Shown here one piece after another: positions 1-58,035 of a stretch of DNA of 58,035 bases. Below the pieces are notes generated by a model, which was given only the letters and a program-made list of their open reading frames with translations, was not told the origin of the DNA and searched no databases. The stretch is from assembly GCA_035477215.1 (NCBI GenBank), contig DATIKU010000037.1, positions 1-58,035 of the forward strand, written 5' to 3'. This DNA is from Spirochaetota bacterium. Lineage in GTDB: Bacteria; Spirochaetota; UBA4802; UBA5368. Made by a program: the position numbers and the translations under genes. Each line of letters starts with the position of its first letter. Within the stretch, counting starts at the first letter, position 1.

Positions 1-89
1 AACATGACCACATCTTTCAGATCATCCGCGAAACGATTTCGAAGAAGCGAATTCAATTCTCCGAGCATGGTATTTTTATCTATTTCCAT
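1..89 (-). CDS. Partial N-terminus of a nucleotidyltransferase-like protein
   Basis: The reverse strand opens with an ATG at 89-87 and stays open to the window edge, giving 29 residues that start MEIDKNTMLGELNSLLRNRF and end DLKDVVM. The helix followed by a hydrophobic strand is what precedes the GSR motif in small stand-alone nucleotidyltransferases (MNT/MNT-HEPN toxin-antitoxin type). The GSR motif itself would lie beyond the edge, so this is a family-level guess. A good promoter sits just upstream (132-160). A near copy of that promoter, leader and start codon recurs at 1030-1175. Confidence 0.45.
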   Translation of the reverse strand, partial: MEIDKNTMLGELNSLLRNRFADDLKDVVM

Positions 90-131
90 GGCGATTCCAC
101 CCCATCGACCCGCTACAATCCGACCGAATTA

Positions 132-160
132 ATGATACCCGTGTCGTTCGTTCGCGTCAA
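132..160 (-). promoter_or_regulatory. Sigma-70-type promoter for the left-edge gene
   Basis: On the minus strand TTGACG (160-155) and TATCAT (137-132) are separated by exactly 17 bases, about 45 bases before the ATG at 89. The block from the -35 box to the start codon is duplicated upstream of hicB. Confidence 0.6.
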
Positions 161-193
161 GCGCGAAACGGGGGGGCCGCGCTGGACGGAGAA

Positions 194-472
194 ATGTATA
201 TAACCCCCATCCAGATAGCCGAGGTACGCGCCGGCATGAAAGACAGGGAACGCCGGAAGACCGAAGAACTCCTCGACGCGTTTCCGGTCCAGGAGATTGA
301 CGCGGCCGTGGGCGCCGGTGCGGGCGATATCCTCCGGCGCTACGCCCCCTCGCACGGGGTCACCCTGGCGGACGCCCTCATCGCCGGCACCGCGATGCGT
401 CACCGCATGAAATTGTGGACGCTGAACAGAAATCATTATCCCGGCATGGGGGACGATGATTTTATCGATTGA
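194..472 (+). pseudogene. N-terminally truncated PIN-domain (VapC-like) toxin remnant
   Basis: The 92 codons match the C-terminal two thirds of a VapC-type PIN RNase: ITPIQIAEVRAGM carries the second conserved acidic residue, GVTLADALIAGTA the third, and LWTLNRNHYPG is the usual C-terminal strand. The first strand with the essential N-terminal Asp is absent. The frame is open upstream to at least 128 but encodes nothing PIN-like, and no antitoxin gene precedes it. I infer a dead toxin, probably cut by the rearrangement that placed the 132-160 promoter beside it. An intact protein would be about 130 residues. The stop codon abuts an imperfect palindrome (473-500). Confidence 0.7.
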
Positions 473-500
473 GGAGGCGCACAAACGTTTGCGGGCCTCC
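473..500. repeat. Imperfect palindrome with CAAACGTTTG centre
   Basis: The arms GGAGGC/GCCTCC flank the self-complementary core CAAACGTTTG, with three mismatching bases between. The same core lies at the centre of the 52-base palindrome at 2535-2586. It sits immediately after the PIN remnant stop codon. There is no T-run, so it is not a classical terminator. Confidence 0.6.
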
Positions 501-538
501 TTACGCACACCCGTCAAGAACGCGGACAATCCGCGCCT

Positions 539-778
539 TCACGCCTCATCGAACGCTTTTATGAATTCCTCACGGGAAATTCCCGCCTGAGTGCAAATCA
601 TTCTTAATGTAGAGCCTTTAATCGTGGAATGGTTGGGCATCGTCAGCGGTGTTTTTGATCCATCCGGGTTGTTCCTGCACATTGAAATATGCTCCCTCTC
701 GCGAACCATCTCGAATCCGAGATGCCGAAGGGCCTTTACTACCCTGGTTTTAGAAGCGTCTACGGGGAATTTTGGCAT
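539..778 (-). CDS. hicA: HicA-family mRNA interferase toxin
   Basis: This is a 79-residue HicA-like toxin, a small double-stranded-RNA-binding-fold RNase that cleaves mRNA when its antitoxin is lost. The N-terminus KTRVVKALRHLGFEMVRE and the catalytic-His region REREHISM fit the family, followed by PLTMPNHSTIKGSTLRMI, the usual second half. Length is normal for HicA. It is translated directly after hicB: the hicB TGA and the hicA ATG share one base (TGATG), so the pair is coupled. The family often reads GSH before the catalytic His; here it is REH, so activity should not be assumed. The sequence AATCCGCGCCTTC at 528-540 overlaps its stop codon and matches an arm of the palindrome family in this strip. 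Confidence 0.85.
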   Translation of the reverse strand: MPKFPVDASKTRVVKALRHLGFEMVREREHISMCRNNPDGSKTPLTMPNHSTIKGSTLRMICTQAGISREEFIKAFDEA

Positions 779-1005
779 CAGCCATTGATGGATATTTCGG
801 CCACGAACGCTTCGAGCACGGGAAAATCGGCATCGAAAGCCTGCGCGCCAAATGATTCGATATGAAACCTGATCGCGGACTTAACGTCGGCAAGAGCGTC
901 TTCGTAGGAATCGCCCTCTCCGACAATGATCCCCTTTAAACCGATCGGATAGGCGATAAATCCATCGGGATGTTTCTCTATGATTATCTTGTAGTGTGTA
1001 TCCAT
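778..1005 (-). CDS. hicB: HicB-family antitoxin
   Basis: This 75-residue protein has the HicB partial RNase-H-like fold: YKIIIEKHPDGFIAYPIGL, then the GEGDSYEDALADVKSAI helix typical of HicB/UPF0150 proteins. It should neutralise HicA. It is short and ends without a ribbon-helix-helix or HTH tail, so autoregulation, if any, would need another DNA-binding surface. It lies upstream of hicA in a two-gene operon served by the promoter at 1138-1166. The antitoxin-first order is common in one hicBA subgroup. Confidence 0.85.
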   Translation of the reverse strand: MDTHYKIIIEKHPDGFIAYPIGLKGIIVGEGDSYEDALADVKSAIRFHIESFGAQAFDADFPVLEAFVAEISING

Positions 1006-1029
1006 ATTTAGAACCGAACCTCCACTTAT

Positions 1030-1095
1030 TTATCTGATAAGCTTTACATCAGCGGGCGAACATGTCAATGGGAAATCATTGGATTCTATTTTCAT
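1030..1095 (-). pseudogene. 21-codon reading frame behind a duplicated promoter block
   Basis: The minus strand reads ATG AAA ATA GAA TCC and stops at TAA (1032-1030). Promoter, 36-base leader and start codon line up with those of the left-edge gene: both have ATTAATTC after the -10, then exactly 36 bases, then ATG(A/G)AAATAGA. After five or six codons the similarity ends. I read this as a duplicated promoter plus the first codons of the nucleotidyltransferase-like gene, now placed ahead of hicBA. It could alternatively act as a leader peptide for hicB, whose start lies 25 bases further on. Confidence 0.4.
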
Positions 1096-1137
1096 GACGC
1101 TTCCGATCCGCCGGCACACATCGATCCGGTTGAATTA

Positions 1138-1166
1138 ATACTACCCGCCAGACGCACCCCCGTCAA
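1138..1166 (-). promoter_or_regulatory. Sigma-70-type promoter for hicBA
   Basis: On the minus strand TTGACG (1166-1161) and TAGTAT (1143-1138) have a 17-base spacer. It stands back to back with the plus-strand promoter at 1194-1222, with the two -35 boxes 27 bases apart. Confidence 0.6.
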
Positions 1167-1193
1167 GCGTAAACCGCTCCTTTAAAAAATCCC

Positions 1194-1222
1194 TTGACAC
1201 AAATGAGCCTTTGTCGTATTAT
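1194..1222 (+). promoter_or_regulatory. Strong sigma-70-type promoter for the outer-membrane protein
   Basis: A perfect TTGACA (1194-1199) and TATTAT (1217-1222) are 17 bases apart. Transcription should start near 1229, about 315 bases before the ATG at 1544. Confidence 0.75.
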
Positions 1223-1228
1223 CGCCGT

Positions 1229-1543
1229 CAGTTGTATCCGACGACGCGAAAATCTTTTCGCGGTGCCGGTACAAAAAGGATTGACAGGCGCAAATTCACC
1301 GTTACAGTGGGTACATGGAGACACTCCGTTCGAACGCAGTTCGCCGCGGCTTCATGCTTCAACCATGTATATTATCCGTTCCGGGGGGCGGGAAAACCGT
1401 CCGGAGGGAATAATATAAGTTTTTTGGAAGGCGGCGCTTCGATACATTCCTCGCGATCCGCCTCCTTCCAGATACATACGAAACGACCGCCTCCGGGTGG
1501 TTACAACAAAAGAGGTTTTAAATTTTATTAGGAGGATTTACGC
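1229..1543 (+). other. Long 5' untranslated leader of the outer-membrane protein gene
   Basis: No convincing reading frame fills this stretch. It can fold. CGCGAAAA-TC-TTTTCGCG at 1246-1263 is a near-perfect hairpin, and GGAAGG...CCTTCC arms (from about 1426 to 1470) form a second. It ends with an excellent Shine-Dalgarno AGGAGGA at 1531-1537, seven bases before the ATG. I recognise no known riboswitch class. The porin gene at 30463-31656 has a comparable leader. Confidence 0.5.
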
Positions 1544-2467
1544 ATGAAGAAATTGTATGTAGTTCTTCTGGCCCTTGCCCTTGCCGTCAGCTTCGGCACG
1601 GCCGCGATGGCGAAAGACGGCCTCAGCGCCGGTATCGGTTTCGGCGCGAAATTCGACCCGAATGGTCTTGGTGGAACTGTCCTTAAAGATGGTCTTGAGC
1701 GCCAGGGATCGACATTTGATGTTATTTTGGCCGAAAATGCTCTCACGGTTATGGATAACAAGGGAATGATTAAAGATCTCGAAGCTAACGGAGCAATGAC
1801 GGCAATGGACATTGCTCTTAATGCCCGCTATGACTTCCTCGGCAAGCTCTTCGCCCGCGTTGGATTCAATTATAATTTTAAAGTCATGGGTGGTGATACA
1901 TCGTGGAAGTACAGCAACACGTCTGGTATTGTTGCTTGGGACAATGGAGTAACAGCAGTTGGAGCTGCAAACGCTAAGGCTTCCCAGGTGTGGGATTATG
2001 CCGCATGGGCAATCCCTGTAACAATTGGCCTGAATCTCCCGATAGCCGATGGCAAGTTCAATGCCTATGCCGGTGTTGGCTTTACCTACGCATCAGCTAC
2101 ATGGAGCGTTGAAGTTAAGCAACCCGCTGGCATCCTTGGTGTGATGGGTGCAGCCAATGCAACACTTACTGCTGGCCAGATAGGTGCCTTACAGCTCAAT
2201 CCCGCTGTTAAAGAGAAGGTCGAATTTGATTATTCAGGCCTTGGATTCAACTTCCTCATTGGCTTCGATGCCGAGGTCGCGGAGAATATTTCCGTATTCA
2301 TCGAACTCGAAAACCAGTATGTTGCCGGAATGTCTGATGCCCAGAAGATCAAATCCGCGAGCGCCATAACTGCCCTTGGAACCGACCAGATCGCATACCC
2401 GGTCGTTCCCGGTGGCCAGATCGTTCGTTTTGGCGCGAAGTATTTTATCGGAACGCCTTGGATGTAA
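1544..2467 (+). CDS. Outer-membrane beta-barrel protein
   Basis: This is a 307-residue secreted protein. Residues 1-23 form a textbook signal peptide (KKLYVVLLALALAVSFG, cleavage after AMA). The mature part is rich in alternating hydrophobic and aromatic strands such as KLFARVGFNYNFKV and FNAYAGVGFTYASATWSV, with Gly-rich turns and no Cys, as in 8- to 12-strand barrels. The specific family is not recognised. Codon use is visibly less GC-biased than in the neighbours (many gct, att, gtt), as in very highly expressed or recently acquired genes. A strong promoter, long leader, optimal ribosome site and strong terminator (2491-2517) make it a single-gene unit, probably a major envelope protein. 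Confidence 0.75.
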   Translation: MKKLYVVLLALALAVSFGTAAMAKDGLSAGIGFGAKFDPNGLGGTVLKDGLERQGSTFDVILAENALTVMDNKGMIKDLEANGAMTAMDIALNARYDFLGKLFARVGFNYNFKVMGGDTSWKYSNTSGIVAWDNGVTAVGAANAKASQVWDYAAWAIPVTIGLNLPIADGKFNAYAGVGFTYASATWSVEVKQPAGILGVMGAANATLTAGQIGALQLNPAVKEKVEFDYSGLGFNFLIGFDAEVAENISVFIELENQYVAGMSDAQKIKSASAITALGTDQIAYPVVPGGQIVRFGAKYFIGTPWM

Positions 2468-2490
2468 TTTATATTGCATAGTTTAAAAAA

Positions 2491-2517
2491 AGCGGGGAGC
2501 GATCCCCGCTTTTTTTA
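2491..2517 (+). terminator. Rho-independent terminator of the outer-membrane protein gene
   Basis: The perfect 8-base stem AGCGGGGA/TCCCCGCT with a GCGA loop is followed by a run of seven T. A run of A precedes it, so it could also work from the other strand. Confidence 0.9.
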
Positions 2518-2534
2518 TTTCATAATATTTATGG

Positions 2535-2586
2535 ATGGATTCCCCCGAAGGCGCGCAAACGTTTGCGCGCCTTCGGGGGAATCCAT
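2535..2586. repeat. 52-base perfect palindrome
   Basis: The two 26-base arms are exact reverse complements with no loop and meet between 2560 and 2561. The centre reads GCAAACGTTTGC and the outer arms CCCCCGAAGGCGCG / CGCGCCTTCGGGGG. The same outer arm with a different centre occurs at 3552-3591. It lies between a terminator and the next gene, so it does not serve as the transcription stop. It could extrude as a cruciform. Confidence 0.9.
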
Positions 2587-2593
2587 AAAACGA

Positions 2594-2622
2594 TTGCAAA
2601 AACGGCCACCGCATTGTATGCG
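2594..2622 (+). promoter_or_regulatory. Candidate promoter for the secreted membrane-anchored protein
   Basis: TTGCAA (2594-2599) and TATGCG (2617-2622) have a 17-base spacer. The -10 box is poor, and a TATATT begins three bases further on. Confidence 0.3.
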
Positions 2623-2671
2623 GTATATTTCGATCACCGGTCGCGCGATTTCAGCACTCCGAGGCTGTTCC

Positions 2672-3544
2672 ATGAAAAATACCGCTCGTAATGTTTTCAC
2701 CATCGCGCTCATCATACTCGCGACGGCCACGTCACCCCTGTTCGCCGAATCTGTCTTCCTTAAAGACGGCTCGATTGTCGAGGGTACTGTCACTACCGAG
2801 ACATCGGAATCACTGACCATCACCACGCCGAACAAGTTGAAAACCGAAATACCCCGGACCGAAATACTTCGGGTACTGACCGACAATGACTATAAAAAAC
2901 CATCCACCATCCGCAAAAAGGACGGGACCGAAATAACAGCACACGTGGTTGAAGAGCGGACGGATGCTTTTATCGTCAGGATGACGCTCTCGTCACCGAA
3001 CGAAATAGCAATATCAAAACAGGACATTCATGAATTCGTCGGGAAACAGCCGACAGTGACGATTAAAACCAGCGGCCCGCGCGTCTACACCCCAAAAGAG
3101 GCGGCACAGACATCCATAATCCCCATCCGAAGCGGCAGTCTTCTTGTGAAGAAGGATTATTTGGGAATAACGCTGGTATTCGCGAAAACGGGGGCGCTGG
3201 TGTTTCCGCTTGCGCTGATCGGCGGCGGGGCCATGGGCTCTATGGGCAGCGATGGATCAACAGGCAGTTCATCAAGCAGCTCCAATTCGCTGGAGGATGA
3301 AACCACTAAAAAGATCGTCTTTATATCATTCGGCGCCTGGGTACTCCTCACCGCCACCGATATGATCTACTCGTACTACCGGGTAAAAAGCTTCAACGAG
3401 CGGGCGGCCTCGGAAACGAAAGCCGGGGCCTCGTTCGGCTTTTCGGTCATGCCGCTCGTTTGCTCCGGCACTCCGGAGCCCGGCGAACGGCGCGCGTGTG
3501 GCCGCGTCGAGGGCGTGGCCGCCATGGCGGTGATGCGGTTTTGA
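2672..3544 (+). CDS. Secreted, membrane-anchored protein of unknown function
   Basis: This 290-residue protein starts at MKNTARN; an upstream extension would run through the preceding palindrome and terminator. Residues 1-25 are a signal peptide ending LFA. The mature N-terminus has a repeated beta motif, ESVFLKDGSIVEGTVTTE followed by TPNKLKTEIPRTEILRV, then a second copy with KKDGTEITAHVVEERTDA. This compact barrel-like repeat, with Gly after a hydrophobic strand, recurs in secreted proteins of several envelope-rich bacteria. Residues about 165-190 and 218-236 are hydrophobic and may be membrane segments, separated by a Gly/Ser linker (MGSDGSTGSSSSSS). The C-terminus ends in MAVMRF, a Phe-terminated strand. 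Function unknown. Confidence 0.6.
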   Translation: MKNTARNVFTIALIILATATSPLFAESVFLKDGSIVEGTVTTETSESLTITTPNKLKTEIPRTEILRVLTDNDYKKPSTIRKKDGTEITAHVVEERTDAFIVRMTLSSPNEIAISKQDIHEFVGKQPTVTIKTSGPRVYTPKEAAQTSIIPIRSGSLLVKKDYLGITLVFAKTGALVFPLALIGGGAMGSMGSDGSTGSSSSSSNSLEDETTKKIVFISFGAWVLLTATDMIYSYYRVKSFNERAASETKAGASFGFSVMPLVCSGTPEPGERRACGRVEGVAAMAVMRF

Positions 3545-3551
3545 CGATTTC

Positions 3552-3591
3552 CCCCCCGAAGGCGCGGATTCGAATCCGCGCCTTCGGGGGG
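3552..3591. repeat. 40-base perfect palindrome
   Basis: The 20-base arms, CCCCCCGAAGGCGCGGATTC and its exact complement, meet between 3571 and 3572. It begins 7 bases after the preceding stop codon and lies 9 bases from the transposase remnant at 3601. It shares the outer arm of the 2535-2586 palindrome but has GATTCGAATC at the centre. Confidence 0.9.
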
Positions 3592-3600
3592 CACGCGCCT

Positions 3601-3762
3601 TCACGGAAAATCCACCCACACGCTCCCGTCGCACCCATGACGTTCGCGTTGCCGCGCGATATACGCGAGGTGGTTCCGCAGATCGTCCATGTCGCGGATT
3701 ATGTGATCGTGGAATGATTTTTGCCATCGAAACGGCGGATGGGGTATATTTTTTTCTTGATT
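3601..3762 (-). pseudogene. C-terminal remnant of a Y1/REP-associated tyrosine transposase
   Basis: On the minus strand an open frame ends at TGA 3603-3601 and encodes the C-terminus typical of RAYT proteins: PPFRWQKSFHDHIIRDMDDL then NHLAYIARQRERHG. The catalytic HUH and Tyr parts are missing; upstream the frame closes with TAG at 3765-3763. About 45 codons survive out of the usual 150-200. It lies beside palindromes 3552-3591 and 2535-2586, so these palindromes are good candidates for its former REP-like substrate. It overlaps the promoter proposed for the following gene. Confidence 0.7.
3721..3750 (+). promoter_or_regulatory. Candidate promoter for the VapBC-like pair
   Basis: TTGCCA (3721-3726) and TATATT (3745-3750) have an 18-base spacer, about 50 bases before the antitoxin ATG. 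Confidence 0.4.
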
Positions 3763-3803
3763 CTATATAAATCATCGTTACCTTTGAAACAGGAGAACCC
3801 AGC

Positions 3804-4013
3804 ATGAACAGCGTCAGAAAAATATACAAAGAAATATCGCAACTCCCCGGCGCGGACAAAAAAGCCCTGCTTATGCGTCTTGTAAACGATTTGCGCTCAG
3901 ATGAAACTGAAAGGGCCCATTCAATTTTTGAAATCAAGGGTGTTGGAATCGACATCTGGAAAGGCATGGATGCCCAGGAATACGTCTCGAGCGAACGAGA
4001 TTCATGGACCTGA
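3804..4013 (+). CDS. Antitoxin of a PIN-domain toxin pair (VapB-like)
   Basis: This is a 69-residue protein. Helical N-terminus VRKIYKEISQLPGADKKALL, then a short C-terminus SIFEIKGVGIDIWKGMDA and EYVSSERDSW. The G(V/I)G-(x)-(I/D)-W-x-G-x-(D) plus E-R-x-SW tail is typical of antitoxins encoded just ahead of PIN toxins and probably wraps the toxin. The gene overlaps the toxin start by 10 bases, so translation is coupled. It is preceded by AACAGGAGAACCCAGC, with AGGAGA nine bases before the ATG. No recognisable DNA-binding motif beyond the short helices is visible. Confidence 0.75.
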   Translation: MNSVRKIYKEISQLPGADKKALLMRLVNDLRSDETERAHSIFEIKGVGIDIWKGMDAQEYVSSERDSWT

Positions 4014-4447
4014 ATACCATCATTCATAACCACCGGAGAATAATGATCGACACCGCGCCGATCATTTATTTTATCGAGGAAAACCCCGCATACGGTCCGT
4101 TCATGGAAAGCATGATAGTGGCCGCGACCGATAAAGAGTGCGTTCTCATGACGTCGGTTATAACCCTTGTGGAAGTACTCACGCACCCTCTGCGCATGAA
4201 CAAGCTCGATATCGCGGAGAAGTATCGCACCGTCCTTGTGGATTCTAAGAATATTATTATGTATCCCATCGATACGCTCGTTGCCGAACGCGCGGCCGAA
4301 TTACGGGCACGGCATCAACTTAAAACACCCGATGCCCTCCAAATCGCGGTTTCGCTTGAAAACAACGCTACGTTGTTTATCACCAATGACAACCATATAA
4401 AAAAGGTGGAAGATATCGAGGTAATCGTGTTAAGCGAGTTTTTGTGA
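4004..4447 (+). CDS. PIN-domain RNase toxin (VapC-like)
   Basis: A complete PIN-domain protein of 147 residues. The acidic site is intact: Asp in RIMIDTAPIIYFIEE, Glu in ITLVEVLTHP, Asp in LKTPDALQIAVSL and Asp in LFITNDNHIKKV. Such proteins cleave tRNA, rRNA or mRNA in a metal-dependent way and are held inactive by the adjacent antitoxin. The first Met gives ten residues before the usual IDTAP start, but the overlap with the antitoxin and the lack of another ribosome site favour it; ATG at 4043 is the alternative. In contrast to the truncated PIN protein at 194-472, nothing essential is missing. Confidence 0.85.
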   Translation: MDLNTIIHNHRRIMIDTAPIIYFIEENPAYGPFMESMIVAATDKECVLMTSVITLVEVLTHPLRMNKLDIAEKYRTVLVDSKNIIMYPIDTLVAERAAELRARHQLKTPDALQIAVSLENNATLFITNDNHIKKVEDIEVIVLSEFL

Positions 4448-4459
4448 ATCGGCACCGGT

Positions 4460-4477
4460 GAATCCGCGCCTTTCGGG
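4460..4477. repeat. Half copy of the palindrome arm
   Basis: GAATCCGCGCCTTTCGGG repeats the right arm of the 3552-3591 palindrome with one extra T. It lies 12 bases after the PIN toxin stop codon. Confidence 0.6.
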
Positions 4478-4502
4478 ATTAAAGAACACGGAGGAGTAAC
4501 TC

Positions 4503-4718
4503 ATGCGGAGGATTCTCATCGTTATCGAAAAAGCCGGCGACAACTACTCGGCCTTCGCTCCCGACCTCCCTGGCTGCGTTGCTACCGGAGACACCGTCGA
4601 AGAAGCCGAAATAAACATGCACCAGGCCGTTGAAATGCACATAGAGGGACTGAAACAAGACCGTCTTCCCATCCCGCCCGCCTCGGCCATTGGGGAATAT
4701 ATCGTCGTGCCGGTATGA
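4503..4718 (+). CDS. Orphan HicB-family protein
   Basis: This 71-residue HicB/UPF0150 protein reads RRILIVIEKAGDNYSAFAPD then LPGCVATGDTVEEAEINMHQ, the signature of the family, with the usual helix and a C-terminal strand (EYIVVPV). A good ribosome site, GGAGGAG, precedes the ATG. No HicA gene lies on either side; the next gene is hemL on the other strand. It may be a solitary antitoxin left after toxin loss, able to buffer other HicA proteins, or a stand-alone member of this common family. It is distinct in sequence from the HicB at 778-1005. Confidence 0.8.
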   Translation: MRRILIVIEKAGDNYSAFAPDLPGCVATGDTVEEAEINMHQAVEMHIEGLKQDRLPIPPASAIGEYIVVPV

Positions 4719-4720
4719 TG

Positions 4721-4737
4721 GCGCCTTCGGGGGGCAC
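4721..4737. repeat. 17-base half copy of the palindrome arm
   Basis: GCGCCTTCGGGGGGCAC is identical to 3578-3594. It begins two bases after the orphan hicB stop codon. Confidence 0.7.
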
Positions 4738-4745
4738 ACACGAAT

Positions 4746-6107
4746 TCACCGCAACACCACCCCCAGCGCCTCCTCCATCGCCATGGCCGTGCGCGCAAGG
4801 TCCTCGTCGGAATGCGCCGTGGAGAGAAAACCCACCTCGTAGCCCGACGGCGAAAGGTACACGCCGCGGGCGAGCATCTCGCCGTGGAAGCGGCCGAAGG
4901 CCTTCATGTCGCAGGCGCGCACCTGGTCGACCGTGGTGATGGAGCGCCGGTCGGTGAAGTAGAGCGCGAAGATCGAGCCCATCTGGAGCGCGAGGAGTTT
5001 CCCCGCGTATTTTTCGGCAAGCGGCGAGAGGAGCGCACGGAAGGTTTCGGCCTTTTTGTCGAGCAGCCTGTAGGCGTCGATTTTTTCGAGCCTGGCGAGC
5101 GTGGCGATGCCGGCGCGCATGGCGAGCGGATTGCCCGAGAGCGTGCCCGCCTGGTACACGGGCCCGTCGGGGGCGACCTTCGCCATAATCTCCTTCGACG
5201 CGCCGTAAGCACCCACCGGAAGCCCGCCGCCGATTATCTTGCCGAGCGTGGTGATGTCGGCGCGCACGTCGAAGTATTCCTGCGCGCCGCCGCGCGCCAG
5301 GCGGAAGCCCGTTATGACCTCGTCGAAGATGAGGAGCGCGCTGTACGTATCGCAGAGCGCGCGCACCGCGTGCAGGTAATTTTTACGCTTACGGTCCACG
5401 CGCCCGATCGCACCGGCGGCCCTGTCGTCCCTAACGGCGTACTCATGGCTTTCATACGGCGGGATGAGCCCGTAATTGCAGGGGACCGGCTCCATGATCA
5501 CCGCGGCGACCGAGCCCGCGTGTTTTTTAAGCGCGTCCTCCAGGCGGTCGAGGTCGTTGTACGGCACCACGACCGTGTCGCGCGCGTTGTCGGCCGTCAC
5601 GCCGGCCGAGTCGGGCGTGCCGAAGGTCGCCAGGCCCGAGCCCCCGGCAACCAGCAGGTGGTCGGCGTGACCGTGGTAACAGCCGTCGCACTTGATTATC
5701 TTGTCGCGTCCCGTGTATCCGCGCGCCAGCCGCACCGCGCTCATCACCGCCTCGGTGCCCGAGCTCACGAAACGGACTTTCTCTATCGAGGAAAAACGCG
5801 CCACGACCATCTCCGCGAGCTCGACTTCGTGGCGGTTGGGCGTGCCGAAGCTGGTGCCGCTGTGCGCCGCGTCCACTACGGCGGCGACGACATCCCCGTC
5901 GGCATGGCCCAGAATGAGCGGCCCCCACGACATGCAGTAATCGATATAGTCGTTGCCGTCCTCGTCGAAAACGTGCGCGCCCGCGCCTTTTTTCATAAAC
6001 AGCGGATTTCCGCCGACGGATTTGAACGCGCGCACCGGCGAGCTCACGCCCCCGGGCATCAGTTCGCACGCGCGTTTGTACAGGGAAACGGATTTTTCGA
6101 TTTTCAT
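4746..6107 (-). CDS. hemL: Glutamate-1-semialdehyde 2,1-aminomutase
   Basis: This PLP enzyme converts glutamate-1-semialdehyde to 5-aminolevulinate in the C5 haem pathway. It shows the whole family pattern: LMPGGVSSPVRAFKSVGGNP at the N-terminus, SSGTEAVMSAVRLARGYTGR, CYHGHADHLLV, the Asp that pairs with PLP in LLIFDEVITGFR, the Schiff-base Lys in TTLGKIIGGGLPVGAYG, and AGTLSGNPLAM. The protein is 453 residues from the ATG at 6107; a TTG upstream is less likely. It is about 20-25 residues longer than usual. An Arg-rich charged insertion (YESHEYAVRDDRAAG then AIGRVDRKRKN) sits between IPP and the helix leading to the FDEVITGFR motif. The gene is alone, convergent with the orphan hicB, with no other haem gene in the window. 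Confidence 0.95.
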   Translation of the reverse strand: MKIEKSVSLYKRACELMPGGVSSPVRAFKSVGGNPLFMKKGAGAHVFDEDGNDYIDYCMSWGPLILGHADGDVVAAVVDAAHSGTSFGTPNRHEVELAEMVVARFSSIEKVRFVSSGTEAVMSAVRLARGYTGRDKIIKCDGCYHGHADHLLVAGGSGLATFGTPDSAGVTADNARDTVVVPYNDLDRLEDALKKHAGSVAAVIMEPVPCNYGLIPPYESHEYAVRDDRAAGAIGRVDRKRKNYLHAVRALCDTYSALLIFDEVITGFRLARGGAQEYFDVRADITTLGKIIGGGLPVGAYGASKEIMAKVAPDGPVYQAGTLSGNPLAMRAGIATLARLEKIDAYRLLDKKAETFRALLSPLAEKYAGKLLALQMGSIFALYFTDRRSITTVDQVRACDMKAFGRFHGEMLARGVYLSPSGYEVGFLSTAHSDEDLARTAMAMEEALGVVLR

Positions 6108-6176
6108 GGTTACCGATTGTCGATTCAAGATTTAAGATTTAAAGATTAAAAGACGTATTGCGTAACTGACATCAAT

Positions 6177-6361
6177 GCCATCGCGAGGTGGCCGCCGGCC
6201 GACGTGGCGATCTCGAAAGACAACAGGTTTTATTAAAAAAACCAAAAGCTTTACGAGATTGCCACTCCCCGATACGGCCGGGGCTCGCAATGTACTTGGC
6301 AAAGCAACAACTCTAAAGATTTCCCGCATGGCGCATTCCTGGCGAACCGGGGCTCGGAATG
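6177..6361. repeat. Cluster of three CATTSCGAG...AATCTC-type palindromic repeats
   Basis: Three imperfect copies are visible. Copy 1 (6177-6220, plus) reads CATCGCGAGG...GCGATCTCGAAAG. Copy 2 (6253-6292, minus) reads CATTGCGAGCCCC...GGCAATCTCGT. Copy 3 (6311-6361, minus) reads CATTCCGAGCCCCGG...GGGAAATCTTTAGAG. Each has internal inverted arms, and copies 1 and 2 face each other across an A/T-rich centre. This resembles widespread bacterial intergenic repeats of the form CATTGCGAG...GCAATCTC. Just left, 6127-6149 holds short AAGATTT direct repeats. Confidence 0.65.
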
Positions 6362-6555
6362 AATGATGAACTTGCCCGTTCAACTTTACAGCGCCACTCG
6401 TGAATCACCGTACCGGTACCGCGCCGGCAGTTCAAGCAATAAATGTGGTCGCGGCACTGGGCACACCGCGCCATCAGGGACCGCGGCCGCAAAGCGAACA
6501 GAACGAGATTGAGCTGGGCGTTGATTTTGCACTTGCATCTGGGGCAGTTATAGGG
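6313..6555 (-). pseudogene. Cys-rich zinc-ribbon-like remnant
   Basis: A minus-strand frame is open between TAA at 6558-6556 and TAG at 6315-6313. It encodes YNCPRCKCKINAQLN, then MARCAQCRDHIYCLNC and VIHEWRC. The spaced CxxC pairs look like a zinc ribbon. No ATG precedes the first Cys pair, and the C-terminal end runs into the repeat cluster. I therefore call it a decayed or fragmentary gene. Apart from this and the repeats I see nothing in 6108-6619. Confidence 0.35.
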
Positions 6556-6619
6556 TTAAATCCGCATGATGGCAATAGCAGGTACAATCTTGAATTTTTA
6601 ACCCCGGAGATATCGCCCG

Positions 6620-7930
6620 ATGAAGAGATACCCGCTCCTTCTGACAGCAGCGCTCATCATTACCGGAGCCGGCGGTCCGGTATTATCGTCCGATAAAATC
6701 ACCGTAGCGATCGTCAGCGCGCAATCGAAGGCCGTCGAGACCGGCACAATGGAGAGCGCGGAGAAGGCCTTCCGCACCGTTTTCGCCGCGGATGAAGGAA
6801 TAAGGCTCGTCGATACCGCGGCGCTCGAAAACGCCGCGGGGCGGCTTGTCCGCGAGGAACGCGATCCGTCTTCGAAGCTTGCGGGGCTGCTGCGCGGTAC
6901 GGGCGCGGAGAAGGTCGTGCTCTTTACACTGGAAGCCCATGACGGGCGGCATACGGCCTCCGCGCGCGTACTTGACATGGCGTCTTCCTCGATCGAGTAC
7001 CACAGCGGGGAGACGGCCGGCTCATTTACCGGGGCCGCCGACGCCGCGGCGATACTGGCCGGGCGCGTCGCGCTGCACCTCGCCGGGCGGCTGGACTGGA
7101 TCGCGGCCCTTACGGCCGGCGACGGCGAACAGGCCGAAGGTGTGCGCCTCTCGTGGGCCTCGGCGAAACCGGCCGAAGGCGAGCGGTATGTCGTATACCG
7201 GTCGCCGCGCCGGGACGGCGATTTCACCCGTATTGCCGAGGTCGCGGTCACGGAGTTTCTGGATGCGGGCGCGCTTCCCGGCATGCGGTACTGGTATCGG
7301 GTGCGGGGCTCGTACGCGCAAACGCTTACCGATCATAGCGAGGCACAGGCCGGCCACCGGAAGGCCGCGCTGCCCGCGGGCCTGGATATCGACCGGGTGC
7401 TGAAGCAGAAAACGGCCGCGCCGCCGCGTTATGCAAGCGACGCCGAGCGCGAAAAGGCCGCTCGCGACGAGGAGATGCTGAAACCGCTGTACCGCCACCC
7501 GGTGAAACTCAACCTCATCCTGTTAGTCGCCAGAAACTATATCAAGCGGGGCGACGTGATGGTGCTGCGCGGATTCGACGGCTATACGGCAGACGCCGCC
7601 AGCGCCGCGATCGAGTTCACCGGGCCGGGCGAGGCATACAGCGTCGAATTCCGCTCGAAGCGGCTTTTCCGCTTCCGGGAGAAGGCCGGCGACGAGCTCT
7701 TCGAGCGCCTGCTCGGCAACTCGCTCTTCTACTGCGTTCCCGCCGGAGAACGCGAGAGGGAGCTGCCGGACGGCACGGTCGTGTTCGTGCCGCGCCTGGA
7801 GGCGATCGCCGTCTCGATGCAATACCACAAAAACGACCGCAACTGGCGCGAAAGGACCATCATGTTCGACACGGACGTAAAGGAATTACGGGAAAAAATG
7901 GAGAAGGCCGGACAGGGCGGCACGTGGTAA
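6620..7930 (+). CDS. Secreted protein with a fibronectin type III-like domain
   Basis: This 436-residue protein has a signal peptide at residues 1-23 (LLLTAALIITGAG). Residues 25-155 alternate strand and helix (ITVAIVSAQSKAVETG, EKVVLFTLEAHDGRHT, SARVLDMASSSIEYHSGE), resembling the N-terminal fold of periplasmic CsgG/LpoB-like proteins. Residues about 158-245 form an FN3-like domain (GVRLSWASAKPAEGERYVVY, ARFTRIAEVAVTEF-type pattern, MRYWYRVRGSY). The remainder is a mixed region with a charged helix and a C-terminal beta section ending in WRERTIMFDTDVKEL. GGAG lies 12 bases before the ATG. The specific function is unknown. No operon partner is close: the next gene starts 76 bases later with its own ribosome site. 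Confidence 0.6.
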   Translation: MKRYPLLLTAALIITGAGGPVLSSDKITVAIVSAQSKAVETGTMESAEKAFRTVFAADEGIRLVDTAALENAAGRLVREERDPSSKLAGLLRGTGAEKVVLFTLEAHDGRHTASARVLDMASSSIEYHSGETAGSFTGAADAAAILAGRVALHLAGRLDWIAALTAGDGEQAEGVRLSWASAKPAEGERYVVYRSPRRDGDFTRIAEVAVTEFLDAGALPGMRYWYRVRGSYAQTLTDHSEAQAGHRKAALPAGLDIDRVLKQKTAAPPRYASDAEREKAARDEEMLKPLYRHPVKLNLILLVARNYIKRGDVMVLRGFDGYTADAASAAIEFTGPGEAYSVEFRSKRLFRFREKAGDELFERLLGNSLFYCVPAGERERELPDGTVVFVPRLEAIAVSMQYHKNDRNWRERTIMFDTDVKELREKMEKAGQGGTW

Positions 7931-8006
7931 AATTGTTGAACCATTTCGGAGTTCACGATAAACTGCGGATCAGGCGGATGAAAAGATACACCCGGAAGGA
8001 GACTGG

Positions 8007-9260
8007 ATGGCGGGCAAAAACATACCGATAGAATCGACGCAAAAAATCCGCGGCGTCTACGTGGCGCGCCAGCCGATCTTCGACAGAAGCCTGAAGCTTT
8101 ACGCCTACGAACTGCTTTTCCGCTCGGGCTTCAGCGAATTCTACGACCAGTCCGACGGCGACCTCGCCTCGTCGAAAACCATCATGAACAGCTTCCTCCT
8201 GCTGGGACTCGACTCCCTCACCGGCGGCAGGATGGCCTTCGTCAACTTCACCCGCAACCTCATCCTGGGGGAGGTCGCGACGATATTCCCGCGCGAAAAG
8301 CTCGCCGTGGAGATTCTCGAAACGATCACTCCCGACGACGAGGTCATCGCCGCGTGCAGACGGCTCAAGAAGGCCGGGTACACGATCGTACTGGACGATT
8401 TCATTTTCAAGCCCGAACTGCAGCGCTTCGTCGACATGGCCGACATCATCAAGCTGGACTTCCGGATATCGGGCGTACGGGAGCGCCAAGAACTCATCAG
8501 CCGGCTCGGACACGGGAAGATACGGTTCCTCGCGGAGAAGGTCGAGACCCGGAAGGAGTTCGACGGGGCCTTCGCGATGGGTTTTACCTATTTCCAGGGA
8601 TATTTTTTCGCGCGTCCCGAGATCGTCTCCGGCAAGGACGTCCCCGGCTACAAGCTGAACTATCTGCAGATACTCAGGGAGGTCCATAAGATCGACGCCG
8701 ATTTCGGCGAACTCGAGGACATCATCAAGCACGACGTTTCCATCACCTATAAACTGCTGCGATTCATCAATTCGGCGGCATTCGGCTTCGCGACGAAGAT
8801 CCAGTCCATAAAGCAGGCGATCAGCCTGCTCGGGCTCAAGGAATTCAGGAAATGGGTGTCGCTGATCGCCCTCAGCAGCATGGGCGATGACAAGCCCGAG
8901 GAACTGGTGCTCGCGTCCATGAGCAGGGCGCGCTTCTGCGAGCTCATCGCGCCGAAGATCGGCATGAAGGAAAAATCCTCGGACCTCTTCCTGACCGGAA
9001 TGTTTTCGATGATCGACGCGTTCATCGACCAGCCCATGGAGGATATCCTGAACGACCTTCCGCTGTCTGAGGGTATCAAAACGGCGCTCCTCGGCGGCGA
9101 GAACGTTTACCGCACCGCCCTCGAGACGGCGATCTCCTTCGAAAGGGGCGACTGGGATTCGCTTGGCCCCCTGAAAGAGAGGCTGGGACTGGGCGAGGAC
9201 GAGTTTCCCCCGATTTTTCACTCTTCAATCGAATGGGCGTCGCGAATTTTCATCGAATAG
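8007..9260 (+). CDS. EAL-HDOD domain signalling protein
   Basis: A cytoplasmic protein of 417 residues. Residues about 15-205 are an EAL domain: YAYELLFR replaces the ExLxR motif, FVNFTRNLI keeps the Asn, VEILET, LDDF and IKLD keep further metal or substrate residues, and TYFQGYFFARP keeps the Gln. The DDFGTG loop is changed to DDFIFK, losing the residues after the DD pair. The domain may therefore bind cyclic di-GMP poorly or act by protein contact. Residues about 210-400 form an HDOD domain (KLLRFINSAAFGFATKIQSI, then IKQAISLLGLKEFRKWVSLI). This EAL-HDOD architecture is common in motile bacteria. The ribosome site GGAAGGAGA is strong. A role next to the chemosensory operon in motility control is inference. 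Confidence 0.9.
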   Translation: MAGKNIPIESTQKIRGVYVARQPIFDRSLKLYAYELLFRSGFSEFYDQSDGDLASSKTIMNSFLLLGLDSLTGGRMAFVNFTRNLILGEVATIFPREKLAVEILETITPDDEVIAACRRLKKAGYTIVLDDFIFKPELQRFVDMADIIKLDFRISGVRERQELISRLGHGKIRFLAEKVETRKEFDGAFAMGFTYFQGYFFARPEIVSGKDVPGYKLNYLQILREVHKIDADFGELEDIIKHDVSITYKLLRFINSAAFGFATKIQSIKQAISLLGLKEFRKWVSLIALSSMGDDKPEELVLASMSRARFCELIAPKIGMKEKSSDLFLTGMFSMIDAFIDQPMEDILNDLPLSEGIKTALLGGENVYRTALETAISFERGDWDSLGPLKERLGLGEDEFPPIFHSSIEWASRIFIE

Positions 9261-9291
9261 CCCGTAAAGAGCCACTTTGCGACAACTTTAC

Positions 9292-9891
9292 ATGGAAAAA
9301 CACCACGCGGGTGATAGATTGCCATGTAGTCCGGGCGAGCAGCCCTCACTTGGGCCGCGCTCCCGTTTGCAGAGCTTATACACCCAGATGATGGCTATGG
9401 AGAAACAGAATAAAAAGCCGGCGGAATTTCGCGAGGACGCCGGAAGCGATTTGGCGGCGCCAACCGCCGGCGCGAGCCGGTCGGTGCTCCTCATGGACGA
9501 CGAGGAGAGCATTTTACGCGTAACCGGAAGGATGCTCGAATTGCTCGGCTACGCGGTTTCCTGCGCCAGGCACGGTATGGAGGCCGTCGAACTCTTCGCC
9601 GACGCGCTGGAGAAAGGCTCCCCCTTCGACGCCGTGATCATGGACCTCACCATAAGGGGAGGCCTGGGAGGCAAGAGCACTGTCATCGCCCTGCGCCAGA
9701 TAATGCCCGACGTAAGGGTCATCGTTTCGAGCGGTTACTCGAACGATCCCATTATGTCCAATTACCGCGAATACGGTTTCAGCAACATCCTTTTCAAACC
9801 GTACCGGATCGAGGACCTCGGGCATACGCTCTCGCAAACACTCGGTGCCGATGTCCCGCGTCCCTTAATAGACGTGTCTGACGCGCGCTGA
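9292..9891 (+). CDS. Stand-alone receiver-domain protein
   Basis: The receiver domain starts at SVLLMDDEESILRVTGRMLE, has the phospho-acceptor Asp in FDAVIMDLTIRGGLGGK, the Thr/Ser-equivalent in VRVIVSSGYSNDPIMSNYRE and the Lys in NILFKPYRIEDLG. These last motifs are typical of the C-terminal receiver of hybrid histidine kinases, suggesting descent from one by loss of the kinase. The first 60 or so residues are polar and unlike any domain I know. The start is uncertain: ATG at 9292 has no good ribosome site, and ATGATG at 9388 is an alternative. The gene is convergent with the chemosensory operon. Confidence 0.75.
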   Translation: MEKHHAGDRLPCSPGEQPSLGPRSRLQSLYTQMMAMEKQNKKPAEFREDAGSDLAAPTAGASRSVLLMDDEESILRVTGRMLELLGYAVSCARHGMEAVELFADALEKGSPFDAVIMDLTIRGGLGGKSTVIALRQIMPDVRVIVSSGYSNDPIMSNYREYGFSNILFKPYRIEDLGHTLSQTLGADVPRPLIDVSDAR

Positions 9892-9903
9892 TCCGCCTCC
9901 CTT

Positions 9904-10392
9904 TTACCGCTTTATATCGAGCAGCTTCAACTCCTCGTCGGTAAAAACCTTGTCGGCGTCTATAATAATGATCAGTTTCTCATGGTCCTCGGCGATGCCG
10001 CTTATATAATCGGTTTCTATATTCACACTGAAGTGCACGGTGTCCTGAATGTTATCGCCGCGGAGGCTCACCACATCGGACACCGAATCGACAATGATGC
10101 CGATAAGCCTGGTCTTTACCTGCACCACCATGATGACGTTCATCTTGTCATAGGGCTTTTCGGGAAGGCCGAACTTCAGGCGCAGGTCGATCAGGGGTAT
10201 CACCATGCCGCGGAGGTTGATGACCCCCTTCATGAATTTCATTGAATGCGGCACGTGCGTGATCTTCTGCATGCCCACTATCTCCTGGGCCTTCAGCACC
10301 TCGATCCCGTATATCGCGTCGGCCAGGCTGAAGGTTATGTACTGCATCTCCTCGACACGTTCGCTCCGTGCGCCGGTCCCGGTTGTTTGCAT
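9904..10392 (-). CDS. cheW: CheW coupling protein (distal gene of chemosensory operon 1)
   Basis: This 162-residue CheW links receptors to CheA. It shows the double beta-barrel pattern: MQYITFSLADAIYGIEVLKA, then FMKGVINLRGMVIPLIDLRL with the conserved NLRG turn, LIGIIVDSVSDVVSL and ISGIAEDHEKLIIIIDADKV. AGGAGAGGG lies just before the ATG. It is the last gene of the 13-gene unit and follows the divergent MCP-like protein by 10 bases. The operon has a second CheW next to CheA, so this one may serve the MCP-like partner. Confidence 0.93.
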   Translation of the reverse strand: MQTTGTGARSERVEEMQYITFSLADAIYGIEVLKAQEIVGMQKITHVPHSMKFMKGVINLRGMVIPLIDLRLKFGLPEKPYDKMNVIMVVQVKTRLIGIIVDSVSDVVSLRGDNIQDTVHFSVNIETDYISGIAEDHEKLIIIIDADKVFTDEELKLLDIKR

Positions 10393-10402
10393 ATGCCCTC
10401 TC

Positions 10403-12229
10403 CTAAAAAAATATCGTGCTTCCTTCCTCTCGCTCCGCTCCCTCGCGCATTTCGTCCAGAAACGAGAGCAGCATCATCCTCTTGTAATCGCCTTCCTCGC
10501 CGGCGTCGGCGACGCTGCGTTTAATCCATTCCGTATCGCCCCCGAAGACGGCGCGGTCCTCTTCAAAACCCGACGATGGATCCCGCAGAAGTTCCCGAAC
10601 GTCCCGCACGATATCGCCCAGGGTGCGCCTTGTGATGCGCAGCAGGGCGGACCGCTCCTCCTGCTGGCCTATGAATTCGATGAAGTGGCCGCTTTTCTCC
10701 CCGATCTGTTCAAGCACCTTCCGGTAATTGCTGCGCGATTCGGCGACGCTTGCGGCGACCCTGGCGATCGATTCGATTCCCTCGCGGAGGCGCCGCTCCT
10801 CCATGTCGAAGCTTTCACGGTATTTTTCCATGTCGGCCTGCATCGCTTCCATTATTCCGCCGTGAAGGCTGTTGAGGCCGTCGACGATACGCTTGATCTC
10901 CTTGGGCAGCGAGCTCACTTCGGAGAGTGTGCCTTCCAGCGCGCTCCGCAGACGGTGGTGACGGGCGAGCTCGATGCGCGTGATCATGGTGATGATCTCG
11001 AACCGGCGGGCGACGGCACCTATCTGATCGAAGAAAAGCCCGAACCCGAATACGATTGAAAGCACGCGCCCGGCCTGATCGTAGAGTCCCCGCCTGCCGC
11101 CTATTATCTTTTCTATTTCGTCGATATAACGCTTCCTTGTTTTCTCCATGCTGTCGTAAATATCGTCCATCCCCTTGAGGCTCTGAGGGATCGTAAGGCT
11201 GTCTCCTTCGCCGCCGTAGTCCGCACCCTCAATTATCTTCCGTATACCGGAGAAACCCGCGGCCGCCTGTTCCATTATAAGATCGAGATGACGCGTGATG
11301 CTGCCGATTTTTTCGCGGATCATCACCAGGGCCATGTTCGTAAGCCGGGCGCTTCCCGCGCTCTCGCGGGCCGCGCGAAGGTAGCGGTCGTACCCCGAAG
11401 CCATCTCCTCCGTAAGGTAAATGATTTTTTCAATATCCTGCCTCAGTACGTCCTCCATGCTCAGGTGGTCGATGACGCCGCGTATCGAATCGTCCACTCC
11501 GTCCATCGAGGCGACCATCTGTATCACGTCGCCGGCCGCTTTCTCGAGCCCGCCCGCAATCCGGTTGAAAACGCTTCCGCTCTCGGCACCGAACCGTGAA
11601 AGATACTTTTCATACGCCCCGGCCTGTTCGCTCCTGGCGGCACCGAAATCGCTGAATGCGTCGTTGAGGTCTTTGATCAGCCCGGCGAACCTCGTTGATA
11701 TCTCGTTCGCGTCGCGGGAGAGGTTTCCCATCTCGTACGAGATCCTCGCCAGCGCCTCTCCCTCTGCGCCGGTTTTCTTGGAGATGATCATCGTGTTCAC
11801 CGAGTGAATTTCAATGGCCTCGATGATATCGATAATCTCCTCCACTCTCCGGGGTATCTCGAAGCTGCGTTCGATACCCGCCATCACATTGTCACTTATT
11901 GACTCATTTCCGCGCAGTATCTCCAGTGAGCGGGCGATTACACTTTCCATCTCCCGCTTTTGTGTGTTGACCACCTTCCGGATAAACGTATCCTCTTCGC
12001 CTTCTTCCCCGATGGCGTAAAAATATTTTATATGGGGAAACACCACCGACCTGAAATCGCGAAGCCTCAGGGCCGCGCGTATCAGGAATTCACGCGTAAC
12101 GCCGAGTATGTTCTTCGCGTTGTCGCGCAGATGAAGGAACTCCGCGCTGACCGCGTCTATGATGTCACCGACCGGGCGGACACCCGCGGGAGGCCCTTCC
12201 TTAAGGTTGTTGGCGATCACGGGTGCCAT
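10403..12229 (-). CDS. Soluble MCP-like coiled-coil protein with two degenerate signalling tips
   Basis: This 608-residue protein has no membrane segment, no signal peptide and no HAMP, and is almost entirely helical. Two places align without gaps to the MCP hairpin tip. Residues about 138-172 (IEIHSVNTMIISKKTGAEGE then ALARISYEMGNLS) keep N, I, G, G, E and L of the canonical tip. Residues about 405-441 (VARRFEIITMITRIELARHH then LRSALEGTLSEVSSL) keep IE-AR and EV--L. Most receptor-kinase contact residues are altered. It sits between cheB and the last cheW. I infer a scaffold or a cytosolic modulator of the array that arose by duplication of an MCP signalling domain. Family name unknown. Confidence 0.6.
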   Translation of the reverse strand: MAPVIANNLKEGPPAGVRPVGDIIDAVSAEFLHLRDNAKNILGVTREFLIRAALRLRDFRSVVFPHIKYFYAIGEEGEEDTFIRKVVNTQKREMESVIARSLEILRGNESISDNVMAGIERSFEIPRRVEEIIDIIEAIEIHSVNTMIISKKTGAEGEALARISYEMGNLSRDANEISTRFAGLIKDLNDAFSDFGAARSEQAGAYEKYLSRFGAESGSVFNRIAGGLEKAAGDVIQMVASMDGVDDSIRGVIDHLSMEDVLRQDIEKIIYLTEEMASGYDRYLRAARESAGSARLTNMALVMIREKIGSITRHLDLIMEQAAAGFSGIRKIIEGADYGGEGDSLTIPQSLKGMDDIYDSMEKTRKRYIDEIEKIIGGRRGLYDQAGRVLSIVFGFGLFFDQIGAVARRFEIITMITRIELARHHRLRSALEGTLSEVSSLPKEIKRIVDGLNSLHGGIMEAMQADMEKYRESFDMEERRLREGIESIARVAASVAESRSNYRKVLEQIGEKSGHFIEFIGQQEERSALLRITRRTLGDIVRDVRELLRDPSSGFEEDRAVFGGDTEWIKRSVADAGEEGDYKRMMLLSFLDEMREGAEREEGSTIFF

Positions 12230-12232
12230 CCT

Positions 12233-13297
12233 TTATGCCCTCATTATCGCTTCTGGAATTTTCTCGAGGGGCAGCACCTGTTCGGCCCCGCCGCGCTTTA
12301 TCGCTTCTTTCGGCATGCCGAAAACCACGCAGCTCTTTTCGTCCTGGGCGATGGTATGCGCGCCCGCGTTACGCATCTCGAGCATTCCCGCCGCCCCATC
12401 GTCGCCCATGCCGGTCATGATGATGCCCAGCGTATTTGCCCCAGCGTTCTTAGCGGCCGAGCGAAACAACACGTCGACCGAGGGACGGTGGCGGCTCACC
12501 AGCGGGCCGTCGTTTACCGTCACGTAATACTCGTCGTCCCTGCGGTTTAGCAGCACGTGGTGCCCGCCCGGGGCTATAAGCGCCTGGCCCAGGCGGACCA
12601 TATCGCCGTGCGCGGCCTCCTTTACCTCTATCGCGCAGATTTCATCCAGGCGCTCCGAGAAGGCCTGCGTGAACCCTTCGGGCATATGCTGTACGATCAC
12701 GATACCCGGTGACTGTTTCGGAAGCGCCGTCAGCACATATTCGATGGCCTGCGTCCCGCCGGTCGAGGCCCCGATGGCCACCACGCGGTCTTTCGTGCGC
12801 GAGATGGTCCTTCCGTCCCATGGAGTCAGGACGCTGTCGGCGGTCAGCTTGGGCTTGATCTTTATGTCGGCGCCCGGCCGTACCGGCATTTTCGCAACCT
12901 TCGCCTGCGCTGCCGACTTGACCGCATCGGTCAGCATGGTTACCGAGTCGTATAGAAATTTCTTGAGCTCGAGCGACGGCTTGGAAAGCACATCCACGGC
13001 GCCGGCGGCCATGGCCTGCATGGCCGTCTTTCCGTGCGCGGTGAATATGATCACCGGCGTGGGACGCCGGGCCATTATTTCCTGCAAAAAGGTTATGCCG
13101 TCCTTGCGGGGCATCTCGACGTCGAGAATGATGACGTCCGGCCACTCCCGGTTGAAATGGTTTTCGGCGAACACCGGGTCCGACGAGGCGCCGATAACGT
13201 TTATCTCCGGGTCCGAACTCAGTATCTCGGTAAGCGCCTGTCTCAGGAGCGCCGAGTCGTCGACGATGTGGACCCTTATTCCTCCCTTTTTACCCAT
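12233..13297 (-). CDS. cheB: CheB protein-glutamate methylesterase/deamidase (operon 1)
   Basis: CheB demethylates receptor glutamates for adaptation. Residues 5-125 are a receiver with phospho-acceptor Asp59 ([13 protein letters not shown]). After a linker comes the esterase: catalytic Ser178 ([10 protein letters not shown]), His204 ([10 protein letters not shown]) and Asp300 ([11 protein letters not shown]). All active-site residues are present and the length (354) is normal. The gene overlaps cheD by 22 bases and ends three bases before the MCP-like gene starts. It pairs with cheR two genes upstream. Confidence 0.97.
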
Positions 13298-13761
13298 ACG
13301 TTACCGCTCCAGAGATCGAATATTATGTTATGCGGCCGCGTTCCGCCTATCCGCGCCCTGCGAATATGGAAACCGTGCCTCTGCAGAAGCCCCTCTCCCG
13401 CCGTTACGTTCTTCGCGCCGATATCGAGCCTTCTGCCCTCGATATCGGGGAACATGTTCGCGCCTCCGAACATCTTGACATGGTACTCGCCCGGCGTTGT
13501 GCCCGCCTGGCGTATTTCCTTTAGAACAAGCTCCACGGCGTCGCTGCCATAGCGCGGGTCAAGCCCGCTCTTCGAAGGCTCATTTTTATGTGACAGGATG
13601 TAATGGCACATCCCGCCGATACGTTTTTTCGGGTGCCACAGGCAAAGAGCGACACAGGATCCCAGCACGGTCCGTATGCGGGTATAGGCATCGCTCCAGT
13701 ACAACTCGCCCGGCTGAAGAAATATCTCGAGCACGTAATCGGGGGCGGGAGGCAACTTCAT
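13276..13761 (-). CDS. cheD: CheD receptor glutamine deamidase
   Basis: CheD deamidates Gln in receptor methylation helices and, in systems with CheC, binds and stimulates CheC. This 161-residue protein has the catalytic Cys36 in [12 protein letters not shown] and His53 in [10 protein letters not shown], followed by [14 protein letters not shown] and [11 protein letters not shown], the family signature. It overlaps cheR by 4 bases and cheB by 22. No free CheC gene lies in this operon. The only CheC domain in the window is fused to the other CheA (53701-56889), which suggests cross-talk. Confidence 0.96.
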
Positions 13762-14600
13762 GGTTTTCGGTAAACCGACGGCGCCTCTTTTACGTACTTT
13801 CCCTCCGATTCGACCAGGCTCTCCGTGTGTCCGATCATAAGATACCCGCCCTGTTTTATCAACGGATAAATTCGCCCAAGCACCTCCCTTCTCGTGGCGT
13901 TATTGAAATAGATCATGACGTTTCTTAAAAACACCGCGTCGAACTGTCCGATCGGGGGAAGCGCCCTGTTGAGGTTGATGGTCCTGAAATCAATACCGCA
14001 TTGAAGGGCCTTGTCGATCATAAGCCTGCCCTCCTGGGACCGCACCCCCCGCATGCAGTACTTTTTACGGAAGGCCTCGGGTATATCCTTGATGCTCTCG
14101 ATCGGGTAAACGCCCCTGCTCGCCTTTCTGACGACATCGTCATTGGCGTCCGACCCGAGCACTTCCCACGGGCGCCCCGCGAGGGCATTGTCCAGCACCA
14201 TCGCGATACTGTACGCCTCCTCTCCCGTGGAGCAGGCCGCGCTCCAGGCCCTGAACGTGCCGCCGTCATTGCGGGCGGGCAACACCCTCCCGGAAAGGAA
14301 CGCGAAATGGTCCGCCTCCCTGAAAAAATGCGTTTCGTTGGTTGTCAGCAGGTTTAATAAAACGCGGAGCTCATCGTCGTTTCCGGTATTATGCGCCATC
14401 TCGAGATAGTCCGCGTAGTTCGAAAGCCGGTAGTGGCGCAGCCGTTTCATCAGTCTGCCGGCGACCAGCGATTTTTTCTCGTCGGACAGATGTATACCCA
14501 TCTCCCGGTACAACAGGTCTCTGAAACGCGCGAACTCCGCGTTGCTCAAGGGGCGCCACCCGGGCACCGACGATTCTGAAAGAGGAATCAGTCCGTTCAT
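13758..14600 (-). CDS. cheR: CheR chemoreceptor methyltransferase
   Basis: This SAM-dependent enzyme methylates receptor glutamates. Residues about 18-75 are the all-helical N-terminal domain (FARFRDLLYREMGIHL, VAGRLMKRLRHYRLSNYADY). The methyltransferase domain follows: LLTTNETHFFRE, RAWSAACSTGEEAYSIAM for SAM binding, and FDAVFLRNVMIYFN. I start it at ATG 14600 (MNGLIPLSE), preceded by GGAGAAGGTG, because the longer upstream frame overlaps cheW and encodes a basic unrelated stretch. It is 280 residues, normal length. It belongs with cheD and cheB in the adaptation block. Confidence 0.95.
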   Translation of the reverse strand: MNGLIPLSESSVPGWRPLSNAEFARFRDLLYREMGIHLSDEKKSLVAGRLMKRLRHYRLSNYADYLEMAHNTGNDDELRVLLNLLTTNETHFFREADHFAFLSGRVLPARNDGGTFRAWSAACSTGEEAYSIAMVLDNALAGRPWEVLGSDANDDVVRKASRGVYPIESIKDIPEAFRKKYCMRGVRSQEGRLMIDKALQCGIDFRTINLNRALPPIGQFDAVFLRNVMIYFNNATRREVLGRIYPLIKQGGYLMIGHTESLVESEGKYVKEAPSVYRKP

Positions 14601-14634
14601 CGCATCGCACCTTCTCCTGTCGCTGACGCGGCGA

Positions 14635-15159
14635 TCATGCGCCGCCCGCCGCCCCCGACGTCGCTTTCGCCCGGACGGGAACATCTCCCTCGGCCTGTAT
14701 ATCCGCAATGTCGAGCACACGGTCGAGATTGAGCAATATGACAAACCTGCCGTGGGTCTTCCCTATTCCCTGTATAAACTCGGTGCGGATTTTCGCCCCG
14801 AAGCCCGGCGTCTGTTCGGTGTTTGCGGGCTTAATGTCGACCACCTCGCGCAGCGCGTCGATGAGGAGCCCCATCGGGATGCGCTCCTCCTGGTGCTCGA
14901 TCTCGACCACCACTATGCACGACAGCCTTGTGATGGTGCTCTGATACCCGTAGAACCTCGCCGAGAGGTCGATGATCGGCACAACGCTGCCCCGGAGGTT
15001 CAGCACGCCGCGCACCGCCGGCGGCGCTATCGGCACGCGTGTCACCTGATCGTACTCGATGATCTCCTTTACGTTGACGATATCGACACCGTATTTCTCG
15101 CTCCCGATCAGGAAGGTCAGATACTTGCGCGCATTATCCGCCATATTCATCTCATCCAT
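14635..15159 (-). CDS. cheW: CheW coupling protein next to CheA (operon 1)
   Basis: A CheW of 174 residues: KYLTFLIGSEKYGVDIVNVK, VRGVLNLRGSVVPIIDLSAR with the NLRG turn, MGLLIDALREVVDIK and FIQGIGKTHGRFVILLNLDR. A short Ala-rich tail (AKATSGAAGGA) extends past the fold. It starts 8 bases after the CheA stop codon. It should bridge the MCP at 17433-19616 with this CheA. Confidence 0.95.
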   Translation of the reverse strand: MDEMNMADNARKYLTFLIGSEKYGVDIVNVKEIIEYDQVTRVPIAPPAVRGVLNLRGSVVPIIDLSARFYGYQSTITRLSCIVVVEIEHQEERIPMGLLIDALREVVDIKPANTEQTPGFGAKIRTEFIQGIGKTHGRFVILLNLDRVLDIADIQAEGDVPVRAKATSGAAGGA

Positions 15160-15167
15160 GTTTCACC

Positions 15168-17351
15168 TCACGCTATCGCGCCTTCTTTCTCGACGATCGA
15201 CTCGATCTTCATGATCATCCTGGGGACGTCGATGATATAGGCCACCCCGCCGGTACCCATTATCGTGGATCCGCTCAGCCAGTGCATGCCGCTGAATACC
15301 TTTCCCATGGGTTTGATGACCGTCTGGAATTTTCCGACCAGCTTGTCGACCACAAGCCCCGCTTTTCTTCGCGCGTACTCAACGACTATCACGTTGCCGC
15401 GCGCCGGGGGCTCCCCCTCCTCCCTGAAAAATTCCCGAAGGCTGAGGAACGGCAGGACCGATCCGCGGAGGTTCATGAAACTTCCACCCTTCATCCCCTC
15501 GAAATCCTCCCTGACGAATTCAACGCACTCCACCACCGTGTCGAGCGGAACGACATAGGTGAGCTCCCCGACCCTGAACATGAATCCGTCGATAATCGCG
15601 ATCGTAAGCGGAAGCTGTATCCTCACCGTGGTCCCCGCACCGTCCCCACTCTCCACCTCTACCACGCCCCTCAGAGACTCTATATTTCGCTTAACGACGT
15701 CCATTCCGACCCCGCGCCCTGAAATATTGGTGACATTCTCCGCGGTTGAAAATCCCGGTTTGAAAATGAGTTGCAGCATTTCGTTTTCAGACAGATGCTG
15801 CCCGGCGGTTATAAGCCCTCTCTCTACCGCCCTCGCCCTGATCCGCTCGCGGTTGAGACCGCCCCCATCGTCGCTGACCTCGATCACGATGCTTCCGGTT
15901 TCGTGGTAGGCGTGCAGGCGTATGACGCCGCGTGGCGGACGCCCCTGCGAGCGACGGACCTCGGGCGGCGCTATGCCATGGTCGATAGCGTTGCGAACGA
16001 GGTGCATGAGCGGATCGCTTATCTTCTCGGTAATGGTCTTGTCGAGCTCGGCGTCCGCTCCGCTGATCGCCAGGTCGATCTCCTTGCCCTGTTCGCGGCC
16101 GAGGTCGCGTACCACGCGCTCGAACTTGCGGAAGGTCTCGCCGATCTGCACCATCCTCATGTTCATGGCGCCCTCGCGGATCTCCTCGATCAGGCGCGAC
16201 ATGCGGTCCGCCGACTCCATAAGCTCGCCGTCGCCGTTCTGCGCGGCAAGCTGCTTTACGTTTTCGCCCGCGGTGACGAGCTCGCCGACGAAATTGATCA
16301 GCTGGTCGAGCCGCTCGCCGTCTATCCTCATGGAGCGCTTGTTCTTTTCCTCCATGGCGCGGTTCTGTTTCTGTTTCTCGAGCGCCGCCTCGACTACTTC
16401 CCTTGAAGCGATCTTCTGCTCCACAATTATCTCCCCGATACGGAGAGGCTCCTTCTCTTCGACCGCCGCCCCGCTCTGAATGGCCAGCACCGCGGCGAGC
16501 TCGCTTTTTGTGATGGTGCCGCTCTGCGTCAGTATCTCGCCGATGTTCATCGGATTTTCCGGAAGGTCCTGAATGAGTTTTTTATACAGATCGATGCCGC
16601 TTTTCGGCGGGATGATCCGTATCTGGCAGTCATCGCGCACAAACTCGAACGCGCTTTCGATGGTCTCCTTTGTGGTTTCCGCGTTCAGGTCTATCTCGAA
16701 ACCGAGGTAGCACTGCTCCGGATCCATCAAGTCGATGGGCGGCATGCCATCGATCACCGTGACGAGGTTAACGACCTCCCCCATGCCGCGCAGATAATTA
16801 ATGAAAGGGAAAGGATCCAGCCCGTTTCGGTAAACACTCCTGTTGAACCGAAGCGAGATGTGCCAGTTGACGTTCCCCTCCCGGCCGTTTCCTGCCGCCG
16901 CTTCAGCCGCTTCCTTTCGCTTCATTTCATCGACGGAAGTATCCGCCGTTTTCGCGTCGAGGGTATAGCGTCCAAGCCGTGCGATGAGAGCCGCGCCCCG
17001 TTTCTCCGTTTCCCCGTCGAGCGGGTCGTCGGCTCCCTGCTGGTGGAGATCGAGGAGCGCCGTTATGTGGTCGTGGCACGCAAGAAGCGCCGCGGAGAGC
17101 TCGACATCGAGAGCCACCTCCTTCTTTCTGACGCGGTCCAGTACGTTTTCGGCGACGTGCGTAAAGCTTTCGACCGATCTCACGCCGAACATGCCGGACG
17201 AACCCTTGATGGTGTGAACCGCCCGGAAGAGCGCGTTGACCAGCTCTTCGTCCTCCGGGGCCTTCTCGATCTCGAGGAGCAGGTACTCCATCTCGGCGAG
17301 CATCTCCCTCGATTCGGTAAAGTAGGTCTGTTTCATACTATCAAGATTCAT
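15168..17351 (-). CDS. cheA: CheA sensor kinase (operon 1)
   Basis: CheA autophosphorylates and feeds CheY and CheB. Its 727 residues carry a P1 Hpt domain with phospho-His46 (FRAVHTIKGSSGMFG). A P2-like domain is at about 161-250. Two copies of a short helical motif at 268-330 (IGEILTQSGTITKSELAAVL, IGEIIVEQKIASREVVEAAL) resemble MshEN-type modules. Dimerisation helices are at about 338-400. The ATPase domain has N-box LVRNAIDHGI, G1 VSDDGGGLN and G2 GRGVGMDVVK, and a CheW-like P5 domain spans about 585-720. The pair of inserted motifs is not part of standard CheA. It sits between mcp and cheW, separated from mcp by an 81-base gap with a hairpin. Confidence 0.96.
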   Translation of the reverse strand: MNLDSMKQTYFTESREMLAEMEYLLLEIEKAPEDEELVNALFRAVHTIKGSSGMFGVRSVESFTHVAENVLDRVRKKEVALDVELSAALLACHDHITALLDLHQQGADDPLDGETEKRGAALIARLGRYTLDAKTADTSVDEMKRKEAAEAAAGNGREGNVNWHISLRFNRSVYRNGLDPFPFINYLRGMGEVVNLVTVIDGMPPIDLMDPEQCYLGFEIDLNAETTKETIESAFEFVRDDCQIRIIPPKSGIDLYKKLIQDLPENPMNIGEILTQSGTITKSELAAVLAIQSGAAVEEKEPLRIGEIIVEQKIASREVVEAALEKQKQNRAMEEKNKRSMRIDGERLDQLINFVGELVTAGENVKQLAAQNGDGELMESADRMSRLIEEIREGAMNMRMVQIGETFRKFERVVRDLGREQGKEIDLAISGADAELDKTITEKISDPLMHLVRNAIDHGIAPPEVRRSQGRPPRGVIRLHAYHETGSIVIEVSDDGGGLNRERIRARAVERGLITAGQHLSENEMLQLIFKPGFSTAENVTNISGRGVGMDVVKRNIESLRGVVEVESGDGAGTTVRIQLPLTIAIIDGFMFRVGELTYVVPLDTVVECVEFVREDFEGMKGGSFMNLRGSVLPFLSLREFFREEGEPPARGNVIVVEYARRKAGLVVDKLVGKFQTVIKPMGKVFSGMHWLSGSTIMGTGGVAYIIDVPRMIMKIESIVEKEGAIA

Positions 17352-17390
17352 AGCCTCCCCCCAATGCGAGTCCCAATTAAACCCGATACC

Positions 17391-17416
17391 GCCATGCGGC
17401 CGCCGCGCCGCATGGC
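17391..17416. other. Intra-operon hairpin between mcp and cheA
   Basis: The perfect 10-base arms GCCATGCGGC/GCCGCATGGC enclose six bases. No T-run follows in either direction. It lies between the mcp stop and the cheA start, so it could set a transcript end, a processing site or an expression step between receptor and kinase. Confidence 0.6.
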
Positions 17417-17432
17417 CCCGGCGCGCGACGCG

Positions 17433-19616
17433 CTAAAACTTCTCATAGTCGTCATGCTCCACGTCGCCCTCATGCGCGGCATGGGCCTTCGCTTGAGGGG
17501 CAGCGGCCTGTTTTTTCACCGTTTTTCCCGTGTGAAGGGCCGGTCGAAGCGCCGCCCCCCTGGTTGCCTTTCGACCGTCGTCGATCTTGAAAAACTCGAT
17601 GGTGTCCTGCAGCTGTTTGGACTGCGCGAAGAGCGACTCGGCGCTCGCCGCCATCTCCTCGGACGCCCCGGCGTTCTGCTGAATCACCTGGTCGAGCTGC
17701 TGTATCGCCCTGTTGATCTGCTCGGCGCCGACAAACTGCTCCTTCGACGCCGCGTTGATGTCCTGAACGAGGTCCGCCGTCTTCTGAATGTCCGGCACAA
17801 GCTTCGCGAGGAGCTCGCCCGCCCGTTCGGCCACGCGCACGCTCGTTCCCGAGATCTTGGTGATCTCCGCCGCGGCCTCCTGGCTGCGCTCGGCGAGCTT
17901 CCGTACCTCGGTCGCCACCACGGCGAAGCCCTTGCCATGCTCGCCCGCACGCGCCGCCTCTATCGTCGCGTTCAGCGCGAGTAGATTGGTCTGATATGCG
18001 ATGTCCTCGATGATCGTGATCTTCGAGGCTATCTCCTGCATCGCGCGCACCGCCTCCGTCACCGCCGCTCCTCCCTCCTTCGCGTCAGAGGCCGCCTTCG
18101 TCGCAATGCCCTCCGTGGCCTGTGCGTTTTCAAGGTTCTGCCGGATGTTCGCGCTCATCTCTTCTATGCTCGATGAAACCTCCTCGGCCGCCGCGGCCTG
18201 CTCGGTCGCGCCGCTTGACATCTGCTGCGCCGTCGACTGGAACTCGTTCGAGCTCGACGCAACGCTGTCGGACGCGCCCTTGACGTCGACGACCACCCCG
18301 GTCAATGCCTCCACCATCTTGCGCAGCGCCTGCATCAGGCGGTCCCGCTCGGATCGCACCTTGACATCCACGTCGAGACTCCCTCCGGCGATCGCCTCGG
18401 ACACGTCGGCGACCTCGTTCATGGAATTTCGAAGCCGGTCGAAGCGTTCATTCGCGATCGCGGCCTTTCCGGGGAATTTCCTGAGCACCGGTTCGAAATT
18501 GCCCTCGGCGTACGATTTCAGGATATCGAGCATGGCCAGAATGGCCTCTACGTGGAACTTCGTCGTACCCACGAAGCCCCCTGCCATCACGCGATAGACG
18601 CCCGAGAATTTTGAGGGATCAAGGGAGTAATCTATCTCTCCCATCTTGTGCTGATCGTCCATTTTTTTCATTTCGGCGACGAAATCGTTAAGGCTCTCGA
18701 TGAGCATGTTAATGTTGTTTTTAATCTCATTGAAGTCGCCGTTGTATGAATCGGTTATCTTCGCCGGGATATCCCCCTTTGATATCCGGTCCACGTATTC
18801 GGCCGCCACGTTCAGCGGTCCGATGACCGCGTCAAGCGTCGCGTTCACCCCGATAACGATGGGCCTGAATTCGAAATTAATCTTTTCGGGATCGGCCCTG
18901 GTATCGAGCTTGCCGCCTGCGGCCGCGTCGGTCAGGCGCTTCGTTTCGGAGAGCAGGGTTAAAAGGATCCGGGCGATATTTTTATACAGGAACAGGCCGA
19001 GTCCGAGCGCTATGGCGACCGCCAGCACGCAAATCAGGAGGGTTACAATGGCCGAATTACGAGCCAGTTCGCCGTTGTTAGTCGCCCTTTCCATCGCTTC
19101 TTTCACCTTGTTTTGAAAGAGTTTTTCCAGCAGGGGTAGAAGTTTCGCGCCCTGGCCCCCCGCCTCGCCGAGCACCCGTACCGCGTCGTCTCGGTTGTTG
19201 TCCCTTACGAATCCGAGGAGCTCGTCGCGAACCTGGGCGTATTTGATGATCTCGGTCTTGAACTCGACAACAATCTCCCTGTCTCCGGCCGCAATAACGA
19301 TGGACTCGTATTTCTCCAGCGCGGCCTCCCATTTTTTATCCTCCTCGGCTATGTCCGCCAGGCGCTGGCTGACGTCGCGATTGAGGAGGAATTTTTCGTA
19401 GATCGCCTCCATTACGAGTATCTCCATGGCGAGCACGTGCGCCTCCAATTTGGAAACTGATTCCAGGCCGACGACATTCTCATCATACATTGCCTGCCCC
19501 GCACTACTGATGCGCAGGATGTTGCTGATTCCGATCGCCCCGACCAGCACGGCAATCACCGTGAGCACGAGGAATCCCGAAATGATCTTCGTACCCAGTT
19601 TCATGTTTTTAAGCAT
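17433..19616 (-). CDS. Methyl-accepting chemotaxis protein
   Basis: A 727-residue transmembrane receptor. The start at 19616 ([10 protein letters not shown]) follows GAGGAGGGACAG. TM1 is at about 11-33. The helical extracytoplasmic sensor (about 34-185; [18 protein letters not shown] pattern) resembles a four-helix bundle. TM2 is at about 188-212, followed by HAMP and a second HAMP-like segment (about 340-430). The signalling hairpin reads [20 protein letters not shown] and [16 protein letters not shown]. The sensor is predicted to be four-helix; no ligand can be named. The C-terminus ends HDDYEKF. DYEKF fits the x-[aromatic]-x-x-[aromatic] CheR-tethering pentapeptide pattern, in agreement with cheR, cheB and cheD in the same operon. 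Confidence 0.95.
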
Positions 19617-19678
19617 CTGTCCCTCCTCGGTAAGCTTTTTATTCAGTATAAAATCGTCATTTTGTTTCCTGGTACCCC

Positions 19679-20293
19679 TTATGCGTTGCGGGATGCGCGA
19701 TTCCCCGCGCCGCGGCGAATATTTTCGAGCGATCGGCACAGAACCGACTGCGCGCCGACCGTTATCGGTCTGTCGTGCCCGGAGTAGATGGTCTCGACCC
19801 TAAGCGCGCAGACGCGCTCCATGACCGCGGTGAATTCGGGGGTATAGGACCCCTCCGACGAGTGGATATTCACCGGAGTGTCACCGGAAAAGAGCACGCG
19901 TTCGGCTTCGCAATAAAGGAATACCGAGTCGTTGGAATGGCCGGCAATATGGATCACCTCAAATTCCGCGTCTCCCATCCTAAGCCTCTGTCCGTTCTCC
20001 AGCAGCCTGTCCACTCCGTCGACAGGTGAAAACGCGTACACAACCGGGTCGAAGCGCTCCTTGATATCCCGCAATCCCGCCCCGTGGTCGAAATGATTAT
20101 GCGTGATCACGACCTGCTGGATCTTTTTTTTACCGACACCGGTCGAAACGTTTTCGATCTCGTCGACGATATACCCGTCCTGTCCGATATCCACCAGCGT
20201 GTTGACGTCGGCAAGGGTGTTCCACGACCCCAGCACCAGATAGGCGTTGCACGAATAAAGGTCCGGATTGCTTTTAAGCTGGATGACCTTCAC
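19679..20293 (-). CDS. Metallo-beta-lactamase-fold protein in the chemosensory operon
   Basis: A 204-residue MBL-fold protein. All metal ligands are visible: HNHFDHGAG (HxHxDH), His in [10 protein letters not shown], Asp in LFSGDTP and His in [10 protein letters not shown]. The start is GTG at 20293, whose GTGA overlaps the stop of the short CheR gene; the longer upstream frame lies inside that gene. In Treponema denticola a di-iron MBL-fold protein encoded with an MCP acts as an oxygen sensor for CheA. That precedent makes a redox or oxygen-sensing role here plausible, but it is inference. The alternative is a glyoxalase-II-like hydrolase. It lies directly upstream of the mcp (62-base gap). 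Confidence 0.85.
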
Positions 20294-20904
20294 TGTCTTC
20301 CCTCGATTTTTCTGTGTATCTGCCCGTCGGACACGACCTGCTCGAACAAATGTGCCGCTTCCTCCGGCATCTTCTGCGTTTGCTCGGTGACGAACAGACC
20401 CCCGGGCGCAAGCGCCCGATGGAACATCCGTATGACCTCCACGCGCTCGGCCGGCAGGAAATGGAGAAGTACGTTCTTGCAGATGATAAGGCTGAAGTCG
20501 TCCCCGACCGGCTCGAGTGAAAGGAGATCGTGGCGCTGGAAATTCACGCACTTTTTAGTATTCTCCTCAATCCGGAAAAAACCCGGGCGGCCATTCGGCT
20601 GGAAATATTTTTTAAAGATGTCCTCCGGTATGCGCGACAGCGGCTCCTCGGGATAGATTCCTTCGGCGATAATTTTATCAAAGCCGCCGCTCTCATCGAT
20701 ATCGCTGGCGATGATCGAAACATTCCTGAAGCCGAACCGGCCCATGCCCTCGGCGAGCAGGATCGCAAGCGAGTACGGCTCGGGCCCCATGGCGCATCCG
20801 GCGTCCCATATCCTCACCCTGCTCCGTCCCGAGGCGTATGGGACCAGGTGCTTGACCGCCAGCTCCAGCACGTGCATGTCCCTGAAAAAATACGTAAAAG
20901 CCAT
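20290..20904 (-). CDS. Short CheR-type methyltransferase domain
   Basis: This 204-residue protein has the CheR catalytic domain only. It opens directly with MAFTYFFRDMHVLELAVKHL, keeps the SAM loop (IWDAGCAMGPEPYSLAIL), an acidic strand end (IIASDIDESG) and FSLIICKNVLLHF. The N-terminal all-helical domain that recognises the receptor methylation region is missing. The true full-length cheR lies in the same operon, so this is a second, truncated paralogue. It may methylate another target or be regulatory. It is coupled to the MBL gene by a 4-base overlap. Confidence 0.85.
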   Translation of the reverse strand: MAFTYFFRDMHVLELAVKHLVPYASGRSRVRIWDAGCAMGPEPYSLAILLAEGMGRFGFRNVSIIASDIDESGGFDKIIAEGIYPEEPLSRIPEDIFKKYFQPNGRPGFFRIEENTKKCVNFQRHDLLSLEPVGDDFSLIICKNVLLHFLPAERVEVIRMFHRALAPGGLFVTEQTQKMPEEAAHLFEQVVSDGQIHRKIEGRQ

Positions 20905-20913
20905 CTCCGTCGC

Positions 20914-21297
20914 CTATGCCTGTCTCCTCGATTTAAGCCCGTACCTGAACGCGTAATTGTTCCGTTGCGAAGCCGGGACCTTGATCTTGTCCCCGAAAAA
21001 TCCGATCGCGCCGTAAAGGTCGAACACCCTGAGCACCGCGGGGCTGTGCCCGACGAGCGATAGGGACTTCCCGCTTTTAACCGCCTCGCGTTTGAGCGCC
21101 ACGAATAACTGGAAACCGGCCGTGTCCATCTCGCTGACGTCCGAAAGATCGACTTCCATTGATCGCACCGATTTCAACTGTTTCAGCAGCTGTTCTTTCA
21201 ACGGGGACACGGTGTAGATGCCCGCCTCTCCCTCGACGCTGACGGCGACGTGATTGTTTCTTTTTCGGCCCGCTTTTATCTTTACTTTCTCGTCCAT
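20914..21297 (-). CDS. STAS-domain protein (anti-sigma-antagonist type)
   Basis: A 127-residue STAS protein: VAVSVEGEAGIYTVSPLKEQ, MEVDLSDVSEMDTAGFQLFV, GKSLSLVGHSPAVLRVFDL. The phosphorylatable Ser of SpoIIAA-like proteins is replaced by Thr in MDTAGF, still potentially phosphorylatable. A basic C-terminal tail (NNYAFRYGLKSRRQA) follows the fold. No partner kinase/phosphatase for it is in the operon. A role as a signalling module on the chemosensory complex is a guess. It is 10 bases from the short cheR. Confidence 0.85.
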   Translation of the reverse strand: MDEKVKIKAGRKRNNHVAVSVEGEAGIYTVSPLKEQLLKQLKSVRSMEVDLSDVSEMDTAGFQLFVALKREAVKSGKSLSLVGHSPAVLRVFDLYGAIGFFGDKIKVPASQRNNYAFRYGLKSRRQA

Positions 21298-21321
21298 ATT
21301 CTCACGCTCCCCGTTCCGTGC

Positions 21322-21696
21322 TTATGCCATGAGCTTCTGTACGGCCGAAAGCAGCCGGTCGGGCGTAAAGGGCTTCACCATCCAGGCCTTGACTCCCGCA
21401 TCCTTCCCTTCGGCTTTTTTGTCCTCGCCGGATTCCGTCGTCAGCATGATGACGGGCGTAAACCTGTAGGCGGCATAGGACTCGTTGTTTTTAAGCGCCT
21501 TGACGAAAGCGATCCCGTCCATCTCAGGCATGTTGACGTCGCAGATGATAAGATGGATCTTTCCGCCCGAGAGTTTGGAAAGGGCGGTCTTCCCGTTATC
21601 CGCCTCGATAACGTCGTAGCCGCTCTCCTTCAGCGAGAACGCCAGGAGCTGCCGTACGCTCTCGGAATCGTCGATGATCAATACTGTCTTGCTCAT
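21322..21696 (-). CDS. cheY: CheY-type response regulator (operon 1)
   Basis: A single receiver domain of 124 residues with acidic pair Asp9-Asp10 (VLIIDDSESVR), phospho-acceptor Asp53 (LIICDVNMPEMDG), Thr in VIMLTTESGED and Lys in AWMVKPFTPD. The start at ATG 21696 is preceded by GAGGTGGGATC; a TTG upstream is less likely. As the only complete CheY in this operon it is the likely output for the CheA at 15168-17351. Whether it acts on the flagellar motor or another machine cannot be told. Confidence 0.93.
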   Translation of the reverse strand: MSKTVLIIDDSESVRQLLAFSLKESGYDVIEADNGKTALSKLSGGKIHLIICDVNMPEMDGIAFVKALKNNESYAAYRFTPVIMLTTESGEDKKAEGKDAGVKAWMVKPFTPDRLLSAVQKLMA

Positions 21697-21733
21697 GATC
21701 CCACCTCTCAATAATGGTATGATTCCATGCGGC

Positions 21734-22150
21734 TCAGCCGCCCGTACGGCCCTCCCTGCTGCGTTCGCTGAACATCCGCTGTACCCTGTCTATGAGATCG
21801 TCCAGGTTGACGGCGATAATCCCCTCGAACTCTCCGCCCTGCGAAAGCTTCCTCCGCAGCTCCTTTTCGTATTCCTCGGACTCCGAGGCGTAGAGGATGA
21901 TCCCCTGAAATTTCCGAAGCGAAAACTTCAGACGGCGCAGAAGCTCGTCCGGCTGAACGTTCATCTTGTTGTAGTTCATGATGACGTAGTCCGGAAATAT
22001 GTCCGTCGCCTGCCATAGCGCGTTGACGCCGTTTTCGCTTACATATATATGGTCGCGCGCGAAATACTCGGACAGCGTCGCGACCAGGGTCTTTCTCAGA
22101 TCGTCGTTGGGTTCGACTATCAATACTTTTTCCGTCTTCGATACAGGCAT
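21734..22150 (-). CDS. Pseudo-receiver protein lacking the phospho-acceptor Asp
   Basis: The 138-residue protein has a receiver fold: KVLIVEPNDDLRKTLVATLS, DYVIMNYNKMN, GIILYASESEEYEKEL. At the phosphorylation site the sequence is IMNYNKMN, with Asn where Asp is expected. The conserved Lys after strand 5 is also absent (IIAVNLDDLI). It cannot accept phosphate in the usual way and probably works as a constitutive or ligand-gated contact partner. I start it at ATG 22150 (MPVSKTEK), because the upstream frame has no family similarity. It is the first gene of the chemosensory operon, next to a genuine cheY. Confidence 0.8.
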   Translation of the reverse strand: MPVSKTEKVLIVEPNDDLRKTLVATLSEYFARDHIYVSENGVNALWQATDIFPDYVIMNYNKMNVQPDELLRRLKFSLRKFQGIILYASESEEYEKELRRKLSQGGEFEGIIAVNLDDLIDRVQRMFSERSREGRTGG

Positions 22151-22222
22151 TGCGTTGTTCGGGAACCGGTTTCCCGCTCCATTTTTATCGGAAAGGCGCT
22201 CGAACGGACCTTTCCCGATGGT

Positions 22223-22250
22223 ACAATAGTGCAGGAGCGTCAAAACGCAA
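22223..22250 (-). promoter_or_regulatory. Candidate promoter of chemosensory operon 1
   Basis: On the minus strand TTGCGT (22250-22245) and TATTGT (22228-22223) have a 16-base spacer, about 70 bases before the first start codon. It is weaker than the other promoters listed. Confidence 0.4.
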
Positions 22251-22317
22251 TACGGCGGGGTGTGTAAACTCATCGGGACCCGGGACTATTGTCAGAGGGG
22301 GGAATGCCTACATCGGG

Positions 22318-22351
22318 ACGGTAAAAGATATAGGGAGTCTACGGTAAAAGA
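22318..22351. repeat. Direct repeats upstream of chemosensory operon 1
   Basis: ACGGTAAAAGA occurs at 22318-22328 and again at 22341-22351, a 23-base period (about two helical turns). CATCGGGAC also repeats, at 22271 and 22311. These lie between the NarL-type regulator gene and the operon promoter and could be a regulator site. Otherwise I see nothing in 22151-22375. Confidence 0.4.
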
Positions 22352-22375
22352 ATTAGAGACATAACGAGGGAAGGC

Positions 22376-23038
22376 TCAGGGCTCCACGAGCCCGCTTTTC
22401 ACCGCGTACTTCACCAGGTCGGCCACCTTGTGGAGGTCGAGCTTCTTCATCATATTCGAACGGTGCACCTTGACGGTCTTGTCGGATATCCAGAGCGTGG
22501 ACGCGATCTCGGCGTTGGACCGGCCCTCGGCTATGAGCTTGAGTATCTCCCGCTCCCTCGTTGAAAGCGCGGTGAACTGCGAATCGGGCCTCCTCGCGGC
22601 CTCCCGCGCACCCGGTGCCAGGTAATCCGTCACTATTTTTCGCGTTATCCTGGGGCTCAGATAAATATTTCCCTTCGAAACCTCGGCCACCGCGCGCAGC
22701 AGGTCGTCGCCGGCGTTGTCTTTAAGAACGTATCCGTTCACGCCGAGCTTTAAAAGCTCGTTCACGTATTCCTCATTATCGTGCCGCGAGAGGATGATAA
22801 TACTGACGGACGGCGTGTATTTCCTGACCTGCCGGGCGATCTCGATACCGGTCATGCCCGGCATCGAGATATCGACGATGGCTATATCGGGCTTCAGCTT
22901 TTCGATCATCCCGAGCGCCTCGCGCCCGTCTCCGGATTCACCCACAATCTCATAACCGGTCACGCTGCCCAGGATATACCTGAGCCCCTCGCGCAGAATG
23001 GCATGATCGTCGGCTAAAAAAATTTTCGTTTTATTCAT
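22376..23038 (-). CDS. NarL/FixJ-type response regulator
   Basis: A 220-residue transcription regulator. The receiver has Asp10-Asp11, phospho-acceptor Asp56 (IAIVDISMPGMTG) and Lys in GYVLKDNAGD. The C-terminal LuxR-type HTH reads LSTREREILKLIAEGRSNAE then SDKTVKVHRSNMMKKL. It overlaps the histidine kinase gene by 8 bases and is translated after it, so the two form a two-component system. Plausible targets are the divergent bd-like/cytochrome genes (inference from position) or the chemosensory operon just downstream. Confidence 0.93.
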   Translation of the reverse strand: MNKTKIFLADDHAILREGLRYILGSVTGYEIVGESGDGREALGMIEKLKPDIAIVDISMPGMTGIEIARQVRKYTPSVSIIILSRHDNEEYVNELLKLGVNGYVLKDNAGDDLLRAVAEVSKGNIYLSPRITRKIVTDYLAPGAREAARRPDSQFTALSTREREILKLIAEGRSNAEIASTLWISDKTVKVHRSNMMKKLDLHKVADLVKYAVKSGLVEP

Positions 23039-25202
23039 GGGCCTGCCTCAGCGGAATCCATATCGCTATCCTGGTGCTCCGGCCCGGGCCGGAACAGAAC
23101 CCCGCCTCTCCGCCGAGCGCCTCCGCGCGCTGACGCAGATTCGAGAGGCCGAAGCCTTTTTTCAACTCATCCACCCGCGCCGGGTCGAAACCGACGCCGT
23201 CGTCCTCCACCGCAAGGACCACGGCACCGCCCGTTCCGGGACGCGAAAGCTCTATGTTGACGCTCCCCGCACCGGAATGTCGTATGATGTTGGAAACAAT
23301 CTCCTGTGTCATGCGGTACAGGTTGACCTCGATGTCGTGCGACAGCTTGCCGGCGGAGAGATTCAGGCTCGTCGTGATGCCGCTGGCCTCCAGATAGTTC
23401 TTGGCATACCAGCGAATTGCGGCCTCGAGCCCCAGGTCGCTCAGGATCGAGGGGTAAAGCCCCATATAGACCTCCCCCAGCTCCTGGCTCGCCTTGTCGA
23501 TGAACTGCAGGCCCATTTCGAAACGATCGCCGTACTTCCGGCGGTCTTTCTGAAAGGCGCAGAAATTGAGCTTGGCCGCGATGATGGTCTGGCCCACGCC
23601 GTCGTGCAGGTCGCGCGCGACCTTCTGCCGCTCCTGTTCCTGCGAGATCATGATCTCCCGCGACAGCCGCTTGATCTCCTCGCCCGCCCTCCGGTGTTCG
23701 GTGATGTCTTTAACGAAAACCGCCAGCCGGGAAACCGAGCCGTCGCGGTCCTCTATCGGATAAACGTAATCATCGAAAAAGCTTTCCGCCCCTCCGTGCT
23801 CGAAATGCACCGGACACGCGGTTCGCAGGGACTCCTCAATCCGCCCCCTGAACAGCTCGGCGATATCGGGCGGCATGAAGTCGTACACACAGTGGCCGGC
23901 GAGCTCATCGAGCTTTCTCCCCAGGTCCTTCGCCAGCGTCTTATTGGCGGCGAGGATGTTCCCCTTCACGTCGACCAGGAAGAGCGCCTCGGGATTGGCG
24001 TTGATGAGGGTCCGCAGCGTCCGCTCGCCCTCGCGCAGGGCCTCCTCGGCCTGCCTGCGCTCCATGATGTCGCGCGCGATCCCGACGGTGCCGTATACCT
24101 CATTGCGTTCGTTACGAATCGGCATCTTAACCGTCTCGATCCACACCTCCCGGCCCGAGCGGCCGGTGATTCTTTCTTCTATGAGTAGCTTCCTTCCCGA
24201 GCGAATGACCTCCGCATCGTCTCTTAGAAACTTCACCGCGTATTCCGCGGGCCATATATCGAGATCGTTCTTGCCGATAACCTCATCCCTGGGAAATCCG
24301 CTCGCTTCCTCGAAGGCATGGTTCACCGCTATGTAGCTGCCCGATGAGTCCTTCAACCACGCCATGTCCGGGATATTGTCAAGCAGCGCCTTCTGCTGCC
24401 GGCTTATTTCATCGATCCGGATCTCCGCGGTCTTTTGCTCCGTGATGTCGCGGATCGAACCTTCACTGCCCGTATCCCGGCCGGAGGCGTCCCGAACCAC
24501 CTGCTCGCTGATCGACGCCCAGAAAATGTCGCCGTCTTTCTTTCGCAACTGCGCCTCGAAGTTTTCCAGATACCCCTGCCCGCCGAGAATACAGAGGGCC
24601 GCGGCGCGGCGGTCGCGGTTCACGTACAGCGTGGCGACGTCCCTGCCCAGAAGCTCCCCGGGGGGGAATCCGGCGACCCGTTCGACCGAAGGGGAAATCA
24701 GCACGATGGTGCCGTTCGTATCGGTCTGGAAGAAGACGTCGCGGATGTTATCGAACAGCCTGCGGTATTTCTCCTCGCTTGCGCGCAGTCTGCGGTCCAG
24801 GGAGTGACGATAGAGGACCATCTCGATCGAGATGAGGAGCTCCGCGTCGCTGACCGGTTTGAGGATGTAGCCATAAGGCCCTGCAGCCCGCGCGCGGCGC
24901 ACCGTGTTTTCATCAGCGTGGGAGGTAACATAAAGGACCGGAATATCATACAGATCATTGATGCGGCGCGCCGCGTCGATTCCGCTCTGACCGTTATCGA
25001 GTACGATATCCATCAGGACGATATCGGGAGAGAGCTCGCCCGTTTTCGCAACCGCCTCGTCCGCATCGGCAACCGTCGCGAGCACACGGTACCCCCGCTG
25101 TGCAAGGACCGCCGCGATGTCCATCGCGATGATGGACTCGTCCTCCACGATGATAACGCCCGCCCCTTCCATGTTCGCCGTATGCACCATCGCCTCCGGC
25201 AT
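23031..25202 (-). CDS. Receiver-PAS-HisKA_3 histidine kinase
   Basis: A soluble kinase of 723 residues from ATG 25202, chosen because GGGGAGG lies seven bases upstream and the promoter at 25384-25412 excludes the longer frame. An N-terminal receiver has Asp65 (IVLMDIVLDNGQSG) and Lys in YGYILKPVSD. Three PAS domains follow, with a PAC motif after each (EGSIRDITEQ, GTVGIARDIMERRQA, RLAVFVKDITEHRRA). The kinase core is of the HisKA_3 type (RQKVARDLHDGVGQTIIAAK), with an ATPase domain (VEDDGVGFDPARV, GFGLSNLRQRAEAL). No membrane segment is present, so the signal is intracellular. No haem or FAD motif can be named with confidence. Confidence 0.93.
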   Translation of the reverse strand: MPEAMVHTANMEGAGVIIVEDESIIAMDIAAVLAQRGYRVLATVADADEAVAKTGELSPDIVLMDIVLDNGQSGIDAARRINDLYDIPVLYVTSHADENTVRRARAAGPYGYILKPVSDAELLISIEMVLYRHSLDRRLRASEEKYRRLFDNIRDVFFQTDTNGTIVLISPSVERVAGFPPGELLGRDVATLYVNRDRRAAALCILGGQGYLENFEAQLRKKDGDIFWASISEQVVRDASGRDTGSEGSIRDITEQKTAEIRIDEISRQQKALLDNIPDMAWLKDSSGSYIAVNHAFEEASGFPRDEVIGKNDLDIWPAEYAVKFLRDDAEVIRSGRKLLIEERITGRSGREVWIETVKMPIRNERNEVYGTVGIARDIMERRQAEEALREGERTLRTLINANPEALFLVDVKGNILAANKTLAKDLGRKLDELAGHCVYDFMPPDIAELFRGRIEESLRTACPVHFEHGGAESFFDDYVYPIEDRDGSVSRLAVFVKDITEHRRAGEEIKRLSREIMISQEQERQKVARDLHDGVGQTIIAAKLNFCAFQKDRRKYGDRFEMGLQFIDKASQELGEVYMGLYPSILSDLGLEAAIRWYAKNYLEASGITTSLNLSAGKLSHDIEVNLYRMTQEIVSNIIRHSGAGSVNIELSRPGTGGAVVLAVEDDGVGFDPARVDELKKGFGLSNLRQRAEALGGEAGFCSGPGRSTRIAIWIPLRQAHE

Positions 25203-25383
25203 CCGCCCGCCTCCCCGTTCCCCGGGGGCCCGCATGGCTTCCCGCGCATAAGAGATACCATCAAATTCCCCGCGGGAGCCGACGACCTGTTTACTGCGTA
25301 CAACCGCGATCCCGCGCATCCGTATAACCCGCATGGCACGGGCAGGCGGCACGGATAACGCGGAAATTTTCCGCTTCTTTCGA

Positions 25384-25412
25384 AGTGTACCCCCCGGGAC
25401 GCGGTCTGTCAA
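25384..25412 (-). promoter_or_regulatory. Strong sigma-70-type promoter of the kinase/regulator operon
   Basis: On the minus strand a perfect TTGACA (25412-25407) and TACACT (25389-25384) have a 17-base spacer. Transcription should start near 25377, giving a leader of about 175 bases. Between here and the divergent gene at 25537 I see no convincing plus-strand promoter. Confidence 0.7.
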
Positions 25413-25536
25413 ATCATTTCATGGCCGGGGCGCGGTTGAAATTGTATTGACTATTCATAATTCGATGAAACATTGAAGGGCGGAGGCCGTCTTCCCCGGC
25501 GGGACGCCCCGGCCCATAAGCGACAAGGAGCGCGTC

Positions 25537-26601
25537 ATGGAAGCACCATCGTTCATCCCCGCGGCCGAAGCGATATCCGCGCCGTGGTGGCTATTCGAGT
25601 CGCTCGGCATCATCGCGCTTTCGGTGCATTTTATATTTATCAACATTGTCGTTGGCGGAAGCCTCATCGCGATCGGATCGCGCATTGCGGCGCGTTTCCG
25701 CGGAGAAAACACATCGCCGTACATTCCGCACGGAATCACGACGGCGCTGGCGCTCGGCATCAACTTCGGTGTGGCGCCGCTCCTTTTTACGCAGGTGCTC
25801 TACGGGCATCTGCTGTACACCAGCTCTATCCTCATGGCCGCCTTCTGGATTTCTATCATCCCGCTTCTCATCGTCGCTTACTACGGCGCCTACATCCATA
25901 CCGGTGGCGACGGCCGCGGCGCCCTCAGGAGCGCCGCACTCGCCTTCTCGACCCTGGCGCTCCTTTACATCGCGTTCATCTTCGTCAATAATATGACGCT
26001 CATGCTCCAGCCGCAGGTCTGGAAGGCATTTTTCGCAAACCGCGCCGGTACAATCCTTAACCTGGGCGATCCGACGATAATACCGCGCTACCTGCACTTT
26101 CTCATCGCCTCGGTGGCCGTTGCGGGGCTTTTCAGCGCGCTTATGGCCCGGCGCGCGGCGGGTGTGGCCGTCGGCCGGGATGTCCGGAAGGGCCTGCGCA
26201 TATTCGCCTTCGCAACGTTCGTACAGGTCTTCGCCGGGCTCTGGTTCCTGGCGTCCCTTCCGGAAAAAGCCATGCTTCTGTTCCTCGGCGGTGACACGAT
26301 CTTTACGATTATACTCGCGCTCGGCGTTGTCCTCGCCATCGCATCCATCGTTTTCGCGCTGCGCGGCCGCGTCATCCCCGCAACCGCGGCCCTGGTCGCG
26401 ATAATCTTCCTTATGGTCGTCAACAGGGCCAACCTCCGGAGCGCGTATATCAGGGAATTCTCCGACCCGGCCAGGCTCCACCTCGAACCGCAATACGGTG
26501 TGATGACGCTCTTTCTTGTCGCGGTCATCGGCATGACATACGCGCTGTGGCGCATGATCGGAATGCTGCCGGTCTCGGAAGAGGGGAGGAAAGGGCGGTG
26601 A
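25537..26601 (+). CDS. Cytochrome bd-like integral membrane subunit
   Basis: A 354-residue membrane protein with about eight hydrophobic segments. Near the N-terminus LFESLGIIALSVHFIFINIV followed by GGSL places a His in the first helix, as in CydA-like proteins. The partner gene at 26598 has the matching pattern (ISILHVYIAHFAVGGGLF). The two are thus related halves, as in cytochrome bd-superfamily pairs. The CydA quinol-loop signature is not visible. It overlaps the cytochrome gene by 4 bases (GTGA), so both are co-translated. The ribosome site AAGGAG is good. I place it in the bd-oxidase superfamily in a broad sense; the substrate is unknown. It lies divergent from a two-component system. 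Confidence 0.7.
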   Translation: MEAPSFIPAAEAISAPWWLFESLGIIALSVHFIFINIVVGGSLIAIGSRIAARFRGENTSPYIPHGITTALALGINFGVAPLLFTQVLYGHLLYTSSILMAAFWISIIPLLIVAYYGAYIHTGGDGRGALRSAALAFSTLALLYIAFIFVNNMTLMLQPQVWKAFFANRAGTILNLGDPTIIPRYLHFLIASVAVAGLFSALMARRAAGVAVGRDVRKGLRIFAFATFVQVFAGLWFLASLPEKAMLLFLGGDTIFTIILALGVVLAIASIVFALRGRVIPATAALVAIIFLMVVNRANLRSAYIREFSDPARLHLEPQYGVMTLFLVAVIGMTYALWRMIGMLPVSEEGRKGR

Positions 26602-29258
26602 ACTATCCGACATGGGAAACCGGTTTTTTAAGCGGCGGCTCGCTCATCGCCCTCATCTCCATACTGCACGTCTATATCGCGCACTTCGCGGTCGGAGGGG
26701 GACTGTTCATCTGGTTGACCGAGCGCAAGGCCCTCCGCGAGGGGAGCGCCCCTCTCGAAGAGTATCTGAGAAGGCACAACCGGTTTTTCCTTCTGCTCAC
26801 GATGATCTTCGGCGGCGTGTCGGGCGTCGGCATCTGGTTCATCATCGGTCTTGTCAGTCCCGCCGCCACCTCCACGCTCATCCACAACTTCGTCTTCGCC
26901 TGGGGCATCGAGTGGACATTCTTCCTGGGCGAGATCGCGGCGCTCCTTATCTATCATCATTACTTCGACGCCATGAAGCGCCACCTGCGTCTCAAGATGG
27001 CATTCCTCTATTTCGTCTTCGCATGGATGAGCCTTCTCGTCGTCAACGGCATCATTAGCTTCATGCTCACACCCGGCGACTGGCCGGCGACTGGCGACTT
27101 CTGGGACGGTTTCCTCAACCCCGGCTTCATCCCCTCCACCGTCTTCCGCTCGTTCATCGCGTTCATGTTCGCCGGGCTCTTCGGCCATGTGACGGCCGTT
27201 CGGATGGAGGAGAGCGAGTTTCGCACTCGGATGATGCGCTACTGCACGAAGTGGCTGCTTTATCCCATGATCGGTCTTGCGCTCTCCGGCGCATGGTACT
27301 TCTACGCGCTTCCCGCCGACACGCGCTACACCGCCTTCATAGTCAATCCCGAGATGGATACCTTCGTCCGCACGCTCCTCGTCGCATCGGTCCTCATCTT
27401 CGCCGCGGGGCTCGCCCTTTCGCTGAAGAGCGGCCGGACCGTTCAGAAAACGATCACCGCGCTTTTGGTCCTCATCGGCCTGTCATGGATGGGGGGATTC
27501 GAGTATGTGCGGGAGATCAGCCGCAAGCCGTACGTCATCAGCGGCTACATGTATTCCACCTCGATCCTCGTGCAGGATGAAGAGCGCCTCAACCGCGAAG
27601 GGGTCCTTCCCAACGCGCGCTGGTCGACCGTGCGCGCCCTTACCGCGGATAACACGATGGAAGCGGGACGCGAGATCTACCGCATGCAGTGCTACCCCTG
27701 CCACACAACGGGCGGCATACGAAACGACATCATCCCGAAAACCCGTTCGTTCACCTACCTTGGCATGCGCTCCCAGCTCACCGGCCAGGGCAAGGCCAAA
27801 CCGTACATGCCGCGGTTCGTCGGCACGCAGGCCGAGAAGGAGGCCCTGGCCGCGTATATCGTCAAGGGCCTCAACGGCGGCACGCTCGACGCGCGCCCTG
27901 AACCGGTGAACATACTCCCGCTCGCCGACGCCGCCATACCGCCCTTCGATCCGAAAAACGACGACTATGTGCTCCTTGCATGGAGCGACCTCGGCATGCA
28001 CTGCGTGTCCGACAGTGATCCCTGGTTTGTCATCCTGCCGCCGGCGAGCACCCTCGAGGCCCTGCTCATCAAACGGGGATCGACCCCCGAGGTGGTGAGC
28101 GAAAACGTGGCCATTTCCTATGCGGTCGAGGCGGGATTCGAACGCCCGTCGAACCACGTGCGTTTCTGGGATTTTGCAGAAAATTATTTCGGGAAGAAAC
28201 TACAGCCCGGCACCGGACTGACGGGCAAAGGACTTGCCGGCACATTCACGCATAACGCCGAGAGCGTGTCGTTCGTCGCTGAAAAGATGCCGGTGCTTCC
28301 CTACGCCGACACGGGCGTGTTCAACCCTTATCCACTCATTGCGGTTCAGGCGAAGAGCACCGTAAGTGGCAAGGTGCTGGCCGCCACAAAAGCGGTGGCG
28401 CCGGTCTCGACCGAGATGGGCTGCCGAAACTGCCACGGCGGCCCCTGGCGCTGGAAAAATATTTCCGGAATCGCCGACGACACGGCGAAGGACATACTGC
28501 GCCGTCACGACCGGGGCAAGGGCACCGACCTCCTCGCCCGCGCCGCGAAGGGAAAGCCGCGTCTCTGCCAGTCATGCCACGCCGATCCCGCGATCGGGGC
28601 TTCCGGCGACGGCAAACGCCTGAACCTTTCGGCGGCTGTCCACGGCCTGCACGCCGGCTATATACCCGTGCGCGGCGCCGATGCCTGCGGCCTCTGCCAC
28701 CCGACGCATCTCACGGGAGCCACGCGCTTCGCCCGCGGCGTGCATGCTTCGGCGGGCATCACCTGTGTCAACTGTCACGGAGAGATGACCGATCACGCCA
28801 TCTCGCTCCTCAGGGCCGAGGAAAGCAAACGGACCGCAAAAATGCTCCTCAGGCACCTCGAACCCACGGCGGTCAAAACGAAGGCCGAAATAAATCCGCG
28901 AAAGCCCTGGATCAACGAACCCGACTGCCTGACCTGTCACGTCGATTTTAAAAAGCCGGCGTCCAAACCGTCCGCGTTCAACACATGGACCGCCGATGCC
29001 TCCGAACTCTACCGGAAGCGCACCGACAACACCGGGAGCCTGCGCTGTATCGCATGCCACAATTCGCCGCACGCGGAATATCCCGCACGCAATCCCTACA
29101 ACGCGCGCCGCGACAACATCCAGCCGCTCCAGTACGGTAAAATGCCGTATACCATCGGCGCCAACCGTTCGTGCGAGGTGTGCCACAAGGAAAAGAAAGA
29201 GTACGAGGTACACCACGAGAATATGCTCCGCTCGGTACGCCGCGTGATGCCGCAGTGA
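26598..29258 (+). CDS. bd-like membrane domain fused to an octahaem cytochrome c
   Basis: The start is GTG at 26598, overlapping the upstream stop. The 886 residues divide into a membrane part (about 8-325, eight or so helices, ISILHVYIAHFAVGGGLF near the start) and an exported part with eight CXXCH haem sites. These are at 365 (CYPCH), 609 (CRNCH), 657 (CQSCH), 697 (CGLCH), 723 (CVNCH), 777 (CLTCH), 817 (CIACH) and 859 (CEVCH). Between the first and second haems, LLAWSDLGMHCVSDSDPWFV and the following 140 residues form an LGMHC-type module seen in some multihaem cytochromes. The layout suggests electrons pass between a membrane haem b unit and periplasmic haem c chain. Whether it reduces oxygen or oxidises or reduces quinol with external partners is not decided by the sequence. 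Confidence 0.8.
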   Translation: MNYPTWETGFLSGGSLIALISILHVYIAHFAVGGGLFIWLTERKALREGSAPLEEYLRRHNRFFLLLTMIFGGVSGVGIWFIIGLVSPAATSTLIHNFVFAWGIEWTFFLGEIAALLIYHHYFDAMKRHLRLKMAFLYFVFAWMSLLVVNGIISFMLTPGDWPATGDFWDGFLNPGFIPSTVFRSFIAFMFAGLFGHVTAVRMEESEFRTRMMRYCTKWLLYPMIGLALSGAWYFYALPADTRYTAFIVNPEMDTFVRTLLVASVLIFAAGLALSLKSGRTVQKTITALLVLIGLSWMGGFEYVREISRKPYVISGYMYSTSILVQDEERLNREGVLPNARWSTVRALTADNTMEAGREIYRMQCYPCHTTGGIRNDIIPKTRSFTYLGMRSQLTGQGKAKPYMPRFVGTQAEKEALAAYIVKGLNGGTLDARPEPVNILPLADAAIPPFDPKNDDYVLLAWSDLGMHCVSDSDPWFVILPPASTLEALLIKRGSTPEVVSENVAISYAVEAGFERPSNHVRFWDFAENYFGKKLQPGTGLTGKGLAGTFTHNAESVSFVAEKMPVLPYADTGVFNPYPLIAVQAKSTVSGKVLAATKAVAPVSTEMGCRNCHGGPWRWKNISGIADDTAKDILRRHDRGKGTDLLARAAKGKPRLCQSCHADPAIGASGDGKRLNLSAAVHGLHAGYIPVRGADACGLCHPTHLTGATRFARGVHASAGITCVNCHGEMTDHAISLLRAEESKRTAKMLLRHLEPTAVKTKAEINPRKPWINEPDCLTCHVDFKKPASKPSAFNTWTADASELYRKRTDNTGSLRCIACHNSPHAEYPARNPYNARRDNIQPLQYGKMPYTIGANRSCEVCHKEKKEYEVHHENMLRSVRRVMPQ

Positions 29259-29280
29259 GTACCGCCGGTAGAGGGGGCAA

Positions 29281-29390
29281 GGGGTCAGAGCCTGTCTCCT
29301 CGTGGACCAGGGTCAGAGCATGACCATAGGGTACAATTCCCCGGAGGAAGCGTCTGTGGCCAGCGGAAACCTCTCCAAGGGGTCAGAGCC
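29281..29390. repeat. GGGGTCAGAG repeats left of the transposase gene
   Basis: Three copies point the same way: GGGGTCAGAGCC at 29281-29292, AGGGTCAGAGCATG at 29309-29322 and GGGGTCAGAGCC at 29379-29390. They lie between the cytochrome stop codon and the transposase. More copies occur at 30322-30379 and 32090-32147. Confidence 0.8.
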
Positions 29391-29478
29391 TTTTTTTCGC
29401 ACCTGCGCAAAAATCTTTTAACTTTTCCTCAACACCAAACGTTTATTCAGTGAATACCACCTTGCCATGGAGGTCATC

Positions 29479-30069
29479 ATGCCGCGTCCCAAACGAATAA
29501 CGACTCCCGGCGTCACGCACCACGTATTCTGTCGCTGTATTGAGAAGAAAACGCTCCTGCGCACCCCCTTCGCCTCCAACCTGTTGATACGGGTATTGCG
29601 AAAAACACAGGAAACATACAGCTTCGACCTTGTCGCCTATCAGATCATGGATAATCATTTTCATTTTATCATTCAAACAAGGGAGAACGAGGCATCCATC
29701 TCGACAATAATCCAGTACATTAAAGCGCGCTTTGCCGAAAACTACAACCGGGCGCGCGGAAGATGCGGCCCGTTCTGGAATGAGCGGTTCAAGGACACCG
29801 TGATCGAGCTGTCGGACAAACCCATGGTGTACCTGTTATGGTTGCTCTGGTATCTTGCCTTCAATCCGGTGAGGAAAAACCTGGCATCCAATCCGCGCGT
29901 CTATCCATATGGCAGCATCAGGAGCTATCTCGAAGAAGAGTACAATTCGCCTTTGAAGATAACGTTTCATGAATATTTTCTCGCGCTGGGCGATATTTTC
30001 GCGGACCGGGTGAAGGCATTTCTCTATTACGAGGAAGCGTACCGTCGGCGATTGGCGCTGCTTTTTTAA
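29479..30069 (+). CDS. REP-associated tyrosine transposase (Y1/RAYT family)
   Basis: A 196-residue Y1-type single-strand transposase. The HUH motif is NHFHFIIQT; the catalytic Tyr is likely in ARFAENYNRARGRCGPFWNE; RFKDTVIEL then VYLLWLLWYLAFNPVRKNL complete the family pattern. MPRPKRITTPGVTHHVFCRC is the typical N-terminus. I use ATG 29479 because GGAGG lies five bases upstream; ATG 29467 is inside that site. RAYTs act on REP/BIME palindromes that flank them, and here GGGGTCAGAG repeats do so, one pair forming a perfect hairpin (30324-30350). It is intact, so it may still be active. Confidence 0.9.
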   Translation: MPRPKRITTPGVTHHVFCRCIEKKTLLRTPFASNLLIRVLRKTQETYSFDLVAYQIMDNHFHFIIQTRENEASISTIIQYIKARFAENYNRARGRCGPFWNERFKDTVIELSDKPMVYLLWLLWYLAFNPVRKNLASNPRVYPYGSIRSYLEEEYNSPLKITFHEYFLALGDIFADRVKAFLYYEEAYRRRLALLF

Positions 30070-30321
30070 CTTACCGACGACAGCCAATCATAACGAATCC
30101 GGTCGAACCGGGCCTCTGCTCCGACCGGCAGACTTATTCCGTTTACATTTACGGATACTGTCAGTACCGTGCGCGTTTTATTCTACCGAACATTCTTTCC
30201 TGGAATCTTAGCACTTCGTTTAAGAGAAAAGCGACTGGATCGGTTTTATGTAGAGAGCAAATAGCTACAAAAATCACTGATATGACGCACGTTGCAAAAG
30301 AAGTTCGAAAAGGGGAATATT

Positions 30322-30379
30322 AGGGTCAGAGCCATTTTCATGCTCTGACCATTATGCAGCTCACCAGGGGTCAGAGCCC
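30322..30379. repeat. GGGTCAGAG repeats right of the transposase, one forming a hairpin
   Basis: GGTCAGAGC (30324-30332) and GCTCTGACC (30342-30350) are perfect inverted copies around a nine-base loop. A further direct copy, GGGGTCAGAGCC, is at 30367-30378. In 30070-30321 I see no gene or other structure. Confidence 0.8.
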
Positions 30380-30406
30380 TACTAAAAGCACCCCCTCGGC
30401 CCCTAC

Positions 30407-30434
30407 AAAAAAGAGCGCGGCAAACGCCGCGCTC
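30407..30434 (-). terminator. Rho-independent terminator of the porin gene
   Basis: On the minus strand the perfect stem GAGCGCGGC/GCCGCGCTC with a four-base loop is followed by TTTTTT. Confidence 0.9.
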
Positions 30435-30462
30435 TTCCGTACGTACAGACAGGAATGAAAGC

Positions 30463-31656
30463 TTAGAACTTAACTTCCGTCTTCACCCACAGGGTGTTGT
30501 CCCTGGCCGTTTCCTTTCCACCGCCAACAAGCTTCGCTTCAAGCTTCTGGGCCTGATACACGACCATCGCCTGGACGGCCTTGTTGAACTGGTACCCGAG
30601 ACCGGCATAGTAGGTGGTACCATCGACATCCTGAATAAAACCTCCAGTTGCGGCATCACTCTCGGTTGCACCAACAGCATACTTGCCGTAGAGAAGCACC
30701 GGAACGCCGACCGCTTCGGCCAGGTTGATGTTCGCCCAGATTTCATAGACGGTGTAATCAGCCTTCTGATTTACATTCTCAGAATCCCGCTCGCCTATTA
30801 AGTAGTTCGCACCAATTTTAAAAGACTTGTCGCTCCATGCAAGGCCGCCACCATAGTAGGTAACTTCATCGTCGTCTGCACCGACAGCAACGATGTCACG
30901 GGTGTGGTAGTACCCGTTTATGAAGAGTCCCTTGAGCGGGGTGATGCTGATCATGCCCCAGTAGGCCTTGTCGGTCAGCTTCTGGTCCTCGGTGTACCTG
31001 AATCCGTCGCCGTTGGAGTACATGCCGGTGAGGGTGACCATCTTCATGACGCTGAGGTCGGCCTTGACGCCCATGTCGGCCGAGCTGACGTCAAGCGAAT
31101 GGCTCTTCAGACCGGCGGTGTCACCTGTTTTACCAAGAAGATCGCCGCTCTTATCGATATAGTTGTTGTAGATGAAGCGCGCGCCATGCGTGCTATCGAT
31201 GATGCTGATAACCGGCGTTCCCACGATACCATACTGGATCTTAAGCTCGACCGGATCGAAATTCTGCTTCATCTCGACGTAGGCGAACTTGACGAACATG
31301 ATGTTATTGGCTTTCTCCGAAGCAGTAAGCTCGTCAAACTGGTCATCGGCATCATTATCTTTTCCAGCATACTCATTGATCGTACCAAGACCTGCGCCGT
31401 CAACCGTCACCCTGGCGCTCCACGCATCGTCGAACTTCTTGACGAAGGTGAGATAGGCGCGGGTGAGGCGCATGTTGTCGGCCTTCTCCTGCCCCGAGTC
31501 GCTCTTCACGTAATACGCGTAATCGAGAAACAATACACCGCTCACGTCAACGACGGGCTTGGGCTCCTCGGCCTTGGGTGCGTCCTGCGCAAATGCTGCG
31601 CCGGCAAACGCGAATACGGCCGCAACCAGAAGCGCTAATACTTTGCGTGACTTCAT
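30463..31656 (-). CDS. Porin-like outer-membrane protein
   Basis: This 397-residue protein starts at MKSRKVLALLVAAVFAFAGA; the ribosome site AGGAGGAATTACAC fixes the ATG at 31656, not the longer frame. A signal peptide ends at AFA. An acidic linker (APKAEEPKPVVDVSG) precedes a series of amphipathic strands (VLFLDYAYYVKSDSG, AYLTFVKKFDDAWSARVTVD, YGGGLAWSDKSFKIGANYLI, TYYAGLGYQFNKAVQAMVVY). The last strand is DNTLWVKTEVKF, ending in Phe as expected for assembly by Bam. No Cys is present. Codon use is less GC-rich than in neighbours, as for the protein at 1544. Substrate unknown. Single-gene unit with own promoter and terminator. Confidence 0.8.
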   Translation of the reverse strand: MKSRKVLALLVAAVFAFAGAAFAQDAPKAEEPKPVVDVSGVLFLDYAYYVKSDSGQEKADNMRLTRAYLTFVKKFDDAWSARVTVDGAGLGTINEYAGKDNDADDQFDELTASEKANNIMFVKFAYVEMKQNFDPVELKIQYGIVGTPVISIIDSTHGARFIYNNYIDKSGDLLGKTGDTAGLKSHSLDVSSADMGVKADLSVMKMVTLTGMYSNGDGFRYTEDQKLTDKAYWGMISITPLKGLFINGYYHTRDIVAVGADDDEVTYYGGGLAWSDKSFKIGANYLIGERDSENVNQKADYTVYEIWANINLAEAVGVPVLLYGKYAVGATESDAATGGFIQDVDGTTYYAGLGYQFNKAVQAMVVYQAQKLEAKLVGGGKETARDNTLWVKTEVKF

Positions 31657-31895
31657 GTGTAATTCCTCCTGAAACGATTTTAGTAAATGATTGGATTCTT
31701 CGCGCAACCGGAGAATGCGCATCGCTTTCCCGCCCTGGGCCGGAAATTTACGGCATTACCGGGTTTCGCGATACATCCATTATTCGGTCGGAACGCCGCA
31801 TACCGCTCCGGATCCCGCCGCACTCCCGTTTCATTGCGGGAGAGAAGCGGGGCCGCGTGGAAATACCGGCCGCCGGCCGGTAGACGCACAGGCTG
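31657..31895 (-). other. Long 5' untranslated leader of the porin gene
   Basis: About 240 bases separate the promoter start point from the ATG. The region folds: ACCGGCC-GGC-GGCCGGT at 31865-31881 and CTCCCG...CGGGAG at 31823-31842 are perfect stems. No reading frame with a ribosome site is visible. No known riboswitch class is recognised. Confidence 0.5.
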
Positions 31896-31901
31896 GCTGC
31901 G

Positions 31902-31930
31902 AGTCTACGAACGGCAAATTCGCATGTCAA
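31902..31930 (-). promoter_or_regulatory. Strong sigma-70-type promoter of the porin gene
   Basis: On the minus strand TTGACA (31930-31925) and TAGACT (31907-31902) have a 17-base spacer. Confidence 0.75.
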
Positions 31931-32089
31931 TGTGAAATTCCTATCAAGATCGGGTGAAATTTATGTTAAAAGTGCCGGCGTAAAGCACGAACCGAACGCT
32001 TTTTTCCTGATGGTATGATGGTATGATAGTACAAATTTTAACCAGCATATGAAATCATGGCATACTGTTTCGCCGCGATGTTACCGCAT

Positions 32090-32147
32090 GCTCTGACCCC
32101 ACTCCGACCCCCGGCAGGCCAACCCATCCCGCACATGCTCTGACCCC
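32090..32147. repeat. Inverted copies of the transposase-associated repeat
   Basis: GCTCTGACCCC occurs at 32090-32100 and again at 32137-32147, the reverse complement of GGGGTCAGAGC near the transposase 2 kb away. In 31931-32324 the only other feature seen is TGGTATGA twice in tandem at 32011-32026. Confidence 0.75.
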
Positions 32148-32324
32148 TTCCACCCCCATACCGGGCGCATAAATACGCCCGCGTGCGCATCCCCGTCCGC
32201 GGGCCGAAATTTACCGCAAATCCACGCCCCGCGCTAAAATTTTACTTTACGCGCGACTCTCCCGGCGCGACATATAGCTTTCCGGGGCGCAAACGCGTCA
32301 CGAAGATTGAAACGGAGCAATGCA

Positions 32325-32558
32325 ATGGAATGCGGCTGCGGCGGTGCGCTGATCGAGGGAAAAAGCTGCTACAGCGTGAGCCGCGATAATTTTTACCTGA
32401 TGCTGGAAGAGATCCCCGCCTTTCAGTGTACGCGCTGCGGCCGCGTGCTCTTCACGGAGGAGACCGTGGACCGCATCAAAAAAATCGAAAACCGGCTCGA
32501 GCGCGACGCCGCACAAGTCATCACCGGAAGGCCGTCGGTCAACCTGTACGATTACTGA
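32325..32558 (+). CDS. YgiT-type zinc-finger protein
   Basis: A 77-residue protein: two CxxC/CxC zinc ligands (MECGCGGALIEGKSCYSV, FQCTRCGRVLFTEETVDRI) and a C-terminal helix IKKIENRLERDA. The start is ATG 32325 with CGGAG nine bases upstream. In the family this N-terminal half is often followed by an HTH domain (MqsA antitoxin) or stands alone next to a small toxin. Here no HTH follows and no toxin gene is adjacent, so it is an orphan. gltX starts 89 bases later. Confidence 0.8.
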   Translation: MECGCGGALIEGKSCYSVSRDNFYLMLEEIPAFQCTRCGRVLFTEETVDRIKKIENRLERDAAQVITGRPSVNLYDY

Positions 32559-32647
32559 ACGTTAACGGCGGAAAAGCGCTGGCGTGATGGATACGCCTGC
32601 CGGCACCGGCCGGCCACTCCGGATACACGCAGTCCAAGGAGAACCCA

Positions 32648-34090
32648 ATGAGACTCAGATTCGCCCCCAGCCCCACGGGCTACCTGCATATCGGAAACGC
32701 GCGCACAGCCGTGCTCAATTACCTCCTTGCGCGGAAGTACGACGCCGCCTACGTGCTCCGCATCGAGGACACCGACATGGAGCGAAGCACGCGCGAGTCT
32801 GAAACGTCCATACTCGACGACCTGCGCTGGCTCGGCATCCGCTGGGGCGAGGGCCCCGACGTCGGCGGCGACTTCGGCCCCTACCGGCAGTCCGAGCGCT
32901 TCGACATCTATCAAAAATACACGGACCTTCTGCTCGCCGAAAAAAAGGCCTATTGCTGCTACTGCAGCCAGGATGAGCTCGAGTCCATGCGCCGCGAGGC
33001 CTCCGAGGCGGGGCGCACCTTCGTATATCCCGGAAAGTGCCGGAACCTCGGCGACGCCGAGAAGGCCGCGCTCGAGGCACAGGGTCGAAAGCCCACCGTG
33101 CGCTTTCTCGTGCCGGAGGATGAAACCATCGTCATAAACGACCACATCAAGGGGCGGGTCGTCTTCGAGAGCGGCAACATCGGCGGCGACTTCATCATCG
33201 TGCGCTCCGACGGCGTGCCGGTGTACAATTACATCGTCATCATCGACGACACCCTCATGGAGATCACGCACGTAGTCCGCGGCGAGGACCATCTCCCGAA
33301 CACCCCCAAACAGGTGCTCATCGCGCGGGCACTGGGGCTCCCCGTGCCCGAATACGCGCATATGTCGCTTGTGCTCGGGAGCGACCGCTCCAAGCTCAGC
33401 AAGCGCCACGGCATCACCTCGGTCGAGGTGTACCGGCGCGAAGGGTATCTGGCCGAGGCGCTCGTCAATTACCTGGCCATGCTCGGCTGGGCCGCCGAGT
33501 CCGGCGAGGAGATTCTCGGCATCGAAGAGATGGCCCGCCAGATCGAGATGGGAAACCTCGCGCGCAGCGCCGCCGTCTTTGACTTTCAGAAATTGCGCTG
33601 GATGAACGGCATGTACATCCGCGCCTTCGACCTCGGCAAAATCACCGATCTCTTCATACCGCATCTCCTGGACGCCGGGTACGACGTCGCGGGGCTCGAC
33701 CGGTCATGGCTCGAGCGCGTTATCGACGCCGTGCGGGGCAACTGCGAGGTGCTCTCCGACGTCCCGCGCCACTTTGCGCTCTTCCTCGACGAAATCATGG
33801 AGCCCGACGAAGGGGCGATCGCCATGCTCGAAGAGGCCGACTCGAAGGCCGTCGTCGCCGAGGCATACCGCCTCATCACCGGCGAGCTCAACGAAAACAC
33901 CTACGCCGCCGAACTGGTCGGCCTGATCAAAAAGAACACCGGTATGAAGGGCAAAAAACTTTTCATGCCCGTACGCGCCATGCTCACCGGCTCGCTCCAC
34001 GGGCCCGAGCTCGACGTAATGGTGCCGCTCATCGGTTACGACAAGTGCAGAAAGCGCATCGAATACATCCACGGCCGGTTTGCGCTCTGA
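32648..34090 (+). CDS. gltX: Glutamyl-tRNA synthetase
   Basis: This class I synthetase charges tRNA with glutamate. The HIGH motif appears as HIGN (14-17) in RFAPSPTGYLHIGNARTAVL, and KMSKS as KLSKR (249-253) in GSDRSKLSKRHG. Cys104, Cys106 and Cys131 mark the zinc-binding insert. The C-terminal anticodon-binding half is present (FMPVRAMLTGSLHGPELDVM). 480 residues is the normal length. The ribosome site is AAGGAGAACCC. Whether it is discriminating or not cannot be judged; hemL in the window implies that Glu-tRNA is also the haem precursor. Confidence 0.97.
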   Translation: MRLRFAPSPTGYLHIGNARTAVLNYLLARKYDAAYVLRIEDTDMERSTRESETSILDDLRWLGIRWGEGPDVGGDFGPYRQSERFDIYQKYTDLLLAEKKAYCCYCSQDELESMRREASEAGRTFVYPGKCRNLGDAEKAALEAQGRKPTVRFLVPEDETIVINDHIKGRVVFESGNIGGDFIIVRSDGVPVYNYIVIIDDTLMEITHVVRGEDHLPNTPKQVLIARALGLPVPEYAHMSLVLGSDRSKLSKRHGITSVEVYRREGYLAEALVNYLAMLGWAAESGEEILGIEEMARQIEMGNLARSAAVFDFQKLRWMNGMYIRAFDLGKITDLFIPHLLDAGYDVAGLDRSWLERVIDAVRGNCEVLSDVPRHFALFLDEIMEPDEGAIAMLEEADSKAVVAEAYRLITGELNENTYAAELVGLIKKNTGMKGKKLFMPVRAMLTGSLHGPELDVMVPLIGYDKCRKRIEYIHGRFAL

Positions 34091-34097
34091 GGAAGCC

Positions 34098-34538
34098 GTG
34101 CTGATAGTGAGCGAAGACGGCGCCCGCGCGGGCGATACCCTGTATCTCTCCGGCGCCATCGGGGGGCCGTGCCTCAGCGAGGAGGCATCATCCGCACTTC
34201 TGCGGGGTATAGTCCAGATGTTCGCCCCGCACGCGCTTGCCGATACGGCCGGCGGCATCCTCGCCGCGGTGCGGGAGGTCGCGGACCATACGGGACTGGG
34301 ATTTCTCATAATCGAGGAGTCCCTGCCTCTCGCCGACGGCCTTGCCGTGCCGGTCTATGCGGCGCGGGGAGGCTATCTTTTCAGCTCGCCGAGCCGTCCC
34401 GTCACCACCATGAGCATCACCATCGACGGAGTACGGGTAAGCCCGGTCGGCGAGCTTGCCGTTACCGGCGAAACCGTTCTGCGAAATGGAAAGACGATCG
34501 ACGTGGAGCGCGACGAAAGGGGACTCTACGATCCGTAA
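34098..34538 (+). CDS. Isolated AIR-synthase C-terminal-like domain
   Basis: A 146-residue protein starting at GTG 34098 (GAGG lies five bases upstream, 7 bases after gltX). GDTLYLSGAIGG, DTAGGILAAVREVADHTGLG, FLIIEESLPLADGLAVPVYA and GGYLFSSPSRPV follow the C-terminal (AIRS_C) domain of the PurM/HypE/ThiL/SelD superfamily. The N-terminal ATP-binding domain that completes the active site in those enzymes is absent. Function is unknown: it could be a remnant, a substrate-binding partner of another protein, or a new small family. Downstream, the lipoprotein gene starts 53 bases later. Confidence 0.5.
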   Translation: MLIVSEDGARAGDTLYLSGAIGGPCLSEEASSALLRGIVQMFAPHALADTAGGILAAVREVADHTGLGFLIIEESLPLADGLAVPVYAARGGYLFSSPSRPVTTMSITIDGVRVSPVGELAVTGETVLRNGKTIDVERDERGLYDP

Positions 34539-34591
34539 AGGCGCGCGCCTTGCGGATCGCGCCATACCCACATCTCGATCTGGAGGGCACA

Positions 34592-35281
34592 ATGATACCG
34601 ACAAACCGTGCGTTTTTAACCGCTATTCTCGCGTTCTGCTTCGGATGCGGCGGCGTTCCCGAAACCATACCAACGGGAAGCTGGAACTACGCGCTTTTCA
34701 TCAACGGCGCGCGCGCCGGAAACGCCGTCATCTCCAACCGCAGGGAGGGCGAAACCTACGTCATCACTTCCGAGCTCAACATGAACATCGCCGGAATGCA
34801 CAATGTTTCCAGGCAGGTCGTCACCGAAACCACGGAGTTCGCCCCGGTAAAACTCGAAACCAGCAACCGGATTAAAATCCCATCAGGGTGGAAGAGTATC
34901 GAAACGACAGCCCTCTTCCGCGGCAGAAACGTCGAAATCCGCTCGGGCGGTCGTAAAACGCTCGTCACCCTGGATGGCGACTTCGTGCTCGATGGAAACT
35001 TCTTTGCGGCGAAACTCATCGAGGGCCGCTTCCGCGAGGGCCTCGAGATAAAAGGCGCCATCTACGATCCGTCCATCGAGCTCGACGCGCTGGTCCCCGT
35101 AACCACGCGCGTGCTTGGACGGGAGATCGTCGACGTCGCGGGAACAAAGCGCAGGCTCCTTCATGTCAGCCAGTCTATCGACGTCATCAAGAGCGCCGAC
35201 TCGTACCTCGACGAAAAGGGGGTGATGGTGAAGGCGGTCGTGCAGATGATGAACCTCACCATCGAGCTCATCCTCGAATGA
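34592..35281 (+). CDS. Lipoprotein of unknown function
   Basis: A 229-residue lipoprotein: MIPTNRAFLTAILAFCFGCG has a hydrophobic core and a Cys with Gly before it, a probable lipidation site. The body is mainly beta (WNYALFINGARAGNAVISN, YVITSELNMNIAGMHNVSRQ, FRGRNVEIRSGGRKTLVTLD), like proteins that carry an extended beta sheet binding a lipid or sugar. The ATG at 34592 follows TGGAGGGCACA. It overlaps the next gene by ATGA. The paired transglutaminase-like protein suggests a common envelope role. I do not recognise the family. Confidence 0.65.
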   Translation: MIPTNRAFLTAILAFCFGCGGVPETIPTGSWNYALFINGARAGNAVISNRREGETYVITSELNMNIAGMHNVSRQVVTETTEFAPVKLETSNRIKIPSGWKSIETTALFRGRNVEIRSGGRKTLVTLDGDFVLDGNFFAAKLIEGRFREGLEIKGAIYDPSIELDALVPVTTRVLGREIVDVAGTKRRLLHVSQSIDVIKSADSYLDEKGVMVKAVVQMMNLTIELILE

Positions 35282-36075
35282 GATTCTTCGCGTACATTGC
35301 CCGCGGCGCGGGAGGGTTCTGCGCTGCTTTAGCCCTTGTCCTTGCGCCGCTCTGGGCCACCGACTCGACCGCGCTCGATCCCGCCATGTTCTCCGTACCC
35401 GCGCGCGGCGACACGGCGCGCATCCCGGGGGAACGCGTAAGCCGCTACCTGCTGTCCTCGACCGACCCGGCCTTCTCCCTGCCCGACACCCCATTCCAGC
35501 GCGTGACAGCGCGCCAGAGCCGCGGAGGAAAGATGGAGCTTTTACTACAGGCGGGAGTCGCCGGGGCGAATCCGCCAGGGGCCGGCAACGTCGATGACAC
35601 GGCGCTGTTAAACCTGGACGATCCCGCCATTCGCGCGCTTGCCGCCCGCCTCAAGGGCAGGGCCGACACAATCGACGCCGTCGAGCGCCTCGTCCACGCA
35701 CACATTACCGATAAAAGACCCGGAATACCCATCATCCCTGCGCGCGAGGTCGCCCTCGGCCGTGCAGGCGACTGCACCGAACACGCGGTACTCGCCGTGG
35801 CGCTTCTGCGTTCGCTCGGCGTACCGGCGCGCGCGGTGGTCGGGATGGTATACAGTGAGAGCTTCGAGGGGGCGCGAAACGTCTTCGTTTTTCACATGTG
35901 GGCGGAGGCGCACCGGAACGCCCGGTGGGTACTGGTCGACCCCACGCGGCCGGGCGAAAAGCAGACCAATCGCTACGTGGCCTTTTCGTATCATCATCTC
36001 AAAACGCCGACGCCCCTGTCGTACCTCAGGGCGGTTGCGGCGATAAAAAACCTCTCCGTGGAGCGCAAACCCTGA
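35278..36075 (+). CDS. Transglutaminase-like secreted protein
   Basis: A 265-residue protein with a signal peptide (GFCAALALVLAPLWATD). The transglutaminase-like core is complete: Cys in ALGRAGDCTEHAVLAVALLR, His in VFVFHMWAEAHRN and Asp in WVLVDPTRPGE. Such proteins in the periplasm act as peptidases or on peptide bonds near lipoproteins. Its start ATG overlaps the lipoprotein stop, so the two are co-translated. The region before the core (residues 30-120) has no recognised fold. Substrate unknown. Confidence 0.8.
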   Translation: MRFFAYIARGAGGFCAALALVLAPLWATDSTALDPAMFSVPARGDTARIPGERVSRYLLSSTDPAFSLPDTPFQRVTARQSRGGKMELLLQAGVAGANPPGAGNVDDTALLNLDDPAIRALAARLKGRADTIDAVERLVHAHITDKRPGIPIIPAREVALGRAGDCTEHAVLAVALLRSLGVPARAVVGMVYSESFEGARNVFVFHMWAEAHRNARWVLVDPTRPGEKQTNRYVAFSYHHLKTPTPLSYLRAVAAIKNLSVERKP

Positions 36076-36091
36076 TTTCCCGGTGCGTTTT

Positions 36092-37654
36092 TCAGCGCTT
36101 TCCCGCAACGCGCCGCATTTTATCCATAATATAGCGCATCTCCTCCACGCCCAGCGCCAGGCATACAAGCAGGTAAACAGCGCCGCCCGAGCCCACACAC
36201 AGCGCCAGGAAGCCCGCACGGTACAGGAACGGATCGTTGGTCCAATCCACTCCGCCGGCGACAAGCAATATAACGCCGACCATCGCGCCGCTCGCGAGAC
36301 AGTATTTCAAAATCGGCAGTACAAGCGGCCGCGCGGCGACCGCTCCGATTTTACGGAAAAGCCACCAGAGGAGCAGCCCCACCTGCACCGTCCCCGAGAT
36401 GGAATTGGCAAGAGACAGTCCCGCGTGCGCGAGCGCCGTCTGCATGAGCACATAGCCCAGGCCAATATTGAGAACGAACGAGACGGCCGAGGTCACGACC
36501 GGGGTCCTGGTATCTTTAAGAGAATAGAAGGTGGGCGTGGTTATGCGAAGCACCGCGACCGATGCGATGCCGATACTCGCGTAGAACAGGGCGCGCGCCG
36601 TCATCTCGGCATGATACGCGGTGAAAGCCCCGCGCATAAAGAGCACCGAAACGATCGGCAGGCCCGCCGCCATGAGCGCCACCGCCGCCGGCACGGCCAG
36701 AAAGAGCGCCGCGCGCACCGAGCGCACGTAGATGCTCTTGAGTGCCTCAAGGTCGTCCCTCGCCGAAACGCGCGACATCTCGGGGAGAATGACATTACCG
36801 ATTGAGAAGACGAATATCCCCAGCACAATCTCGGTAAGCCGGTCCGAGTAGTAGAGGTACGAGATGCTACCCGGGGCCAGCATGGACGCCAGCACCGTGC
36901 TCATGAAGATATTGATCTGGTATATCGCTATGCCGAAAACCGCCGGTGCGATAAGCCTGAATATTGAGCGAATGCCCGGGTGTTTGAAGTCGATTGAAAA
37001 GCGCAAGCGAAATCCCGACTTCAGCAGATAGGGGATCTGAAGTATCGTCTGCAGAACGCCGCCAAGAATCACACCCCAGGCCAGTCCGTGGAGCGGCTCA
37101 TCGAACAGGTTTCTGAAAAAGAGCGCTCCGATTATAAAGCCCAAGTTCAACAGCACGGGCGAAAACGACGGCGCGAAAAAATAACCGTGCGAGTTCAGCA
37201 CCCCCATCGCGAAGGCGACCAGCCCAACGAAAAAGAGGTAGGGAAACATGATCCGGTTCAGGTCGGTGGTGAGCGCGAGCGCCGCCTCGTCGGTGAAGCC
37301 GTAGGCGAAAAGCCGAACAATCTCAGGAGAAAAAGCCACTCCAAGGGCGCAGAGAGAGGCAAGCACCACCAGCAATATGGAGAGCGTCTTCTGCGCCAGT
37401 TCCAGAGCCTCCCTGTCGCCCCTGTTGACCAGGTATCCGGTGTATACCGGTATGAAGGAGATGGTAAGCGCCCCCTCGCCCACCAGCCTCCTGAGCAGGT
37501 TCGGTATACGGAAGGCGATAAAAAAGCCGTCGAGCGAGGCCGATGCACCGAAAAAGGCGGCGACGATCATGTCGCGCACGAAGCCCATAACGCGGCTGGT
37601 GAGGGTGGAGAGCATGACGACGCCCGCAGATCTGAGCATGGATTGCGCGGCCAT
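36092..37654 (-). CDS. murJ: Lipid II flippase
   Basis: MurJ moves lipid-linked peptidoglycan precursors across the membrane. The 520 residues have about 14 hydrophobic helices and MOP-family motifs: SRVMGFVRDMIVAAFFGAS, FFIAFRIPNLLRRLVGEGAL, ILPEMSRVSA and ITTPTFYSLKDTRTPV. The N-terminal Arg-rich motif and the GEGA turn are as in known MurJ. The ATG at 37654 lies only about three bases after the predicted start of transcription, so the mRNA may be leaderless; ATG 37639 is the alternative. It is divergent from the TPR gene and convergent with the transglutaminase gene. Confidence 0.96.
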   Translation of the reverse strand: MAAQSMLRSAGVVMLSTLTSRVMGFVRDMIVAAFFGASASLDGFFIAFRIPNLLRRLVGEGALTISFIPVYTGYLVNRGDREALELAQKTLSILLVVLASLCALGVAFSPEIVRLFAYGFTDEAALALTTDLNRIMFPYLFFVGLVAFAMGVLNSHGYFFAPSFSPVLLNLGFIIGALFFRNLFDEPLHGLAWGVILGGVLQTILQIPYLLKSGFRLRFSIDFKHPGIRSIFRLIAPAVFGIAIYQINIFMSTVLASMLAPGSISYLYYSDRLTEIVLGIFVFSIGNVILPEMSRVSARDDLEALKSIYVRSVRAALFLAVPAAVALMAAGLPIVSVLFMRGAFTAYHAEMTARALFYASIGIASVAVLRITTPTFYSLKDTRTPVVTSAVSFVLNIGLGYVLMQTALAHAGLSLANSISGTVQVGLLLWWLFRKIGAVAARPLVLPILKYCLASGAMVGVILLVAGGVDWTNDPFLYRAGFLALCVGSGGAVYLLVCLALGVEEMRYIMDKMRRVAGKR

Positions 37655-37663
37655 AATGGCGCC

Positions 37664-37692
37664 TGCATAGCGGCCGGGGCGAATTAAGTCAA
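37664..37692 (-). promoter_or_regulatory. Candidate murJ promoter
   Basis: On the minus strand TTGACT (37692-37687) and TATGCA (37669-37664) have a 17-base spacer, with the -10 only nine bases before the ATG. Confidence 0.5.
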
Positions 37693-37731
37693 ATGATAAT
37701 TAGGCGCAAATGGAGTCGCGGAGGAAATCTC

Positions 37732-37760
37732 TTGACAAAAGGCCGCGCGCGCCGTGCTAT
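37732..37760 (+). promoter_or_regulatory. Sigma-70-type promoter of the TPR/transport operon
   Basis: A perfect TTGACA (37732-37737) and TGCTAT (37755-37760) have a 17-base spacer. The start codon is 31 bases after the -10 box. Confidence 0.6.
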
Positions 37761-37791
37761 CTTTGTATAATCGGAGTTTTATCACGCTGAC

Positions 37792-39252
37792 ATGAAAAAG
37801 AACCTGTTTTCCGCGGCGCTTCTCCTGCTCGCCCTTTTACTCGCCGTCGACGCCCATGCCGGCTATTTCGAGCAGGGAAGCCGCTACTACGTATACCGCA
37901 ATTACGCCAAAGCACGCGAGATGTTCCTGAAGGCCGTGGAGGCCAGTAACGACGGCAACGCCTACTACTTCCTCGGTGAGATCGAAAAGAACGATAAGAA
38001 CTTCGAAAAGGCGGTCGAGTACTACCAGCTTGCGGTCAAGGGCCGCATTAACCGCAAATATTACAATCTCGCCTACTGGAACGTCATCGTGCTCACCGAG
38101 CAGACGGGCGATTACATGGGCATGGTGAGGTTCTGCCGCGAGCTCTATGATCGCACGGGCGACGGCGGCGCCAAGACCAAGGTCGAATCGGTCATCAACA
38201 AGTTCCTGTGGACCGATAACGAAGAAGCCAAGCAGTCGTACAACCGCGGTATCGAGCTTAAAAAGGCCGAAAGCTTCGACGAGGCCGAGTCCGCTTTCAG
38301 GGAAGCGCTATCCCGCGAGTCGTCCTTCCTCGCCCCGCAGTTCGAGCTTGGCCTCGCGGAACTAAGGAAAGGCTCAAGCGGAGAGGCGCTCCGCCACTTC
38401 GCCCGTGTGGCCGACCACATCCCCTTTTACGGAGAGGTGCACCTTCTCATGGGCGACATCTACTTCCAACGCGAGGCCTACCGCGACGCGGCCTTCCATT
38501 TAGAGCGCGCCATGGAGACCAGTTTTCTCGATAAAAACTCGCGGTACCAGGTTTACATTAAGAGCGCAACGGCCCAGTACAATACCCGGAATTTCGAAAA
38601 GGCCAAGGAGCACCTCGCCTCGGCGCTCAAGCTCAACGCCGCCTCGCGCGATGCGCTCCTCATGCTCTCGGCGATCAACATCCGCGAGGAAAACTACCGC
38701 GAAGCGCTCGCAACGCTCCAGAAGGCCCATAAACTCGACCCCGACGACACCGAGGTCATCTTCCAGACCGGCAGCATCCATTACCGCCTTGGCGACGCGC
38801 GCCACACGGCGGAATTCGACCGCCTCTTCGACCTGACCGAGGGCGAAAGCGACAAACCGCAGAAATATCACCGCGCTTTCGATATCCTGGCGAAACACCA
38901 TTTCCAGGCCAGAAACTACGCGCGTGCCGATAAAATTATGAACGCCCTTCCCGAAGGGGCGCGTACGCACGAGCAGAACCTAATGCGCGCACGGGCGAGC
39001 TACCACCTCGGCGATTACGAGGAAGCCATCCGTCGCTACGATCGCCTATCGCCGGGCGGCGACGAGGACCGCTATATCCTCTGTCTGCTCTACGCGAAGA
39101 CCGGCCGCACCGAGCGCGCGCGGGACATCCTCACCGGTCTGGTGTCAATCGAAACGTACAGGACGAAAGCGAGCAAAGAGCCCGCGCTTTCAAAAATTCT
39201 CGCCCAGATCGAGGAAGAGGCCAAAGCGAAATCCGGTGAGACCAGAAACTGA
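37792..39252 (+). CDS. Exported TPR protein
   Basis: 486 residues with a signal peptide (LFSAALLLLALLLAVDAHA) and about ten TPR-type helix pairs. Visible repeats include YFLGEIEKNDKNFEKAVEYY, AESAFREALSRESSFLAPQF, HLLMGDIYFQREAYRDAAFH and VIFQTGSIHYRLGDARHTAE. TPR proteins act as scaffolds in the periplasm; no enzymatic domain is present. It leads an operon with a FecCD-like permease and an ABC ATPase, the latter two overlapping in turn (17 and 8 bases), so it may be the partner that replaces a classical substrate-binding protein. That link is inference. Confidence 0.75.
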   Translation: MKKNLFSAALLLLALLLAVDAHAGYFEQGSRYYVYRNYAKAREMFLKAVEASNDGNAYYFLGEIEKNDKNFEKAVEYYQLAVKGRINRKYYNLAYWNVIVLTEQTGDYMGMVRFCRELYDRTGDGGAKTKVESVINKFLWTDNEEAKQSYNRGIELKKAESFDEAESAFREALSRESSFLAPQFELGLAELRKGSSGEALRHFARVADHIPFYGEVHLLMGDIYFQREAYRDAAFHLERAMETSFLDKNSRYQVYIKSATAQYNTRNFEKAKEHLASALKLNAASRDALLMLSAINIREENYREALATLQKAHKLDPDDTEVIFQTGSIHYRLGDARHTAEFDRLFDLTEGESDKPQKYHRAFDILAKHHFQARNYARADKIMNALPEGARTHEQNLMRARASYHLGDYEEAIRRYDRLSPGGDEDRYILCLLYAKTGRTERARDILTGLVSIETYRTKASKEPALSKILAQIEEEAKAKSGETRN

Positions 39253-40141
39253 AAGCGCGGCCTTTCCCTTCGAGTTGACGGCTTTCGCGTTCGCCCTCGC
39301 GGCCGCAACGGCCGCCGTCTGTACCGTACTTGCCGTTGGTAAAAGCCCCGCCGCACCCCTCTGGTACGCCGCGGGCGGCTATGCCTGCTTTCTCCTGGGG
39401 CGAATCGATGCCGCGGGACCGCCCCCCGCGCCCGACTACCTGCACTCGGGAAGCGCCGCTTTCCTCAGCCTGGGTGTCATTATCGTTACGCGCTTTTTTT
39501 ACTCGTCCATCGTTGTCTTCTGTCTGGTGCCTTTCCTCGCCGTGCTTTACGAATTCTATACGCGCCGCTTCCTCGCGCTCGGCCCCAGGGACACGGTCCT
39601 TGCGGGAATCGCGCTCAACGCACTCTTCGCCGTGCCGGCGCTCTTTATGCTGAGCGCCGATCCGCGCTTCGACGCGGACGCGCTCTCCGGCCTGTTATCG
39701 GGCCCCGCGGGCACATCAATCGGTGCTGTCGGCGTTCCCGCAGCCGCCATCCCGGCGCTCGTCGCGATCCATCTCCTCATGCGAAGGGCCGCCCCCGAAC
39801 TCGCGCTCCTTTCACTGGGCCGGTCATACTTCGAGGGGGCCGGCCTTAATCACGAGCGTGCTCGTACCGCACTCCACTGCGCCCGGGGAATCCTCACCTC
39901 CATCACCGTGCTCTCCGCAGGCTGGTTCGGCGGCTTCGCGTTCATCGGCCCGACGCCCCGCGGAACAAAAATCGGCCTTGCGCGCGACCTCTCAACGCTC
40001 GCGCAGCATCTCTGTTTCTCACAGATTCTTCTGCTGGCCTCGTCGCTGACTGGATCGATCGTCATCGCGCCACTCTGGTTTGTCGTAACGGGCGCGTTCT
40101 TTTTCCATAAAAACAGAAGGAGGATATTCCCGCATGCTTGA
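39236..40141 (+). CDS. FecCD/BtuC-type ABC transporter permease
   Basis: A 301-residue membrane protein starting at GTG 39236 inside the TPR gene end. Motifs fit FecCD permeases of iron-siderophore, haem or cobalamin importers: DTVLAGIALNALFAVPALFM, GRSYFEGAGLNHERARTALH and AGWFGGFAFIGPTPRGTKIG, the loop contacting the ATPase. About eight to nine hydrophobic stretches are seen. Typical family members have ten helices and around 330 residues, so this is slightly short. No periplasmic binding-protein gene lies nearby. Cargo unknown. Confidence 0.75.
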   Translation: MRPETESAAFPFELTAFAFALAAATAAVCTVLAVGKSPAAPLWYAAGGYACFLLGRIDAAGPPPAPDYLHSGSAAFLSLGVIIVTRFFYSSIVVFCLVPFLAVLYEFYTRRFLALGPRDTVLAGIALNALFAVPALFMLSADPRFDADALSGLLSGPAGTSIGAVGVPAAAIPALVAIHLLMRRAAPELALLSLGRSYFEGAGLNHERARTALHCARGILTSITVLSAGWFGGFAFIGPTPRGTKIGLARDLSTLAQHLCFSQILLLASSLTGSIVIAPLWFVVTGAFFFHKNRRRIFPHA

Positions 40142-40895
40142 ACTCCGGGGTGTGCGCCTGCCCATGGGCCCGGAAACGCCGATCTCGCTCGAGTTCGAAG
40201 CGGGCTCGATTACCGCTATTATAGGGCCGTCCGGTTCGGGAAAGTCCCTCCTTCTCGCGGCGGTGGCCCGTCGTTTTTCCCCGCCAGGCGATATACGGAT
40301 TGCCGGGCGCCCGCTTTGCGGCATCACACGAAAAGAGTATCCGCTGTACATCTCGTATTTCGACGGCAGTGCGCCGGCCGACATCGGCGACACACTCTAC
40401 GATTTTCTCCTGCTCGCGCGCGCGCACATGAAGCGCTTCCTGTACCCGTACGGCGAACACCACCTCCAGGCGGCCGATTCAGCCATCGAGGCGTTCGATC
40501 TCGGAGAATACCGCGCGCGGGTGCTCGGTACGCTCCCCTCCGACGCACTGCGTCGCGCGCTCATCGCATTAAGCATGCTGCGCGATTCCGAACTGCTGCT
40601 TATGGACGATCCCGTCGCCGGCCTCGGCATACACTCCATGGGGATAGTCCAGCGGGCCCTTGCGCGGTATACCATGAGCGGCGACAGGACCGTTGTTTTT
40701 GCGTCGGGCGACCTGAGCTTTGCGGCGCAGACAGCCGACCGCATACTTGTAATGGAGGGCGGCGCCGTGGTCGGGGACATCCCGCCGGAGTCGCTCGATG
40801 CGGACATTATACGCAGGTACTTCAAAACCGAGGTACTCGTTTCGAGGAACATCTACAACGGCAGGCCCGAGGTGCACTTCTTCCCGGGCACCTGA
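40134..40895 (+). CDS. ABC transporter ATPase with degenerate catalytic motifs
   Basis: 253 residues. Walker A is intact (IIGPSGSGKSLL). Other motifs are not: the signature LSGGQ appears as TLPSDALRRA, Walker B is LLLMDDPVAGLG with Asp for the catalytic Glu, and the H-loop reads VVFASGDLSF with no His. The protein probably binds ATP but hydrolyses poorly, or works as a regulator. It starts 8 bases before the permease stop, so they are a pair. The gene is convergent with a STAS gene, with only 5 bases between stops. Confidence 0.8.
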   Translation: MLELRGVRLPMGPETPISLEFEAGSITAIIGPSGSGKSLLLAAVARRFSPPGDIRIAGRPLCGITRKEYPLYISYFDGSAPADIGDTLYDFLLLARAHMKRFLYPYGEHHLQAADSAIEAFDLGEYRARVLGTLPSDALRRALIALSMLRDSELLLMDDPVAGLGIHSMGIVQRALARYTMSGDRTVVFASGDLSFAAQTADRILVMEGGAVVGDIPPESLDADIIRRYFKTEVLVSRNIYNGRPEVHFFPGT

Positions 40896-40907
40896 GTGGC
40901 TCAGGTG
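40889..40907. other. Inverted repeat spanning two convergent stop codons
   Basis: CACCTGAG-TGG-CTCAGGTG is a perfect 8-base-stem inverted repeat. The TGA of the ABC ATPase gene and the TGA of the STAS gene on the other strand both fall inside it. It could slow RNA polymerase from both sides, but no T-run follows. Confidence 0.6.
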
Positions 40908-41257
40908 TAATGGCGGATCTTCAGCAGGCCTTCTTCGACGCTGTCGACGAAGATGAAGTAATCGTACATGTCCAGCTGTTCCATGGTTCGGATGATAGAG
41001 GGATGCATTCCCATCAGCACCACGCGCTTTCCCTTCTTCCGCGCGCTCAGGCTCACGTCGCCGAGGGCGGTGATTCCCGAGGTGCTCAACATCGAAACGG
41101 CGCTCAGGTTAATAACGCAGTTGCCCTTCGTGGTGATGTCATCTATCAGGGCCTCGAATGCCGCCCTGTTCGTGCCGGTGACGCTTCCGGTCAGGTGCAC
41201 CACCCTCGCGGCGTCGCGCTCTTCTATGGAGTATTCCAGCCTGGGGCCCATGTTCAC
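40901..41257 (-). CDS. STAS-domain anti-sigma-factor antagonist
   Basis: A 118-residue STAS protein: RVVHLTGSVTGTNRAAFEAL, VINLSAVSMLSTSGITALGD and MGMHPSIIRTMEQLDMYDYF. The SxSG site is MLSTSGITAL, with Ser in place to be phosphorylated by an anti-sigma kinase. Its start overlaps the aroB stop by 4 bases. It is the last gene of the aroB-led unit and is unrelated to it by function. No kinase/phosphatase partner is in the window. It differs from the STAS protein at 20914-21297. Confidence 0.88.
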   Translation of the reverse strand: MNMGPRLEYSIEERDAARVVHLTGSVTGTNRAAFEALIDDITTKGNCVINLSAVSMLSTSGITALGDVSLSARKKGKRVVLMGMHPSIIRTMEQLDMYDYFIFVDSVEEGLLKIRHYT

Positions 41258-42351
41258 CTCCCCGCCGCGAGCACGTCGACCAGAACGCCGCGCACGAGTT
41301 CGTCCGGCACCGTCCGGTCATACACCGGCACACCGGCGCCGGCAAGCAGCGCAAAGTGCGCCGTGCCGCCCGACGTCTTTTTATCGAATTTCATGTGACA
41401 CATAAGCCCGTCGGCATCCAGCCCGTCACGCCTGGTGCACAGACCGTAGCGCTCGAGAAGCCGCGCGCACCGCCCTGCGTGCGCGCGGTCCAGAAGGCCC
41501 GCGCGTACCGACAGCTCAAGCTCGGCCGCCATGCCCAGCGAGACCGCCTCGCCGTGTGAGATGCCCCGGTATTCCAGAAACGACTCGATCGCGTGTCCCA
41601 CCGTGTGCCCGAAATTCAGTATGGCGCGCACGCCCCCCTCGCGCTCGTCCCGCTCCACAATCGACGACTTGAAGCGCACCGAAAGGTATACGACCTCGGC
41701 TAGTTTTTCCGGGCTTTTAATCGAGTCGAAGTCGTTTGACTCGAAAAGCGCGTAGAGGCTTTCCTCTCCGATAAAGGCGTGCTTAACCGCCTCGACAAGC
41801 CCGTTGCGCAGTTCATTGTCTGGAAGCGTCCGCAGAAAATCCACGTCGGCGAGCACGATTTCGGGCTGATGGAAGGCGCCGACGATGTTTTTTCCAGCCG
41901 AGAGGTTCACCGCCACCTTGCCCCCCACGCTCGAATCGACCATCGCGAGCAGGGTGGTGGGCACGTGGATGATTGAAATCCCGCGCATGAAAAGCGCCGC
42001 GAGATACCCGGCGAAATCGCCCGTAACCCCGCCGCCGATACCGATAATGGTCGAACGGCGCGAGACCCCGCTTTCGAGAAGCCAGTCGAAGGCTTGCTCC
42101 GCGTGCCGGTAGCCCTTATGCTCCTCCCCGTCGGGCATGACGTACGTGTCGAAATTCCGGAAACCGCCGAAACAGCGGCGGATATAATCGCCGTGGAGGC
42201 CCAGCACGGTCTTGTTGACGATCAGGGCGAAGGTGTCGCGCTCAAGCAGGCCGCGCATTTCCTCGACAAGCGGAAGCGTACCCGCGCCCACCACTACGTC
42301 GTACACGCCGCCCGGTGTTTTGACCGCGGCCCTTTTTACAGTTCCATCCAT
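41254..42351 (-). CDS. aroB: 3-dehydroquinate synthase
   Basis: The second step of the shikimate pathway: DAHP to 3-dehydroquinate, with NAD and zinc. Motifs are complete: IGIGGGVTGDFAGYLAALFM, PTTLLAMVDSSVGGKVAVNL, and the zinc ligands around NGLVEAVKHAF and NFGHTVGHAIESF. 365 residues is normal. It overlaps Nudix by 16 and STAS by 4 bases. Other shikimate-pathway genes here are aroF, tyrA and pheA in a separate block 5 kb upstream. Confidence 0.96.
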   Translation of the reverse strand: MDGTVKRAAVKTPGGVYDVVVGAGTLPLVEEMRGLLERDTFALIVNKTVLGLHGDYIRRCFGGFRNFDTYVMPDGEEHKGYRHAEQAFDWLLESGVSRRSTIIGIGGGVTGDFAGYLAALFMRGISIIHVPTTLLAMVDSSVGGKVAVNLSAGKNIVGAFHQPEIVLADVDFLRTLPDNELRNGLVEAVKHAFIGEESLYALFESNDFDSIKSPEKLAEVVYLSVRFKSSIVERDEREGGVRAILNFGHTVGHAIESFLEYRGISHGEAVSLGMAAELELSVRAGLLDRAHAGRCARLLERYGLCTRRDGLDADGLMCHMKFDKKTSGGTAHFALLAGAGVPVYDRTVPDELVRGVLVDVLAAGR

Positions 42352-42791
42352 CGTTTCCCGATATAGGTGCGGCTGTCGACGCTGCCGGCAAGCACGCTTT
42401 TAAGTTCGCCCCGCATGGGAGGGAAAATGGTGATGTCGTCAAGGCCCGCGGCGTCGAAGAAGTTGAAATCGTGCAGTCGCCTCTCTTTTCCAAGTGAAAA
42501 ATCACCGCTTTCGCGCGTGCAGAAAAAGCAGATATTGACTATATGGCGTTCGAGTCCGGGGCCGATCGAGTCACAGACCAAGGCGATGTCGCCCACCGCG
42601 GCCTCGATCGACAATTCCTCGCGCAGCTCGCGCTTCAACGCCTCGGCGAGGGATTCCCCGTAACCCACCCCTCCCCCCGGCAGAAGCCAGTACACGTCCT
42701 TTTTCTTTTTATGCGCAATGAGGAGCAGCCTCCCGTCCTCCATGAGCACTCCTGCGACCCGTACACGGGTGTTTAGCTTTTGAAATATCAA
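42336..42791 (-). CDS. Nudix hydrolase
   Basis: 151 residues. The Nudix box GVGYGESLAEALKRELREEL keeps the catalytic REL-x-EE acidic residues. The final Gly of the box is replaced by Ser (ELSIEA). RVAGVLMEDGRLLLIAHKKK precedes it. Such enzymes hydrolyse nucleoside diphosphate derivatives; the substrate is not predictable. It is coupled to rnc (4-base overlap) and aroB (16-base overlap). Confidence 0.9.
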   Translation of the reverse strand: MIFQKLNTRVRVAGVLMEDGRLLLIAHKKKKDVYWLLPGGGVGYGESLAEALKRELREELSIEAAVGDIALVCDSIGPGLERHIVNICFFCTRESGDFSLGKERRLHDFNFFDAAGLDDITIFPPMRGELKSVLAGSVDSRTYIGKRWMEL

Positions 42792-43534
42792 AACGCGTGT
42801 CCGCCTCCCTGTATCATATCGAGGGCCTTGCGGGCGGCTTCCATCTCGGCGCTGCGTTTACTCGCGCCGGTCCCCTCCGTAACACCTTTCCCGTCGACAA
42901 CGAGGCGCACGGTAAACTGCTTCTGGTGGTCGGGGCCGCTCTCTTCGATGATTTCGTATTGCGGCCGCCCGCGGTACTTCTTCTGGACGTATTCCTGGAG
43001 TGCCGTTTTGGGGTCGCGGTAGGTCTCCATGCTGTCGATGCGCTCGATGTCGCTTTTAAGCAGCGACAGCACCAGCTTCTTGCAGTCCTTGAGCCCCGAA
43101 TCGAGAAACAGCGCCCCTATGACCGCCTCGAGCGAGTTGGCAAGGATCGATGGCCTGGTCCGCCCGCCGCTGAGTTCCTCGCCCCTGCCCATGAGCAGGA
43201 AGCTCCCCAGGTTAAGGCCGTGCGACACTTTGAACAGCGTCGCTTCGGAAACCACGGCCGATTTAATCTTCGCCAGATCACCCTCGGGATATTTTTCGAA
43301 TCGCTTGAAGAGGTACTCGTTGACTACCAGCGCGAGCACGGAATCGCCCAGGTATTCGAGGCGCTCATTGTCCCTCGCTCCCGGCCCCGCTTCATTGAGG
43401 TACGAACGGTGGGTAAGCGCCCGGTTCAACAGGCTTTTGTTTCTGAATTTTATTTTTAGAATGCTCTGGAGCTTGTTGATCTGTCGCAGGCGGTTTTTCT
43501 TTTTGTTGTCGGTGTGTTTATCATCCTCGATCAT
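42788..43534 (-). CDS. rnc: Ribonuclease III
   Basis: 248 residues. The catalytic signature is NERLEYLGDSVLALVVNEYL with both acidic metal ligands, and the second acidic residue is in LEAVIGALFLDSGL. The C-terminal dsRNA-binding domain (PKTALQEYVQKKYRGRPQYE, KRSAEMEAARKALDMI) is present. It processes rRNA and structured RNA. It lies 35 bases from acpP, a neighbour pairing common in bacteria. A basic N-terminal extension (KKKNRLRQINKLQSILKIKF) precedes the catalytic domain. Confidence 0.96.
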   Translation of the reverse strand: MIEDDKHTDNKKKNRLRQINKLQSILKIKFRNKSLLNRALTHRSYLNEAGPGARDNERLEYLGDSVLALVVNEYLFKRFEKYPEGDLAKIKSAVVSEATLFKVSHGLNLGSFLLMGRGEELSGGRTRPSILANSLEAVIGALFLDSGLKDCKKLVLSLLKSDIERIDSMETYRDPKTALQEYVQKKYRGRPQYEIIEESGPDHQKQFTVRLVVDGKGVTEGTGASKRSAEMEAARKALDMIQGGGHAF

Positions 43535-43569
43535 GCGCGACCAGTTGAGCCCGCCTGGATTTTCCCGGG

Positions 43570-43806
43570 CTACTTGAGCTTGGAATCGATATATTTTACC
43601 GCGTCGCCGACCGTAATGATCTTCTCCGCGTCCTCGTCCGGAATTTCTATGCCGAACTCCTCTTCAAGGGCCATCACCAGCTCGACGGTATCGAGCGAAT
43701 CCGCTCCGAGATCATCGACGAACGACGCGTCTTCGGTCACTTCAGACTCGTCGACACCAAGCTGATCAACGATGATTTTGCGTATCTTTTCGAAATCAAC
43801 CGCCAT
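43570..43806 (-). CDS. acpP: Acyl carrier protein
   Basis: 78 residues. The phosphopantetheine Ser is in [20 protein letters not shown], the classic helix II motif. The acidic composition is typical. It carries growing acyl chains in fatty acid and lipid synthesis. A strong promoter lies upstream (43933-43960). Confidence 0.97.
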
Positions 43807-43932
43807 AACAGCCCCTCCTGAATCCGACCCTCCCTCGTTCGAGAATCTTCACGAACAAGTCCAGAGAGAACATGATTGAAAAACAGACAGCCTCGGACTT
43901 ACCCGGCTCCGCACGCCGGCGGATTGTCAGCA

Positions 43933-43960
43933 ATTATAGGCACCGGATGGCGCCTGTCAA
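43933..43960 (-). promoter_or_regulatory. Strong sigma-70-type promoter of acpP-rnc
   Basis: On the minus strand a perfect TTGACA (43960-43955) and a perfect TATAAT (43938-43933) have a 16-base spacer. The leader is about 120 bases. The rest of the 44048-43807 gap shows nothing else. Confidence 0.8.
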
Positions 43961-44048
43961 GCCATAATCTCAGGCCGACGGCCAGCGGCGATCTTCCCGG
44001 ACCGTTACCGATCGGAAAACCGCACCGGCACACCCGAATGCACGGCAG

Positions 44049-44249
44049 CTATTTCTTTTTATCCTTGACTTTCACTCTGGGCTCGACAACCAGAGTATCC
44101 TTGTAGTGACCGCATTCGGGGCATACCCTGTGAGGGGCGACATAGGCGCCGCAACGCGAGCACGGCCTCAAATTGGGAACACCGATCGCGTCGTGCGATC
44201 TTCTCATACGCGTTTTAGACTTGGATTTCCTTCTCTTTGGAACAGCCAC
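44049..44249 (-). CDS. rpmF: Large-subunit ribosomal protein L32
   Basis: 66 residues. [20 protein letters not shown] is the invariant start; the four-Cys zinc ribbon ([18 protein letters not shown]) is intact, so this is the zinc-binding form. It stands between acpP and the TPR gene with its own promoter. Confidence 0.97.
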
Positions 44250-44333
44250 GGTTCAACTCCATATTACCTTGTTATCAGAAACCAACGCCACCAGCGCTTT
44301 TCTGAAGGGATATCACAGCCAGAAAGTTAGTCG

Positions 44334-44362
44334 TCTTTACAATCGCCCCCCGGTTATGTCAA
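44334..44362 (-). promoter_or_regulatory. rpmF promoter
   Basis: On the minus strand TTGACA (44362-44357) and TAAAGA (44339-44334) have a 17-base spacer; the leader is about 80 bases. Confidence 0.55.
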
Positions 44363-44422
44363 CACCTAAATCCGGGCAAGCGGGCAATATTATTCCATTG
44401 TGCCTGCCGCCGCGAGGCGGGC

Positions 44423-45127
44423 TCAGCCTTTTTTCGCCTCGACCAGACCGAGGAGCATCAATCGCTCGCGCGCCTTCCGGGAGAACGGTGACTTCGGGAA
44501 CAGGGTCATCAGCCTGTTAAAGCTTTCCCTCGACTTGAAAAGGTCGCCCTCCATCTGGTACAACCTGCCCGCGTCATACAGAATCTGATCGGCCACCGCG
44601 CTGTCGGCATAGTCTTTCTCGAGACGCTCGTAGACCGCTATGGCCTCCTTGTTCCGGCCCATCGCCTCATGCGAGCGTGCAGCCTGCTGAAGGCCGAGCG
44701 GCGCGAAAAATGAGCTGGGTGACCGTTCGACGAATTTAAGGTATGACGCCAGCGCCTTCTCGTACATTCGCGCGTCATAATAGAGGCCCGCAGCCACGTA
44801 ATGGCCGTTTCGCCGCACGTACCCCCAGTACGATGAGTCCGACGCGGCAATGATCTCGGCGGCCGTTTTTTCGAGCGCTGCTGTCCGCTCCGCCTCGCCT
44901 TCGACCTGGAGGTTCCGGTAGTCGTCCAGTATTTTCTCGAAGCGCGCCAGCTCGTCCGCTTCGCGGTATTCATAATACAGGTACCCCGCCGAAAAGAGCA
45001 CTGCCGCGGCGAGCAGACCGGTCACGCAGTACACCACCAGTCGCAGATTCTCCTTCGCGAACTCCTTGACGGCCATAAGGGCCCGCTCAACGACGTTTCT
45101 GCGTATCTCTATGTCCCTGGTCTCCAT
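44423..45127 (-). CDS. Membrane-anchored TPR protein
   Basis: 234 residues. After a basic N-terminus (NVVERALMAVKEFAKENLRL) one membrane helix (VVYCVTGLLAAAVLFSAGYL) anchors it. The rest is TPR-like (GLYYDARMYEKALASYLKFV, RSHEAMGRNKEAIAVYERLE, GDLFKSRESFNRLMTLFPKS). It resembles YfgM-like proteins that act with the Sec machinery or in envelope assembly, but this is fold similarity only. It starts 11 bases after rpsA ends and is probably co-transcribed with it. Confidence 0.75.
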   Translation of the reverse strand: METRDIEIRRNVVERALMAVKEFAKENLRLVVYCVTGLLAAAVLFSAGYLYYEYREADELARFEKILDDYRNLQVEGEAERTAALEKTAAEIIAASDSSYWGYVRRNGHYVAAGLYYDARMYEKALASYLKFVERSPSSFFAPLGLQQAARSHEAMGRNKEAIAVYERLEKDYADSAVADQILYDAGRLYQMEGDLFKSRESFNRLMTLFPKSPFSRKARERLMLLGLVEAKKG

Positions 45128-45138
45128 ATGGCTTAGTA

Positions 45139-46809
45139 TTATCCCTGTTTCATTTTGATCATATCGCCGATCGTGACCCTTGCCGGGGCGGAGTTGTTGA
45201 GGATCTTGCTGAGTTCCTCCTTCTCGTTCATAACCTCGAAGTGCTTCATACTGAGCGAAAGCCGTTTTTTATCCACGTCGACGCCCAGCACCACGGCGCG
45301 GACCTGGTCGCCAACTTTAAATTTCTCTTCAAGATTATCGATCTTCCTGCGCGAAACCTCGGAGATGTGCACCAGCCCCTCTACGTCTTCGCTCAACCGT
45401 ACGAAAAGACCGAAGGGCACAACCCCCGAAACCACGCCCTCGACCTTGCTGCGCGGCGGAAACTTCTCCTTGACGGCCTGCCAGGGAGAACGGGTGAGCT
45501 GTTTGATGCCGCAGGAGATCCTCATCTCCTTTTTCTTGATATCGAGTATCTTCACCTCGACCTCGTCGCCCGCCTTGAAGAGCTTCGCGGGGTCTTTCAC
45601 GTTGTCTTCCCAGCTCATGTCCGAAAGATGCACCAGTCCGTCTATGCCCTCTTCGATTTCAACAAAGATGCCGAAACTCACGACCTTGCGTACCGGGGCC
45701 TTCAGCACGGTGCCGACCGGAAAGCGCTCATCGATGGCATCCCACGGATTGTCCGCGAGCTGCTTCATGCCCAGCACCAGCCTGCGCTCTTCGCTGTCGA
45801 TCCCGAGTATCCTTACCGTTACGGCCTGTCCCTTTTTAAATGTATCCTTGATGAGCACTGTTTTTCTCGTCCAGGAAACCTCCGAAGCGCTGAGGAAGCC
45901 CTCCACTCCGTCTTCGACCTCCACGAACACGCCCTGGCCCGTCAGCGTCACCACCCGGCCTTCTATCGTGGCGCCTATTTTAAACTTTTCACCTATCGAG
46001 AGCCACGGGTCCTCAACGAGCTGCCTGAGGCCCAGCGAAATTTTGCCTTCATCCTTTTTAATGTCGAGGATAACGAACTCCCGCTCCTCACCGACATGCA
46101 GAATGTTCTTTTTTTTGTACGCTCTCTTCCACGAAATGTCGTTTTTATGGAGCAGCCCTTCCACCCCGCCGATGTCCACAAACGCGCCGAACTCGACGAA
46201 ACGGGTTACCTTGCCTGTTATCCTGTCGCCGACCTTGTATTTATCAACTATGTCCGCCCAGAACTTCTCCCTGGCTTCGTCGAGGTATTCCCGCCGTGAA
46301 ACAAGCACGGAGCGCTTCTTTGGATCGATGCTCTTGACCTTGAAGGTGTACAGCTCGCCGGGGACCGCTGTCTTGGGGGACCGTAGATCCGCAGCATGCG
46401 AAAAGGGAAGGAAGGCGCTGATGCCGCCGCAATCGACCGTAAGCCCCTTCTCACCGACCGCCGCTATCGCTCCGGTCAGGTATTCCTGACCCGAATTTCT
46501 GAGTTCCTGGAGCCTGCGCCAGCCCTTTTCCTTGACGGCCGCGGTATTGGAAAACATGTACATCCCGTCGACCATACGCCGTTCCGCGAGCACGATGTCG
46601 ATCGTAGCGCCGACCGCGGGCGGCTCGGCAAACTCCTGAATCCGCACCCGGCCGTCGGACTTGGTCCCCACGTTGACATAGACGAATTCGCTGTCGATGG
46701 TAACCACCTCGCCCTGCATGAGCTTATTCGGCTGCAACTCATCCAGCGCGCTGTTTGCGATGCTTTCCATCGAAAAGCCGTCGTCGATTTTTTCGTTTTC
46801 GTTTTCCAT
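45139..46809 (-). CDS. rpsA: 30S ribosomal protein S1
   Basis: 556 residues, six S1 domains. Repeats 3 to 6 are the best conserved: KVTRFVEFGAFVDIGGVEGL, RVVTLTGQGVFVEVEDGVEG, PVRKVVSFGIFVEIEEGIDG and VVSGVVPFGLFVRLSEDVEG. S1 unfolds mRNA on the small subunit. I start it at ATG 46809 (MENENEK). A perfect TATAAT lies on the minus strand at 46879-46874, but no good -35 is at the right distance. cmk upstream is separated by 125 bases; cmk-rpsA is a common neighbour pair. Confidence 0.95.
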   Translation of the reverse strand: MENENEKIDDGFSMESIANSALDELQPNKLMQGEVVTIDSEFVYVNVGTKSDGRVRIQEFAEPPAVGATIDIVLAERRMVDGMYMFSNTAAVKEKGWRRLQELRNSGQEYLTGAIAAVGEKGLTVDCGGISAFLPFSHAADLRSPKTAVPGELYTFKVKSIDPKKRSVLVSRREYLDEAREKFWADIVDKYKVGDRITGKVTRFVEFGAFVDIGGVEGLLHKNDISWKRAYKKKNILHVGEEREFVILDIKKDEGKISLGLRQLVEDPWLSIGEKFKIGATIEGRVVTLTGQGVFVEVEDGVEGFLSASEVSWTRKTVLIKDTFKKGQAVTVRILGIDSEERRLVLGMKQLADNPWDAIDERFPVGTVLKAPVRKVVSFGIFVEIEEGIDGLVHLSDMSWEDNVKDPAKLFKAGDEVEVKILDIKKKEMRISCGIKQLTRSPWQAVKEKFPPRSKVEGVVSGVVPFGLFVRLSEDVEGLVHISEVSRRKIDNLEEKFKVGDQVRAVVLGVDVDKKRLSLSMKHFEVMNEKEELSKILNNSAPARVTIGDMIKMKQG

Positions 46810-46934
46810 ACACTGCACCCTGAGCACAAGATTGAGAGCCAATCTGTTCAAGCAAAGACACTGAATTACGGGAATTATACCTGCCTGCGATCAAATGTTT
46901 CGGGGCGTCGTGAGTCGCTGCTGCGTTCGCGGTC

Positions 46935-47642
46935 TCATTCCGGCCGGCCGTCCACCACTCCCGGAGCGCCGACCTCCGCTATAAGCTCAATTATCCGCTT
47001 GATGACCTCTTCTTTATCCATCAAAGAGGTATCGATATAAAAAGAACCTTCCGCCCTTGCAAGGCGTCCGAAGGGCCTCTCGGTGTCTTCCTGATCCCTG
47101 CGGATAATCTGGTTTCTAATCTCGTTTACGTCAACAGTTTTTCCCATTTCACGATATTCGGCGGCCCTCCTCAATGACCTCACCTCGGCCGAAGCGTCAA
47201 GAAATATTTTCACCGCGGCGTCCGGGAACACCACGGTCCCGATGTCACGCCCGTCCATGATGATCGACCCGCTCCTGCTCCACGAGCGCAAAAGGTCGTT
47301 CACAAAATTCCTGATACCGGGGTCGTCGGAAACGGTCCCGATGTTCCGCGCGATCAGTTCGTCCCGTATCGCGCGCGAGACGTCCTCGCCGTTCACCAGG
47401 GTGTGCACGCTCCCGTCGGGACCGAAGCGCTGGGATAGCTCCAGGCCGTCCAGAAAGGCGGCGTAGCTCTTACCCTTTTCGAGGTTTCCCGGACGGCCCA
47501 GCAGAAAGTGCGTCACCGCGCGGTAGATGGCTCCCGAATCGATGTAGCGAAGACCCAGCCGGCGGGCGGCCTCCCGCGAGACGCTGCTCTTACCCGAACC
47601 GGCGGGCCCATCCACCGCCACAACGATCCGTTTTTCGCCCAT
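46935..47642 (-). CDS. cmk: Cytidylate kinase
   Basis: 235 residues; makes CDP and dCDP. P-loop VAVDGPAGSGKSSVSREAAR and DSGAIYRAVTHFLLG, with SIIMDGRDIGTVVFPDAAVK and NEIRNQIIRRDQEDTERPFG. The start overlaps the tyrA stop (TGATG). aroA, which often lies between tyrA and cmk, is absent. Confidence 0.96.
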   Translation of the reverse strand: MGEKRIVVAVDGPAGSGKSSVSREAARRLGLRYIDSGAIYRAVTHFLLGRPGNLEKGKSYAAFLDGLELSQRFGPDGSVHTLVNGEDVSRAIRDELIARNIGTVSDDPGIRNFVNDLLRSWSRSGSIIMDGRDIGTVVFPDAAVKIFLDASAEVRSLRRAAEYREMGKTVDVNEIRNQIIRRDQEDTERPFGRLARAEGSFYIDTSLMDKEEVIKRIIELIAEVGAPGVVDGRPE

Positions 47643-48496
47643 CACCCGATGCTCCTTCTGAAAGCTCCCGCGCGCTCAAGGAAGCGCCGACCGTCCACGT
47701 CATGCCCCCCCTCCGTGATAAAACGTCGAACATACTCCAACTTCTTAATGAGATCGTCGATCCCACCGGCGATGTTCGCGCCGTTCGCCGCCACAATGTC
47801 CGCCCACATGTCCGGCGAGCCCATGGCGATGCGCGTGAGGTCCCGGAAACCGCTGCCGATAAACGGTGTGGCATCCGTACCGGCGGACGCGTCCGCGGCG
47901 AGATCGGCGACGGCGCAGGCGACCAGGTGCGGTACATGGCTCGTCAGTGCGATTAGTCTGTCGTGGGTCTTCGCGTCACAGCGGACGGTGCGCGAACCGA
48001 CCGATCTCCAGAAACGCTCCACGGCCTCGATGATCGTTTCACCGTTTTTTTCGTGGGGGGTGATGATGACCGAGGCCCCGCGGTACAGCGAAGCGCTCGA
48101 GTGCTCGTAGCCCGATTTCTCCGACCCGGCCATGGGATGACAGCCCACGAAGCCGCCGCCCTGCGGATGCACGGCCGCAAGCCCGACAAGCGGTCCCTTC
48201 ACGCTGCCGACGTCGATGACAACGCAGTTGCCGAGGTCCGGATGGTCGAGGAGCCTTTTAAGCGAATCGATTGACGAAAGCACGGGGGATGCGATAACCA
48301 CCAGATCCATCCCCGCGGGAGAGAGCGCATCCATGGGAAGCGCGCGGCCTATCGTGCCGTCAGCGAGCGCCGAAGAAAGCCGTGAAACGTTGCGCGCGAA
48401 CGCGGTGATGTCAATGGAAGAATCGATCTCTTTAAGGGCCCGGCAGAGCGAACCGCCCAACAACCCCAGGCCCAGCACCGCCACACGACGAAACAT
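47642..48496 (-). CDS. tyrA: Prephenate/arogenate dehydrogenase
   Basis: 284 residues. The NAD-binding motif is VAVLGLGLLGGSLCRALKEI; the catalytic loop is FVGCHPMAGSEKSGYEHSSA; the C-terminal helices include LIALTSHVPHLVACAVADLA. It makes the precursor of tyrosine. There is no ACT domain, so feedback control would have to be elsewhere. It overlaps aroF by 1 base and cmk by 1 base. Confidence 0.95.
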   Translation of the reverse strand: MFRRVAVLGLGLLGGSLCRALKEIDSSIDITAFARNVSRLSSALADGTIGRALPMDALSPAGMDLVVIASPVLSSIDSLKRLLDHPDLGNCVVIDVGSVKGPLVGLAAVHPQGGGFVGCHPMAGSEKSGYEHSSASLYRGASVIITPHEKNGETIIEAVERFWRSVGSRTVRCDAKTHDRLIALTSHVPHLVACAVADLAADASAGTDATPFIGSGFRDLTRIAMGSPDMWADIVAANGANIAGGIDDLIKKLEYVRRFITEGGHDVDGRRFLERAGAFRRSIG

Positions 48497-49512
48497 CAGG
48501 GCAGCTCCCTGTCCAGCGCCCTCGCGATTTTACGAATCCTGTCAATCACCGCGATGAGGGTCTTTGCGTCGATGGTCTGCTGGCCGTCGGAATGCGCGTC
48601 TTCGGGGCGGGGATGGGCCTCAATCATGACCCCGTCGGCTCCCGCCGCGATAAACGCGTACGCGGCCGCGGGCACATAGTCTTTAAGCCCCATGGCGTGG
48701 CTCGGATCGCAGAGTACCGGCAGGTGGCTGAGCGCCTTGATTACTGGCACCACCCCGGCGTCGAGCGTGTTGCGCGTTATGTCCTCGAAGGTGCGGATGC
48801 CGCGGGGACAGAGCACAACCTTCCTGTTCCCCTTCGAGAGAATATATTCCGCCGACATTAAAAACTCATTCACCGTGGCGCTCATGCCGCGCTTTAACAG
48901 CACCGGTTTGTCGATCCTGCCGACCTCTTTCAGTAAATTGAAATTCTGCATATTCCTGGTTCCTATCTGCAGAATGTCGACGTACTCGGCAACCACGCCC
49001 ACATCGCGCGGGTCTATCACCTCGGTAACAATGGGGAGGCCCGTTTCGGCCTTGGCCTTCGCCAGAAACTTGAGCCCCTGGACGCCGAAACCCTGGAAGG
49101 AATAGGGAGAGGTGCGCGGCTTGAACGCCCCCGCCCGGAAGATGTGCCCTCCCGATTCCTTCACCATCTGCGCGTGCTCAACCACTTCGCGCTCGCCCTC
49201 GACCGAGCAGGGCCCGGCGATGATCACTATATTTTTCCCGCCTATGTCGATGCCGTTAACGCGGATGACGCTGCGATCCGGCTGTGTTTCGCTCGATACG
49301 AGTTTGTACGGCTTCAGGATGGTCTTTACCGACTCCACACCCGCGAGCGCCTCGAGCGGCTGCTCCCGTATTATGTCCTCGTCGCCGATGACGGTAATAA
49401 TGGTCCGCTGAACGCCGGTGGACACATGCGGCTCGAGTTTGAGCGATCGTATCTTGTCTACGATATGATCGATTTCTTCCTGACTGACGTTGGGCTTAAG
49501 TACTATTAGCAT
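48496..49512 (-). CDS. aroF: 3-deoxy-7-phosphoheptulonate synthase (type I-beta)
   Basis: 338 residues; first step of the shikimate pathway. It begins with a ferredoxin-like regulatory domain (about 1-70; MLIVLKPNVSQEEIDHIVDK), as in Thermotoga-type enzymes, which suggests tyrosine/phenylalanine inhibition. The catalytic part has IIAGPCSVEGEREVVEHAQM, FRAGAFKPRTSPYSFQG, VLLKRGMSATVNEFLM, VVLCPRGIRTFED and CDPSHAMGLKDYVP. GGAGTTCATC precedes the ATG. Confidence 0.96.
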   Translation of the reverse strand: MLIVLKPNVSQEEIDHIVDKIRSLKLEPHVSTGVQRTIITVIGDEDIIREQPLEALAGVESVKTILKPYKLVSSETQPDRSVIRVNGIDIGGKNIVIIAGPCSVEGEREVVEHAQMVKESGGHIFRAGAFKPRTSPYSFQGFGVQGLKFLAKAKAETGLPIVTEVIDPRDVGVVAEYVDILQIGTRNMQNFNLLKEVGRIDKPVLLKRGMSATVNEFLMSAEYILSKGNRKVVLCPRGIRTFEDITRNTLDAGVVPVIKALSHLPVLCDPSHAMGLKDYVPAAAYAFIAAGADGVMIEAHPRPEDAHSDGQQTIDAKTLIAVIDRIRKIARALDRELP

Positions 49513-49560
49513 GATGAACTCCGGTTACCGAGGGGTGTTGAATGCACAGGGAGGACGTCG

Positions 49561-50607
49561 CTACTTCTCCGCCGGATAGGAACCGAGGATTTTCAGAAAA
49601 ATGAGGTCTTCCTTCATCTTCTCGACCGCGCTCCTTGTGATCGTACTATCTCTGTGACCGATGAAGTCAATGAAAAAATTGTACTCCCACATCTTTTTCT
49701 TGTCCGGGCGCGATTCGATCTTAGTCATGTTTATTCCCGTCTCGTTGAAGGGTCTCAGGAGATCGTAGAGAGCGCCCGGTTTGTCGCGCACCGCGCAGAT
49801 AATCGATGTTTTGTCCTTCCCCGAGGGAGGATTGTCGTGCTCGCCGATGACGAAAAAGCGCGTGTAGTTCTGGCGCGAATCCTCGATGTTCGTGGCGAGA
49901 ACGTTCAGCCCGTAGATCTCCGCCGAGGCGTGCGAGGTAACGGCCGCCGCGAACTTGTCCCACGACGCGGTTTCCGCGGCGAGTGATGTCGAGCTCACGT
50001 TGTGCATTTCGGCGTCGGGCAGGTTCTTCCTGAGCCATTCCTTGCACTGGCCGAAGGACTGCGGGTGCGAGTAGAGCTTTTTTACGCTTTTAATGTCCTT
50101 CGAGACCGACACCAGGCTGTACGACACGCGAAGGTACTTCTCCGCGGTGATCTTCAGCTCGGTTTCCATCAGCTCATCGAGCGTGTAGGTCACCGCTCCC
50201 TCGGTACTGTTCTCGACCGGTACTACGCCGTAATCCGCGCGGCCCGTTTCCACCTCCACGAAAACATCGTGTATGCTTTTTACGGGAATGCCCGCCGCCG
50301 AAACGCCGAAGACCTCCAGCATGGCCGAATGCGTAAAAGTTCCCTCCGGTCCCAGGTAGGCCACCACCGTTGGCTTTACGGCGCTCACCGAGAAGGCCAA
50401 CAGGTCGCCGAATATTTTTTTTACAAGATCACGCGAGAGCGGTCCCGCGTCGAGCGACTCGAGGAAGGAGGCGAGCTCTTTCACCCGCGCCGCGGAGAAG
50501 AGGTTTTCTCCCGGCGGGAGTTTTTTCAGCTCCTCGATCTGGATTTTACAGCGTTCGGCGAGGAGCTCCACGATTTTTTTATCGAGTTCCATTATACGCT
50601 TGTTCAT
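49561..50607 (-). CDS. pheA: Chorismate mutase/prephenate dehydratase (P-protein)
   Basis: 348 residues. A short N-terminal AroQ-type chorismate mutase (about 1-70; MNKRIMELDKKIVELLAERC) precedes the prephenate dehydratase domain (YLGPEGTFTHSAMLEVFGVS, DYGVVPVENSTEGAVTYTLD, SHPQSFGQCKEWLRKNLP). A C-terminal ACT domain with ESRP motif (MTKIESRPDKKKMWEYNFFI) gives phenylalanine feedback. The start at 50607 follows GAGGAATAGGGCG. It sits 4 bases after scpB. Confidence 0.95.
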   Translation of the reverse strand: MNKRIMELDKKIVELLAERCKIQIEELKKLPPGENLFSAARVKELASFLESLDAGPLSRDLVKKIFGDLLAFSVSAVKPTVVAYLGPEGTFTHSAMLEVFGVSAAGIPVKSIHDVFVEVETGRADYGVVPVENSTEGAVTYTLDELMETELKITAEKYLRVSYSLVSVSKDIKSVKKLYSHPQSFGQCKEWLRKNLPDAEMHNVSSTSLAAETASWDKFAAAVTSHASAEIYGLNVLATNIEDSRQNYTRFFVIGEHDNPPSGKDKTSIICAVRDKPGALYDLLRPFNETGINMTKIESRPDKKKMWEYNFFIDFIGHRDSTITRSAVEKMKEDLIFLKILGSYPAEK

Positions 50608-50611
50608 CGCC

Positions 50612-51262
50612 CTATTCCTCGTTCTCAAAGGAAAATTCCTTAATCTCGGAAAGCTTCGGAAGGTCGGACAGACGGTTGAGGCCGAAGTATCGCAGGAACT
50701 CGTCGGTGGTGCCGTAGCACAGCGGCCGCCCCGGCAGTTCCCTTCTCCCGACCGGCTTGATGAGGTTTTTTTTCATTAGGTTCGCAACCATCATGCGGGA
50801 CGAAACGCCACGGAGCTCCTCGACCTCGGCGAGTACGATCGGCTGCTTGTACGCGATGATGGAAAGCGTCTCCAGCATTCCCTTCGAAAGCCCCTCTCGC
50901 CTGGCATAGCCCATAATCCGTCGAATCTGAGCGGAGTAGCGTCTGCTGGTCATGAAATGGTAGCCGTTCGAAATTTCGAAAAGCTTTATTCCGCCATCCC
51001 GCTCCTCGTACTCGTCCACCAGCGAGTCCAGTATTATCTTCGCCTGCTGGGCGTCAATGCCGAGGTTTTTCACGAAAAAGGAGAGCGGCAGCGGCTCGTT
51101 CGAAAGGAACAACAGCGCCTCGAAGAGAGCGGCAAGGTCGAGCTCTTCCAGCGGCGCTGTATCCCGGTCTTCGTCCGTCTGTTCGGCCGCAACGTCGCCC
51201 GGCCCGGTCTCGGCCGGCGCTTCCGCGTTCAGGTTATCGGTCAGCTCGTCACTGTCGCCCAT
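50612..51262 (-). CDS. scpB: Segregation and condensation protein B
   Basis: 216 residues. Two winged-helix parts: FEALLFLSNEPLPLSFFVKN ... YHFMTSRRYSAQIRRIM and LSKGMLETLSIIAYKQPIVL ... ELRGVSSRMMVANLMKKNLI, then LPGRPLCYGTTDEFLRYFGL. It joins Smc and ScpA in chromosome segregation. An acidic N-terminal extension of about 40 residues is unusual but harmless. It is 17 bases downstream of scpA. Confidence 0.95.
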   Translation of the reverse strand: MGDSDELTDNLNAEAPAETGPGDVAAEQTDEDRDTAPLEELDLAALFEALLFLSNEPLPLSFFVKNLGIDAQQAKIILDSLVDEYEERDGGIKLFEISNGYHFMTSRRYSAQIRRIMGYARREGLSKGMLETLSIIAYKQPIVLAEVEELRGVSSRMMVANLMKKNLIKPVGRRELPGRPLCYGTTDEFLRYFGLNRLSDLPKLSEIKEFSFENEE

Positions 51263-51279
51263 ATTACATCCGGTTCGGC

Positions 51280-52035
51280 CTACGCCGGTTGTTCCGCTTC
51301 CGCGCGCAGCAGGCGGATATCTCCGAACACCCGGTGCTGCATTATCTTCAGCTTTCTGGTTTTAGCCATCTCGAGCACGGCAAGGAAGGTCACCACGATC
51401 TCGACCCGAGACGGCTTCCGATTAAATATCTCCGCGAAGAGAACCTGCTCTTTCTCTTTCAGCAATTCGGTAATGAGCGCGATTCTGTCGCTCACCAGTA
51501 TTTCGTCAAATACAATTTCCTTCCGCTCGATCTCCCGCGTCGAATCCATCACCTCGGCGAAAGCGCTCAGAAGATCGAAAAGCGATACCTCGATCAACTC
51601 GCCCCCCCCGGTTTCAACGGGATTGACGCGAGAGTAGGCGTCGGCCTGAAGCTCGAACATGCGCCGAAAACTCCTGGAGGCGTCCTGGAATTTCTTAAAC
51701 TCCAGCAGCCGCTGCACCAGCTCGGGCGGCAGCGGCGGCACGAAATACTCGTCCTCCAGTTCCCCGCCCGGCAGAAGCGCCCTGGACTTGTAATAAAGCA
51801 GTTCCGACGCCATAACGATAAAATCGGACGCCACCTGGATGTTCATCTGCTCCATAAGCTTGAGATAGGCTATGTACTGTTCGGTAATGCTCGAGATCGA
51901 TACGTCCGTAATTTCGATCCGGGCCTTCTTGATCAGGCCCCAGAGGAGATCGAGCGGGCCATCGAAGTTTTCGATATGTATGACCGGACGGCCATCGTCC
52001 TTCCCTGGGATGGACTCTCTTTCGTTTTCCTGCAT
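51280..52035 (-). CDS. scpA: Segregation and condensation protein A
   Basis: 251 residues. The kleisin N-terminus IENFDGPLDLLWGLIKKARI is classic, with ASDFIVMASELLYYKSRALL and a C-terminal winged helix (EIVVTFLAVLEMAKTRKLKI). It bridges Smc heads. I chose ATG 52035 (MQENERE) since the upstream frame holds a strong hairpin (52069-52090). The alternative starts have no better ribosome site. Confidence 0.94.
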   Translation of the reverse strand: MQENERESIPGKDDGRPVIHIENFDGPLDLLWGLIKKARIEITDVSISSITEQYIAYLKLMEQMNIQVASDFIVMASELLYYKSRALLPGGELEDEYFVPPLPPELVQRLLEFKKFQDASRSFRRMFELQADAYSRVNPVETGGGELIEVSLFDLLSAFAEVMDSTREIERKEIVFDEILVSDRIALITELLKEKEQVLFAEIFNRKPSRVEIVVTFLAVLEMAKTRKLKIMQHRVFGDIRLLRAEAEQPA

Positions 52036-52068
52036 GAAGGGAAAAACCGTCACCTCTTCGTAATGACG

Positions 52069-52090
52069 GGCGGAGAGCCTCCTCTCCGCC
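52069..52090. other. Hairpin ahead of scpA
   Basis: The perfect 9-base stem GGCGGAGAG/CTCTCCGCC encloses CCTC. It lies between cheY and scpA with no T-run. It may weaken read-through or regulate scpA translation. Confidence 0.5.
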
Positions 52091-52152
52091 CTGTGCTGCA
52101 TGCTTCGTCAAGCGGGGGTCCGGCCGCCGCGGAGGCGCGCCGGTTTATTGGT

Positions 52153-52512
52153 TCAGGCCAGGGCCTTTTCGGCGGCCTTTTGGAGTCTTTCGGGAGGAAA
52201 TGGCTTAACGACAAAATCCTTCACGCCGATCTTTATCGCCCGCGTAAGAAGATTTTCCTGGCCCAGCGCCGTTACCATTATAATTCTGGCCTTCGGATCA
52301 AGGGTCAGGATCTCCTCCGCGGCCTGGATTCCATCCTTTTCCCTCATCGTGATGTCCATGGTAACCAGATCGGGTTTCATCTTTTTATAGAGCTCGACCG
52401 CCTGATTGCCGTTTTCCGCCTCGCCTATAACCTCATGTCCCCTTGGCACCAGGGCGTCCTTCACGAGCGTCCTCATGAATTTCGCGTCATCAACAATAAG
52501 GATCGTAGCCAT
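52153..52512 (-). CDS. cheY: CheY-type response regulator (cluster 2)
   Basis: 119 residues. Acidic pair in ILIVDDAKFMR, phospho-acceptor Asp53 (LVTMDITMREKDG), Thr in RIIMVTALGQE and Lys in DFVVKPFPPERL. GGAGTGGGG precedes the ATG. Its own promoter lies upstream at 52563-52591. This is the likely output of the CheA-CheC kinase two genes upstream. Confidence 0.94.
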   Translation of the reverse strand: MATILIVDDAKFMRTLVKDALVPRGHEVIGEAENGNQAVELYKKMKPDLVTMDITMREKDGIQAAEEILTLDPKARIIMVTALGQENLLTRAIKIGVKDFVVKPFPPERLQKAAEKALA

Positions 52513-52562
52513 TTCCCCACTCCATATCAAGGCATTAGCGTCCACTATACTCCCGACATCGC

Positions 52563-52591
52563 AGTCTACAAACGACAGCTCAAGTGTTCAA
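52563..52591 (-). promoter_or_regulatory. cheY promoter
   Basis: On the minus strand TTGAAC (52591-52586) and TAGACT (52568-52563) have a 17-base spacer, about 45 bases from the cheY start after the -10. It would also drive scpA, scpB and the aromatic genes. Confidence 0.65.
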
Positions 52592-52640
52592 GAAAAATTT
52601 ACGATACCGGTGGAATTTATTCCGTCCTCCGCCATACCGC

Positions 52641-53693
52641 TCAGGCGTGTTCCATGATCGTTTCGGCGATCCGGTACAGCGAAGCCACCTCGTCGATCAC
52701 CCCGGCCTGCACCGCAACCCTGTTCATTCCGTAAACTACCGATGTATCTTCGTCCTGGGCGATGGTGTATCCGCCCTTTTTCTTGATACTGGATATACCG
52801 TCGGCGCCGTCCCTTCCCATTCCCGTCATTATCACCGCCACGGAATCGCTTCCGTAGGATTCTGCGACCGAATCGAACAGAACGTCGATCGACGGGCGGT
52901 GCCCGGAAACCTTCTCGCCCCTGAATACCCGCAACACCCCCCCGCCGGTGCTTTTATCTATCCGCATATGCGAATGCCCCGGCGCTATATACCCAAAACC
53001 CGGACGCACCCTGTCTCCGTCCTCGGCCTCTTTGACGTTCAAGCCGGAATTCACATTGAGCCGTTCGGCGAAGGCGCGCGTGAATCCCTCGGGCATGTGC
53101 TGCACCACCAGCACGGGCGAGCCGAAATCGGTCGGCAGTTTCTGAAAAACCTGCAGGAGCGCCGACGGGCCTCCGGTCGATGTGCCTATGGCCACCACCC
53201 TGTTTACCGGCTCCCTGGGGCGCCGGCCTTCCGTTTTCCGAGCTTCCGGCTCCCGGCGCTCGAGATGTCCGCCCGGATGAAGCTTGATTTTTGACTTATG
53301 GACCGATTTGACCTTTCTTATGAGAAGGTCGGAAATTTCGTCCACCGAAATCGAAATAGCGGTTGAGGGCTTCGGGATAAAATCCACCGCTCCGTATTCA
53401 AGCGCCCGAAAGGTGGCCTCCGCCCCGTGCTGGGTCAGCACGCTCATCATGATGACCGGCTTTGGATTGGTCTCGACAATTCGGCGCAGGGCCTCGAGAC
53501 CGTCCATAATGGGCATCTCGATGTCGAGCGTAATGACGTCCGGGTTCAGCGTCTGGTTTTTGAAGATGGCGGTCTTGCCGTTATTCGCCGTCCCAACGAC
53601 CTCTATATCAGGGTCCTTCCGCAATATATCCGAAACGATCTTTCTTACCAGCGCAGAATCGTCCACCACCAGAACTTTTATCTTTTCCGGCAT
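52641..53693 (-). CDS. cheB: CheB methylesterase (cluster 2)
   Basis: 350 residues. Receiver Asp57 (VITLDIEMPIMDG), Ser in VAIGTSTGGPSALL, His in [12 protein letters not shown] and Asp in MTGMGRDGADG, all intact. It starts 7 bases after the CheA-CheC stop. No CheR lies in this cluster, so it must use the CheR of operon 1 or another elsewhere. Confidence 0.96.
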   Translation of the reverse strand: MPEKIKVLVVDDSALVRKIVSDILRKDPDIEVVGTANNGKTAIFKNQTLNPDVITLDIEMPIMDGLEALRRIVETNPKPVIMMSVLTQHGAEATFRALEYGAVDFIPKPSTAISISVDEISDLLIRKVKSVHKSKIKLHPGGHLERREPEARKTEGRRPREPVNRVVAIGTSTGGPSALLQVFQKLPTDFGSPVLVVQHMPEGFTRAFAERLNVNSGLNVKEAEDGDRVRPGFGYIAPGHSHMRIDKSTGGGVLRVFRGEKVSGHRPSIDVLFDSVAESYGSDSVAVIMTGMGRDGADGISSIKKKGGYTIAQDEDTSVVYGMNRVAVQAGVIDEVASLYRIAETIMEHA

Positions 53694-53700
53694 GGGCCCC

Positions 53701-56700
53701 TTATCTCAACTTTTCCACAATCTTCTTCAGCGACTCCGTCTCGGGGAGCACCATGAGCTTCCCGATGACCCTGTCGTTCCGGTAGTAAAACTCCGTGTCC
53801 ATCACCAGCACGTAATCGTTGGAGATATTGTGCAGGACCAGGATCGAATCCAGTATCGACTGCATGAAATCATGCACGATGGTCGGCACCGTGGGCTTTA
53901 TCGCTATCGCCGTCTTTTCGGAGATGACGTTGACCACGGACGACCCCACGATGTTCGTCACCTCCTTGAGGGCCGATTCGCCGTCCTCGTCGAGCTCGCG
54001 CGTTTTGCCGCTTTCGATTCCATACAGCATGTCGATGAGCTCAAAACCGGCCTCCTCCGCCAGGCCGAAAAGTATCGTACCTTTAATGTCCCCCACCAGG
54101 GGCATGTAGACGCCGATATAGATGTTGTCCACTTCGCCAAAATTCTCCGGGACCTTTTCCACGGGAAGGAGCTCGACCGTGGGGATGGAAAGGTCGATCT
54201 GCTTGCCGAGGATCTTCGATAGCGATTCCGCGGCGTTGGTGATGCCCACGTTGGCGAGCACCTGCACGCGCTCCATGTCCTCCCAGGTGATTCCCAGCGA
54301 CTTCTTGATATGGCCGTCGGGCTCACCGCTCTCGACGGTGGCCCGTATACTGTTTTTTAACTCGTCTTTGAACGATCTGAGAGCATCACGCACCTTCGCA
54401 TCAATCGCCGATTCGTCTTCCCCGGCCTTAGCGGTTTCCCCGGCCGGCGCGGTGCTTTTCGCCGGTGCGTAAGCCGAACCAGCCTTCGACGGCGCGGTCG
54501 GAATCGTATCCCGGCGCTCGAATATGATATCTTCCTTTATCTTTTCGACCGGGGCCTTCTCGGTCCGGGCGGCCTCCGGTCGCGAGGGAATCTCCTTTGC
54601 CTGAGGCGCGGGGGATGCCGTCTCATTTTTCGCGACGGTCTTCTGAAAATCCCTCTCCCTTCGCTCCGCGGCGGAACGCTGCAGGTCGGTGATCTCTTTG
54701 ATTTCAACAACCTGCGCCGACTTCTTCTCCATGGCGCGCTGACGCTGCATCCGGGAAAGCCGGTCCTGATCCGTAATCACCCTGTTGATCATGGATGCGA
54801 TATCGAGTATGAGGCAGATGCTTCCGTCACCCAGTATGGACGCTCCGGATAGCCCCTCGACGTTGGCGTAGTTCTGTTCCAGCGACTTGATCACTATCTC
54901 CTGTTTGCCTTCGAGATGGTCGACGATGAGACCGATCTTTCTGGTGCCGTAGCCCACAATGACCACCGGCACCTTGCGGTCGTCCTCGATACCGCTTTCG
55001 GTCCCGACGAACTCGTTCAGCCGCAGAAGCGAAAGGATCTCTCCCCTGAGATTGATGACTTCGTGCCCCTCGATCGTAGTTATATCGGCGTACGAAATCT
55101 TTATGGTCTCGATAACGTCCGAAAGGGGAATGGCATACAGCTCGTGACGAACCCTGACCATGATCGCGGGAATGATGGCCAGTGTCAGGGGGAAGGAAAG
55201 CAAAAATCGGGTCCCCATACCGGGCTCGGTCTCGATGGTCACGTTGCCGTTCAGCTCGGAGACGATCTCCTTTACGACGTTCATGCCGACGCCGCGCCCC
55301 GAGATATCGGTCACCACGTCGGTGGTCGAAAAACCCGGATTGTAGATGAAATTATAAATTTCCTCGTTGTCCATGTTCGCCAGCATCTCCGGCGATGCGA
55401 GCCCCTTTGCGAGCACCTTTTTTTTGATCCGGCTGGCATTCAGTCCCCGACCGTCGTCGCTCACTTCCACAAATATCTGGTTCCCGGACTGGTGGGCGTT
55501 AAGCGCCACCGTCGCGACGTCGGGTTTGCCGAGCTTTCTGCGCTCCTCGGCGGTTTCCACCCCGTGATCGATCGCGTTGCGGATAAGATGCATCAGCGGC
55601 TCGCCGATGGCGTCAATGACCTTCTTGTCGAGCTCGGTCTCTTCGCCCTTTATCTGCAGCGCCACCAGCTTCCCGAACTCCCTGGCGAGGTCGCGCACAA
55701 GGCGGTTGAACCGTGAGAACACCTGGCCCACGGGCACCATCCTCGTCTTCATGATGCCGCCCTGCAGGTCTTTCGCGATCCGGGACATCTGGTCCATGCG
55801 GTTCTTGAATTCGTTGGTGACGGACTTGTCTAAATTCGCCTTGCGCATCTCTTCATGGAGGCGGAAGAAACCGGAGTTGGCGATGACCAGCTCTCCCACG
55901 TTGTTCAACAGCAGGTCGAGCTTGTCCACCGATACCTTAACGATCCTGATGGCGGCGGTCTTGCGCTCGTCCTTTCTCCGGATCGTATCTATCTTGTATT
56001 CTTCCTCTTCATCATCGTCGGCTTCCTTTTCGGCGAGATAATCGGCCGGGGTTTCTCTCCCTTTCGACTCCTCGCTGAAAAGAGTCTCTTTCTCATGGAA
56101 CTTCAGCACCATCTTGTCGTTCTTTTGGCTAAGGCTTATCTTTTTAAGATCTATACGCGCAACCTGGTCGATCTCACAGGCCCTGCGAACGTCTTCCACC
56201 GTTACCGTCGTAAGGATCACCATCTTGAATATATCATTTTCGTTGTTTTCGCGAAGCACGTCCAGCGACGGCATCATCGCAACGATCGCGGCTATCTTCT
56301 CGAGATTGGCCTGGATAAGCTGCGCCTTGATCCACTTCATCTGCGCGGACGGATCGACGAAAACGATCACCTCACAGCACGATATGCCGTTCTCAAGCCC
56401 GTCCTTAACCTGCCGCATCTGCGCGGCGGTGAGCGTCGTCTTTGGAATGTTCCCGATCTCGGGCCCGGCTTTTGCCGGGCGTTCCGCGGGCGATGCCGCC
56501 GCCACACCCGCGCCGATCTCCCTGATCCGCGCGATGATCTCCGAAAGGTCATGGTCGGGCTTTTCCCCCGAACCGACCGTATCAATGACCGAGCTTATAA
56601 CGTCGAAACAACTGAACAGTACGTCCACGATCGTCGGCGTCACCTGCATGGTCCGGTCACGGATCCCCTGCAGCAGGTTTTCCATCTTGTGGGCCAGATC

Positions 56701-56889
56701 GCTCAGATCGTTAAGGCCGACAAATGCCGCCGAACTCTTCAGCGAGTGCGCCGCTCTGAAAATATTATTGATTATGTCGTTGTTGTCGGGATTCTTTTCG
56801 AGCTCAAGAAGGTTCTGGTTGAGCTCCTGAAGCTGTTCGTCAGCTTCTTCAAGGAAAATGTCCTGATATTCACCCAGGGAAAACGCCAT
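53701..56889 (-). CDS. cheA: CheA kinase fused to a C-terminal CheC phosphatase domain
   Basis: 1,062 residues. The Hpt domain has His48 (FRAAHSLKSSAAFVG). Residues 150-260 hold a P2-like region, then a polyacidic linker (ADDDEEEE). Dimerisation is at about 315-400. The ATPase has N-box LIRNAIDHGV (435-444), VSDDGRGLNA and GRGVGMNVVK, and a CheW-like domain lies at about 570-705. A 165-residue low-complexity linker follows. Residues 870-1055 are a CheC domain. The second active-site pair is present (Glu976 and Asn979 in ALKEVTNIVGSS). In the first, Asn880 is kept but the Glu is replaced (VLANVGITNAAESL). Fusion of kinase and CheY-P phosphatase in one chain is unusual. The start ATG at 56889 is chosen over an upstream one. 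Confidence 0.93.
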   Translation of the reverse strand: MAFSLGEYQDIFLEEADEQLQELNQNLLELEKNPDNNDIINNIFRAAHSLKSSAAFVGLNDLSDLAHKMENLLQGIRDRTMQVTPTIVDVLFSCFDVISSVIDTVGSGEKPDHDLSEIIARIREIGAGVAAASPAERPAKAGPEIGNIPKTTLTAAQMRQVKDGLENGISCCEVIVFVDPSAQMKWIKAQLIQANLEKIAAIVAMMPSLDVLRENNENDIFKMVILTTVTVEDVRRACEIDQVARIDLKKISLSQKNDKMVLKFHEKETLFSEESKGRETPADYLAEKEADDDEEEEYKIDTIRRKDERKTAAIRIVKVSVDKLDLLLNNVGELVIANSGFFRLHEEMRKANLDKSVTNEFKNRMDQMSRIAKDLQGGIMKTRMVPVGQVFSRFNRLVRDLAREFGKLVALQIKGEETELDKKVIDAIGEPLMHLIRNAIDHGVETAEERRKLGKPDVATVALNAHQSGNQIFVEVSDDGRGLNASRIKKKVLAKGLASPEMLANMDNEEIYNFIYNPGFSTTDVVTDISGRGVGMNVVKEIVSELNGNVTIETEPGMGTRFLLSFPLTLAIIPAIMVRVRHELYAIPLSDVIETIKISYADITTIEGHEVINLRGEILSLLRLNEFVGTESGIEDDRKVPVVIVGYGTRKIGLIVDHLEGKQEIVIKSLEQNYANVEGLSGASILGDGSICLILDIASMINRVITDQDRLSRMQRQRAMEKKSAQVVEIKEITDLQRSAAERRERDFQKTVAKNETASPAPQAKEIPSRPEAARTEKAPVEKIKEDIIFERRDTIPTAPSKAGSAYAPAKSTAPAGETAKAGEDESAIDAKVRDALRSFKDELKNSIRATVESGEPDGHIKKSLGITWEDMERVQVLANVGITNAAESLSKILGKQIDLSIPTVELLPVEKVPENFGEVDNIYIGVYMPLVGDIKGTILFGLAEEAGFELIDMLYGIESGKTRELDEDGESALKEVTNIVGSSVVNVISEKTAIAIKPTVPTIVHDFMQSILDSILVLHNISNDYVLVMDTEFYYRNDRVIGKLMVLPETESLKKIVEKLR

Positions 56890-56969
56890 GGCCACACCCC
56901 GCACATTATTGTAGAATCGTCCGCTCCCTCCGACGTCACGAATCCGGCGGGGCGCCGTACCGGCCCGTA

Positions 56970-57512
56970 TTACATATAACCGTGGGCCGTTTTCTCCCCA
57001 TCGGAGTACGAGAAGAGAATGTTATCAAGATTGAGGATGACGACAAGTCGTCCGGATACACGTCCTATGCCCTTAATGAACTCGTCCGATATGCCTTCTA
57101 TCAGATCCGACGGCGGGTCTATGTTTCTCCCGGGCATCCGGATAACCTGATGGACGTTATCCACCAGCAGCCCTACCAGTTTCTCGCCGGTTTCCACCAC
57201 GATGACCCGCGTAAGGTCGGTGATATTCCCCTGCGGCAGGCCGAAGCGGAGGCGAACATCAGCGACCGGTATCACGGCCCCCCGGAGGTTGATGACCCCC
57301 TTTATATGCTCGGGGGTATTGGGAAGCCGCGTTATATCGGGCATCCTGATGATTTCGTGCACTTGAAGAATATTGATTCCATATTCCACATCATCCAGCA
57401 TAAAACTCACGATCTGTACGATCTCGCTTTCCGAAACGGCCGAGTCGGCACCGTCCCTGGCGGTCGCCGCCGTCACCCTGTTTACCATCTGCGTCAGCTC
57501 GTTAATGTTCAT
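56970..57512 (-). CDS. cheW: CheW coupling protein (cluster 2)
   Basis: 180 residues. A polar N-terminal helix of about 30 residues precedes the CheW fold: VSFMLDDVEYGINILQVHEI, IKGVINLRGAVIPVADVRLR and VGLLVDNVHQVIRMPGRNID. It is the first gene of cluster 2, 80 bases before the CheA-CheC gene. Confidence 0.94.
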   Translation of the reverse strand: MNINELTQMVNRVTAATARDGADSAVSESEIVQIVSFMLDDVEYGINILQVHEIIRMPDITRLPNTPEHIKGVINLRGAVIPVADVRLRFGLPQGNITDLTRVIVVETGEKLVGLLVDNVHQVIRMPGRNIDPPSDLIEGISDEFIKGIGRVSGRLVVILNLDNILFSYSDGEKTAHGYM

Positions 57513-57559
57513 TTGCCAAAACCGCCCGTCTGTGATATAATCGGCCTGTTACCCCCTCT

Positions 57560-57587
57560 ATAATAAATCACGGTTTTTCGTTTTCAA
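57560..57587 (-). promoter_or_regulatory. Candidate promoter of chemosensory cluster 2
   Basis: On the minus strand TTGAAA (57587-57582) and TATTAT (57565-57560) have a 16-base spacer, about 40 bases before the cheW start. GCCGATTA, one base off a flagellar sigma-28 -10 box, lies just downstream but lacks a TAAA at the right distance. Confidence 0.45.
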
Positions 57588-57967
57588 GCTTTTTTTACGG
57601 TCAACCCTGCCGCCCGGGATGAATACTTACGCCCCTGCATGCATTTCAACCGGGCGTTTTCGGGGTAAATTCCCGAATAAAGTCCGATAACAGCGCCCGA
57701 CCGGAACATACCTGCCTCCGGGCAAACATGCCTGTTCGAGGTATAATTCTATCACATTCCGGGGTGTTGACCAGAAAATGACCCGCTATTGATCGCTGTT
57801 ACGCCCGCGACGGATCGATTCTCCGCATGGCAGCCCCCCATCAATCCAAAAACCGCCTGATTTATGGCAAAGCCGCGCACGATACCGGTATATTATGCTT
57901 GATCATATTCAACTACCCGCGAGAGTGAAATCGGGCCGCTCGGGACCGGACGCACACGAAAGAACGA
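57588..57967. other. Intergenic region, no gene seen
   Basis: The divergent genes on both sides start away from here. I find no reading frame with a ribosome site and no terminator. TATTAT at about 57892-57897 could be a -10 for the right-edge gene, without a convincing -35. Confidence 0.4.
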
Positions 57968-58035
57968 ATGCACATTGGAATAGACATAGGATCCATCAGC
58001 GCCAAGCTGGTCGTTACCGGCGGGGGGAAAATACT
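57968..58035 (+). CDS. Start of a BadF/BadG/BcrA-type activase (partial)
   Basis: The first 22 residues, MHIGIDIGSISAKLVVTGGG and onward, match the ASKHA nucleotide-binding start of 2-hydroxyacyl-CoA dehydratase or benzoyl-CoA reductase activators (IGIDIGS-x-x-x-K). The gene continues past the window. The start has no clear ribosome site. Alternatives are other ASKHA ATPases such as glycerol kinase-like or Hsp70-like, but the IDIGSISAK form favours the activase. Confidence 0.6.
   Translation, partial: MHIGIDIGSISAKLVVTGGGKI

Follow-up and report, generated by a model that had tools for sequence, protein, structure and literature searches.

The window, a stretch of 58,035 nucleotides from a Spirochaetota bacterium, carries on its minus strand a chemotaxis operon in which a CheA kinase and a CheC domain are encoded as one polypeptide. 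The fusion gene cheA::cheC (P0001; 53701..56889) is a single open reading frame of 1062 amino acids, from an ATG to a stop codon. It is preceded by cheW (56970..57512; Pfam CheW, E = 1.4e-39), the first operon gene seen in the window, and followed by cheB (52641..53693) and by cheY (52153..52545), whose product is the presumed substrate; all three were assigned by Pfam matches and synteny. The fusion had been recognized in the initial annotation, which left the strand unstated, and is borne out by the uninterrupted frame and by matches to both Pfam and PDB entries.

Residues 1-705 (54775..56889, minus strand) constitute the CheA part, with matches above the curated Pfam cut-offs to Hpt (residues 8-91), P2 (173-248), H-kinase_dim (316-382), HATPase_c (431-569) and CheW (576-703). 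The P1 domain (Hpt, E = 2e-19) contains the phospho-acceptor H48 in the motif RAAHSLKSSA; the P3 dimerisation, P4 HATPase and P5 CheW domains are all present, and the ATP-binding motifs were located. Residues 706-855 (54325..54774) form a fast-evolving linker, and the CheC domain occupies residues 870-1062 (53704..54282).

Judged by its sequence, the C-terminal domain is of the CheC type. The Pfam family CheC (PF04509) matches residues 971-1005 (E = 1.4e-9; 38.2 bits against a cut-off of 22), whereas the CheX family, matching residues 927-1007, stays under its cut-off (23.6 bits against 27), so that membership of CheX is not assigned. When the domain alone was compared with the PDB, it matched Thermotoga maritima CheC (1xkr, 2f9z) over 189 residues with E = 9.7e-20, and a profile of nine sequences of the domain, searched against solved structures, found CheC at 5.8e-25 as opposed to 0.14 for the best CheX. 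An AlphaFold model of the domain, predicted from nine sequences, is of low confidence (pLDDT 51); Foldseek ranked T. maritima CheC first for it, but a model of this quality does not bear on site geometry and carries no weight in the assignment.

The residues that the initial annotation had singled out, V877, N880, E976 and N979, are exactly as named. In the alignment to T. maritima CheC, E976 and N979 fall on the second catalytic pair, and V877 takes the place of the first catalytic Glu. Site 2 (residues 976-979, E-V-T-N; 53953..53964) is therefore an intact E-x2-N pair, and site 1 (residues 877-880, V-L-A-N; 54250..54261) has lost its Glu and kept its Asn. We compared 71 fused domains, 39 from the order to which the window belongs and 32 from elsewhere. 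All 71 have both the Glu and the Asn of site 2, a count to be read with caution: the profile used to collect and align the domains was itself built on such domains and favours those that keep site 2. Within the order, whose members share about 50-98% identity over the full domain, this bias matters little. An E/N pair at site 1 occurs in none of the 71, and in the order the position of the Glu is taken by V, L or I (39/39). Four unfused relatives (L102, L103, L115 and L110) all possess the site-1 Glu, and three of them the Asn as well. Because no fused domain retains the pair, the loss of site 1 is an ancestral one; the description of one site as intact and the other as lost stands, but the loss is not a decay confined to this genome. 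Since the first E-x2-N is missing, we class the domain as a one-site derivative of CheC rather than a canonical two-site CheC. It is probably active at its single remaining site. The Asn of the lost site (N880, 54250-54252, and its equivalents) is invariant in 39 of 39 fusions of the order even though the Glu is gone, which suggests that it has another role.

The distribution of the fusion was followed by scanning 59 genomes with PF04509 and 393 Spirochaetota genomes with the domain profile. The CheC domain was detected in 44 of the 46 genomes of the order. One open frame comprising kinase core and CheC domain was read in 38 genomes of the order, with the frame of the linker open throughout; three more encode frames of 1024-1025 amino acids, outside the 38 that were read out, and in another three (G006, G019 and G039) the fusion is broken or ended by contig edges. 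Outside the order, families f9, f10, f11, f22, f27, f28, f29, f34 and f41 also yielded fused frames, and the fusion-bearing genomes would span more than one class if the label 'same phylum' is taken to mean outside the class of the window. The joining of two genes by an assembly error or a frameshift in the linker might be suspected from the broken frames of one relative (L030 in G006), the one clear exception to the open frame; several genes are broken there, consistent with sequencing error, and no broken frames were found for the gene of the window. An artefact is refuted by the independent assemblies of the 38 genomes, together with the fusions in other families, and its probability is practically negligible. 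When plasmids were compared with the CheC domain by tblastn, the five hits were weak and distant; those that bear an annotation are labelled CheX and response regulator, and they are uninformative about CheA fusions.

Some f34 genomes encode a second, divergent CheA-CheC-like fusion besides the main one (L109 in G203, L117 in G185). In f41, the CheA fusions are about 1350 amino acids long (L100, L116), and their C-terminal match covers the second half of the domain only, which is possibly CheX-like. An unfused arrangement is seen in G050 (L118, 4217-7140, minus strand), where an 821-codon cheA frame overlaps the next frame, which encodes a CheC/CheX-like protein of 159 amino acids, by about 16 bases.

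Within the genus of the window, the CheC domain is under purifying selection as strong as that on the kinase core. Pairwise omega values (NG86) are 0.022-0.032 for the CheC domain and 0.031-0.039 for the P3-P5 core, compared to 0.28-0.30 for the linker, about ten times the value of the CheC domain; identity in the linker is 58-76%, as opposed to 92-96% in P3-P5. The P2 region, with omega of 0.10-0.19, evolves faster, which would fit a fused domain that serves as a non-catalytic docking or structural module, holding CheY near the kinase and replacing or supplementing P2. The loss of one of the two sites in all fusions, with its Asn kept in the order, would fit such a module as well. Docking alone, however, would not require that both catalytic residues of site 2 be invariant over many families, and P2 is still recognized by Pfam; we regard this explanation as improbable.

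The fused gene belongs to a constant operon in the order, cheW-cheA::cheC-cheB-cheY-scpA-scpB, often followed by a pheA-like gene. The che gene order is identical in f11 and f34, where it often includes scpA, and identity to the CheY of the window is 83-100% in the order and 75-81% in f11 and f34. A tree of the kinase core groups the order with f11 and f34 in a single supported clade (SH-aLRT 98). All fusions together are recovered as one group with an SH-aLRT of 78, in a tree with long branches and four unfused rows only; because this support is weak, the fusions of f22 and f41 and the second f34 copies may represent separate events. In f9, f10, f27 and f28, cheD directly follows the fused cheA::cheC (L049, L079, L091, L098, L111), and two of these loci, L049 and L098, continue with a free CheC/CheX-like gene.

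The reading we favour, and think rather likely as a whole, is that this CheA belongs to the main chemotaxis operon of the spirochaete order, which is inherited vertically, and that the C-terminus of the kinase has a CheC-type phosphatase of phosphorylated CheY (CheY-P) built in, acting as a local sink at the kinase. H48 would serve as the phospho-donor to CheY, and the flexible linker would keep the one-site domain (E976/N979) beside each kinase of the array, where CheY-P would be hydrolysed at the place of its production. The expected outcome is a briefer signal, in which the CheY-P that escapes the array is favoured. That the domain is catalytic, that it acts on the CheY of the operon and that it has this kinetic consequence we infer from the conservation described above. 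The tethering of source and sink, as proposed in the initial annotation, fits the invariance of site 2, but the proposal is not new: fusions of CheC or CheX with F1 CheAs have been described in Leptospirae, with a possible dual kinase and phosphatase function (Berry, Andrianova and Zhulin 2023, PMC10782961). The genome of the window encodes three CheAs and, as other candidate sinks, three CheX-like proteins above the cut-off (on contigs C14, C44 and C19), and CheY-P may thus have phosphatases besides the fused domain.

CheC domains can also act through CheD. D1007 (53869..53871, minus strand) aligns with an Asp of T. maritima CheC, 31 residues past the second catalytic Glu. From this spacing and the B. 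subtilis numbering, we take it to be the putative equivalent of D149 of Bacillus subtilis CheC. D149 is located at the CheD interface, and the D149K substitution lowers CheD binding with phosphatase activity kept; in B. subtilis chemotaxis, CheD binding outweighs hydrolysis by CheC, whose phosphatase role is minor (PMC3513319). Since D1007 is invariant in the order (D in 39/39 fusions), a secondary CheD-docking role of the fused domain is plausible on comparative grounds. A stronger version would have the kinase-fused domain capture CheD near the array at high CheY-P, thereby lowering receptor activity, with hydrolysis secondary. The B. subtilis precedent and the invariant Asp both agree with it, as do the retention of the equivalent Asp in all five fusions with an adjoining cheD and the MF motif, the contact to CheC, which is kept by two CheDs found across the order (29 of the 30 order CheDs read have it). 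In f11 and f34, however, the position of D1007 is mostly Gly; most of these fusions lost the Asp while E/N was kept, though their genomes have CheDs, mostly with MF. CheD docking is thus not the function that the fusions share. The operon of the window, moreover, contains no cheD, and we consider capture of CheD as the main function possible, if on the unlikely side. As a marker of CheD pairing with the fusion the MF motif was rejected, since CheDs often have it even in genomes whose fusions lack the Asp (f11/f34).

If CheD does dock, its identity is a separate matter. The initial annotation had proposed that the CheD of the second che cluster (13276..13761, minus strand; Pfam CheD, E = 1.1e-21) could link the two arrays. 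This protein makes a poor special partner: it is one of five CheDs in the genome, and its orthologues (63-79% identity) were found in only three of 43 other genomes of the order (G001, G005 and G007), each a member of the family of the window. CheDs of the types encoded on contigs C41 and C16, on the other hand, are near-universal, 43 of 44 order genomes having at least one. The case for a cross-array link through the CheD at 13276 is weak, as nothing favours it over these order-wide CheDs. The MF motif is present in three of the five CheDs of this genome, including that of the window, and absent from the two on contig C46. A combination of sink and docking may also be envisaged, in which the array-bound CheC domain, retaining one catalytic site and its CheD face, is an adaptation module in the kinase and traps the two order-wide CheDs under the control of CheY-P: it would hydrolyse the product of its own kinase and pull CheD, the receptor activator, off neighbouring receptors, and the f11 and f34 fusions, having lost the CheD face, would have retained the sink only. 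We put this forward tentatively, as an unlikely scenario. Whichever applies, the split between lineages in the CheD-contact residue makes the sink reading and the capture of CheD separable by experiment.

The kind of fusion and the idea of a dual function were thus published in 2023, and the gene of the window is a further, well-conserved and, for these spirochaetes, ordinary instance. It resembles the fusions of Leptospirae in that a CheC-like phosphatase domain sits on the CheA chain of a spirochaete. That paper (PMC10782961) names Leptospirae only, and its main text gives no analysis of the sites, linker, operon or CheD of the fusions; the likeness to its F1 CheAs is set here by the domain fusion and not by F class. 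What is added is that the fusion reaches over Spirochaetota families and lies in a constant operon, that its one-site state is ancestral, and that lineages differ in the CheD-contact residue. With the CheCs of T. maritima and B. subtilis the fused domain shares the whole-domain sequence match, the second E-x2-N and, in the order of the window, the Asp of the CheD interface; those proteins, however, are free and have two E/N sites, whereas this domain is tethered to CheA and lacks the Glu of site 1. A single functional E/N pair (here predicted) and a partial Pfam match below the cut-off are reminiscent of CheX, but the first half of the domain is a recognizable CheC repeat and the profile clearly separates the two families. 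Hybrid CheAs with a C-terminal receiver that serves as a phosphate sink (PMC10782961) likewise carry a signal-ending function on CheA; their sink is an acceptor resembling CheY, and that of the fusion is a predicted hydrolase. A phosphatase fixed to the kinase would alter where and for how long CheY-P survives, and provides a natural test of sink placement in signalling.

The other che clusters of this genome contain additional frames. The cluster on contig C46 (L106) includes two CheD-like genes (3714-4322 and 5223-5819, minus strand) without GGxxMF. In the second che cluster of the window, a 608-amino-acid frame (10403-12229, minus strand) has no Pfam match, and a frame of 703 amino acids lies near cheB in the C46 cluster.
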